DNA of 40,330 nt from Chitinophagales bacterium (GTDB lineage Bacteria > Bacteroidota > Bacteroidia > Chitinophagales > BACL12): the NCBI GenBank assembly GCA_019694895.1, contig JAIBBA010000012.1, positions 1 through 40,330 of the forward strand, in the 5' to 3' direction. A program made the position numbers and the translations under genes. Position 1 is the stretch's first letter. Each line of letters starts with the position of its first letter. A model generated the notes under the pieces. It did no database searches, was not told where the DNA came from, and saw only the letters and a program-made list of their open reading frames with translations. This document shows positions 1-40,330 of the stretch, one piece after another.

Positions 1-247
1 CCTTAAAACATACTCATCTACTAACCCTATACCCTTCAACCCTTCGAATCTTCAAATCTTTGAATCTTCAGGCCTTAAAACATACTCATCTACTAACCCT
101 ATACCCTTCAAATCTTCGAATCATCAAATCTTTGAACCTTCGGCCCCTTAATACATTCTCATCTACCAACCCTTATACCCTTCAAATCTTCGAATCTTTG
201 AATCTTCGGACCTTTAAGCATACTAATCTTGAAACCTTTATAGCCTC
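1..247. repeat. Degenerate tandem repeat, about 72-bp period
   Basis: Three full units and one partial unit follow each other directly. Units begin at 1, 73, 146 and 211, each opening with a variant of CCTTAAAACATACTCATC, so periods are 72, 73 and 65 bp. The third unit has lost a few bases inside, and the fourth is partial and ends at the DUF58 stop codon. Inside each unit a 9-10 bp word alternates between AATCTTCGA and AATCTTTGA, which makes a second, shorter periodicity. No unique spacers separate the units, so this is not CRISPR. The array may continue left of the window. Such low-complexity CTTC/GAATC arrays are, from memory, common between genes in Bacteroidota; their role is unknown. 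Confidence 0.85.
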
Positions 248-1181
248 AATGCATCTTACCTCTTCTAACCAAATAAGGCAACAATACATCACGAAAATCC
301 TCCATCATATCAGCTTCAATGAGGTCGACTCCATATTGACCGCAACGCAATTTCAGTTGTTGCATATACTTGGCCATTTGCTCGGTGTATTTTTCCTTTA
401 CTTCGCTACTGCGCACTTTAATTTTTTCACCGGTCTCCATATCGACAAAGATGTATGGTCGATTATCGTACTCAAAATTAATTTCATGTCGCTTATCTGT
501 AACATGAAAGAGAATCACTTCGTGTTTATTATGCTTTAAATGTTGCAGTGCAGAAAACAACTCTTCAGATTTTTCAACATCTTCCATCATATCACTAAAA
601 ATTACCACCATGCTGCGGCGGTGAATATTTTCGGCGATTTGGTGCAAACATTTACCGGCATTTGTCGGCAGATCATGTGAAGATTTGCCAATAAAACTTT
701 CCAATTGCGTCTGGAGCATTTTGTGATGCACATTACTACTTCCTGCTTTGGTATGCAAGAGCACATCATCTGCAAATATTGTAAGTCCTGCTGCATCGCG
801 TTGCATTTTCAGCAAATGGATGATGGCAGAAGAACAAATTGCTGAAAATATCAGTTTATTAAGGTGCAAACCCTTCGCCTGTTTATCCGGTTCCGGGAAA
901 TACATACTGGAGGATGCGTCGATCACAATATGACAGCGCAGATTTGTTTCCTCTTCATATTTTTTTGTGAACAGCTTATCTGTTCGCCCGAATACTTTCC
1001 AATCGATATGCCGTGTTGCCTCTCCCAGGTTATAAATTCTATGTTCAGCGAATTCAACTGAAAATCCATGAAATGGACTTTTATGCAATCCCAGGATAAA
1101 TCCTTCCACCACCTGTTTGGCGATGAGTTCGAGGTTTTCAACCTGATGGAGATCTTGTAGAGATATTAGCTGCCTGTCCAT
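246..1181 (-). CDS. DUF58 domain protein (vWA-like)
   Basis: A 311-residue DUF58 protein. The family signature is visible: a basic/aromatic block with ATRHIDW (about residues 55-61) and FTKKYEEE (71-78), then a von Willebrand A-like fold with a MIDAS motif DASSS at 88-92. No transmembrane segment or signal peptide is evident, so it is probably cytosolic. DUF58 proteins usually sit beside a MoxR AAA+ ATPase and Bat-type vWA proteins and are thought to act in envelope or stress functions. Here no MoxR gene lies upstream; downstream is only the 1-247 repeat and the window edge. It follows trxA after a terminator hairpin whose base is only 27 bp from the ATG, so transcription may depend on read-through. 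The biochemical function is unknown. Confidence 0.85.
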   Translation of the reverse strand: MDRQLISLQDLHQVENLELIAKQVVEGFILGLHKSPFHGFSVEFAEHRIYNLGEATRHIDWKVFGRTDKLFTKKYEEETNLRCHIVIDASSSMYFPEPDKQAKGLHLNKLIFSAICSSAIIHLLKMQRDAAGLTIFADDVLLHTKAGSSNVHHKMLQTQLESFIGKSSHDLPTNAGKCLHQIAENIHRRSMVVIFSDMMEDVEKSEELFSALQHLKHNKHEVILFHVTDKRHEINFEYDNRPYIFVDMETGEKIKVRSSEVKEKYTEQMAKYMQQLKLRCGQYGVDLIEADMMEDFRDVLLPYLVRRGKMH

Positions 1182-1208
1182 AGCAATTAAGGTGCAAGAT
1201 AAAACGTA

Positions 1209-1240
1209 AAAAGCCTCCTGTCAAACGATAGGAGGCTTTT
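1209..1240 (-). terminator. Rho-independent terminator after trxA
   Basis: Arms 1209-1222 and 1227-1240 form a 14-bp stem with one G-T wobble and a 4-base loop. On the minus strand the stem is followed by a run of T, as expected for intrinsic termination of the trxA transcript. The plus-strand side also ends in TTTT, so it could act in both directions. Confidence 0.8.
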
Positions 1241-1256
1241 CTTCAGTATAAATTAA

Positions 1257-1574
1257 TTACATGTGTTGTCTCACCTTAGCATCAAGGACGCTTTTTGGCA
1301 CTGCACCAACTTGTTTGTCAACCACCTGACCATTTTTAATGAACAGGATCGTCGGGATGTTACGGATACCGTACATCATCGAGATTTCAGGGTTAAAATC
1401 GACATTCACTTTTCCGATGTTCACTTTGCCATCATAGTCTTTGGCCAGTTCTTCGATAACCGGACCTACTACGCGACAAGGGCCACACCATTCTGCCCAA
1501 AAGTCGATCACACTCAATTTTCCGCTGTCAAGCACTGTTTGCTTGAAGTTTGCGTCGTTAAATTCTATAGCCAT
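1257..1574 (-). CDS. trxA: Thioredoxin
   Basis: A 105-residue thioredoxin, the normal length for a single-domain cytosolic member. The redox motif WCGPC is at residues 29-33 (active cysteines C30 and C33) and the conserved cis-proline is P74 in NIPT. It reduces disulfides in client proteins with electrons from thioredoxin reductase. The reading frame is open further upstream, but the start is placed at the ATG at 1574 because the family begins there (MAIEF) and the upstream stretch does not resemble thioredoxin. The gene lies between dnaE and the DUF58 gene. A -7 promoter element overlaps the dnaE stop codon and would give a leader of about 80 nt that contains an inverted repeat. Confidence 0.95.
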   Translation of the reverse strand: MAIEFNDANFKQTVLDSGKLSVIDFWAEWCGPCRVVGPVIEELAKDYDGKVNIGKVNVDFNPEISMMYGIRNIPTILFIKNGQVVDKQVGAVPKSVLDAKVRQHM

Positions 1575-1605
1575 ATTCTTAAGTTGGTTTAAAGCTGTTT
1601 TTCGA

Positions 1606-1636
1606 ACAGGTATTACGCATAACATCGGATACCTGT
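1606..1636. other. Inverted repeat in trxA leader
   Basis: Perfect 8-bp arms ACAGGTAT (1606-1613) and ATACCTGT (1629-1636) are separated by 15 bases. They lie between the predicted trxA transcription start (about 1655) and the ATG. No T-run follows on the minus strand, so it is not an ordinary terminator. It could be an mRNA hairpin or a protein-binding site. Confidence 0.45.
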
Positions 1637-1658
1637 AAAAGTTCCCGTTTGGGATACA

Positions 1659-1666
1659 CAAAATTA
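1659..1666 (-). promoter_or_regulatory. trxA -7 promoter element
   Basis: TAATTTTG on the minus strand matches the Bacteroidota TAnnTTTG element exactly. Its first three bases are the dnaE stop codon. The predicted start is near 1655, giving a leader of about 80 nt. A TTTG lies 26 bases upstream, slightly beyond the usual spacing, so the -33 element is weak. Confidence 0.45.
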
Positions 1667-4600
1667 GCCGACTACTGTTAAATTGACTTCCCCAAATTTC
1701 CCCAGACTGTTCAAAACTGCACTTTCCGCCCTGATACCGCCCTGTTTATTGCGCATAAGCAGGTCAAACTGCTCGGTATGCTCTATCACCTTGAGCACAA
1801 TGCTGTCTTTCCCGGGGTGCTGCTTCAAAACCTCTGAGAGACCTTCCAAAAAGTTCGAATTCAGGTCCGACAGGCTCATGCTAAGGGTTATTTTCATCGA
1901 TTTTTTCTCCCTTACCTCAGACAGCAACTGAATGTCACTTACCCAGAAACGCTTCCTTTCCGGGTCGTTTCGGTCGGTTTGATAAGCTCCTTTCACATAC
2001 AATACATTTCCGGTCTGATCTACATAATTTTTGAACTTGATATAGTTGTTCTTAAATAATCCCATTTCCAGATGTCCGGAGAAATCTTCCAGTGTAAATA
2101 TGGTATACTTATCTCCTGTTTTACCCACTTTAGTATCTGTTGAAGCCACATAACCTACCAAAACAATGTCTCCCTTATCCGTGAATTTCTCAATATCCGT
2201 AATGGTAGTTGTTTTGAAAGCGTCAGCTTCAATTTTATAGTCGTCGAGCGGATGACCACTCATGTACATGCCAACAACTTCAAATTCCTTTTTCAATTTC
2301 TCTATGGTATTCCACTCAGGGAAATCCGGAATCTTCGGTTCTGCTATTTCAACATCCTCAGAGTCGCCAAATAAGGTATTTTGTGATTTTACGGTATCAC
2401 CATTGAAATTGTTTCCGTATCGAATGGCTTGTTCAATAAGGTTCAGTGTTTCATTTTTTGCGAGTTCAAAATACTGTGAGCGATTTAATCCGAAACTATC
2501 AAATGCTCCGGCATAAACTAAAGCCTCAAATGTTTTTTTATTTACGCTTCGCAGGCTTACCCTTCTGGTCAGATCAAACAAGCTATTAAACGCACCATCC
2601 TTTTTTCTTTCATTGATCAATTCAATTACTGCAGACTCACCAACTCCTTTGATAGCTGACATACCGAATCGTATCTGACCGTTTTTATTCACAGCAAAAT
2701 TGAGATCACTCTCATTAACATCAGGCGGTAAAACAGGAACACCCATGCGGCGACACTCGTCCATAAAGAAGCTTACCTTGTCGATATTCCCCTGGTTATG
2801 TGTTAATACGGCACTCATATATTCTGCCGGATAATGTGCTTTCAGATAGGCCGTTTGATAAGCGACAAATGCATAACATGTAGAGTGCGACTTATTAAAG
2901 GCATATTGTGCAAATGCTTCCCAGTCTGTCCAGATTTTTTCACATACTTTTTTATCAATATTATTTTTATCAGCTCCCTCAAGGAACTTGGATTTCATTT
3001 TATCCAATACATCCTTTTGCTTCTTACCCATTGCTTTCCGCAGCGTGTCAGCATCTCCTTTAGTAAAGCCTGCCAATTTCTGCGACAACAGCATCACCTG
3101 TTCCTGATAAACAGTAACACCGTAGGTTTCCTTGAGGTATTCTTCCATTTGAGGAAGGTCGTATTCAATAGGTTCGCGGCCATGTTTACGCTTAATATAG
3201 GTAGGGATATATTCAAGCGGTCCAGGGCGATATAAGGCGTTCATCGCGATCAGGTCTTCGAATTTATCGGGCTTTAATTCGCGTAAATATTTTTGCATTC
3301 CCGGACTTTCAAACTGGAAGGTGGCGTTTGTTTCACCGCGTTGATATAATTCGAAAGTTTTGAGATCATCTAGCGGAATGGTATCGATATCGATAATGAC
3401 ATTATGATTTTCTTTAATCAGCTTTAGTGCTGTTTTAATAATGGACAGCGTACGCAAACCTAAAAAGTCCATCTTGATTACACCTGCGCTCTCGATTACT
3501 TCTCCTTCAAATTGTGTAACATAAAGAGCCGAGTCTTTTGCGACAGCAATTGGCAATAAATCTGTAAGATCTTTTGGTGCGATAATCAAACCGGCTGCAT
3601 GTACGCCTGTATTCCTCACACTACCCTCAAGGATCAATGCCTCTTTAATTATTTTACTGCGAATATCTTTTTGATCTTCGGCAATTGCGCGTAATGCTTT
3701 TGCATTATTTAATTCATCCGGAGTAAGATTTTCTTTTTCCGAAAGACTGCCATCACCTGATATTGGTGCTTGAATAAGCCGTTTAAGAGAAATACCCGGA
3801 CGTTCAGGTACGAGTTTTGATAAGGCATTACTGTCGGCAATTGGCAAATCCATTACCCGGGCAACATCTTTGATACTAGTTTTTGCTGCCATTGTGCCGT
3901 AGGTAACCAATTGCGCTACCTGATTTTTACCATATTTATCTACCACATAATCAATAACTTTTTGACGTCCATCATCATCAAAGTCCGTATCGATATCGGG
4001 CATTGACTTCCTGTCGGGATTGAGGAAGCGTTCGAAAAGTAAATTATATTTTATCGGATCGATATTTGTAATTCCAATACAATATGCCACAACTGATCCG
4101 GCTGCAGATCCACGACCGGGGCCAACAAAAACCCCGAGTTCTCTTCCTGCGCGAATGAAATCCATCACAATCAGGAAGTAACCTGCGAATCCCATTGTTT
4201 TAATGGTAAACAATTCAAAATTTATGCGTTCTTCTGTTTCCGCATCCATTGTGCCATAGCGCTTATGAGCACCTTCCATGGTTAGATGCTTCAAGTATTC
4301 CCACTGATTAGTTGTATCGTCACCATGAATTTTAAATGCATCCGGAATGGGGAATGCCGGCAACAAGATATCACGCTTAAGATCGAGCAGTTCTACTTTA
4401 TCTACAATCTCATTTGTATTGTCCAGTGCCTGTGGAACATCGTGGAACAATTCGTTCATTTCAGATTGTGTTTTAAAATAAAACTGATCATTATAGAATG
4501 CAAAACGCTTCCCTTTAATGATCATATCATCATCACCGAAATCCTTCATCTTCGGTGTCGCCTGCTTTTCACCTGTATTGATACATAATAAAATATCATG

Positions 4601-5275
4601 TGCATTAGCATCTTGTTGATCTACATAATGCGCATCATTGGTGGCGATTACTTTTACATTATATTTATCGGCAAGCTCAAGTAAAATATTATTGAGTGTT
4701 TCCTGCTCAGGAATATCATGTCTTTGCAGTTCGATATAATAATCTTCGCCAAAGATATCCAGCCACCATTTAAAAACTTTCTCCCCTTCTTCCCTACCCT
4801 TTTTCAAAATCGTTCTGGGCACCTCCGCTGCAAGACAGCATGTGGTAGCGATAAGGCCTTCGTGATATTTTTCAATGAGTGTTTTATCGATGCGTGGATA
4901 TTTTCCGTACATGCCCTCCATATATCCCAGAGAACACATTTTCACCAGGTTTTTATATCCTGTTTCATTTTTTGCAAGTAATACCTGATGATACCGGATA
5001 TCCTTTTCTTCTCTTGAAAATTGTTTCCTTGTTCTGTCCGCAACTAGATAAAATTCACAACCAACGATAGGTTTTACTTTCACCTTTCCATCTTCGCCCT
5101 TATGTTTATAAGCTTCGGCAACAAATTGAAATGCCCCGAACATATTACCGTGGTCAGTAATAGCGAGTGCAGGCATACCATCGGCGGCAGCCTTTTTATA
5201 TAAACGACCAATGTCACTGGCGCCGTCGAGCAGCGAGAACATGGTATGGTTATGCAGATGCGAAAAAGTGGACAT
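1664..5275 (-). CDS. dnaE: DNA polymerase III subunit alpha
   Basis: The replicative DNA polymerase catalytic subunit, 1203 residues, normal for Bacteroidota DnaE. In order: an N-terminal PHP domain (HLHNHTMFSLLDG near residue 6); the C-family polymerase core with GPGRGSAAGS near 385 and the catalytic aspartate motif PDIDTDFDDDG near 424; a helix-hairpin-helix region (IKGVGE) near 870; and an OB fold near 1030-1110. It lies 90 bp downstream of the MBOAT gene on the same strand. A near-match to the -7 element (TAATTTCG) sits about 20 bp before the ATG, so it may have its own promoter. trxA follows 89 bp later. No frameshift or missing catalytic residue was seen. Confidence 0.97.
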   Translation of the reverse strand: MSTFSHLHNHTMFSLLDGASDIGRLYKKAAADGMPALAITDHGNMFGAFQFVAEAYKHKGEDGKVKVKPIVGCEFYLVADRTRKQFSREEKDIRYHQVLLAKNETGYKNLVKMCSLGYMEGMYGKYPRIDKTLIEKYHEGLIATTCCLAAEVPRTILKKGREEGEKVFKWWLDIFGEDYYIELQRHDIPEQETLNNILLELADKYNVKVIATNDAHYVDQQDANAHDILLCINTGEKQATPKMKDFGDDDMIIKGKRFAFYNDQFYFKTQSEMNELFHDVPQALDNTNEIVDKVELLDLKRDILLPAFPIPDAFKIHGDDTTNQWEYLKHLTMEGAHKRYGTMDAETEERINFELFTIKTMGFAGYFLIVMDFIRAGRELGVFVGPGRGSAAGSVVAYCIGITNIDPIKYNLLFERFLNPDRKSMPDIDTDFDDDGRQKVIDYVVDKYGKNQVAQLVTYGTMAAKTSIKDVARVMDLPIADSNALSKLVPERPGISLKRLIQAPISGDGSLSEKENLTPDELNNAKALRAIAEDQKDIRSKIIKEALILEGSVRNTGVHAAGLIIAPKDLTDLLPIAVAKDSALYVTQFEGEVIESAGVIKMDFLGLRTLSIIKTALKLIKENHNVIIDIDTIPLDDLKTFELYQRGETNATFQFESPGMQKYLRELKPDKFEDLIAMNALYRPGPLEYIPTYIKRKHGREPIEYDLPQMEEYLKETYGVTVYQEQVMLLSQKLAGFTKGDADTLRKAMGKKQKDVLDKMKSKFLEGADKNNIDKKVCEKIWTDWEAFAQYAFNKSHSTCYAFVAYQTAYLKAHYPAEYMSAVLTHNQGNIDKVSFFMDECRRMGVPVLPPDVNESDLNFAVNKNGQIRFGMSAIKGVGESAVIELINERKKDGAFNSLFDLTRRVSLRSVNKKTFEALVYAGAFDSFGLNRSQYFELAKNETLNLIEQAIRYGNNFNGDTVKSQNTLFGDSEDVEIAEPKIPDFPEWNTIEKLKKEFEVVGMYMSGHPLDDYKIEADAFKTTTITDIEKFTDKGDIVLVGYVASTDTKVGKTGDKYTIFTLEDFSGHLEMGLFKNNYIKFKNYVDQTGNVLYVKGAYQTDRNDPERKRFWVSDIQLLSEVREKKSMKITLSMSLSDLNSNFLEGLSEVLKQHPGKDSIVLKVIEHTEQFDLLMRNKQGGIRAESAVLNSLGKFGEVNLTVVG

Positions 5276-5365
5276 AGCGGATTGCGAAATTATATCTGAG
5301 CCACTTAAGATACACCTTTTCGGGGACAGCTTTTTCCCACCTTGTGTTAATAAATATTCAGGTGC

Positions 5366-7030
5366 TTAGAATTGAAAATAAATGAAGGGCTGCATGTCGG
5401 CACTTACAGCCTGGTAGAGCAAGAAGATATAACCTATTAAAATTGCGACCAAAGCCGGTTCTGAGCGCGTAGCAAACCACTCACGGTATTGTTGTTTTGT
5501 GCTTTCCGGAATCCAGTGGATAAGATAGCCAACTACAATCACTGATAATACCGTGCGATACCCCCACAATACATTTTCTATCAATTCGCCACCGAAATGA
5601 TGACTGATGCGATCAAAAATGATGCCTACCGTATCGAGGCTATCGCTTCGGAACCAAATCCGCGTAAAACTGATGAATACCAATGTTAGAAAAATCGCAA
5701 ATGGTCTATATCCGACACCTGAAGTATTTTTGATTGGATTAATTCGCTCCCAGCCTTTGTGCAACATCAATCCTAAGCCATTCAACCCGCCCCAAATAAT
5801 AAACATCCAGCTGCTTCCATGCCATAAACCACCTAGCAACATGGTAACCAAAATATTGATATTGGTATTTACAGAATGTCGAAACTTTGGAAATATTCTT
5901 GCGATTAAAATTAATACTAAGGCAATCGCCAACAAGATGTAAATCAAGGTGACATTACCATATAATAATACCATAAATATTCCCAGAATCGATATCGCAA
6001 CATAGGAACCCACTGTTCCATTTCTGTTCCCTCCCAAAGGAATATAGAGGTATTCTTTTAACCAGCTCGACAAGGATATATGCCAACGCTTCCAAAATTC
6101 ACTTGTGCTTTCAGCTTTGTACGGCGATCTAAAATTCGTTTTCAATCTGAATCCTAATAATAATGCAATGCCAATGGCCATATCTGTATAGCCGCTGAAA
6201 TCGGCATATATCTGAAGGCTGTATCCGAATATGCCAAGCACCACTTCTACGCCGGAATACAATTCAGGATGCGAGAATATACGATCCACGAAATTGACAC
6301 CAACATAATCGGCCATTATCTTTTTGCCCAATCCATTCAATATCCAAAAAAATGCCATTCCATACTCCCTTTTCGAAAGATTATATGGCTGATAAATCTG
6401 GTAAATGAAATCATGTGCTTTTACAATCGGCCCTGCCACCAGGTGCGGGAAAAAACAAACAAAAAATCCATAATCGAATATGTTTTTCACAGGCTCAAGC
6501 TTCCTGCGATACATATCGATAGTATACGACAGCGATTGAAAAGTAAAGAATGAAATACCGATTGGCAGTATGAGTTTATCTACTGAGAATGAAGTACCAA
6601 ACCATGTATTTGTAAAATGCGCGAAATGATTAAAGAAAGTTATATCCGTGCCGGCAACTTCATTTAAATTTTCGGTAAAGAAAAACGCATATTTAAAATA
6701 ACATAGTAAAGTTAAATTCAACACCACGCTGAATGTGAGGAACATCCTTCGTTTCCAGGGCGTTTCTGTCTTTGCAAGCAGTCGACCCCAGTTATAGTCG
6801 CTGATGATAGTAAAAATGAGGAGGATAAGAAAGACACCACTGGTTTGATAATAGAAAAAGAAACTCGCTGCCAGCAGATAAATGGTTCGGACATTTACTT
6901 TTTTATATACGAATGAATATCCAAGCAACACAACTGCAAAGAATGCCCAGAAAAACAAACGTGTAAAGATCAACGGATTTTCCGGATCATAAGATAACCA
7001 ATGTACAATATTGCTAAAAATGTTATTCAA
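5366..7030 (-). CDS. MBOAT family membrane O-acyltransferase
   Basis: A 554-residue polytopic membrane protein with about ten or more hydrophobic segments, of the MBOAT family (AlgI, DltB and PatA are relatives). The signature FWKRWHISLSSWLKEYLY is near residues 311-328, and the conserved histidine motif LWHGSSW lies near 404. Characterised relatives move acyl groups, often acetyl, across the inner membrane so that a periplasmic partner can esterify a glycan. The start is TTG at 7028-7030: an in-frame TAA lies 6 nt upstream and no ATG follows for about 90 codons, so a non-ATG start is required. The gene begins 6 nt after the upstream SGNH gene, last in a three-gene operon. The natural acceptor is not evident. 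Confidence 0.9.
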   Translation of the reverse strand: MNNIFSNIVHWLSYDPENPLIFTRLFFWAFFAVVLLGYSFVYKKVNVRTIYLLAASFFFYYQTSGVFLILLIFTIISDYNWGRLLAKTETPWKRRMFLTFSVVLNLTLLCYFKYAFFFTENLNEVAGTDITFFNHFAHFTNTWFGTSFSVDKLILPIGISFFTFQSLSYTIDMYRRKLEPVKNIFDYGFFVCFFPHLVAGPIVKAHDFIYQIYQPYNLSKREYGMAFFWILNGLGKKIMADYVGVNFVDRIFSHPELYSGVEVVLGIFGYSLQIYADFSGYTDMAIGIALLLGFRLKTNFRSPYKAESTSEFWKRWHISLSSWLKEYLYIPLGGNRNGTVGSYVAISILGIFMVLLYGNVTLIYILLAIALVLILIARIFPKFRHSVNTNINILVTMLLGGLWHGSSWMFIIWGGLNGLGLMLHKGWERINPIKNTSGVGYRPFAIFLTLVFISFTRIWFRSDSLDTVGIIFDRISHHFGGELIENVLWGYRTVLSVIVVGYLIHWIPESTKQQYREWFATRSEPALVAILIGYIFLLYQAVSADMQPFIYFQF

Positions 7031-7036
7031 TGCGAA

Positions 7037-8251
7037 TTACTTTGATAATGTGGTATTATACATGTAGCTGTCTTTAATTGCACTGAACATCAAGCCTGCC
7101 GCAATTCCATACCCTTTAGCATTAAAATGTATTCTATCCGGCGCAGCCAAACCATTGCGATACCATTTATCGATACTCCCTAGTCCGCCCATTACGGTAA
7201 ACATATCCCAAACACCGGCGTTATATTTTTGTGCAACAGCCATTATTTGTGCGTTCACTTTTAGACTCCTGGTATTTTTTGTTTTTCGCTTAATGTAGTT
7301 ATCTGTGATGGTAGTAAAAAGTATCGCGCAATCAGGATTTATTGCTCTCACTATGGCACAAATGGAATCATAACGCGCAAAGAAATCAGGTAAAACAAGG
7401 TCGGCATCTTGGGCATCATTAACGCCAATAGAAAAAATCACCAAATCTGGATGTAAGGTGCCAAGCTCTTTAACAAATTCGGTGCATTGCAAGTAAGACC
7501 TTGTGCTGGCGCCGTTTACACCCATCGACGCGTAATATACTCCGGGATTTTCATTTTCAATACTCCATCCACGTAAAATAAAATCAGATCGTGTTGATGA
7601 ATTTCTATGTATATCGAAATGCACAGAATCTACAGGTGTCTGAAAGTGAAATTGCACATATCCCAGTTCAGGGTAATCATGTCGCAAATAAGTAGCAGGG
7701 AAATCCTTCGGCACTTCTATAACATAATCAGGATTAAAGTTGTGATATACTCTGATATAGGTAAATGAATTGATATGGTCATTAGGTCGAAGTTGAAATC
7801 CGAATGATGCTATGCTATCACTTGTTGTTGCAGAGATTCCACTCATTCCCAATCCGCTGCACATTTCAGAAGGCACTGCTCTACAACGTTTCCATTCACC
7901 TGTGCCATGAGAGCGATAGAACGGCGGTCCATTTGTTTTAATTAGCCGATAGGGAAATAAATATGCTCCACCTCCTACATACCCGCCTAATGCCTGGAAA
8001 CTATCCGCAAGCGCCTCTGTCCAATAGCCCGCCTGAATATGAGATCCACCATAATGCGCAATTGTCAGTCGAGATGTATCACCTTTTTTTAGGGCATCTA
8101 ATTTGGCAAAAAATTTCAGCATACTCGCACTATCGCCCGGATAAATGATCCTGCTGGTATCATATTTTATGAACGGATAACTTGTTTGTGCATTAATGCT
8201 TCCAAACATCATCAACATTCCAAGTAGTAGTATCGTCTGTCGCATGTTCAT
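7037..8251 (-). CDS. Exported SGNH/GDSL-like protein with altered block I
   Basis: A 404-residue exported protein with a signal peptide (about residues 1-22, ending INAQ). It has the SGNH-hydrolase layout: block I HYGGSHIQAG near residue 67, block III SIGVNDAQ in the middle, and block V PDRIHFNAKGYG near the C terminus with the Asp-x-x-His pair. Block I reads GGSH, so the aspartate of GDS is replaced by glycine while the serine is kept. It starts inside the end of the preceding SGNH gene (ATGA, 4-nt overlap) and is followed 6 nt later by the MBOAT gene. By analogy with AlgX/AlgJ or PatB it probably transfers or removes acyl groups on a periplasmic or surface glycan; this is inferred from context. 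Confidence 0.82.
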   Translation of the reverse strand: MNMRQTILLLGMLMMFGSINAQTSYPFIKYDTSRIIYPGDSASMLKFFAKLDALKKGDTSRLTIAHYGGSHIQAGYWTEALADSFQALGGYVGGGAYLFPYRLIKTNGPPFYRSHGTGEWKRCRAVPSEMCSGLGMSGISATTSDSIASFGFQLRPNDHINSFTYIRVYHNFNPDYVIEVPKDFPATYLRHDYPELGYVQFHFQTPVDSVHFDIHRNSSTRSDFILRGWSIENENPGVYYASMGVNGASTRSYLQCTEFVKELGTLHPDLVIFSIGVNDAQDADLVLPDFFARYDSICAIVRAINPDCAILFTTITDNYIKRKTKNTRSLKVNAQIMAVAQKYNAGVWDMFTVMGGLGSIDKWYRNGLAAPDRIHFNAKGYGIAAGLMFSAIKDSYMYNTTLSK

Positions 8252-9705
8252 ATACTCTCTCTGATCACATAATTATTATATTCTTTCATCATTGCCTGGT
8301 ATAATAAAATGGCAATTTTGCGTGCTCCTTCAGGGCTAAAGTGAATATAGTCTTTGGTAGCAATTCCTGCATTCACCCATGCCACCATACTATTTTTTCC
8401 GCCCATTGCAGCATACATATCGTAGTAAGCTGCGCCTGCACGAAAGGCTGCATTTTTAAGCTCAGTGTTTAATATTTCAAGCAGGGGATGTGTCACATAT
8501 GTTGTTCCTTCCTTTACACTCATATCTGCAGGGCCAACAAATAATATACTCGCACCCGGAGCTAACCATTTCATGGTATTGATCTGCGATTCAATAGATT
8601 GAGCGTATTTAATACATCCTGCCTCATCCTTGAGATATGGTAACGCGTTACCTCCGAATTGCATGATGATCAAACGGACATCCATTTGATCATAGTAACC
8701 TTTCAATTGCGACTGGTTCATGCCTGTAAAAAAATTCCCGGAGCTTCCACGCAGGGCAAGATTATCCACTATTACACCACCGTTTCCCTCCAAAGACAAG
8801 CCATAAATATCCGGACTGTCACGACCTTCAAAATTTAATTGGAAATTTCCCGGAGCTGCGGCGAGAGCAAATTCCTGAATATTATGATCACCGCCAACGC
8901 TCAGTGTATCTGTTGCTATTAATACATCATCGGCAAGCAATTCAACTTTTACAGGATCTGTAGCATTGCCGTACAATAATTTGACATATCGATAATTTGC
9001 CAATCTGGCGCCACCATTTTTGTTCGTAGTGATCTTTAACCAGGCACTATGTTGGCTACCAAGAGCATGTGTTGTATCCCTTACCGGCATAAACCTGCTA
9101 AATGCTGCATTAGGACCAAAACTTCGATGCGGCACTCGTTTATCTCTATTGGTAAAAGTGGTATATCTGTCCCAACTTCCACTCCAGCTATTTTTTACCG
9201 CAACGAAATCAGCAATAGGCATAACGGAGATTAGTCCCGGACCGGAGCCGCCAAATTGGGACTGAAGCCTGGCTCTGAGGTATCCGGTAATTCTATCGAC
9301 CTCGATCTGTGAATCGCCATAGTGCATCACCCTAACCCGAGAGCCATCAGATGCTGTTTTATAAAGTGATGCATAAAAATTATCCATCGCTTCTTTTGTG
9401 CCGAATTGAATTGGTGTAACGATGGCAACTCCTGAATCCAATTGAACGAGTCCTTTGATATTTGCAGTGTCAATCACTTTGGCAACAACTTCCGTGGTAT
9501 CGTCGCCGGCATCGATTGAGACAATATTACTGATGTCAGCAGAAGTAGTGTCAGACTCAAATATAGATGCTAACGTAGGAAATCGCAAGGCAACATTTTT
9601 CCCTAAGTGGATGCCTTTTTCCGGAAATACAGCACTCACAGCGCCCAGTGCGACGAAACATATGGCCAGAAATGCCAATATCCTAAGAGGCGTGATGTTG
9701 CTCAT
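8248..9705 (-). CDS. Membrane-anchored SGNH/GDSL-like esterase or acyltransferase
   Basis: A 485-residue protein with one N-terminal hydrophobic segment (about residues 7-27), acting as an uncleaved anchor or signal. A linker of about 100 residues precedes an SGNH domain with canonical block I HYGDSQIE, block III QFGGNALPY and a C-terminal block V KDYIHFSPEGA carrying the Asp/His pair. A beta-rich insert occupies roughly residues 220-310. It resembles its downstream neighbour in the block I region (DSQIEVD versus GSHIQAG) and is probably a diverged paralogue. It is the first gene of the SGNH-SGNH-MBOAT operon and overlaps the next by 4 nt. No exact TAnnTTTG was found upstream; TAATTTTA, 15 bp before the ATG, is a near match. 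Function is inferred from the MBOAT partner. Confidence 0.82.
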   Translation of the reverse strand: MSNITPLRILAFLAICFVALGAVSAVFPEKGIHLGKNVALRFPTLASIFESDTTSADISNIVSIDAGDDTTEVVAKVIDTANIKGLVQLDSGVAIVTPIQFGTKEAMDNFYASLYKTASDGSRVRVMHYGDSQIEVDRITGYLRARLQSQFGGSGPGLISVMPIADFVAVKNSWSGSWDRYTTFTNRDKRVPHRSFGPNAAFSRFMPVRDTTHALGSQHSAWLKITTNKNGGARLANYRYVKLLYGNATDPVKVELLADDVLIATDTLSVGGDHNIQEFALAAAPGNFQLNFEGRDSPDIYGLSLEGNGGVIVDNLALRGSSGNFFTGMNQSQLKGYYDQMDVRLIIMQFGGNALPYLKDEAGCIKYAQSIESQINTMKWLAPGASILFVGPADMSVKEGTTYVTHPLLEILNTELKNAAFRAGAAYYDMYAAMGGKNSMVAWVNAGIATKDYIHFSPEGARKIAILLYQAMMKEYNNYVIRESI

Positions 9706-10015
9706 TGTGAAGAGGGGATAAAATTACGGAAGTGGGTCATGTGTTGTGTGCATTCACCAACATTTGAATGCACAATTGTTGAATTAAACGGACATTCGTG
9801 CCGCTTATTATATTTAACTGCAAATAATATCGACTTTAACTTCTGCTTCAATTCAGTGATTTAGGCTGAAGAACATTTTGAATATTAAAAAACATAATTT
9901 AAGGAATTAATTCAAAACACTTACCGAATACCGCTCCCGATTCCCTTTAACCTTCGTATAGTATTGCATTGTTTCACACAATAATGCGATTTTTGCATCG
10001 TTCACACTCCTACAG
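9706..10015. other. Divergent intergenic region, 310 bp
   Basis: This region separates the divergent SGNH/MBOAT operon (minus) and the propeller gene (plus). Short open frames here look like no protein family. The only clear structure is the perfect dyad at 9747-9774. No exact TAnnTTTG element was found on either strand; GATTTTTG, about 25 bp before the plus-strand ATG, is a one-base variant. Confidence 0.6.
9747..9774. promoter_or_regulatory. Perfect 10-bp inverted repeat, operator-like
   Basis: TGTGCATTCA (9747-9756) and TGAATGCACA (9765-9774) are perfect reverse complements separated by 8 bases. The dyad lies about 42 bp upstream of the SGNH operon ATG. There is no adjoining T-run, so an operator for a dimeric regulator is more likely than a terminator. 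The regulator is unknown. Confidence 0.45.
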
Positions 10016-11239
10016 ATGAAAACCTTTGGGCTGATTTCAATACTCGTTTGCGTGACAAGTCTCCGTGCGCAGCAAACCTGGATCCGGACAGGTATTACCG
10101 ACACCATCTTGGCCATTCATGGTGATGGAACCCTTATCTGGGCGGCAACTGAGGCCGATGGAGTCAAGAGCTTCAATCCCGCTACAGGGGCAATTACTAC
10201 CTACAACAGTGCAAAGTCAGGCTTCCCGGACAATGATTTTCGAAGTATTCTATGTGTCAATGGCGATGTATATGCCGGATCAAACAATTATGGTCTTTTC
10301 ATTTTACATGATGAAGGCTGGTCATCCTTCGATACCACAAATTCAGACATTAGCGGAAACAGCATAAAAGACATTATGTATGTGGAAGCAGATAGCAGCA
10401 TTTGGTTTGCAACCGATAAAGGACTGTCAATCCTAAAGGAAGGAACATGGACAAACTACGATTCTATTGCTTCACCTTTAGCAGGCAATGCGCTTACATG
10501 CCTATATCAAAGTAGAGAGGGTATCATTTGGATTGGGACAAAATATGCAGGCTTATCTAAATATGACAATGGCACCTGGGAAACCTTTAATTATGGGAAT
10601 TCAGGTATAAATAACAATGCCATTCGGGCTATTACTCAAGATGAGGATGACTTGTTATATGTAGCAGATTATCTTGGTGTCAACAGATATGATATAGTTG
10701 CCGATAATTGGTTGTTTGTATATAATTTATTTACTGTACCCATGACATCAGAAAAGGTAAACAGAATGGGGTTTGATGATGATGACAATTTCTGGATGGC
10801 CACTCATGGTGGTGTAACACGTGCCGACAGCACCAATCACTTTACTTTGTACTATGATTATAATTCGAACCTGCCAAACAATGTTTGCGATGCCTTGTAT
10901 ATAGATGAAAACAATACTGTATGGGTGGGAACTTATGGTGGTTTGGCATTCTATACCCAAGAAGCTTTCCCTAATACAATTACCTCTTCATCAATGAGCA
11001 TTATTCCAAACCCTGCAAATACAGATATTACTGTTACAATTAACCAACTGGCCGAAGACATACCAACCTTTTGTATTTATGATTTAAATGGAAAAAACTT
11101 AGAAAACGTAATTGGAGTTCCGGCACTGTATGGAGAATGTGCATACACAATTAATATTTCAGATTTACCATCCGGCATGTATCTGCTTTGTGCCATTCAA
11201 TCAAACGAGCGCATGTTCGAAACATTTGTTAAATTATAA
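10016..11239 (+). CDS. Secreted two-component-type beta-propeller protein, T9SS type A CTD
   Basis: A 407-residue exported protein: signal peptide about residues 1-19 (ending LRAQ), then a run of propeller repeats of the two-component-regulator type, each with a core like xxIWxGTxxxGLxxY (for example IWAAT, IWFATDKGLS, IWIGTKYAGLS, VWVGTYGGLA). The last 75 or so residues are a T9SS type A sorting domain (SIIPNPANTDITV ... LPSGMYLL). In large sensor kinases such propellers form the periplasmic sensing domain; here there is no transmembrane helix, kinase or regulator, so the propeller is secreted alone. It may bind a glycan or peptide at the surface, but its ligand is unknown. A weak imperfect hairpin (11275-11302, no T-run) lies downstream. 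Confidence 0.8.
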   Translation: MKTFGLISILVCVTSLRAQQTWIRTGITDTILAIHGDGTLIWAATEADGVKSFNPATGAITTYNSAKSGFPDNDFRSILCVNGDVYAGSNNYGLFILHDEGWSSFDTTNSDISGNSIKDIMYVEADSSIWFATDKGLSILKEGTWTNYDSIASPLAGNALTCLYQSREGIIWIGTKYAGLSKYDNGTWETFNYGNSGINNNAIRAITQDEDDLLYVADYLGVNRYDIVADNWLFVYNLFTVPMTSEKVNRMGFDDDDNFWMATHGGVTRADSTNHFTLYYDYNSNLPNNVCDALYIDENNTVWVGTYGGLAFYTQEAFPNTITSSSMSIIPNPANTDITVTINQLAEDIPTFCIYDLNGKNLENVIGVPALYGECAYTINISDLPSGMYLLCAIQSNERMFETFVKL

Positions 11240-11405
11240 AGTCGTATTTTGTTGACAAACTGTACTTAATAAATCGCAATCAGGATTATGATTCTGATTA
11301 CGCCAACCAACTTGGCAAACGGTTTACACCTCTATGTATACCTAAAAACTTAGGAATAGAAATCTAGATTACTCTTCCAACTTATACCAAATAATATATT
11401 ATTTC

Positions 11406-11433
11406 TTGATCAGACAAACTATTGCTAAATTTC
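11406..11433 (+). promoter_or_regulatory. Possible promoter for the 11457 gene
   Basis: TTG at 11406-11408 and TAAATTTC at 11426-11433, 17 bases apart, resemble the Bacteroidota TTG / TAnnTTTG pair with one mismatch in the -7 element. The predicted start is about 20 bp before the ATG. Confidence 0.3.
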
Positions 11434-11456
11434 GTGCAGATTACAAAGTTAAAAGC

Positions 11457-12365
11457 ATGAAAACTACCCATTTGTTTGCTCTAATACTGATCTTGTTCGC
11501 ATCAATGCGAGCTTCACAGGCACAGATTACTGTTTTTGAATACTCCAAGAAAGAAATGGCACACAACCTTTCTGAGCTTAAGAAACGCAATCTCATATTT
11601 GTTATACGCGATTCGGAAATTGAGCAAATCCCCAAATACGAAACAGCGCTGCGCAACGGCTGGACATTAAGTGAAGTTGAGGTAGTAACAAGTGATGAAC
11701 TTTTATATTATGAGGACAGTGAAAACTATACGTTTGTAACGTTGGATGCACGGGCAGCCGTTGCTGGAAAGGCCGATATGTCCACTGCTGTATTAACCAT
11801 GATGTTTAAAGATTCAGTAACTAAAAAGGGCCCCACAAATATCAAGCTGGCAGAGATTTTTATGTATGCAGATTATAAATACTTTAATACAACTTATAAA
11901 GACATCATTACTAAGGAGGATTCTGTTATTCAAATTCACAACTATTTACCGGGTTTTCTTCAATTGTACTTTCAATATATACAAAAGAATCTAGAGACAG
12001 GAACCTCTGTCAAACATTTCCAAAAAACAGAAACCTTGAACAGCAACAAAACAGCCTTGTTCAAAAACGTTCTTTACATACCTGATTACTGCCTAAAAAA
12101 ATTCAAATTAATTGACCCACGTGCAAATGAATATTATGAAGAATCTGAATTCAGAGATAAATACTTTGGCAAGCTAACATTCGTCGATTCCGACTCACTC
12201 AGCGACCTGATACTTCGCAAAGAGATAAATTTTGTATTAATCTATAATATGCATTATACGCAATCCTTTGTAAATATTTTTAATGTGCAAACCGGAGAAA
12301 TGGTTCACAAGAATGTATATACCGGCGATTATGACCTCGCGCCCGTAAGGCTTAAAGAAATTTAA
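11457..12365 (+). CDS. Exported protein of unknown function
   Basis: A 302-residue protein that I do not recognise. The frame is open from a TTG at 11406, but the ATG at 11457 is chosen because it begins a good signal peptide ([14 protein letters not shown], ending SQAQ). The mature part has no further transmembrane segment, no lipobox, no sorting domain and no catalytic motif I can name; it is mixed alpha/beta with many aromatic and charged residues. It is probably periplasmic. It lies 217 bp after the propeller gene and 47 bp before csaA on the same strand, so the neighbours give no strong hint. Confidence 0.65.
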
Positions 12366-12412
12366 TATTATTGTTCAAACCTGTAATTGATTTCCATCAA
12401 TCCAAACATGCT

Positions 12413-12742
12413 ATGGCTACCTATTCAGACTTTGAAAAAATCGAAATAAGAACCGGCACTATCATTTCAGCCGAACCTTTTCCCGCTGCAAGAAAACCCG
12501 CATATCAGCTTACCATCGATTTTGGTGCTTTGGGAATAAAACGCAGCAGCGCACAAATAACAAAACACTATACTGCAGAATCGCTTATTGGCAAACAGGT
12601 AGTTGCAGTCGTAAATTTCCCCGTAAAGCAAATAGCAAATTTTTTCAGCGAATGTCTCGTCTTAGGCGCAATTGAGGCTGATGGAAATGTAGTATTGTTA
12701 CAAACAGAAAGAACCGTAAAGAATGGCCTTCGCATAGCCTAA
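12413..12742 (+). CDS. csaA: CsaA-type tRNA-binding chaperone
   Basis: A 109-residue protein made of a single tRNA-binding OB fold of the CsaA / MetRS C-terminal type. The typical opening ([19 protein letters not shown]) and the later VAVVNFP and LVLGA strands are present, and the length matches known CsaA (about 110). CsaA has been described as an export-related chaperone with tRNA-binding ability. The start is the ATG at 12413 (MATYSDF); the upstream extension has no family similarity. It ends 4 bp from the convergent SUI1-family gene. The two stop codons form the ends of one palindrome, TAATCGATTA (12740-12749), and no terminator separates them. Confidence 0.85.
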
Positions 12743-12746
12743 TCGA

Positions 12747-13088
12747 TTAACCGCCTGCGAGTTTATATTTATATCCCAAGCCGCCTAAAATTTCTCCAAT
12801 TTTTTTTCGATGATCTCCCTGGATAATAATCTCTCCATCCTTCGCACTTCCACCGGTCCCACATTTCGACTTTAACATCTTACACAAAGCCTCGAGGTCA
12901 TCGGTATTCCCTACAAAATCCCTAATTACCGTAGCAGTCTTTCCACCTCTATGATTCTTCTCCAGCCATACGCGAAGATTTTGTTGTGCAGGTGCAAGGG
13001 TTTCCTGATTTTCTTCGGATGATTCCGGTTTATAATCAGGATTTGTAGAATAAACCAGTCCCGACAGATTCAATTTTTGTTTTGCCAT
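12747..13088 (-). CDS. SUI1/YciH-family translation factor
   Basis: A 113-residue protein of the eIF1/SUI1 family (bacterial YciH type). After a variable N-terminal 45 residues comes the SUI1 core: HRGGKTATVIRDF, then LCKMLKSKCGTGGSAKDGEI and a final IIQGDHRKKIGEILGGLGY. YciH has been linked to fidelity of translation initiation; it is not essential in model species. The start is an ATG 3 bp after the stop of the diacylglycerol kinase gene, so it is probably the last gene of that operon. Its end is convergent with csaA. Confidence 0.9.
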   Translation of the reverse strand: MAKQKLNLSGLVYSTNPDYKPESSEENQETLAPAQQNLRVWLEKNHRGGKTATVIRDFVGNTDDLEALCKMLKSKCGTGGSAKDGEIIIQGDHRKKIGEILGGLGYKYKLAGG

Positions 13089-13091
13089 ACA

Positions 13092-13979
13092 TTAATCGTT
13101 ATCAGGGTGCATCAATACTTGTAGTGCTTCCGGCATAATCTCAATTTTAAAAGATTTATCCTTTGGTGCTGTTTCTCCGTCAATTTGCAAGTGAGCATAT
13201 TGAGGCGTATCTATTGTTAAGGAAGGTGTTTTATAAATAGTAAAATGCTTAGTATGCATATGCGTTCTGGTGAATACCTGCAATACCACCAATGGAATTT
13301 TCCATTTCGGAATATCACCCAGTACGATCACATCAAGCATACCATCGCTTAAACTGGCATGTGGCGCCACTTTTACATTATAACCGTATTGATTTGAATT
13401 GCACACATTAATCATAAACGCTTTGCCACCAATTTTCCTATCGGCAAGATTGGCACTATATTCAAAAGCATCAAATGCTGAAACACTTTTAATTGCACTC
13501 CAAGCGTAAGTCAGAAATCCACGTGTTTCCTCACGGCTAAACACTTTAGCAACAAATGCATCAAAACCAATACCTATCAAGCTGAAAAACATGGTGCCAT
13601 TTACCTTACACACATCTATTTTACGAACATGATAGGCATTAATAATATTTATAGTAGAGCGAATATTAATTGAGTATCCCAGATGTCTGGCAAGACCATT
13701 ACCGGATCCGCTAGGGATAATTGCCAAACAAGTATTCGTGCCGATCAAACCGGTTGCGGCCTCATTTACACTTCCATCTCCACCTGCAACGGCAACCACA
13801 TGCACACCGCGTGCTGCAGCTTCAGCAGCAATTTGTGTAGCGTGACCCCGACGTTCGGTATAGATTACTTCATAATCAAAATGTGAATGGTCTAAATATT
13901 TATCTATCAAACGAGGGATACGATCCTTGCGTTTGACCCCAGCAACCGGGTTAATAATAAACAGAATGTGCTTTTTCAC
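13092..13979 (-). CDS. Diacylglycerol kinase family lipid kinase
   Basis: A 295-residue soluble lipid kinase of the DagK/YegS/DgkB fold. Seen in sequence: NPVAG at 10-14, the nucleotide-binding GGDGS at 66-70 followed by VNEA, and PSGSGNGLARHLG at 89-101; the C-terminal half has DGMLDVIVL and QIDGE, typical of the lipid-binding domain. It phosphorylates a lipid such as diacylglycerol to phosphatidic acid at the inner membrane face. It overlaps the upstream phosphoglycerol-transferase gene by 4 nt, so the two are probably translationally coupled. Since that enzyme class releases diacylglycerol, recycling of this product is the likely job (inferred). Sphingoid or other lipid substrates cannot be excluded. 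Confidence 0.9.
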   Translation of the reverse strand: MKKHILFIINPVAGVKRKDRIPRLIDKYLDHSHFDYEVIYTERRGHATQIAAEAAARGVHVVAVAGGDGSVNEAATGLIGTNTCLAIIPSGSGNGLARHLGYSINIRSTINIINAYHVRKIDVCKVNGTMFFSLIGIGFDAFVAKVFSREETRGFLTYAWSAIKSVSAFDAFEYSANLADRKIGGKAFMINVCNSNQYGYNVKVAPHASLSDGMLDVIVLGDIPKWKIPLVVLQVFTRTHMHTKHFTIYKTPSLTIDTPQYAHLQIDGETAPKDKSFKIEIMPEALQVLMHPDND

Positions 13980-15907
13980 TCTGCCACCAGTTTGTTGTTG
14001 ATCATAGCATGGTGGTGTATCTGAATGATAGCCTTTATTCGATCTTCCATGCTCGCAGTAATGTCTGGAAACTCATGCATCTGATTATTACTCAAAGTGC
14101 TATCTATCTTATAATCATACAAACCCACCGGGCGATCGCCATTGAATATCAAAGCAAAATCTTTATCCAGTAACATATAATCCGAGGTATGATAATTGTA
14201 TGCATATCGCGCTGCGGTTGTATCAAAAACAGAATTACCAAAGGCCATATATTTTCCTTTATAGCCAACATAATCTAAAACCGTAGGCATGATATCAGAT
14301 TGCTGAACCACCTCAGAATTCACTCCTTTAAATTGCCCGTTGGGTTTGTACATCAACAACCACGTAGAATGTGCCCCAACTTGCTCCTGATAAAATTCAT
14401 GTTCAGGCAACGGAGGTCCGGGATGATCGGCAGTGATGATAAATAATGTGTTGTTATACCAAGGTTGCTTTTTCGCTTCCTCGAAAAACTGCTGAAGTGC
14501 ATAATCAGCATAGCCAACAACCTCCAACATCGGAATAGGACCTTTGGGAAACTGACCTACATGCTGTGCCGGTACTGTGAATGGGTGATGCGATGAAATT
14601 GTAAATATTTCAGAATAAAATGGCGCTTTTAAGGTTGTCATTTTATTGGCAGTCCATTTCAAAAACGGCTCATCAAATATTCCCCAGTTACCATCAAAAT
14701 CTGCATCATTACCATATTCATTTCTTCCGAAATATCCGTCAAATCCGGCCTGAGCCATAAACCTGTCGAACTGCATGGAACCATTATTCGCTCCATGGAA
14801 GAAATAGGATGAATAGCCGACATCTTTCAATAAGGTACCAACACCTTCAAATTTATTATTTCTATAAATGGATGAAATAAAGGGCTCTTCCATTAAAACA
14901 GGGATTCCACTTGTAACGGCAACAATCCCTTGATTTGACGATTTCCCATTGCTATAAGCATTGTCGAATGCCATACCTACCGTTAATAAAGAATCCAGAA
15001 ATGGTGTATACCCATGGCCGTGATTAAAGTATCCGATATATTCCTTTGAAAAGCTTTCTAATACAATAACGCATACATTTTCAGGTTTAGATGGCTTGGC
15101 AATTGAATCAGGCCACTGATAATAAAGTGCGTTATCGTGAAAAATATTAAACTGCTTTGCCAATTCCTGTTCATCCTCATAATAAACGGGCTCAACTAGT
15201 TGCCTGTGGCCGAACGCGTAAATTACAGAGAATGGCGTATTGATAATCAAAGATGTGAGTCTTCCATCATCAACATAATCTGTTGCAATTTCCGGTGAAA
15301 TAGGTTCCGGTTGTATACCACCTCTTGCTCCAATCACAGAAAATGTAAGCACCACCACCATGATGATGATCTGATATGGATAATGAATAAAACGTGGTAG
15401 TTTGAAATGCACTTTTTTAAGTCGATGCAATTCTGTTTTTCGGTAGAGATATTCAACTCCTAAAATCAGTATAAAGGCAATGACAAAAATTATCCAGTAA
15501 TCTTTAATTACCTGCGGAAGAATATTTGTATCACCTGTAAGTCCGAGTTCGTGCGTTGATGTTCTTTTTAATCCATATTCATAATAGATCCAATCGCCAC
15601 TCTCCAATAATAACCCAACGCCATTAAAAGAATAAAAAATGATCTTCAACATGCGCTGATACCAATTTTTATCGAACCATGGACTTGGAACTACATGCAA
15701 TACTATAAATATGCAGTTCACATAAATGATACTCGACAAGTCGAAACGGAGACCATACAACATCAGCTGCAAAAACTCTCCCGGAGGTATGTGCGGGAAA
15801 AGTGCCATATTAAACAGAAAGAACAGTATACGGCAAACCATATACAACAGCAGGAGAATGCCCAAGCGTTTGAGCAATATCTCAATATGGAACAGTTGTT
15901 CTTTCAT
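13976..15907 (-). CDS. LTA synthase-like phosphoglycerol transferase (sulfatase fold)
   Basis: A 643-residue protein with about five N-terminal transmembrane segments (residues 1-200) and an extracytoplasmic alkaline-phosphatase/sulfatase domain, the layout of LtaS and OpgB. Metal and catalytic positions are visible: VIVLESFSKE near 279-288, NGKSSNQG near 320 (a serine at the place of the nucleophilic threonine of LtaS), TADHPGP near 491, and a further histidine in GAHSTW near 510. LtaS-type enzymes move glycerol phosphate from phosphatidylglycerol to an acceptor and release diacylglycerol. It ends overlapping a diacylglycerol kinase gene by 4 nt. As the cell makes lipid A, the acceptor is unlikely to be classical lipoteichoic acid. 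Phosphoethanolamine transfer is an alternative. Confidence 0.85.
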   Translation of the reverse strand: MKEQLFHIEILLKRLGILLLLYMVCRILFFLFNMALFPHIPPGEFLQLMLYGLRFDLSSIIYVNCIFIVLHVVPSPWFDKNWYQRMLKIIFYSFNGVGLLLESGDWIYYEYGLKRTSTHELGLTGDTNILPQVIKDYWIIFVIAFILILGVEYLYRKTELHRLKKVHFKLPRFIHYPYQIIIMVVVLTFSVIGARGGIQPEPISPEIATDYVDDGRLTSLIINTPFSVIYAFGHRQLVEPVYYEDEQELAKQFNIFHDNALYYQWPDSIAKPSKPENVCVIVLESFSKEYIGYFNHGHGYTPFLDSLLTVGMAFDNAYSNGKSSNQGIVAVTSGIPVLMEEPFISSIYRNNKFEGVGTLLKDVGYSSYFFHGANNGSMQFDRFMAQAGFDGYFGRNEYGNDADFDGNWGIFDEPFLKWTANKMTTLKAPFYSEIFTISSHHPFTVPAQHVGQFPKGPIPMLEVVGYADYALQQFFEEAKKQPWYNNTLFIITADHPGPPLPEHEFYQEQVGAHSTWLLMYKPNGQFKGVNSEVVQQSDIMPTVLDYVGYKGKYMAFGNSVFDTTAARYAYNYHTSDYMLLDKDFALIFNGDRPVGLYDYKIDSTLSNNQMHEFPDITASMEDRIKAIIQIHHHAMINNKLVAE

Positions 15908-15956
15908 ACAGCTTGCAAAGTTACTAAAACAAATTACCGATTATGTTGGAAGCGCC

Positions 15957-16814
15957 TTAGTGAATGAGCGCTTTAAAACTCAGATCAAGGCTTTTAACAG
16001 AGTGTGTTAAGGCGCCTACTGAAATAAAATTTACGCCTGTTTCAGCTATAGCCTGAACAGTTGTCAAATTCACACCTCCCGATGCCTCAGTTTCGAACTG
16101 ACCGGCTACCTCAATAACCGCCTGACGCATAGTGTCTACATCAAAATTATCGAACATAATTCTGTCGACATGACCTGTTCGCAAAACCTCAGCAACCTCT
16201 TCAAGATTGCGGGTTTCAACTTCAATGCGGAGGTTTAAATCGTTGTCGCGCAGGTATTCTTTAACCTTCAGAATAGCAGGTGTTATCCCGCCACAAAAAT
16301 CGATGTGGTTATCCTTTATAAGGATCATGTCATATAAACCGTACCTATGATTATGACCACCGCCAATTCGCACAGCCCACTTCTCGAATGTGCGCAATCC
16401 GGGCGTTGTTTTTCTGGTATCTAAAATTTTGGCGCCGGTATGTCTAACGGTTTGAACAAAGAGATTTGTGGTAGTTGCTATTCCACTCATGCGCTGCATG
16501 AAATTGAGCATGGTACGTTCGGCAACCAACAAGGCCTGGACTCTTCCTGTTGCATGAAAAACAACATCACCCGGTTCAACGCGTGCTCCGTCCGGAATGA
16601 AAATGTCAACCTCCAATTCGGGGTTGACATGTCTAAGTATCTGTTCAGCTAATTCTACACCGGCGATGATCCCCGGTTCCTTTACAAGCAATTTTGCCGT
16701 TCCGGCAGCCTGATGATCTATGGTGGCGAGGGTTGTATGATCTCCCTCCTGGATGTCTTCAATTAGGGCCTCATCTATAAAATCTATAATATCCCAAATC
16801 TCAACACTACTCAT
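15957..16814 (-). CDS. nadC: Nicotinate-nucleotide pyrophosphorylase (carboxylating)
   Basis: Quinolinate phosphoribosyltransferase of de novo NAD synthesis: quinolinate plus PRPP gives nicotinate mononucleotide, CO2 and pyrophosphate. It has 285 residues, a normal length. Signature blocks are EGDHTT near the N terminus, AERTMLNFMQRMSGIAT, the DTRKTTPGLR motif, and GGGHNHRYGL with LIKDNH. The start is the ATG at 16814 (MSSVEIW), overlapping the stop of the DUF4783 gene by 8 nt; a TTG two codons upstream is less likely. It is probably co-transcribed from the promoter before DUF4783. The phosphoglycerol-transferase gene starts 49 bp downstream. The tryptophan dioxygenase gene elsewhere in the window could feed quinolinate supply, but the intervening enzymes are not here. 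Confidence 0.95.
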   Translation of the reverse strand: MSSVEIWDIIDFIDEALIEDIQEGDHTTLATIDHQAAGTAKLLVKEPGIIAGVELAEQILRHVNPELEVDIFIPDGARVEPGDVVFHATGRVQALLVAERTMLNFMQRMSGIATTTNLFVQTVRHTGAKILDTRKTTPGLRTFEKWAVRIGGGHNHRYGLYDMILIKDNHIDFCGGITPAILKVKEYLRDNDLNLRIEVETRNLEEVAEVLRTGHVDRIMFDNFDVDTMRQAVIEVAGQFETEASGGVNLTTVQAIAETGVNFISVGALTHSVKSLDLSFKALIH

Positions 16815-17208
16815 TTTCAAAGCTTAACTCCTGGATATAGAACTTATCAGCACGCTTTTTCATATACACGTAGGTTCTGAATTTACCCTTATCGGTAGAC
16901 AGAGAGCCAATAGCATAATGGCCGTTGCTGCCTCCTGAAGTACCTTCATGCAAAAAGCTGAAATCCTTAGGTGGATTTTTAGTGAAAAAGTCTTTTACCA
17001 CCGCTTCGGCCTGGCTTTTACTGTAAGCGCCTTCCTTATTCGCTATTTTAACCTCGACAGTATTATCAAAGTAAGTAGCAAGCGACTTGCTATCACCTGA
17101 TTTAATTGCAGAAGTAATTCCCGCAAGCTCGCTCTGCATAGTAGCGAAAATCAGGAATGGAACCACCGCAAGGATGGCTATAAGCTTTGTTCTGTTGTTC
17201 TTGAACAT
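16807..17208 (-). CDS. DUF4783 domain protein, exported
   Basis: A 133-residue protein resembling DUF4783 proteins of Bacteroidota, which have a small cystatin/NTF2-like alpha+beta fold. An N-terminal hydrophobic segment (LIAILAVVPFLIFA, about residues 9-22) acts as signal peptide or anchor, so it is probably periplasmic. The start is the ATG at 17208 (MFKNN); the longer open frame would extend through the promoter element at 17253-17260. It overlaps nadC by 8 nt (ATGAGTAG), an arrangement I recall as common in this phylum, but no link to NAD synthesis is established. The molecular function is unknown. Confidence 0.8.
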   Translation of the reverse strand: MFKNNRTKLIAILAVVPFLIFATMQSELAGITSAIKSGDSKSLATYFDNTVEVKIANKEGAYSKSQAEAVVKDFFTKNPPKDFSFLHEGTSGGSNGHYAIGSLSTDKGKFRTYVYMKKRADKFYIQELSFENE

Positions 17209-17252
17209 GGCTGTATTTTTGGTCAATGCAATGGTAAATGCTAAAACCATAC

Positions 17253-17260
17253 CAAAATTA
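17253..17260 (-). promoter_or_regulatory. Promoter of the DUF4783-nadC operon
   Basis: TAATTTTG on the minus strand matches TAnnTTTG exactly. A TTG lies 23 bases upstream, at the limit of the accepted 17-23 spacing. The predicted leader is about 40 nt. It probably drives DUF4783, nadC and perhaps the three following genes. Confidence 0.6.
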
Positions 17261-17454
17261 GCATTTTTTAACAAGATACCTTTCAACGTCTGTGGATGAC
17301 ATGGCTAAAATCAACCCAGGTGCGGGTTTCAGCTTTCAATAACTGCCCGATAACAGTTCCTTACCCTGGAAGTTGCACCAAACCGCCAGAAGTTCAGGTT
17401 TTAGGAGCATTATCGGCAGTGACCTTTCCCATGCTATAAACCAAGCCCAGTATA

Positions 17455-17462
17455 TACCTTTG
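17455..17462 (+). promoter_or_regulatory. gpmI -7 promoter element
   Basis: TACCTTTG matches TAnnTTTG exactly and ends 4 bases before the first gpmI ATG. An element centred at -7 puts the transcription start at about 17466-17467, on the ATG itself, implying a leaderless mRNA, or a 9-nt leader if the second ATG (17476) is used. Confidence 0.6.
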
Positions 17463-17466
17463 CATC

Positions 17467-19005
17467 ATGAAATCGATGAAAAAGGTGATGCTGATCATTA
17501 TGGACGGCTGGGGACATGGTCAAAATGCAGCCGCTAGTGCCATTGCCCAGGCTAATACACCAAATGTAAACGCATATTATAAACGATACCCAAATGCAGA
17601 ACTTCGAACCGACGGCGAGTTTGTGGGTTTACCGGAAGGCCAAATGGGAAATAGTGAAGTTGGTCACCTGAACCTTGGTGCAGGTCGCATTGTTTATCAG
17701 GAATTACAGCGTATTCATATGGCCATCCGCAACGGTGAACTGGCTTCAAACAATACCTTATTATCCGCACTGGATTTTGCAAAAAACAACGGTAAGAAAG
17801 TACATTTCATTGGACTTGTCAGCGATGGCGGTGTACATTCTCATAGCAACCACCTGATGGCGCTTTGTGATATTGCAAAATCAAAAGGACTCACTTCCGA
17901 CCAAGTTTTCATTCACGCATTTACCGACGGTCGAGATTGTGACCCTAAAAGCGGGGTAGGTTTTATCAGAACACTGCAACAACATTTAACAAATTCAGCA
18001 GGCACCATAGCATCAGTATGTGGACGATATTATGCCATGGATCGTGATAAACGATGGGAACGCATTAAAAAAGCATATGATCTTTTAGTGCATGGCGAAG
18101 GCAATGCTACGCAGGATGTTATAAAAAGTATCGAACAGAGTTATTCTGATAATGTAACTGACGAATTCATTTTGCCTATTGTTTGTACTGACGCACAACA
18201 AAAACCAATAGCTACAATAGCCGCCGGCGATGTGGTTATTTGTTTTAATTTCAGAACCGATCGTTGCCGACAAATTACAAGAGCATTAACACAAGAAGCG
18301 TTTCCCGAATTCGATATGACACCAATTGATCTGCATTATGTCACCATGACACGTTACGATCATACATTTAAAAATGTTGGTGTTATTTTCGAATCAGATG
18401 ATCTCAGCAAAACATTAGGAGAAATTCTTGAAGCGAACAATAAAACGCAAATACGTATTGCTGAAACAGAAAAATATCCGCATGTAACTTTTTTCTTTAG
18501 TGGTGGCAGAGAAAAGGAATTTAGCGGTGAGCGACGCATTATGATCGCTTCACCAAAAGTTGCGACTTACGATCTACAACCTGAGATGAGTGCTTACTTG
18601 GTTAAAGATGCCATTGTTGAAGCTATTAATAACGAAAGCCCTGATTTTATTTGTTTGAATTTTGCGAATGCCGATATGGTTGGACATACAGGCGTGTTTT
18701 CCGCTGCCATTAAAGCCTGTGAAGCTGTTGATACCTGCGTGGGCGAGGTAATTGAAGCTGCATTATCAAAAAATTATGCCGTTATTCTAACCGCAGACCA
18801 TGGAAATTCAGATGTAGAGATTAATGAAGATGGCACCCCGAATACACAGCACAGCACTAATCCTGTTCCGGTGTTTTATATCGATAAGGAGCCGGCGTTT
18901 CAACAAATTAGAAACGGCAAACTCGGGGATATTGCTCCAACAATTCTAACCTTAATGGGCATTGACATTCCAAAGGAAATGACAGGTGAAATACTTGTTT
19001 CCTAA
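17467..19005 (+). CDS. gpmI: 2,3-bisphosphoglycerate-independent phosphoglycerate mutase
   Basis: A 512-residue glycolytic enzyme that interconverts 3- and 2-phosphoglycerate using two Mn ions and a phosphoserine intermediate. Key motifs are IMDGWGHG near residue 11 (metal-binding Asp), GQMGNSEVGHLNLGAGR near 60-75 with the catalytic serine, SDGGVHSH, HAFTDGRDCDP, NFANADMVGHTG and TADHGNSD near the C terminus. Length is standard for the family. Two ATGs in frame, 17467 and 17476, are possible starts; both are preceded by the same promoter element with almost no leader. It ends 20 bp before a symmetrical terminator shared with the convergent dipeptidase gene. Confidence 0.96.
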   Translation: MKSMKKVMLIIMDGWGHGQNAAASAIAQANTPNVNAYYKRYPNAELRTDGEFVGLPEGQMGNSEVGHLNLGAGRIVYQELQRIHMAIRNGELASNNTLLSALDFAKNNGKKVHFIGLVSDGGVHSHSNHLMALCDIAKSKGLTSDQVFIHAFTDGRDCDPKSGVGFIRTLQQHLTNSAGTIASVCGRYYAMDRDKRWERIKKAYDLLVHGEGNATQDVIKSIEQSYSDNVTDEFILPIVCTDAQQKPIATIAAGDVVICFNFRTDRCRQITRALTQEAFPEFDMTPIDLHYVTMTRYDHTFKNVGVIFESDDLSKTLGEILEANNKTQIRIAETEKYPHVTFFFSGGREKEFSGERRIMIASPKVATYDLQPEMSAYLVKDAIVEAINNESPDFICLNFANADMVGHTGVFSAAIKACEAVDTCVGEVIEAALSKNYAVILTADHGNSDVEINEDGTPNTQHSTNPVPVFYIDKEPAFQQIRNGKLGDIAPTILTLMGIDIPKEMTGEILVS

Positions 19006-19025
19006 AACGACTTTCACAAAATTAA

Positions 19026-19061
19026 AAAAGGCCTCCGACATGCATATCTCGGAGGCCTTTT
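19026..19061. terminator. Bidirectional terminator between gpmI and the M20 gene
   Basis: A perfect 13-bp stem (19026-19038 with 19049-19061, core GGCCTCCGA) and 10-base loop, flanked by an A-run on the left and a T-run on the right. It can end gpmI on the plus strand and the convergent peptidase transcript on the minus strand. Confidence 0.9.
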
Positions 19062-19075
19062 ATGTTATTTCAGCA

Positions 19076-20443
19076 TTATTTCAGTTCACTATAATATTTA
19101 AAGAACCATGGCAATGTTTCAATTCCTTTGTAATAATTGAACAAGCCATAATGTTCATTCGGGCTATGTATGGCATCGCTGTTCAATCCAAATCCCATGA
19201 GTATGGATTTTGCGCCCAATACTTTTTCGAACATGGCAACAATTGGAATAGAACCACCTTCACGCGTAGGAATAGGTTTTTTGCCGAAAGTTTTTTCCAT
19301 TGCCATTATTGCTGCTTGCATAGGAGGAAAATCCAGCGGCACAACTACAGGTTCTCCGCCGTGGTGATGGGTCACTTTCACCTTCACATATGGCGGAGCT
19401 ATTTTATTGAAATGCTTGTCAAATAGTTCTGCAATTTTTTCAGATGACTGATCAGGAACCAGGCGCATAGAAATTTTTGCATAGGCTTTTGACGGAAGAA
19501 CGGTCTTACTTCCTTCACCGGTATAACCGCCCCAGATTCCGTTTACATCTAAGGTCGGACGGATAGAACTGCGCTCTAATGTTGAATACCCCTTTTCACC
19601 TTTGACATCATTAATGGCAAGATCCTGTTTGTACTCATCGAGACTAAACGGTGTTTTTGCCATTTCAGCTCTTTCGCTATCTGAAATCAAAGCCACATCA
19701 TCATAAAATCCTTCAATGGTGATATGACCATCTTTATCTATCAATGAAGATATCATATCACAAAGTGTATTGATTGGGTTAGCTACTGCACCGCCATATA
19801 CTCCGGAATGCAAATCGCGATTCGGTCCGGTAACTTCAACTTCCATATAAGTAAGACCTCGTAACCCAACTGTAACTGAAGGCACGTCATTGGCGATGAT
19901 GGAAGTATCTGAAATTAAAATTACATCACAACTCAATAAATCTTTATTTTCCTTTATGAAAGTTCCAAGATTCGGGGAGCCAACTTCTTCCTCACCTTCA
20001 ATAATAAATTTCACATTACATGGCAGCGCATTGTTTTGCATCATAGCTTCAAATGCTTTCACATGCATATACACTTGGCCTTTATCATCACAAGCACCGC
20101 GTGCATAAATATTTCCATTTTTAATGACAGGTTCAAATGGCGGACTATCCCAAAGATCAACAGGATCTGCAGGTTGCACATCGTAGTGACCGTAACATAA
20201 AACTGTTGGTAATGAAGGGTTGATAATTTTCTCAGCAGTAACTATCGGATGTCCTTCAGTAGCATTTACACGCACATTGTCGGCACCCGCAGCGCGCAAT
20301 GAATCTGCAACTGCATGAGCAGTGCGGGCAACATCAGCTTTATATTTCGGATCAGCGCTAACGCTGGGAATGCGCAATAAAGCAAAGAGCTCATCAAGGA
20401 GTCTTTCTTTATTTGTTTCAATATAATTATTAATAAAATCCAT
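19076..20443 (-). CDS. M20 family metallodipeptidase
   Basis: A 455-residue M20/M28-type dipeptidase (CNDP / PepV-like group). Two-zinc site motifs are visible: GHYDVQP near residue 86, ARGACDDKGQ near 118, the catalytic EGEEEVGS near 152, a downstream Asp region (ISDTS) near 180, and a C-terminal histidine in DAIHSPNEH. A lid/dimerisation domain is inserted in the middle. No signal peptide is seen, so it is probably cytosolic and hydrolyses dipeptides; the substrate is not known. It has its own promoter element 15 bp before the predicted leader ends, overlapping the 3' end region of the upstream membrane-protein gene. Confidence 0.93.
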   Translation of the reverse strand: MDFINNYIETNKERLLDELFALLRIPSVSADPKYKADVARTAHAVADSLRAAGADNVRVNATEGHPIVTAEKIINPSLPTVLCYGHYDVQPADPVDLWDSPPFEPVIKNGNIYARGACDDKGQVYMHVKAFEAMMQNNALPCNVKFIIEGEEEVGSPNLGTFIKENKDLLSCDVILISDTSIIANDVPSVTVGLRGLTYMEVEVTGPNRDLHSGVYGGAVANPINTLCDMISSLIDKDGHITIEGFYDDVALISDSERAEMAKTPFSLDEYKQDLAINDVKGEKGYSTLERSSIRPTLDVNGIWGGYTGEGSKTVLPSKAYAKISMRLVPDQSSEKIAELFDKHFNKIAPPYVKVKVTHHHGGEPVVVPLDFPPMQAAIMAMEKTFGKKPIPTREGGSIPIVAMFEKVLGAKSILMGFGLNSDAIHSPNEHYGLFNYYKGIETLPWFFKYYSELK

Positions 20444-20461
20444 ATAATAGTTTTAATGATT

Positions 20462-20469
20462 CAAAATTA
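20462..20469 (-). promoter_or_regulatory. M20 dipeptidase -7 promoter element
   Basis: TAATTTTG on the minus strand matches TAnnTTTG exactly. It lies 19 bp before the ATG, giving a leader of about 15 nt. The -33 element is not clear. Confidence 0.5.
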
Positions 20470-20471
20470 CT

Positions 20472-22316
20472 TCAATTTGACTTAAGATACCATGCATAAT
20501 ATTGCACATTGCCTTTACTGCCGATAAGCACCATATGCTCAGATGTTATCAGACCGGGTGATTCCTTCAAAACGGTTGCAGCCGGTTCAAGATTCTGTTT
20601 TTCTTCTATGGATGGGTCATAGATCACAAGAATAGGCTTATCGTTTAAATATTCATGCAAAGTGCCTGGACTTTGAGGCTCAAGCAGTAATTGCATCATC
20701 TGGGAAGCAAAAAGCTGAGGTGTTCTGGATAATTTAACCGACATGAGCGGCAAGTGGCTCTTCAACTGCAATTGGTAAGTATACCGGGACCATTCATTGG
20801 CATCGTCGATAGTGAAATCATATTCTTCACAGCCAACATGATAGTATGGAATTGGCAAAATTGCCTGGTAAGCGTCATAATCCAGATCTGGAAGTGATGC
20901 GAGAGATTTTTGATTAAAGTAATTGGGGTAATACCTTGAATTAGTAAATTGCTTTATCCCATAAATATCTGTTGCAAGCAGGGATAATCCGATACACAAT
21001 ACTGCATTTACTATCCATTTCTTTTGATTAAGGATTATTCGTTCAACGGCGACCAAAATACCAATTTGAGCCGCATAGAACAACCACCATCCCATTCTGG
21101 CAATACATCGGAACTGGCTAACGCCCGGATAAATTTTTCCGATATAATATAAGGGGTTGAAAATATTCTCCATGGTGTTTCCACGCCCAATCAAATGCAG
21201 GTGCATGCCGGTTCCGGCAAAAAATGCCACAATGGCAGTAAGTATAAAAATCCATCCGACCGGTGAAGGTTTCAGCGTTTTAATAAATGAGACATCCCTA
21301 TACCGGAAAAAACGAAATGCAATTAAAATAAATACCATCAACAATAAATACCAGAAGAATCCGCCCAAATAAACTCCATTTTCCGGGTCGAAATGAATTT
21401 TACCTCCTATAAAGGGAACTAGGTTCACTTCATCTCTGGCTTTATACAAATGCATAAACCGCATCTCCCATGCACTGATATTGCTGCCATCCAATTGAGT
21501 AGGTCGCATTGAGCGCCATGGATCAGTGGTATTGATCAATAACATCATACCAAAAGTTGCAATCGCTATGGCAAAACTCGGAATTGCAGTAAAATACAGC
21601 ACTTCCGCAGACTTTCTTATTTGCTGAAGGAATAGTATTCCCAAAAAAGCAATTGCAGGTAACCCGAGTAAGATGACATAATATAAATGTATCCCTGAAG
21701 CAAGAAAAATCACGATGGCGATCAAAGCTGCATGTAAGAGCAGTTTTTTTCGATTGCGACTTTGGAAATTATCGTAAATCCGCAATAATAACGCCATGAC
21801 AAGGAAATAAACCGGAGTAAGTGAAAGGTTATAATTCCCAACAAAAAATCTCAAAAATTGAGGGCTGGTCCAGGTGATTACAATAGCACCTATTGCAATT
21901 AACCATTCATTCGTTAGAAATCGACGCAGTAAGGGAATAACGGTTAAAGGAGTAAGCAATATTCCCAATAAAAAAATCCATTGGATAATTGCTACAGTAT
22001 ATGGTGCGATATTGCCAAAATGCAATTGAATAAATCGCAATGGCATAGCAATGAAAGGCGAATTATCGGTATACCACACAGCATCACCATAAGGATATTG
22101 CATTGCTGTAAAATCAATATAGCCATCAGAAGCAGGTTGCTCAAGGTAAGCTTGTAAAGTGAAGAAATTCTTTAACCCATCATTCCTGCCGCTGACCATA
22201 ACATCGTTTGGTGAAATGATAAATCGCCACATGAAGAAGCAAAATAAAGTCAAGTGCGCGATGATAAAAACACCGCGTATCCGCTTCGGTGAATTCCAAA
22301 ACGATTGATTATGCAT
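20472..22316 (-). CDS. Polytopic membrane protein, possible GT-C glycosyltransferase
   Basis: A 614-residue protein with about ten or more hydrophobic segments spread through residues 15-470 and a soluble C-terminal domain of about 140 residues. An early loop after the first segment holds acidic residues (SGRNDGLKN), a position that in GT-C glycosyltransferases carries the catalytic Asp, and a later loop has DTPW-like aromatic content; this makes a lipid-linked-sugar glycosyltransferase plausible, but no decisive motif is present. The ATG at 22316 (MHNQSFW) is preferred; it overlaps the stop of the upstream PLP-enzyme gene by 8 nt (ATGCATAA). A longer start would lie deeper inside that gene. 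Substrate and true family are unknown. Confidence 0.65.
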   Translation of the reverse strand: MHNQSFWNSPKRIRGVFIIAHLTLFCFFMWRFIISPNDVMVSGRNDGLKNFFTLQAYLEQPASDGYIDFTAMQYPYGDAVWYTDNSPFIAMPLRFIQLHFGNIAPYTVAIIQWIFLLGILLTPLTVIPLLRRFLTNEWLIAIGAIVITWTSPQFLRFFVGNYNLSLTPVYFLVMALLLRIYDNFQSRNRKKLLLHAALIAIVIFLASGIHLYYVILLGLPAIAFLGILFLQQIRKSAEVLYFTAIPSFAIAIATFGMMLLINTTDPWRSMRPTQLDGSNISAWEMRFMHLYKARDEVNLVPFIGGKIHFDPENGVYLGGFFWYLLLMVFILIAFRFFRYRDVSFIKTLKPSPVGWIFILTAIVAFFAGTGMHLHLIGRGNTMENIFNPLYYIGKIYPGVSQFRCIARMGWWLFYAAQIGILVAVERIILNQKKWIVNAVLCIGLSLLATDIYGIKQFTNSRYYPNYFNQKSLASLPDLDYDAYQAILPIPYYHVGCEEYDFTIDDANEWSRYTYQLQLKSHLPLMSVKLSRTPQLFASQMMQLLLEPQSPGTLHEYLNDKPILVIYDPSIEEKQNLEPAATVLKESPGLITSEHMVLIGSKGNVQYYAWYLKSN

Positions 22317-23205
22317 GGGACTGCTTTTTCGGGTGATGAAATCTATAATGCCATCCATCCCAACCTTGCAATCCACCTGTATGTAAAATCAATATGCGTT
22401 CGGAGGCGGAAATGCTTTTATTTGAAATCATATCATTTACAGCATAAAACACTTTCGCAGTATAAACAGGATCGGGCTTAATATTGTATTTGTGTTCGAA
22501 TTGCTCAACAAATGCCATTAAGGTATCATTGTATTTTGCATATCCGCCGAAATGATATTGGAAATTAATATCCCATTGCGTTTTATTGCCCGCATCACCG
22601 CAAAGTTGCCTGATATATGGTGTTAATGAATCTTTGTCGGCCTTTAATGAGCTTATACCGGTAACTGTTGCACTAAGTCCGGGACTACAAATGAGTCCGC
22701 ATAGTGTTCCGCCGGTGCCTACAGCACAAAATATTCTGTCATATTTATCTGCAAGATCACCAAGTATTTCACTGCAGCCTCTGACGGCAAATTCATTGGT
22801 GCCTCCTTCAGGCAGGACATATATTTTATTTGCATCAATTGAAAAGTGATGTAAAAAATCACTATTGTTTCTTTGGCGGTAAAGTTCTCGAGAAACGAAG
22901 ATGGTCTCCATGCCCATGGAGCGAATAAATTTTAATGTTGGATTGAATGGATCATCCTCACCACGAAGCACTGCAACTCCTCGAATTCCGTGGTCATAAC
23001 AGGCCGTTGCTGTAGCATGGATATGATTTGAAAACACCCCGCCAAAGGTTAGTAAAGTGTCGCAGTTTTCTTGTTTAAAGCGCTCTATATTATACTTAAG
23101 CTTATAGAACTTATTTCCCTGTAAACGCGGTTGTGCCAGCTCCAATCTCAGAATATCAACCGGATGGTCATGCATGTAAATCGTAGTTACCGGAGCATGG
23201 GTCAT
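22309..23205 (-). CDS. ACC deaminase / D-cysteine desulfhydrase family PLP enzyme
   Basis: A 298-residue fold-type II PLP enzyme. The PLP lysine is K32 in QGNKFYKLKY; FGGVFSNHIHATA and the phosphate-binding VGTGGTLCG loop follow. This group includes 1-aminocyclopropane-1-carboxylate deaminase and D-cysteine desulfhydrase; the latter activity is far more common in such bacterial homologues, and the sequence alone does not decide. It is shorter than the usual 325-340 residues. A near-match to the -7 element (CATCTTTG) lies just before the ATG, back to back with the tRNA-Ala promoter. The following membrane-protein gene overlaps by 8 nt, but no functional link is apparent. Confidence 0.88.
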   Translation of the reverse strand: MTHAPVTTIYMHDHPVDILRLELAQPRLQGNKFYKLKYNIERFKQENCDTLLTFGGVFSNHIHATATACYDHGIRGVAVLRGEDDPFNPTLKFIRSMGMETIFVSRELYRQRNNSDFLHHFSIDANKIYVLPEGGTNEFAVRGCSEILGDLADKYDRIFCAVGTGGTLCGLICSPGLSATVTGISSLKADKDSLTPYIRQLCGDAGNKTQWDINFQYHFGGYAKYNDTLMAFVEQFEHKYNIKPDPVYTAKVFYAVNDMISNKSISASERILILHTGGLQGWDGWHYRFHHPKKQSHA

Positions 23206-23231
23206 ATGTTAACAAAGATGCTGAAAATTAT

Positions 23232-23239
23232 TATCTTTG
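23232..23239 (+). promoter_or_regulatory. tRNA-Ala promoter
   Basis: TATCTTTG matches TAnnTTTG exactly. Centring it at -7 gives a start near 23243, 8 nt before the mature tRNA 5' end. A TTA (variant of TTG) lies 20 bases upstream. Confidence 0.65.
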
Positions 23240-23250
23240 ACCCCGCTTCC

Positions 23251-23324
<74 letters not shown>

Positions 23325-23328
23325 CTTT

Positions 23329-23357
23329 AAGGTGTCCTTTGTGGCACCTTTTTTTAT
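23329..23357 (+). terminator. Terminator of tRNA-Ala
   Basis: AAGGTGTC (23329-23336) pairs with GGCACCTT (23343-23350), loop of 6, followed by a T-run. The T-run reaches the stop codon of the convergent lpxB (23354-23356). On the minus strand the hairpin is not followed by T, so it should not stop lpxB transcripts. Confidence 0.85.
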
Positions 23358-24469
23358 TTCCCTTCGGCTAAAAGCTTCATCATTTCATCGGCAGTTCTTG
23401 CGCTTGCTCCTACTCCACCCAATACGGTATATAATTTATCATATTCGCTCAACATAGTATTGCGATATGCCGCATCCTTAAGTAAGAGATCGAGATGAGT
23501 GCGCAGTGAATCGTGATTGAAATCATGTTGAATTAATTCAGGCACCACTTGTTTATCAGCTATCAAATTAACCAGACTGATATATTTAATTTTCACCAGG
23601 CGCTTTGCAATATGATATGATATGACGCTCCCCTTGTAACAAACAACTTGAGGCACCCGGAAAAGTGCAGTCTCTAAAGTTGCCGTGCCTGAAGTTACCA
23701 TAGCTGCATAAGCATTTCGCAAAATATCATAAGTACTACCTGAAATGTAAATGATATTCTCCCGTTTTTCGAAGCCGGCATAAAAACTATCGTCCATTCC
23801 CGGAGCGCAGGCAACCACAAAAACAAATTCCGGATAATACTTTGCCATACTGAGCATAACCGGCAATTTAACTGTAATCTCTTGCTTTCTGCTTCCGGGC
23901 AATACAGCAATCAATTGTTTATCGCCTAACTGAAACTGTTCACGAAAATGTTCATTGCCTTTGTTTGAAGCAATAGCATCGAGCAGAGGATGGCCGACAA
24001 AGGAAACCGGATAATTAAATTTTTGATAAAATGCTTCTTCAAACGGAAGAATAACAAAAAGTCGATCTACATATTGTTTAATAATATTCACCCTACTACT
24101 TTTCCACGCCCAAAGCTGCGGTGAAATGTAATAAAACACTTTAATTCCAATTTCATGTACATGGGGTGCTATCCTCAAATTAAATCCCGGATAATCGATT
24201 AGAATCACTACATCAGGTTTCCACCCGGTTATATCCTGTTTACATGATTTAATATTATTCAGAATTTTTCTGAGGTGCATAAACACTTCAACAAATCCCA
24301 TGTAAGCAGTTTCCTTATAATGTGTTACAATATCCACTCCTGCTTCGTGCATAGCATCACCGCCAAATCCGCGGAAAACTGCATCAGGATCCTTGGCCGA
24401 TAATGCGCGAACCAAATTAGCGCCGTGTAGGTCGCCAGAAGCTTCGCCGGCTATGAGATAGTAGCGCAA
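23354..24469 (-). CDS. lpxB: Lipid-A-disaccharide synthase
   Basis: A 371-residue LpxB, which joins lipid X to UDP-2,3-diacylglucosamine to make the lipid A disaccharide at the inner membrane. Signature parts are the N-terminal YYLIAGEASGDLHGANL, DYPGFNLR, YYISPQLWAWK, FVGHPLLD and the C-terminal TSGTATLE. The start is placed at TTG 24469 (MRYYLIAG): it gives the family's usual N terminus and length, leaves 8 nt after the preceding gene, and no ATG is in frame there. A longer frame would run into the neighbour and has no family similarity. It is the last gene of surE-(small membrane protein)-lpxB. Its presence shows that the organism makes lipid A. Confidence 0.95.
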   Translation of the reverse strand: MRYYLIAGEASGDLHGANLVRALSAKDPDAVFRGFGGDAMHEAGVDIVTHYKETAYMGFVEVFMHLRKILNNIKSCKQDITGWKPDVVILIDYPGFNLRIAPHVHEIGIKVFYYISPQLWAWKSSRVNIIKQYVDRLFVILPFEEAFYQKFNYPVSFVGHPLLDAIASNKGNEHFREQFQLGDKQLIAVLPGSRKQEITVKLPVMLSMAKYYPEFVFVVACAPGMDDSFYAGFEKRENIIYISGSTYDILRNAYAAMVTSGTATLETALFRVPQVVCYKGSVISYHIAKRLVKIKYISLVNLIADKQVVPELIQHDFNHDSLRTHLDLLLKDAAYRNTMLSEYDKLYTVLGGVGASARTADEMMKLLAEGK

Positions 24470-24477
24470 GATGAAGG

Positions 24478-24795
24478 TTATTGAAAAATTGTTGAATGAT
24501 GCTGAATATAAAAATACACCAGGATGAACATTGCACTCAAAACTGTAATGATACCAACACCTCGCATACAATTATCCTTTCGAACACGCATATAAATGAC
24601 AAAAGGTAAAATATTAAAAAAGACAGCCAGCGTTGCAATGAATCTTTCAGTCACTCCGGTAAATATTGCACCCTTAATGGTAATATTTCCGGATAGACTC
24701 TCATTCAGTTGAAAAAAGGCATAATAAGTTGTCACCATAAAAAAAACAGCAACAGCCATTCCTACGAAAACGTTATCTTCCTGTAGTTTGCTCAT
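24478..24795 (-). CDS. Small three-helix membrane protein of unknown function
   Basis: A 105-residue protein with three hydrophobic segments (about residues 9-28, 50-68 and 79-98) and short charged loops (RVRKDN between helices 2 and 3). I recognise no family. It lies 5 bp after surE and 8 bp before lpxB on the same strand, so it is almost certainly co-transcribed with them. Its place beside lpxB suggests an envelope role, but this is only context. Confidence 0.7.
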   Translation of the reverse strand: MSKLQEDNVFVGMAVAVFFMVTTYYAFFQLNESLSGNITIKGAIFTGVTERFIATLAVFFNILPFVIYMRVRKDNCMRGVGIITVLSAMFILVYFYIQHHSTIFQ

Positions 24796-24800
24796 ATCAA

Positions 24801-25643
24801 TTATCCGAGGTCATTAAACGTATCAGAGTTATCTAAGTGTATATCGTGAGGTGATTTTGTTTGATAGAGTGACCAGTTCTTATGAAAAAACGCAATCGCC
24901 TGGTGTGCAGTAAGGTCATATTGCACGGGTACGATGGACACATAGCCATGCGACAATGCCCATTCATCGGTGTCATCGCCACCATCATAATTCACAAAAT
25001 TACCTGTTAGCCAGTAATAAGGTCGACCATGCGGATCGAGGCGTTCATCGTATTCTTCCTCCCATTTCGCATGTGCCTGCCTGCAAATGCGCATGCCATT
25101 TATTTCGTCGATGGGCAGATATGGAATATTTACATTGAGTAACGTGTTTTGTGGCAGTCCATGTTGCAATACTTGTTCTGCAATTTTTGCTGCGTAGTGC
25201 GCCGCTGAGGTAAAATCTGCATCAATTGCATAATTCAATAAAGAAAATCCAACTGCAGGAATCCCTTCTATTCCGGCTTCCATAGCTGCGGACATAGTGC
25301 CGGAATAAATAATATTTATTGAAGAATTACTTCCATGATTGATTCCGGAAACGCAGAGCTGTGGTTTTTTATGGAGTATTTTATCCTTCGCCAGCTTAAC
25401 ACAATCTACCGGTGTTCCTGTGCATGCATACGCTTCGATATCACCGAAAAGATTTGATTTTTTCAATCGCAATGGCTCATTGAGGGTGATGGCATGTCCC
25501 ATACCGCTTTGAGGCTTATCTGGCGCAACAACAACAATGGTTCCAAGTGGACGCATTGCTTCTACCAGCGCATGTATACCGGGAGCATGTATGCCATCAT
25601 CGTTAGTGATGAGAATAATCGGCTTATTGTTGTTTTGCTGCAT
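24801..25643 (-). CDS. surE: 5'/3'-nucleotidase SurE
   Basis: A 280-residue SurE metallophosphatase that removes phosphate from nucleoside monophosphates and is associated with stationary-phase survival. The metal-binding TNDDG is at residues 13-17 (D15, D16), followed by APDKPQSG, CTGTPVDCVK, SGINHGSN and YSGTMSAAMEA. The start is the ATG at 25643 (MQQNNN); the longer open frame would begin at or before the predicted transcription start. It is slightly longer than the usual 250-265 residues because of a C-terminal extension. It heads the operon with a small membrane protein and lpxB. Confidence 0.95.
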   Translation of the reverse strand: MQQNNNKPIILITNDDGIHAPGIHALVEAMRPLGTIVVVAPDKPQSGMGHAITLNEPLRLKKSNLFGDIEAYACTGTPVDCVKLAKDKILHKKPQLCVSGINHGSNSSINIIYSGTMSAAMEAGIEGIPAVGFSLLNYAIDADFTSAAHYAAKIAEQVLQHGLPQNTLLNVNIPYLPIDEINGMRICRQAHAKWEEEYDERLDPHGRPYYWLTGNFVNYDGGDDTDEWALSHGYVSIVPVQYDLTAHQAIAFFHKNWSLYQTKSPHDIHLDNSDTFNDLG

Positions 25644-25679
25644 GATACTATTGTGTTGACGGAAAATAATAACCGACAA

Positions 25680-25687
25680 CAAAATTA
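25680..25687 (-). promoter_or_regulatory. surE operon -7 promoter element
   Basis: TAATTTTG on the minus strand matches TAnnTTTG exactly. The predicted start near 25676 gives a leader of about 33 nt to the ATG at 25643. The -33 element is not clear. Confidence 0.5.
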
Positions 25688-25711
25688 CTGCAAATAGGTT
25701 GGTAACACGAA

Positions 25712-27217
25712 TTATTCGTTGCCTCCGATGAGCGGTGTGAGTTCAACAGGGAGTACACCGTTGCTGGAGCGCAGACCACCCAAGTTGTTAATCACTTTAT
25801 CCAAATACCCTTCCTTCGAAATTTTGATAGAGGTAGATACTCCGGAAAGCGTGCTCACATCGCCATATCCGTTTGGATCTGTTTCACAGATTACTTGTGA
25901 ATTAGGACTTTCAAAGAAGGTAACGCGCGCTTTATAAATGGCATTTTTATTATTGTCGTAAACAAATACTGAAGCGATCTGAGCCATTTGGGTTACTTGA
26001 TAAATATCATCGCCGCCCATGCCACCGGGTCTGTTGGAACTAAAATAACCAACGCCATTTTTCATGGTAAAGCCATAATCATCCTGAGGTGAATTAACCG
26101 GCATGCCGAGGTTTTCGGGAGTTGACCAATGATCACCTTCGCGTTCGCATTTAAATAAATCGAATCCGCCAAATCCCGGATGATAATTACTCGCAAAATA
26201 CAAAGTGCCATCGGCTGTCATGAAGGGGTACAATTCATCTCCGGCAGTATTAATCACATCACCCATGCTTTTGGGTTCTGACCAATTGCCATTGCGCTTC
26301 ATACAATAATAAAGATCCGTTCCTCCTTTTCCGCCTTGCTTGTCTGATGCAAAAATTAAAATGTTGCCATCGGGAGTTGTTGCCGGATGACCTACTGAAT
26401 ATATTTTTGAATTGACGTTCAACGGATGAGGCGTGCCGAATTTACTGTCTACATAAGGTGCATAAAATAACTCCAGTCTAACCTGCCCATCGATGCTCAC
26501 CACTGTTCTGTTTTTATAATGGTTGCTGCGCGTAAAATACAAACCTTTAGAAGCACCATCGTAATAAGGTGCAGCATCATGATAAGGTGAGTTCACATGA
26601 TCGAGTTTATTTGTAATCCAGCTTCCGTCTGTTCGCACATCGGCTGAATATAAATCATAATAAGGCAGACCTGTATTGTTATTGATTTTTGTGCCATTAC
26701 TCTTAGCAAAAATAATTCCGTTCTTATAAATGGTCGGTGTCATTTCCGAGCCTTTGGTATTAAATGGCAATGTATCGATATAATATTGCGATGGCTTATT
26801 CATATTTGCCAATGCCCAATCGCATGTTGATGCGAGATAATATCCATCAGGTTTATAAGCCGCATATTTTAAAAAATATGTTTTTGCCGACCTGTATTTG
26901 CCGTTCATTTTAAGCAGCGTAGCATATCTAAGTAATGTACCGGCATCAGCTATATTATGTGATACGATAACGCCATACCAATGCTCGGCTTCGCTCCATT
27001 CCTCCATTCGATAATAGCAATCTGCCAATTTCACATTGACGATATAATCATATTGCTGCTCCAGATGGTCGATATAGAGTGCTGCCGCTTCCGGATAAAT
27101 TCCATTATTGTAATATTTATCCGCTTTTGCCAGAATTTCATTCTGTGCGTGCAGTGGGCTGATTCCTGAAAAAAGGATTATGATCAGACAGTAACGATAT
27201 ATAGCTTGCATGCGCAT
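25712..27217 (-). CDS. TPR-PD40 protein, PorE-like but lacking the OmpA domain
   Basis: A 501-residue exported protein (signal peptide about 1-24, ending LHAQ). In order: TPR-like helices (about 28-145), a PD40/WD40-like propeller (about 150-410) with repeats such as LYFTRSN, ILIFASDKQGGKGGTDLYY, LYFASNYHPGFGGFDLF and GYFSSNRPGGMGGDDIY, then a carboxypeptidase-regulatory-like domain to about 495. The T9SS protein PorE and many relatives have the same order but continue into a peptidoglycan-binding OmpA domain; here the protein stops first (ending LTPLIGGNE). The start codon shares one base with the stop of the porP/sprF-like gene (TGATG), so it is translationally coupled to it. A role as a periplasmic partner of the type B cargo cassette is inferred. 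Confidence 0.82.
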   Translation of the reverse strand: MRMQAIYRYCLIIILFSGISPLHAQNEILAKADKYYNNGIYPEAAALYIDHLEQQYDYIVNVKLADCYYRMEEWSEAEHWYGVIVSHNIADAGTLLRYATLLKMNGKYRSAKTYFLKYAAYKPDGYYLASTCDWALANMNKPSQYYIDTLPFNTKGSEMTPTIYKNGIIFAKSNGTKINNNTGLPYYDLYSADVRTDGSWITNKLDHVNSPYHDAAPYYDGASKGLYFTRSNHYKNRTVVSIDGQVRLELFYAPYVDSKFGTPHPLNVNSKIYSVGHPATTPDGNILIFASDKQGGKGGTDLYYCMKRNGNWSEPKSMGDVINTAGDELYPFMTADGTLYFASNYHPGFGGFDLFKCEREGDHWSTPENLGMPVNSPQDDYGFTMKNGVGYFSSNRPGGMGGDDIYQVTQMAQIASVFVYDNNKNAIYKARVTFFESPNSQVICETDPNGYGDVSTLSGVSTSIKISKEGYLDKVINNLGGLRSSNGVLPVELTPLIGGNE

Positions 27218-28176
27218 CAGAAAAATCTTGGATTAACAAACTTATTGTTATGCTTATAAAAACGATAGGTCAGGAACACCTCATGAGATGGGCTGATAAA
27301 TACCTTGTCATCTGCCAACATCGTATTGTAAGAATATCCTAAGCCGGCTTCATGTCCGGTGATCTTATTATCTGTGCTGAAAATATATTGACCCACAAAT
27401 GAGATACTTCCATTTGTTCGGTAACCACCACCTACCAATAAAACGTTGTTATATATAAAATTTAAATTCACATCCATTTGAGCAGGAATACTATCAGTAA
27501 TTTTGATCAGCAAGTCCGGCTTTATGGTAAGCTTATCATTAATCTTTATCAGTGTTCCAAGTGTACCATATACAGTTGCAACCTTGTCGAATTTTTCATC
27601 TTGAGCTACATCAGGGTTGTCATTTCCATTAGCACTTAATCCGGATAGAGACATTACAGATAATCCTACATAATAAATATCGGAATGCAGGTAAACTCCA
27701 AGACCGGCATCAGGCGACCAATAAGACTCAGAAGCCTTAGTAAAAGTGGGGTCGCCATTAATAAAGGCATCTAGCTGGCTATAATCAACTTTGTAGTTAG
27801 CGATTGAACCTTCTATCCCGATAGCTGCTGTCAGGTGATCGCTGATATGCATGCGATAGGCGTAATCAAGTCCCACAAAACTATTATTAGTAACACCTAG
27901 TTTATCGTGATAGATTTTCAGTCCAAGTCCAACATTATCATTTGCGAGCGGAGTATGCAATGTGAATGATTCGGTCCCCGGAGCGCCTTGAACATTGGTG
28001 CTATGTCGGTGTAAAAAGAATCCGGCCTCTATACCGCCTTTGCTACCTGCATATGCAGGATTGAATACCAACTGATTCAAATGATATTGCTCAAATAAAG
28101 GCGGTAACTGCGCATACAATGCATTTGCACTGCATAACATCAGCAATAGGAGTGTGCTTTGGTATAATTTCTTCAT
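27217..28176 (-). CDS. PorP/SprF family T9SS outer membrane protein
   Basis: A 319-residue outer membrane beta-barrel of the PorP/SprF family (signal peptide about 1-22, ending LYAQ). The family opening PLFEQYHLNQLVFNPAYAGS is clear, followed by alternating amphipathic strands and an ending YRFYKHNN. Members of this family are needed for surface attachment or export of T9SS cargo with type B C-terminal domains, and each is often encoded beside its cargo. That holds here: the upstream gene ends in a type B domain and overlaps by 4 nt (ATGA), and the downstream PorE-like gene overlaps by 1 nt. It is therefore probably the dedicated partner of the 28173-29411 protein. Confidence 0.92.
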   Translation of the reverse strand: MKKLYQSTLLLLMLCSANALYAQLPPLFEQYHLNQLVFNPAYAGSKGGIEAGFFLHRHSTNVQGAPGTESFTLHTPLANDNVGLGLKIYHDKLGVTNNSFVGLDYAYRMHISDHLTAAIGIEGSIANYKVDYSQLDAFINGDPTFTKASESYWSPDAGLGVYLHSDIYYVGLSVMSLSGLSANGNDNPDVAQDEKFDKVATVYGTLGTLIKINDKLTIKPDLLIKITDSIPAQMDVNLNFIYNNVLLVGGGYRTNGSISFVGQYIFSTDNKITGHEAGLGYSYNTMLADDKVFISPSHEVFLTYRFYKHNNKFVNPRFF

Positions 28177-29411
28177 CGTTTGACTACAATAAAGCCGGAT
28201 AATGGATCAGGCAGTCCTTCTATACGAATCACATAAAAATAAGTGCCCTCAGGAACGTTACCTGATGACGAAATAAATTCCACATTTGACGTGCCATCCC
28301 ATACATCTGAGGTGGCAAGCTTTTCTTTCTCAAATACAAGACTGCTGTTGCGGTCATATATATTCACGTTGTATTTAATTCCCGATTCAAGTCCTTCGAT
28401 GGTGAGCATATCATTAATACCATCACCATTTGGCGAGAAGGAGTTCGGCACATGAATTGCTTCTGCGGGAATTTCCGGCTCTTCAATTTTCATATGCACA
28501 TATGCAGTATCGCAGTATGGAGGACAATTATTGTCGCAAACAACATATCTGAAATCATCGGTGCCAACAACAAAAGGAATATATTTGATGGTATTATCTG
28601 CATTAATTGTTGCTGTTCCGGTCATGCCGTCAGCAATGATCTCTGAAACGATCATAGCATCGCCATCACCATCAAAATCGTTTAATAAAACAGGTATATC
28701 AATAGTATCGATAACTACTACTGTTGCTGTGTCATTTAATGCAGAAGGTGGATTGAAATTTGTAGTTTGCACATCTACACATACAGTTGCTGTATCGCAA
28801 TAAATATCGGAACCTATTTTACAAATCTTGTAAATGAAGCAATCCTCTCCATACACACAAGGGAAAGGTTCATAAAAAACAGCTTCACCGAAAATGATGG
28901 TTGTTGCACCATAATCTGCATCGTCGATAATGGTAAATTCAAGGCCTTCGTTATCTACATCAATATCATTTAGTAATGGTTCGATATTGAGCGGTGTATT
29001 TACATAAGTTTCAACTGCATCATCAACAGCGATTGGTTTATCGGGAACAGGGTTGATAGTAATGATTACACTTGTTGTTCCACAAATGTCGGGATCTGTA
29101 TTAGCACATCCGGTATATTCAAAATTGTCGGTGCCATAGTAGTCGTCATTAGGTGAATAGATCAGCAGGTCATTCACTGCGTCAACCGTAACGGTTCCAT
29201 GCAATGGCAAAGTTGCTATGTTCAGGTATACATCCGTGACACCGGTAGTATTGAGATCGTTTGCCATAACGTCCATGGTAACATCAGGAACATCTTCGTT
29301 GATCTCGTAAAAATCAGGGGCTGCATCATATGATTGAGCATGAACCATAGAGGAAGAACCCAATATGGAAAACAATATGCTTGTTATGATCCCTGCGTAG
29401 CGCTGCATCAT
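28173..29411 (-). CDS. Surface protein with Ig-like repeats and type B T9SS CTD
   Basis: A 412-residue secreted protein: signal peptide about 1-26 (ending VHAQ), three bacterial Ig/cadherin-like repeats, and a gliding-motility-associated (type B) C-terminal domain. Repeats are recognisable by ANDLNTTG, AVDDAVETYV...LLNDIDVDNEG and ALNDTATVVV...LLNDFDGDGD, each separated by cysteine-rich stretches (CANTDPDICG, CKIGSDIYC, CDNNCPPYC) that suggest disulfides. The CTD begins HVPNSFSPNGDGINDML and ends GFIVVKR. It is first of a three-gene coupled unit with a PorP/SprF protein and a PorE-like protein. A near -7 element (TATTTTTA, 29416-29423) lies just before the ATG. It probably acts as a small surface adhesin; this is not shown. 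Confidence 0.88.
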   Translation of the reverse strand: MMQRYAGIITSILFSILGSSSMVHAQSYDAAPDFYEINEDVPDVTMDVMANDLNTTGVTDVYLNIATLPLHGTVTVDAVNDLLIYSPNDDYYGTDNFEYTGCANTDPDICGTTSVIITINPVPDKPIAVDDAVETYVNTPLNIEPLLNDIDVDNEGLEFTIIDDADYGATTIIFGEAVFYEPFPCVYGEDCFIYKICKIGSDIYCDTATVCVDVQTTNFNPPSALNDTATVVVIDTIDIPVLLNDFDGDGDAMIVSEIIADGMTGTATINADNTIKYIPFVVGTDDFRYVVCDNNCPPYCDTAYVHMKIEEPEIPAEAIHVPNSFSPNGDGINDMLTIEGLESGIKYNVNIYDRNSSLVFEKEKLATSDVWDGTSNVEFISSSGNVPEGTYFYVIRIEGLPDPLSGFIVVKR

Positions 29412-29428
29412 CAGGTAAAAATAGAGAT

Positions 29429-31057
29429 TTATTCTTCATTTAAAAACGAGTAACGGAAATCCACCGGTGGAACAAAGTTCTCCTTGATGGTTCTTGGCGA
29501 CACCCATCGCAACAGATTCAGGATGCTTCCTGCCTTATCGTTGGTTCCCGAAGCCCTTGCACCGCCAAATGGCTGCTGACCTACAACTGCACCTGTTGGC
29601 TTGTCATTAATGTAGAAGTTTCCGGCAGCATGGCGAAGAGCGACGGTAGCCTCGACTACAGCATATCTATCTTGTGAAAAAATAGCTCCTGTCAGGGCAT
29701 AAGGTGAAGTGTTATTCACTACCTGCAAGGTTTCCGACCACTTTTCGGCATCGTATACATGTATTGTCAGCACCGGTCCGAAGATCTCCTCGCACATGGT
29801 TCTGTACGACGGGTCTTTAGCCAAAATAACGGTTGGTGCTATAAAATAACCCTTTGATTTATCATAAGTTCCGCCGGCAATTATCTCCTGACCATCGGCT
29901 TTTGCTTTGGCAATATAACCGCTTATGGAGTCAAATGCCTTTTCGTCGATAACAGCATTTATGAAGTTCGAAAAGTCCTCAATCCCGCCCATTTTCATTT
30001 CAGCAAGATCAGTGACAAGGTAACGCTTCACTTCTTCCCACATATTTGAAGGAATATAAGCGCGAGATGCTGCTGAACATTTCTGTCCCTGAAACTCAAA
30101 AGCACCGCGGCTCAAGGCTGTTGCCACTTGTTTTGGATGGGCGCTTGGATGTGCGATTACGAAATCCTTACCACCGGTTTCGCCCACAATGCGCGGATAT
30201 GTTTTGTAAACATGAATATTGTCGCCAATGGTCTTCCAAATGGTGCGGAAAACCTCCGTACTGCCTGTAAAGTGGATACCGGCGAAGTCAGGATGGCTAA
30301 AAATCACCTTTCCGGCTTCACTTCCGCTTACGTGAACAAGGTTGATAACGCCGTCGGGAAGTCCGGCTTCACGAAGTATTTCCATGATCACCCAGGCAGA
30401 ATATATCTGCGTATTGGAGGTCTTCCAAACAACGGTATTGCCCATCATGGCAGGCGCTGTTGGCAGGTTTCCGCCTATTGAAGTGAAGTTAAAAGGTGAA
30501 AGTGCGAAAACAAATCCTTCCAAAGCCCTATGTTCCATGCGATTCCAGATACCGGGAGCACTTTCCGGTTGATCGGAATACACTTGCTGCATGAACTCGG
30601 CATTAAATCGCCAGAAATCAATCAGTTCACAGGCAGAATCGATCTCCGCCTGAAATGGATTCTTACTCTGTCCGAGCATGGTGGCAGCATTCATCTTGTA
30701 TCGATAAGGTCCTGCCAGCAACTCAGCAGCTTTCAGGAAAATGGCTGCACGGTCTTCCCATGGCGTATTTTCCCATGCTTGCTTTGCCGTCAATGCCGCG
30801 TCGATAGCCATTTTTACATGCTCTGCCCCACCCTGATGGTAATGGCCAAGCGTATGGGCAATTTCATGCGGAGGATGAATTGCTACCGTTTTTCCGGTGC
30901 GCACTTCCTTTCCGCCAATAAACATGGGTATATCTACAGAAATAGCCTTAAGGTCCGCAATTGCCTGCTTTAAGGCTTTGCGTTCAGGACTGCCGGGAGC
31001 GTAGCCTTTTACCGGTTCATTCAGGGCTTTAGGTATGCGAAAAATAGCGTTAGACAT
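29429..31057 (-). CDS. pruA: 1-pyrroline-5-carboxylate dehydrogenase
   Basis: A 542-residue aldehyde dehydrogenase of the P5CDH group, which oxidises glutamate semialdehyde (from proline or ornithine) to glutamate with NAD. The catalytic cysteine lies in FQGQKCSAAS near residue 326 and the general-base glutamate in VGETGGKDF near 292; FTGSTEVF and the C-terminal QQPFGGARASGTNDKAG are typical. The start is the ATG at 31057 (MSNAIFRIP): length and N terminus match the family, and a promoter element lies 20 bp upstream. A longer frame exists but would run past the promoter. No proline dehydrogenase gene is nearby. Confidence 0.93.
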   Translation of the reverse strand: MSNAIFRIPKALNEPVKGYAPGSPERKALKQAIADLKAISVDIPMFIGGKEVRTGKTVAIHPPHEIAHTLGHYHQGGAEHVKMAIDAALTAKQAWENTPWEDRAAIFLKAAELLAGPYRYKMNAATMLGQSKNPFQAEIDSACELIDFWRFNAEFMQQVYSDQPESAPGIWNRMEHRALEGFVFALSPFNFTSIGGNLPTAPAMMGNTVVWKTSNTQIYSAWVIMEILREAGLPDGVINLVHVSGSEAGKVIFSHPDFAGIHFTGSTEVFRTIWKTIGDNIHVYKTYPRIVGETGGKDFVIAHPSAHPKQVATALSRGAFEFQGQKCSAASRAYIPSNMWEEVKRYLVTDLAEMKMGGIEDFSNFINAVIDEKAFDSISGYIAKAKADGQEIIAGGTYDKSKGYFIAPTVILAKDPSYRTMCEEIFGPVLTIHVYDAEKWSETLQVVNNTSPYALTGAIFSQDRYAVVEATVALRHAAGNFYINDKPTGAVVGQQPFGGARASGTNDKAGSILNLLRWVSPRTIKENFVPPVDFRYSFLNEE

Positions 31058-31076
31058 AGTAATTTCAACTTTGCTG

Positions 31077-31084
31077 CAAAGATA
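31077..31084 (-). promoter_or_regulatory. P5C dehydrogenase -7 promoter element
   Basis: TATCTTTG on the minus strand matches TAnnTTTG exactly, with a predicted leader of about 16 nt to the ATG at 31057. No convincing -33 element. Confidence 0.5.
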
Positions 31085-31249
31085 GGGCTTTAGCCATGGA
31101 AATCGACTGTTGATAAACACTTTTAGGTTGGTAAACGGCACTACTTCTATCAAAACTCAGACATTGCTCAAATGCAGATTTTACAGCACCTTTGTATAAA
31201 TAGGCGCGCTTTTTGCATATAAAGGCGGTTTATTACTTAATTCACAGGC

Positions 31250-32179
31250 ATGCATAAACTTTCTACCTACAGTTTCGGTATTGTATTTTCCTTATTGCTG
31301 TTATTACTCCCTTCATGGGCATCGGCACAATCGCGCACGCAGCAATTCAATCAGTTGCTGGACAAAAACGATACTGCCAGAGCGCAGGTGCTCCTTACGC
31401 AATGGAAAAAAGATGTGCCCGGTGATCCGGAATGGTATGTTGCCAGGTACAATTTTCTTGTTTGGAGCAGCATGAAGAGTATTGTTACCATAGGCAGCAA
31501 TCCGAAGGGCAATAATTACATGGAGATAACACCAACGGATACCTCTGTAGATGCCACACCGCAATTCATGTATGCCGATGTCTATTATCAGCCAAAACAA
31601 GTAGCATCTGCTATTGCATGCATAGATTCTGCGATTGCATTATTCCCCGATAGGCTCGACCTGCGATTTGGTAAAATCTATTTATTGGGAGAAACTCAAT
31701 CTTATCAGGCATTTGCTGATGAAATAGTTAAAACCATCCATTACGGGGCAACATTTAATCATAACTGGAAATGGACCGATGGTTTAGCAATTGATGGAGG
31801 AATTGCCTCATTTAATGAATCGATACAATCATATATTGTTCAATTGTATGATACTAACGTAGATAGCCTTGGCGTGCAAATTGGACAAATCGCAACAGCG
31901 GTATTACAATACGATCCAAACAATATCGAAAACTTGTCAAATCTTGCTATTAGTTATATGCTGGCGAGTAACTATGAGGAAGCCTTGACGCCACTGCTTA
32001 AAGCTGAAACTGTTGATCCGACGGATGCCATAGTATTGAGTAATATCGCATTTTGCTATCATCGCATCAACAATAAGGAACAGGCGATTGCTTATTACGA
32101 AAAATCAATCAAATACGGCGATAGGGAAATGAAAGCGTTTTCCTATGAACAAATACAATTAATTAATTCGGAAAAATAG
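31250..32179 (+). CDS. Exported TPR repeat protein
   Basis: A 309-residue protein with a signal peptide (about 1-27, ending SWASAQ) and TPR-type helical repeats, clearest in the C-terminal third (NIENLSNLAISYMLASNYEEAL, then AIVLSNIAFCYHRINNKEQAI). It probably acts as a periplasmic binding scaffold; the partner is unknown. Its stop codon is 1 bp from the start of the GNAT gene, so the two are co-transcribed. The 192-bp divergent gap to the P5C dehydrogenase gene contains no exact plus-strand -7 element. Confidence 0.8.
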   Translation: MHKLSTYSFGIVFSLLLLLLPSWASAQSRTQQFNQLLDKNDTARAQVLLTQWKKDVPGDPEWYVARYNFLVWSSMKSIVTIGSNPKGNNYMEITPTDTSVDATPQFMYADVYYQPKQVASAIACIDSAIALFPDRLDLRFGKIYLLGETQSYQAFADEIVKTIHYGATFNHNWKWTDGLAIDGGIASFNESIQSYIVQLYDTNVDSLGVQIGQIATAVLQYDPNNIENLSNLAISYMLASNYEEALTPLLKAETVDPTDAIVLSNIAFCYHRINNKEQAIAYYEKSIKYGDREMKAFSYEQIQLINSEK

Positions 32180-32180
32180 T

Positions 32181-32702
32181 ATGGATTGGGTCATTGAAAC
32201 TCCAAGATTATTGCTGCGCGAATTAAATACCGACGACGCACAATTTTTCTTTGACTTAAATAATGATCCCGAAGTGATTAGATACACAGGCGATGTTGCA
32301 TTTGAAAGTATAGATGCAGCCAGGCAATTTTTGGCCGGATATGATCACTTCAAAAAATATGGTTTTGGTCGCTGGGCAATGGCGACAAAATCAGAGCACA
32401 AGCTTGTTGGCTGGTGTGGATTGAAATATTCCTCTGATGCGAATGAATATGACCTCGGATTTCGGCTATTTAAGAATGAATGGGGAAAAGATTTTGCCAC
32501 GGAAGCGGGAATTGCATGTTTAACAGCAGGCTTTCAAAAATTTAATATGCCGATGATCGTCGGTCGTGCGTTGAAAGCGAATATAGGCTCTATCAGAGTT
32601 TTGGAAAAATGTGGTATGCGTTACTGGAAAGATGTTGAAGAGCACGATAATGAGGCCGTGGTTTACAGATGCTTCCCTGAAGATTTAAATAATTTATTGT
32701 GA
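32181..32702 (+). CDS. GNAT family N-acetyltransferase
   Basis: A 173-residue acetyltransferase of the RimJ/RimL-like GNAT group, with the usual opening IETPRLLLRELNTDDAQFFFDL, a central LVGWCGLKY strand, a possible acetyl-CoA loop FKNEWGKDFATEA (a variant of the RxxGxG motif) and ANIGSIRVLEKCGM. It acetylates an amino group of a protein, peptide or small molecule; the substrate is unknown. It is encoded between the TPR gene (1 bp upstream) and the esterase gene (24 bp downstream), probably in one transcript. Confidence 0.9.
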   Translation: MDWVIETPRLLLRELNTDDAQFFFDLNNDPEVIRYTGDVAFESIDAARQFLAGYDHFKKYGFGRWAMATKSEHKLVGWCGLKYSSDANEYDLGFRLFKNEWGKDFATEAGIACLTAGFQKFNMPMIVGRALKANIGSIRVLEKCGMRYWKDVEEHDNEAVVYRCFPEDLNNLL

Positions 32703-32726
32703 TATCATTTAAAGAAATAAATCAAT

Positions 32727-33869
32727 ATGCGTAAACTCATCAGTTTTTTATCCTGTATTTTTCTTGCCGGAATCATGCACGCACAGGTGACAATTATTGA
32801 CAGCATTTATAGTGGAGGCATGTACCGCAATTACCGCATGTATATACCAACAGCATATGATGGATCTGAGGCTGTGCCCTTATTATTTAATTTACATGGT
32901 TACAGTTCCGACAATTTCGGTCAGGCATTGTATGCAAATTTTAATCCAATTGCCGACACAGCGGGTTTTATCACTGTGCTTCCGAATGGCACTTTTGATG
33001 CGTTTGGGTTACGCTATTGGAATTGTTTTGTTGCACCCGGCATTGGTGTCGACGATGTGCAATTTTTATCAGACCTTATAGATTCTGTTGCCGCAGAATA
33101 TAATATCGACCTCAATAGAGTCTATTCTACAGGAATGAGCAACGGTGGTTTCATGAGTTATACGTTGGCATGTGAATTAAGCGAGCGCATAGCGGCAATA
33201 GCCAGCGTGGCAGGAACTATTGACAAAGACAGACTCTCCTATTGCAATGCGCAACACAATGTTCCTGTTTTACATTTTCATGGCACCGCTGATCCGACGG
33301 TGCCCTACGGCGACAACCTTGCATTTTTTTCGGTGGATTCAGTAATTAATTACTGGGTAGCGCATAATCATACGGATGCCACACCTGTATTCACAGAAGT
33401 ACCGGACATTGTGACAACGGATGGCAGCACTGCCGAACATTATGTTTATGGCAATGGCTGGACAGACAGCAGAGTAGAATTATACAAGATTATTGGTGGT
33501 GAACACACGTGGCCGGGCACAGCAATCACCTTTCTTGGAATTACCAATCAGGATGTGAATGCCTGTAAAGAGATCTGGCGTTTTTTAAGTCAATATCGAC
33601 TTGATGAATTAAGTTCTGTTGACCCTTTAACAGACAATGACCTTGTTCAAATAAACCCGAATCCCGCTGATCAATTTCTTGTTATTAATTCCAAATTTTC
33701 AATCAATGGTGTTGAAATAATTAACATGAATGGTCAAATAATCAAACAATTCAATCCTGCCGGCGCAACTCAAGTGAACATACCACTTTCAGAATTAGCG
33801 CAAGGTTTATATTTGATCAAAATCAGCACAGGCGATACTTACATCACCCAAAGATTTATCAAACAATAA
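32727..33869 (+). CDS. Secreted CE1/PHB-depolymerase-like esterase, T9SS type A CTD
   Basis: A 380-residue alpha/beta hydrolase exported by the T9SS. Signal peptide about 1-20; catalytic domain to about 290 with oxyanion-hole LHGYSSDN, nucleophile S138 in GMSNGG, D189 in GTADPTVPY and H260 in GGEHTWPG; then a type A sorting domain (INPNPADQFLVI ... ELAQGLYLIKI). Relatives are feruloyl/acetyl xylan esterases (CE1), LpqC-type proteins and polyhydroxyalkanoate depolymerases; the substrate is therefore an ester on a polymer, not further resolved. It is last in a TPR-GNAT-esterase run on the plus strand; the next gene is convergent 29 bp on, with no clear terminator. Confidence 0.88.
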   Translation: MRKLISFLSCIFLAGIMHAQVTIIDSIYSGGMYRNYRMYIPTAYDGSEAVPLLFNLHGYSSDNFGQALYANFNPIADTAGFITVLPNGTFDAFGLRYWNCFVAPGIGVDDVQFLSDLIDSVAAEYNIDLNRVYSTGMSNGGFMSYTLACELSERIAAIASVAGTIDKDRLSYCNAQHNVPVLHFHGTADPTVPYGDNLAFFSVDSVINYWVAHNHTDATPVFTEVPDIVTTDGSTAEHYVYGNGWTDSRVELYKIIGGEHTWPGTAITFLGITNQDVNACKEIWRFLSQYRLDELSSVDPLTDNDLVQINPNPADQFLVINSKFSINGVEIINMNGQIIKQFNPAGATQVNIPLSELAQGLYLIKISTGDTYITQRFIKQ

Positions 33870-33898
33870 TATTTTAACCAGGTTATTTTTGTGCGCGA

Positions 33899-34390
33899 TT
33901 ACTTTGTTTTGCGCATGCACACCATATTGTAGCTATCCACCTTTTGCACATTATACCAAGTGCCATTATAAGTGTACAATGAAACAGCTTGTGTTCCTGC
34001 AGCTTCGGTAGAAGTCCAGAGTGTGTAGCTGTCTGACCAATTAAATTTATCGATATTCAAATAAATCAAGGCTGCTTCATCTTTGGCAGGCAGATACCAA
34101 TCGTCATGACCGCCGGCTGTGCTATTCTCACAAACTTGAGCCGCATATGGTTTATTGTCAAACCCGGGATTATCGCCTACCGCAACAACAATAGCTTTTG
34201 AATTTAATGCCCCATCCGTTTCACTGCGAGTAGCCACACCAATCTCTTCATAACCACCCCAAGTAATTTTTGCTTCTTTAGTAAGATCGAGCACTTCATA
34301 ACTTTGTTCAGCGCTGCTGATTGGAACAATAGTTTGAGCTTGAGCCTGAACAATTAAGCCGCAAGTCAATATGGTCAGAAAGATTTTCAT
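33899..34390 (-). CDS. Exported DUF1566/Lcl-type domain protein
   Basis: A 163-residue exported protein: signal peptide about 1-18 (ending QAQA), then a domain resembling DUF1566/Lcl C-terminal proteins, recognised by GGHDDWYLPAKDEAALIY (equivalent to GWRLPTxxEL), a central WTSTEA and the C-terminal VCMRK. The family occurs in surface or secreted proteins; its function is unknown. The start is the ATG at 34390. A near-match TATCTTTA lies about 50 bp upstream. It is convergent with the esterase gene and follows the dioxygenase gene by 81 bp. Confidence 0.75.
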   Translation of the reverse strand: MKIFLTILTCGLIVQAQAQTIVPISSAEQSYEVLDLTKEAKITWGGYEEIGVATRSETDGALNSKAIVVAVGDNPGFDNKPYAAQVCENSTAGGHDDWYLPAKDEAALIYLNIDKFNWSDSYTLWTSTEAAGTQAVSLYTYNGTWYNVQKVDSYNMVCMRKTK

Positions 34391-34471
34391 TTGATACGGA
34401 TTTGAATTGGGTTAAATAAAGGGTTGTCTACTAAAGATATAACAAAATATTAAATTTCGACATGCAGTCAT

Positions 34472-35515
34472 TTACATGAAACCCAGTTTGTGATTTAATT
34501 CGCTACTTAGGTGGGGCAATTTATTCCGCTGGATCAGGAAGCTGCTCAGCACAGCAAAATCTTTAAAAATATAATGCTTATTTAATGCTCCTTGTAAGTA
34601 TTCTTTTCCTGAGCTGCCGCCCGTGCCAACTCTACTTCCTATCATACGGTGCACCATATTGATATGACGGAATCGCCATGTAGCCATTTGTTCATCAATA
34701 TCCAACAAATGTTGCATCAATTGAAAAGGTAAATGCATGAGTGGATATCCGCGATAAAGCGAAATGAACAAGGCATTGCGCATAGCCTTATTACTTAGAG
34801 AAGTATGTTCACTTTTCCCTTCGCCCAAAAAAATAGAAGCAAATATCTCTTTGTTATGTTGTTCTCCTTCAACCAAGGTTTTGCTATAGGCATTCAGATA
34901 ATCATTCCAAAATACGTGATGCGTGCTGTCATTTTGTGATGCAGGCTGATAACTCTTCCAAAGATTGTCGTCACTAAAGAAAGGCATACGTGCCAGCCAA
35001 TCGTCGAGCATTTCGAGCAGTGATTTTTGTGATTCCACATCTTTCACCAAATCGACATATTGCGGCTTTAGCATGCTTGTATAATATTCTTTCCCATAGC
35101 GGTTATCAAACTTCAAACCCAGTTTCGCCTCAAGCATTTTGAATTGCCAACTTTGAAATCCGGAGGCGGGGCGAAGAAAATCGCGGAACTCATGAAAATC
35201 GAGAGGCGTCATTGTTTCCAGAATATCGATCTGGTGCACCAAAACTTTTAAAATGGTCACTACCCTATCGAGTCGATGTACAACAGTTTGTAATTCGGGA
35301 CTATTGTCATTTACTTCGGGTTTACCCATCACCTGCAGCGCGCTATCTACTTCAAAATGCACCTGTTTAAACCACAATTCATAGGCCTGATGAATGATGA
35401 TAAACAGCATTTCATCATGTGCATGGGCTCCGGCCTTATCGCTTTCAAGGCTTTGAGCATTCAGTATTTTATCTAACTGGAGATATTCGGTATATTCTAC
35501 GGGCTTATGTGACAT
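34472..35515 (-). CDS. kynA: Tryptophan 2,3-dioxygenase family protein
   Basis: A 347-residue haem dioxygenase that opens the indole ring of L-tryptophan to give N-formylkynurenine. The family core is clear: HDEMLFIIIHQAYELWFKQ from residue 33 with the substrate-site His 42, an arginine in ECRDF-like HEFRDFLRPASGFQS, the haem-ligand histidine in NMVHRMIGSR near 289, and the GTGGSSGKEYL loop. It is longer than many bacterial forms (about 280) but resembles other long Bacteroidota homologues. No formamidase or kynureninase is present in the window. A promoter element gives a leader of about 13 nt. Confidence 0.94.
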   Translation of the reverse strand: MSHKPVEYTEYLQLDKILNAQSLESDKAGAHAHDEMLFIIIHQAYELWFKQVHFEVDSALQVMGKPEVNDNSPELQTVVHRLDRVVTILKVLVHQIDILETMTPLDFHEFRDFLRPASGFQSWQFKMLEAKLGLKFDNRYGKEYYTSMLKPQYVDLVKDVESQKSLLEMLDDWLARMPFFSDDNLWKSYQPASQNDSTHHVFWNDYLNAYSKTLVEGEQHNKEIFASIFLGEGKSEHTSLSNKAMRNALFISLYRGYPLMHLPFQLMQHLLDIDEQMATWRFRHINMVHRMIGSRVGTGGSSGKEYLQGALNKHYIFKDFAVLSSFLIQRNKLPHLSSELNHKLGFM

Positions 35516-35531
35516 TTCCTGCTATTTGCGT

Positions 35532-35539
35532 CAAAAATA
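35532..35539 (-). promoter_or_regulatory. Tryptophan dioxygenase -7 promoter element
   Basis: TATTTTTG on the minus strand matches TAnnTTTG exactly; predicted leader about 13 nt. Confidence 0.5.
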
Positions 35540-35741
35540 CATAATGCGGGGTGAATGACCGATGACACTGCTCAAACCCTATCCATGGACAGATATCGAT
35601 GACTAAAATAAGATACCTCCACCTTTGGTTCTGACGGATGGCCAATTTTGAAACTACGGCCGCACTATCCAAAATCCTAGTCATTTTCAGACCAACTTCG
35701 TGTATAAACGCGTTCTTAAGGGAGGTGGATATCAATACCTT

Positions 35742-35749
35742 TACTTTTG
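35742..35749 (+). promoter_or_regulatory. ftsK -7 promoter element
   Basis: TACTTTTG matches TAnnTTTG exactly. The predicted start near 35753 leaves a leader of about 185 nt before the ftsK ATG. No clear TTG at -33 (a TTA lies 23 bases upstream). Confidence 0.4.
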
Positions 35750-35836
35750 AGAAAAACTCATTTCAAAAATAGCATCGTGTTTATTGCACAAGCATTTGCC
35801 CTTTAACCAAGCCCCCCTGAAGCAGCAAATACCTGA

Positions 35837-35851
35837 AATTGTAATACAATT
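35837..35851. other. 15-bp palindrome in the ftsK leader
   Basis: AATTGTA-A-TACAATT, perfect 7-bp arms around one base; symmetry extends outward if one bulged base is allowed (CCTGA / TCGGG). It lies about 90 bp before the ftsK ATG and downstream of the predicted start. A protein-binding site is more likely than a hairpin because the loop would be too short. Confidence 0.4.
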
Positions 35852-35937
35852 CGGGTAGGAAAGAAAAACGGGAATGGGACAGAAAAGACAACAAATGCAA
35901 TTGCGAGCTGAGTTCAAAGATCATAGCAAATTTTCAC

Positions 35938-38379
35938 ATGGCGGAAACAAAGAAATCAGGTAAGAAAGCAAAGAAAGCATCAAACAGCGCTCCATTTTAC
36001 AAAGATGAGCGCATATTGAAGGTTACGGGAGTATTTTTATTACTGCTGAGTTTTTTCAGCGGCGTATCGTTTGTCAGCTATCTGTTTACCTGGAAGGCTG
36101 ATCAGAGTCTTATCTGGGATCATCCCTGGGCGCAAGTTTTCAATAGCGGAATTACAGTAGAAAATCATCTCGGCAATCTTGGAGCAGTATTGAGTCATCA
36201 ATTCTTTTTTTGCTGGTTTGGTGTAGCCAGTTTCTTTTTCGTGGTTTGGTTTTTTACACTGGGAGTAAATTTCTTTTTCAGCCGACAGATATTCAACAAT
36301 GTAAAACTCATAGGGCAGGGAATGGTAGTAATGGCATGGATCAGCACCATGCTCGGTTTTTTCATGTATAAAGCGGAATTTCCTTATGGCGGTGGATTCG
36401 GCAAAGGGACAGCATTTCATTTGGAGAGTTATATCGGCAAAGTAGGCGCCATTTTAGCACTTACGGCGGCGATGGTAGTATACATGATCATCTTCACAAA
36501 ATTTGATTTCGGATTTTTATTGAATATGTTCAGGAAGAAAGAAGTAATTCCTGCCGTAGATCCTTTTACGGAAGATGATATGCCTGTTCAAACGGAGGAA
36601 ATCCCTGAGGTGGAAAAAGAAATGATCAATGTTCCTCCCGTTTATACATCTAACGTAGATATTACACCGTTACAGGGAGAGGTTGATGATGTGGTAATGG
36701 AATTGAAAAAGGTTGAGCCGGTATCGGAACAATCTATGCCTTTGGAAATTGAGGAGCCCGAAACAATTGTTATTGCAGGCGATGAAGAACCTCTACTAGA
36801 TCATCAGGATCATTTATCACTCGATATTGAAACACCGGTGGAGGAGCAGATTGCAGCGGAAAATCTTAATTACCATTTCGACCCTGTTCTCGATCTTCCA
36901 AATTATAAATATCCTGAATTAGAATTATTGGAAGAATATGCCAGTGAAACGGTTTCCATTAATACAGAAGAGCTCGAAAGAAATAAAGATCAGATTATTG
37001 CTACACTGAATAATTATAATATTCAGATCAGCAAAATAAAAGCAACGATAGGACCAACGGTAACACTGTATGAGATCATTCCGGCTGCAGGTGTGCGTAT
37101 CAGCAAAATCAAGAATCTGGAAGATGATATTGCATTAAGTCTGGCAGCGCTTGGCATTCGAATCATCGCTCCAATCCCGGGAAAAGGTACCATCGGTATA
37201 GAAGTGCCGAATGTGAATAAAGAAACAGTTTCGATGAAGAGCCAGATAGGCAGTGATAAATTTCAGCATGCGAAAATGGATCTTCCGGTATGTTTGGGTA
37301 AAACCATCAGCAGCGAGAACTACATTGCCGATCTTACACGCATGCCGCACTTGTTGATGGCGGGTGCTACCGGTCAGGGAAAATCTGTTGGTATCAATGC
37401 CATACTCATTTCACTGTTATATAAAAAACACCCATCGCAACTCAAGTTTGTGATGGTGGATCCCAAAAAGGTGGAATTGAGTTTGTTTTCATCCATAGAA
37501 AAGCACTTTTTAGCTAAACTTCCCGGAGAGGAAGACGCCATTATCACCGATACCCGTAAGGTGGTAAACACGCTAAATGCCTTGTGTATTGAAATGGATA
37601 CCCGTTACGAGTTGTTGAAAAATGCGCAAGTCCGCAATATCAAAGAATACAATGCCAAGTTCATGAAGCGCAAGCTCAATCCGAAGGAAGGGCATATGTT
37701 TCTCCCCTATATTGTATTGGTGATTGATGAGTTTGCCGATCTTATAATGACGGCAGGAAAAGAGGTGGAGATGCCTATTGCGCGTATAGCCCAGCTTGCT
37801 CGTGCGGTGGGATTGCATTGCGTGATCGCCACCCAGCGTCCATCGGTGAACATCATTACCGGTACTATCAAGGCCAACTTCCCGGCGCGTATCGCTTTCA
37901 AAGTGGCGAGTAAGGTCGACAGCAGGACCATCCTTGACAATAGTGGAGCCGAACAGCTGGTAGGACGTGGAGACATGTTGTTGGCGATTGGAAGCGATAT
38001 GGTGCGATTGCAGTGTCCGTTCGTTGATACCCCTGAGGTTGACAAGGTGGTAGACTTCATTTCCAACCAGATCGGATATCCGGAGGCATTCATGTTGCCG
38101 GAGTTCATTGATGAGCAGGCCCAGAAGGAAAAAATGGAGATTATGGACGGCGAGCGCGACCCGTTGTTCGCCGAAGCTGCAAAAATTATTGTGCAACACC
38201 AACAGGGATCAACCTCGCTTATTCAACGTCGCCTCAAGCTAGGATACAACAGGGCCGGGCGTTTGATGGATCAGCTGGAGGCAGCCGGCATTGTTGGTCA
38301 GAGTGCCGGAAGCAAGCCGAGAGAAGTTTTATACAGCGATTTGGCACAATTGGAACAGTATTTGCAAACCTTGGATTAA
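35938..38379 (+). CDS. ftsK: FtsK/SpoIIIE DNA translocase
   Basis: An 813-residue septal DNA pump. A lysine-rich N terminus leads into about four transmembrane segments (residues 25-200), an acidic linker (about 205-330), then the motor: the alpha/beta domains with Walker A GATGQGKS near 476 and Walker B VLVIDEFADL near 592-601, TQRPSVNIITG, and a C-terminal winged-helix gamma domain (SLIQRRLKLGYNRAGRLMDQLEAAGIVG) that reads orientation sequences on the chromosome. It couples chromosome dimer resolution and segregation to division. A lolA-like gene follows 53 bp downstream on the same strand. It has its own promoter with a long leader. Confidence 0.96.
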   Translation: MAETKKSGKKAKKASNSAPFYKDERILKVTGVFLLLLSFFSGVSFVSYLFTWKADQSLIWDHPWAQVFNSGITVENHLGNLGAVLSHQFFFCWFGVASFFFVVWFFTLGVNFFFSRQIFNNVKLIGQGMVVMAWISTMLGFFMYKAEFPYGGGFGKGTAFHLESYIGKVGAILALTAAMVVYMIIFTKFDFGFLLNMFRKKEVIPAVDPFTEDDMPVQTEEIPEVEKEMINVPPVYTSNVDITPLQGEVDDVVMELKKVEPVSEQSMPLEIEEPETIVIAGDEEPLLDHQDHLSLDIETPVEEQIAAENLNYHFDPVLDLPNYKYPELELLEEYASETVSINTEELERNKDQIIATLNNYNIQISKIKATIGPTVTLYEIIPAAGVRISKIKNLEDDIALSLAALGIRIIAPIPGKGTIGIEVPNVNKETVSMKSQIGSDKFQHAKMDLPVCLGKTISSENYIADLTRMPHLLMAGATGQGKSVGINAILISLLYKKHPSQLKFVMVDPKKVELSLFSSIEKHFLAKLPGEEDAIITDTRKVVNTLNALCIEMDTRYELLKNAQVRNIKEYNAKFMKRKLNPKEGHMFLPYIVLVIDEFADLIMTAGKEVEMPIARIAQLARAVGLHCVIATQRPSVNIITGTIKANFPARIAFKVASKVDSRTILDNSGAEQLVGRGDMLLAIGSDMVRLQCPFVDTPEVDKVVDFISNQIGYPEAFMLPEFIDEQAQKEKMEIMDGERDPLFAEAAKIIVQHQQGSTSLIQRRLKLGYNRAGRLMDQLEAAGIVGQSAGSKPREVLYSDLAQLEQYLQTLD

Positions 38380-38404
38380 ACTTAATAATCCATTGTTTTC
38401 AAAT

Positions 38405-38412
38405 TAACTTTG
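38405..38412 (+). promoter_or_regulatory. lolA-like gene -7 promoter element
   Basis: TAACTTTG matches TAnnTTTG exactly and sits in the ftsK-lolA gap. Predicted leader about 17 nt. The downstream gene can therefore be expressed apart from ftsK. Confidence 0.5.
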
Positions 38413-38432
38413 CACTTCCAATCCACACTGTC

Positions 38433-39083
38433 ATGAAAAAGATCAGTATTATGGTGTTTGCCCTTGTGATGACCGCGGGTATCGCCCATGCTCAAACCTC
38501 CGACCCAGCAGCCGTTAAATTGCTGAAATCCGTTAGTCAGAAATATAGTGGGTATAAAACCATGCAAATGGATATTGCCCTTACCATCGAAAACCTTGAG
38601 GCTAAAACAAAAGAAACTAAAAACGGTAAAGTTTCTGCTAAAGGAAACATGTTCAAGGCTGAAATGGGAAATCAGATCATTATGTCTGATGGTAAAACAC
38701 TTTGGACCTATCTAAAGGATGTAAATGAGGTTCAGATCAATAATTTTGAAAAAGGAGCCGGTATTATGACTCCTAACGACATCTTTAAAATTGCTGAAAA
38801 AGATTACCTTGCTTATATGGGTGAAAAGGTGACCGAAGGTGGTAAATCTTTGCAAATAATTGAGCTTACACCAAAAGACAAAACATTGAGCTTTAGCAAA
38901 GTAAAAATGTATGTTGATCCAAGCGACAATTCGATTAAAAAAGGTGTTGTATTCGACAAGAATGCGATACATTATACATACGTGATCAGCAATTTCAAAT
39001 CAAATGTTGAAATGAACGATACCAACTTCAAATTCGACAAATCGAAATATCCCGGTTGTGAAGTAATTGATTTAAGAGAATAA
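38433..39083 (+). CDS. lolA: LolA-like outer membrane lipoprotein carrier
   Basis: A 216-residue periplasmic protein: signal peptide about 1-20 (ending IAHAQ), then the LolA half-barrel fold. Typical features are the KYSGYKTMQMDI opening, the GKVSAKGNMFKAEM strand pair, the ISDGKTLWxY-like MSDGKTLWTYLK and the late VKMYVDPSDNSIKKGVV. LolA carries lipoproteins from the LolCDE transporter to the outer membrane. The ftsK-lolA order is seen widely in bacteria. It ends at a strong terminator. Confidence 0.85.
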   Translation: MKKISIMVFALVMTAGIAHAQTSDPAAVKLLKSVSQKYSGYKTMQMDIALTIENLEAKTKETKNGKVSAKGNMFKAEMGNQIIMSDGKTLWTYLKDVNEVQINNFEKGAGIMTPNDIFKIAEKDYLAYMGEKVTEGGKSLQIIELTPKDKTLSFSKVKMYVDPSDNSIKKGVVFDKNAIHYTYVISNFKSNVEMNDTNFKFDKSKYPGCEVIDLRE

Positions 39084-39101
39084 ATTTTTTAGACATATCG
39101 A

Positions 39102-39136
39102 AAAGGTCGTCTGCACACAGGCGGCCTTTTTTTATG
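39102..39136 (+). terminator. Terminator of the lolA-like gene
   Basis: A 12-bp stem with two G-T wobbles (39102-39113 with 39118-39129), loop CACA, followed by a T-run. Confidence 0.88.
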
Positions 39137-39179
39137 CATATTAAATTGTGGTTGAGCGGTTCAAATGTTTTCTGCAAAC

Positions 39180-39208
39180 AAAAAAGGCTGCCATGACAGA
39201 CAGCCTTT
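39180..39208 (-). terminator. Terminator of the right-edge surface protein gene
   Basis: AAAGGCTG (39183-39190) and CAGCCTTT (39201-39208) are perfect 8-bp arms. On the minus strand the second arm runs into CCTTTTTTG, a T-run. It lies 21 bp after the stop codon of the convergent gene. Confidence 0.8.
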
Positions 39209-39229
39209 CTGAAATAGCGTAGAGGCCAA

Positions 39230-40330
39230 TTATCTTATAAGCGTGATATTACCTGCATATTGCGTAGTGATACCGTTTTCAAATGTGAGCTCCATAATAT
39301 AGGCATAAACCCCATTGTTCAAAGATTCGCCATTAAATGTGCCGTCCCATCCTTCGGTATCATTTGTTGCGGGAATATTATCTTTTTCAAAAATAAGAGC
39401 ACCCCATCTATCATAGATGCGCATACTTCTGATAGCGGCAAGGTTGTAACCGTAAGCGAAAAAATAATCATTGAAATTATCGCCATTCGGTGTAAATGTA
39501 TTTGGAATATAAGATGCATTGCCAGGATTTGGAAGCACCTCAATATATACATCGTCACTAGCTATACATCCGTTCTCATTAGTTGATACCATGGTATATA
39601 AAATCGACTCGAGCGGATACGCATTTGTTTCGGCACACCATGTGCAAATAACTTGTGTAGGAGGTGTCCAGTTATAATCGCCGCCTGCTTCGGAATGCAG
39701 CACTGCAGGCTCTCCGGCATAAATAGTGGTATCGCCCCATGCCGTGGCGGTATTTTCATCTACACTAATAGAAACGGTTGCTGAAGAAGAGCAACCATAA
39801 ACATCGGTATAATCGTACGTTATGGCATACGGGCCACCAACACCGGCTGTAGCAGGATCGAAGGAAGTGCCTGTTGTCCCTGTTCCGGAATAAGTGCCGC
39901 CTGAAGGATAAGCATTTAGCGTAAGAGCCGCATCTTCAACACATACAACATCATCAATGGTAAAAATTATAACCGGCAGAGGATGCACAGTAAGATTTGT
40001 AGTAATGATTGAATCACATCCTGCTACTGTTGAATATGAGGTAACGTATGTTCCGGATGCATTTACAATATTACCATCAGGTAACGTATACGTTTCGCCT
40101 TCACAAATTTCAGGGTTGAAGGTAGGGAAATAAGTAGGATCAACATTTAATGTTGTTGTTATGATGGAATCACATCCTTTATCAGTCAGCAAGTTTGCAA
40201 TATACACGCCCGCTACACCTGTTTCAATTCCATCAGGCAAAATATAAGTATCTCCGGAACAGATATTAACTGTTGATGTTAAATCGTAAGTTGGAAATAC
40301 ATATAAATAAGTAGTGATTAACGAATCACA
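39230..40330 (-). CDS. Repeat-rich surface protein with type B T9SS CTD (partial, 5' end missing)
   Basis: The C-terminal 366 residues of a larger protein; the frame is open to the right edge with no start. Two full units and the start of a third of a 52-residue repeat are seen, each opening CDSxITTxLxV and ending near LPDG...GTY. They are followed by an Ig-like segment (CSSSATVSISVD) and a gliding-motility-associated CTD starting YIPNTFTPNGDNFNDYF and ending ITLIR. Such architecture is typical of SprB-like adhesins and other large T9SS surface proteins. It should need a PorP/SprF partner; that gene would lie outside the window unless the 27217-28176 protein serves it. Confidence 0.9.
   Translation of the reverse strand, partial: CDSLITTYLYVFPTYDLTSTVNICSGDTYILPDGIETGVAGVYIANLLTDKGCDSIITTTLNVDPTYFPTFNPEICEGETYTLPDGNIVNASGTYVTSYSTVAGCDSIITTNLTVHPLPVIIFTIDDVVCVEDAALTLNAYPSGGTYSGTGTTGTSFDPATAGVGGPYAITYDYTDVYGCSSSATVSISVDENTATAWGDTTIYAGEPAVLHSEAGGDYNWTPPTQVICTWCAETNAYPLESILYTMVSTNENGCIASDDVYIEVLPNPGNASYIPNTFTPNGDNFNDYFFAYGYNLAAIRSMRIYDRWGALIFEKDNIPATNDTEGWDGTFNGESLNNGVYAYIMELTFENGITTQYAGNITLIR

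Follow-up and report, generated by a model that had tools for sequence, protein, structure and literature searches.

The operon studied here, which encodes two SGNH-type proteins and an MBOAT acyltransferase, is very probably the Bacteroidota cluster for peptidoglycan O-acetylation and de-O-acetylation (OAP cluster). This high confidence applies to the peptidoglycan reading and not to the split of roles between the two SGNH proteins; the alternative in which these roles are swapped is a variant within the same reading. The operon lies in the window, i.e., the whole stretch of 40,330 nucleotides analyzed, which is one contig of a 3.3-Mb Bacteroidota assembly with 235 contigs.

RESULTS

Layout of the operon

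The original prediction placed two SGNH-type genes and an MBOAT gene at positions 5366 to 9705, joined by a 4-nt overlap and a 6-nt gap, and the open reading frames and Pfam matches confirm this. The features are as follows:

8248..9705, minus strand: SGNHa, 485 amino acids, ATG start; membrane-anchored Ape1-type SGNH protein, by position Ape1b (Weadge 2005)
8248..8251, minus strand: 4-nt overlap of the SGNHa stop and the SGNHb start, translational coupling; median gap of -4 in 42 loci of relatives
7037..8251, minus strand: SGNHb, 404 amino acids, ATG start; exported Ape1-type SGNH protein with a beta-rich insert, by position Ape1c
5366..7030, minus strand: MBOAT acyltransferase (PatA/DltB/AlgI type), 554 amino acids, TTG start; PF03062
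5369..5386, minus strand: C-terminal hexapeptide FIYFQF of the MBOAT protein with Tyr551, the presumed acetyl-tyrosine shuttle

All three genes run head to tail, with 6 nt (7031-7036) separating SGNHb from MBOAT. The MBOAT protein matched PF03062 (E = 9.6e-23) and both SGNH proteins matched Lipase_GDSL_2 (PF13472; E = 5e-17 for SGNHb and 2.8e-8 for SGNHa), in each case above the curated cut-off. The proposal of a single transcription unit is supported. Downstream of the operon lies a gene for the DNA polymerase III alpha subunit, and the divergent propeller protein encoded upstream carries a type IX sorting tail. As predicted, no polysaccharide or glycan synthesis genes adjoin the operon among the open reading frames of the window. 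Likewise, the window's own operon contains no other peptidoglycan gene; the peptidoglycan-linked neighbors described below come from relatives. Elsewhere in the window, positions 13092-15907 encode an LtaS/OpgB-like membrane protein of the sulfatase family (LtaS model, E = 1.7e-28, below the cut-off), whose gene overlaps that of a diacylglycerol-kinase-like lipid kinase by 4 nt.

Folds and catalytic residues of the SGNH proteins

The N terminus of SGNHa was modeled as a hydrophobic helix (residues 6-26; peak Kyte-Doolittle value, 2.7) and has no lipobox, and that of SGNHb is signal-peptide-like. Both proteins have the Ser-His-Asp triad together with the oxyanion Gly and Asn. In SGNHa, Ser132, Gly320, Asn353, Asp452, and His455 are conserved among 134 homologues, and the corresponding residues of SGNHb (Ser70, Gly247, Asn278, Asp372, and His375) are almost invariant among 128. 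SGNHb had been regarded as a variant SGNH protein in the original prediction, and its block I indeed reads GGSH instead of GDSH. However, this is not a loss: the second residue is D in 109 and G in 17 of the 128 homologues, and the catalytic residues are kept. Judged from these residues, SGNHb is predicted to be catalytically complete despite GGSH. The idea that GGSH marks a dead enzyme was rejected, since the remaining catalytic residues are conserved across the SGNHb homologues.

AlphaFold models of the two proteins (pLDDT of 87.7 and 78.7) were compared with the PDB by using Foldseek. For both models, the top five matches were peptidoglycan O-acetylesterases, namely, Ape1 of Neisseria (4k3u) and Campylobacter (8gkd/8gld). 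SGNHb matched Ape1 with an E value of ~1e-26 (TMt, 0.78 to 0.81), with the next match at ~1e-7, and SGNHa matched Ape1 (4k3u/8gkd) with an E value of ~1e-20, with the next match at ~1e-8; thus, Ape1 leads by 12 to 19 orders of magnitude. The fold alignments of both proteins are nearly full length (373 to 398 columns) and include the CBM35-like insert. Between Ser132 and block II, SGNHa has a beta-rich insert, and such an insert is also present in the SGNHb of the window. Sequence profiles agreed, with E values against Ape1 of 6.5e-42 for SGNHb (NmApe1) and 6.7e-35 for SGNHa. Neither PatB nor AlgX/AlgJ was found among the sequence matches or the 50 best fold matches of the two proteins, and neither protein had an AlgX/DHHW Pfam match. 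Searches of the whole genome with the AlgX and DHHW profiles also gave no match, but the search controls were silent, too, so that these negatives carry no weight by themselves.

The MBOAT protein and its C-terminal tyrosine

His317 and His404 of the MBOAT protein are invariant in 122/122 homologues, and Tyr551 is invariant in all 120 homologues with an intact C terminus, where the hexapeptide follows the pattern [FP]IY[FL]QF (e.g., FIYFQF or PIYLQF). PatA has FIYANF at the same motif position, and its C-terminal tyrosine undergoes auto-acetylation and supplies PatB, the SGNH partner (PMC12148441). Among solved structures, the best match of the MBOAT protein was to DltB chains (E = 1e-18), which would fit a Dlt-like system in which the transferred group is an amino acid or a longer acyl group and not acetyl, as would the weakly matching carrier-protein-like gene and the AMP-binding ligase gene of some related clusters (see below). 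This reading is very unlikely, however: the score with the DltB model TIGR04091 was 120 against a cut-off of 375, no DltA-, DltC-, or DltX-like gene is present among the open reading frames of the window, and it is the MBOAT protein itself that carries the shuttle tyrosine, as in PatA, which uses acetyl-CoA.

The MBOAT protein contains a hydrophobic extra stretch of ~45 residues (around residues 338-385; window positions 5880-6020), which is shared with the orthologue from the same genus and is absent from the other eight orthologues aligned. The genome also encodes a second MBOAT protein (G000:C79; L043:8092-13405), which ends in FIYFAF and whose gene adjoins a MatE/Wzx-type flippase gene and a gene with a weak Wzz-like match; this locus is the likelier polysaccharide acylation system.

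Conservation, gene order, and fusions

Of 119 Bacteroidia genomes sampled from the class, 63 have SGNHa and 66 have SGNHb; the cluster is thus not universal, and nearly half of the sampled genomes are without it. The original prediction had asked whether the three genes are kept together in relatives. They are: 38 of the 68 loci from relatives in the order and class have the order SGNHa-SGNHb-MBOAT, as do 69 of the 80 loci from a broad collection of other genomes, and the loci without that order are mostly split or at contig ends. Therefore, the arrangement is more than chance. GDSL proteins are common in Bacteroidota, and two unrelated GDSL esterases could by accident lie beside an MBOAT gene, but with order and spacing conserved throughout the class and with both SGNHb-MBOAT and SGNHa-SGNHb fusions on record, the probability of this is practically negligible. 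Chance juxtaposition was accordingly rejected on the grounds of synteny.

Members of the cluster occur in Chitinophaga, Hymenobacter, Parabacteroides, Tannerella, and Bacteroides. Bacteroides thetaiotaomicron was not among the loci fetched, and B. fragilis, B. faecis, and B. ihuae stand in for it. The loci of B. fragilis (L209) and B. faecis (L214) have the order SGNHa-SGNHb-MBOAT with an RND efflux gene upstream, and the SGNHb orthologues of Bacteroides are short (~310 amino acids). In three genomes of one Bacteroidia family, SGNHb forms an N-terminal fusion with MBOAT (L107:2654-5500, L131:2294-5200, and L150:2910-5711; 933 to 968 amino acids), with SGNHa separate and upstream. In a metagenome-assembled genome (MAG) of Bacteroides, SGNHa and SGNHb are fused in one open reading frame of 699 amino acids (L239:5710-7809). 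SGNHb and MBOAT remain paired where SGNHa is elsewhere (L136/L135 and L152/L151). In Ignavibacteria, SGNHa and MBOAT occur together with no clear SGNHb, and in two of these cases another, small SGNH gene lies upstream.

Two loci depart further from the common order. One in Ignavibacteriales (L176:4912-10087) has a small GNSL-type SGNH gene, SGNHa, and two tandem MBOAT genes whose products both end in FIYFQF. The order MBOAT-SGNHa-SGNHb occurs in a MAG labelled Oxalobacter (L219), probably as a result of bin contamination or possibly of horizontal transfer.

Peptidoglycan-linked neighbors in relatives

Among 61 co-oriented genes within ~200 nt of the cluster in the loci of relatives, 10 encode SLT lytic transglycosylases, against ~0.06 expected (genomes carry 1 to 4 SLT genes each); the relatives in this count are not independent, and the SLT cases come from several families. 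Four glucosaminidases and three RodA-type proteins are also among the 61. In the genome collection, glucosaminidases make up 11 of 45 upstream genes, with one genus in part counted repeatedly. It is SGNHa that adjoins the transglycosylase gene in relatives. The Ape1 protein of Neisseria forms a complex with the transglycosylase LtgA, and each stimulates the other (PMC7083599), which fits transglycosylases as operon partners in relatives. Moreover, several SGNHb homologues carry a C-terminal LysM domain, one of them encoded in a full SGNHa-SGNHb-MBOAT operon (L140) and two next to RodA. In the latter two (L125:2194-5305 and L142:149-3345), the SGNHb-LysM gene abuts or overlaps the gene for the RodA-type cell wall polymerase, away from any MBOAT gene.

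An open reading frame for a carrier-protein-like polypeptide of 80 amino acids lies beside MBOAT and SGNHb-LysM in L111:1900-8535 and L140:3943-9057, with a weak PP-binding match below the cut-off; L111 additionally encodes an AMP-binding ligase, a GNAT protein, and a DHHW protein. These two clusters are possibly a carrier-dependent, Dlt-like variant of peptidoglycan acylation.

DISCUSSION

The acceptor

Homology, fold, conserved catalytic residues, gene order, and the peptidoglycan-linked neighbors in relatives are direct observations. The MBOAT-SGNH acyl transfer system of the original prediction stands. Its acceptor, which had been left open there, is very probably peptidoglycan because of the Ape1 folds, the operon neighbors in relatives, the LysM-bearing homologues, and the published OAP cluster. 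Peptidoglycan as the acceptor would also explain the lack of an adjoining glycan synthesis cluster. In an alternative reading, the system would be like AlgI/AlgJ/AlgX or Wss and would acetylate an exopolysaccharide or the LPS O chain, with one SGNH protein for transfer and one for presentation, the split that the original prediction gave as an example. Pairing of an MBOAT protein with SGNH proteins and the C-terminal motif are common to AlgI/WssI-type systems. However, polysaccharide genes do not adjoin the operon, both SGNH proteins match Ape1 and not the AlgJ/AlgX folds, the neighbors in relatives are peptidoglycan enzymes, and the second MBOAT locus of the genome, with its flippase and Wzz-like genes, is the likelier polysaccharide system; acetylation of such a polysaccharide is therefore quite unlikely. 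The anticipated division of labor between the SGNH proteins is retained, but a PatB/Ape1-like split into transfer and removal is more likely than an AlgJ/AlgX-like one into transfer and presentation.

Proposed mechanism and the roles of SGNHa and SGNHb

We infer acetyl as the acyl group and, with it, the chemistry, the acceptor position, and the division of roles. The MBOAT protein would take acetyl from cytoplasmic acetyl-CoA by using the invariant His404 and, at the periplasmic face, attach it to Tyr551 in its own C-terminal FIYFQF motif. The active-site serine of one SGNH protein would then accept the acetyl group for transfer to peptidoglycan, presumably to the C6-OH of MurNAc, and the other SGNH protein would remove it, so that lytic transglycosylases and glucosaminidases could cut.

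Since no PatB relative was recognized, one of the two Ape1-type proteins must be the transferase. With moderate confidence, we assign SGNHa as the putative O-acetyltransferase (PatB role) and SGNHb as the putative O-acetylesterase (Ape1 role). SGNHa is favored as the transferase because of its PatB-like membrane anchor, its retention with MBOAT in Ignavibacteria, and the closer similarity of SGNHb to Ape1. The SGNHb family keeps GDSH, NGA, and DxVHF of Ape1, and SGNHb groups with Ape1 against SGNHa in a tree that is unrooted and thus speaks of similarity, not of descent. Furthermore, SGNHb-LysM sits in the order MBOAT-DHHW-SGNHb, a position like that of ape1 in patA-patB-ape1, which counts for SGNHb as the esterase. 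In the active site, both proteins have Gly in block II (Gly320 in SGNHa and Gly247 in SGNHb), where PatB has Ser/Asn, and a hydrophobic residue precedes the catalytic His in NmApe1 as it does in PatB, so that these residues favor neither protein as the transferase.

The roles may instead be swapped, with SGNHb as the acetyltransferase receiving acetyl from the MBOAT protein and SGNHa as an anchored esterase working with the lytic transglycosylases encoded upstream. The fusion of SGNHb to the N terminus of MBOAT, the persistence of the SGNHb-MBOAT pair where SGNHa has moved, and the adjacency of SGNHa to a transglycosylase gene, comparable to Ape1 with LtgA in Neisseria, all speak for this alternative. 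It is set back by the same three points, namely, that SGNHb is the closer relative of Ape1, that SGNHb-LysM occupies the place of ape1 in DHHW-containing clusters, and that Ignavibacteria keep SGNHa-MBOAT without a clear SGNHb, and we hold it as tentative. If SGNHa is the transferase, as we prefer, Bacteroidota would need no PatB to acetylate peptidoglycan: one protein of the Ape1 esterase fold, probably SGNHa, would have turned into a transferase, and transferase and esterase would be old paralogues catalyzing opposite reactions, with SGNH and MBOAT fused in some lineages. We consider this picture reasonably likely.

Significance

Through O-acetylation of peptidoglycan, autolysins are controlled and lysozyme is blocked. 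About half of the Bacteroidia genomes sampled have the cluster, which shows linkage to lytic transglycosylases and glucosaminidases, and the lack of a recognizable PatB poses a phylum-wide question: which Ape1-type protein is the transferase? Bacteroides peptidoglycan is heavily O-acetylated (69% in B. fragilis and 27% in B. thetaiotaomicron [PMC1199599]), yet the Bacteroidota enzymes have apparently not been studied since they were predicted in 2005. We found no assayed enzyme of the Bacteroidota type in the literature, and in the literature searched, the name Ape1b occurs only in the report of Weadge et al. (2005).

Comparison with known systems

The operon shares with DltABCD-X a DltB-like MBOAT protein, a membrane-anchored SGNH protein, and a shuttle motif of the FxYxxF type, but it is without ligase, carrier, and DltX, and the motif is fused to the MBOAT protein. 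With AlgI-AlgJ-AlgF-AlgX, it has in common an MBOAT protein and two SGNH proteins; however, the SGNH folds are of the Ape1 type, and neither AlgF nor polysaccharide genes are present. PatA-PatB-Ape1 of Neisseria and Campylobacter is nearer, with three genes, an MBOAT protein with the acetyl-Tyr motif, and an Ape1-type SGNH protein with a CBM35-like insert. In the window, however, there are two Ape1-type proteins and no recognized PatB-type SGNH protein, neither protein having the block II Ser/Asn of PatB, and the SGNH genes are upstream of the MBOAT gene and not downstream of it.

The closest counterpart is the OAP cluster of Bacteroidetes (B. thetaiotaomicron, B. fragilis, and Porphyromonas gingivalis), in which, as in the window, two Ape1-type SGNH genes are followed by an MBOAT gene on one strand. 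Thus, the arrangement is not new but was already described in 2005, when ape1b-ape1c-pat was predicted to be an OAP cluster in Bacteroides and Porphyromonas (Weadge et al. 2005; PMC1199599). A cation-efflux transporter gene neighbors the published Bacteroides cluster, Ape1b has a segment of ~100 amino acids after motif I, and Ape1c is without it (PMC1199599). Unlike that cluster, the window operon has no adjoining efflux pump, nor does a peptidoglycan enzyme gene adjoin it. The insert after Ser132 in SGNHa matches the segment of Ape1b, whereas SGNHb keeps a beta-rich insert of ~100 amino acids that Bacteroides Ape1c does not have, so that the label 1c holds by position only and not by architecture. 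The loci of B. fragilis and B. faecis agree with the published cluster in gene order, short SGNHb, and upstream efflux pump, and they are homologous to the window operon, which is a well-supported further case of a known, little-studied system.
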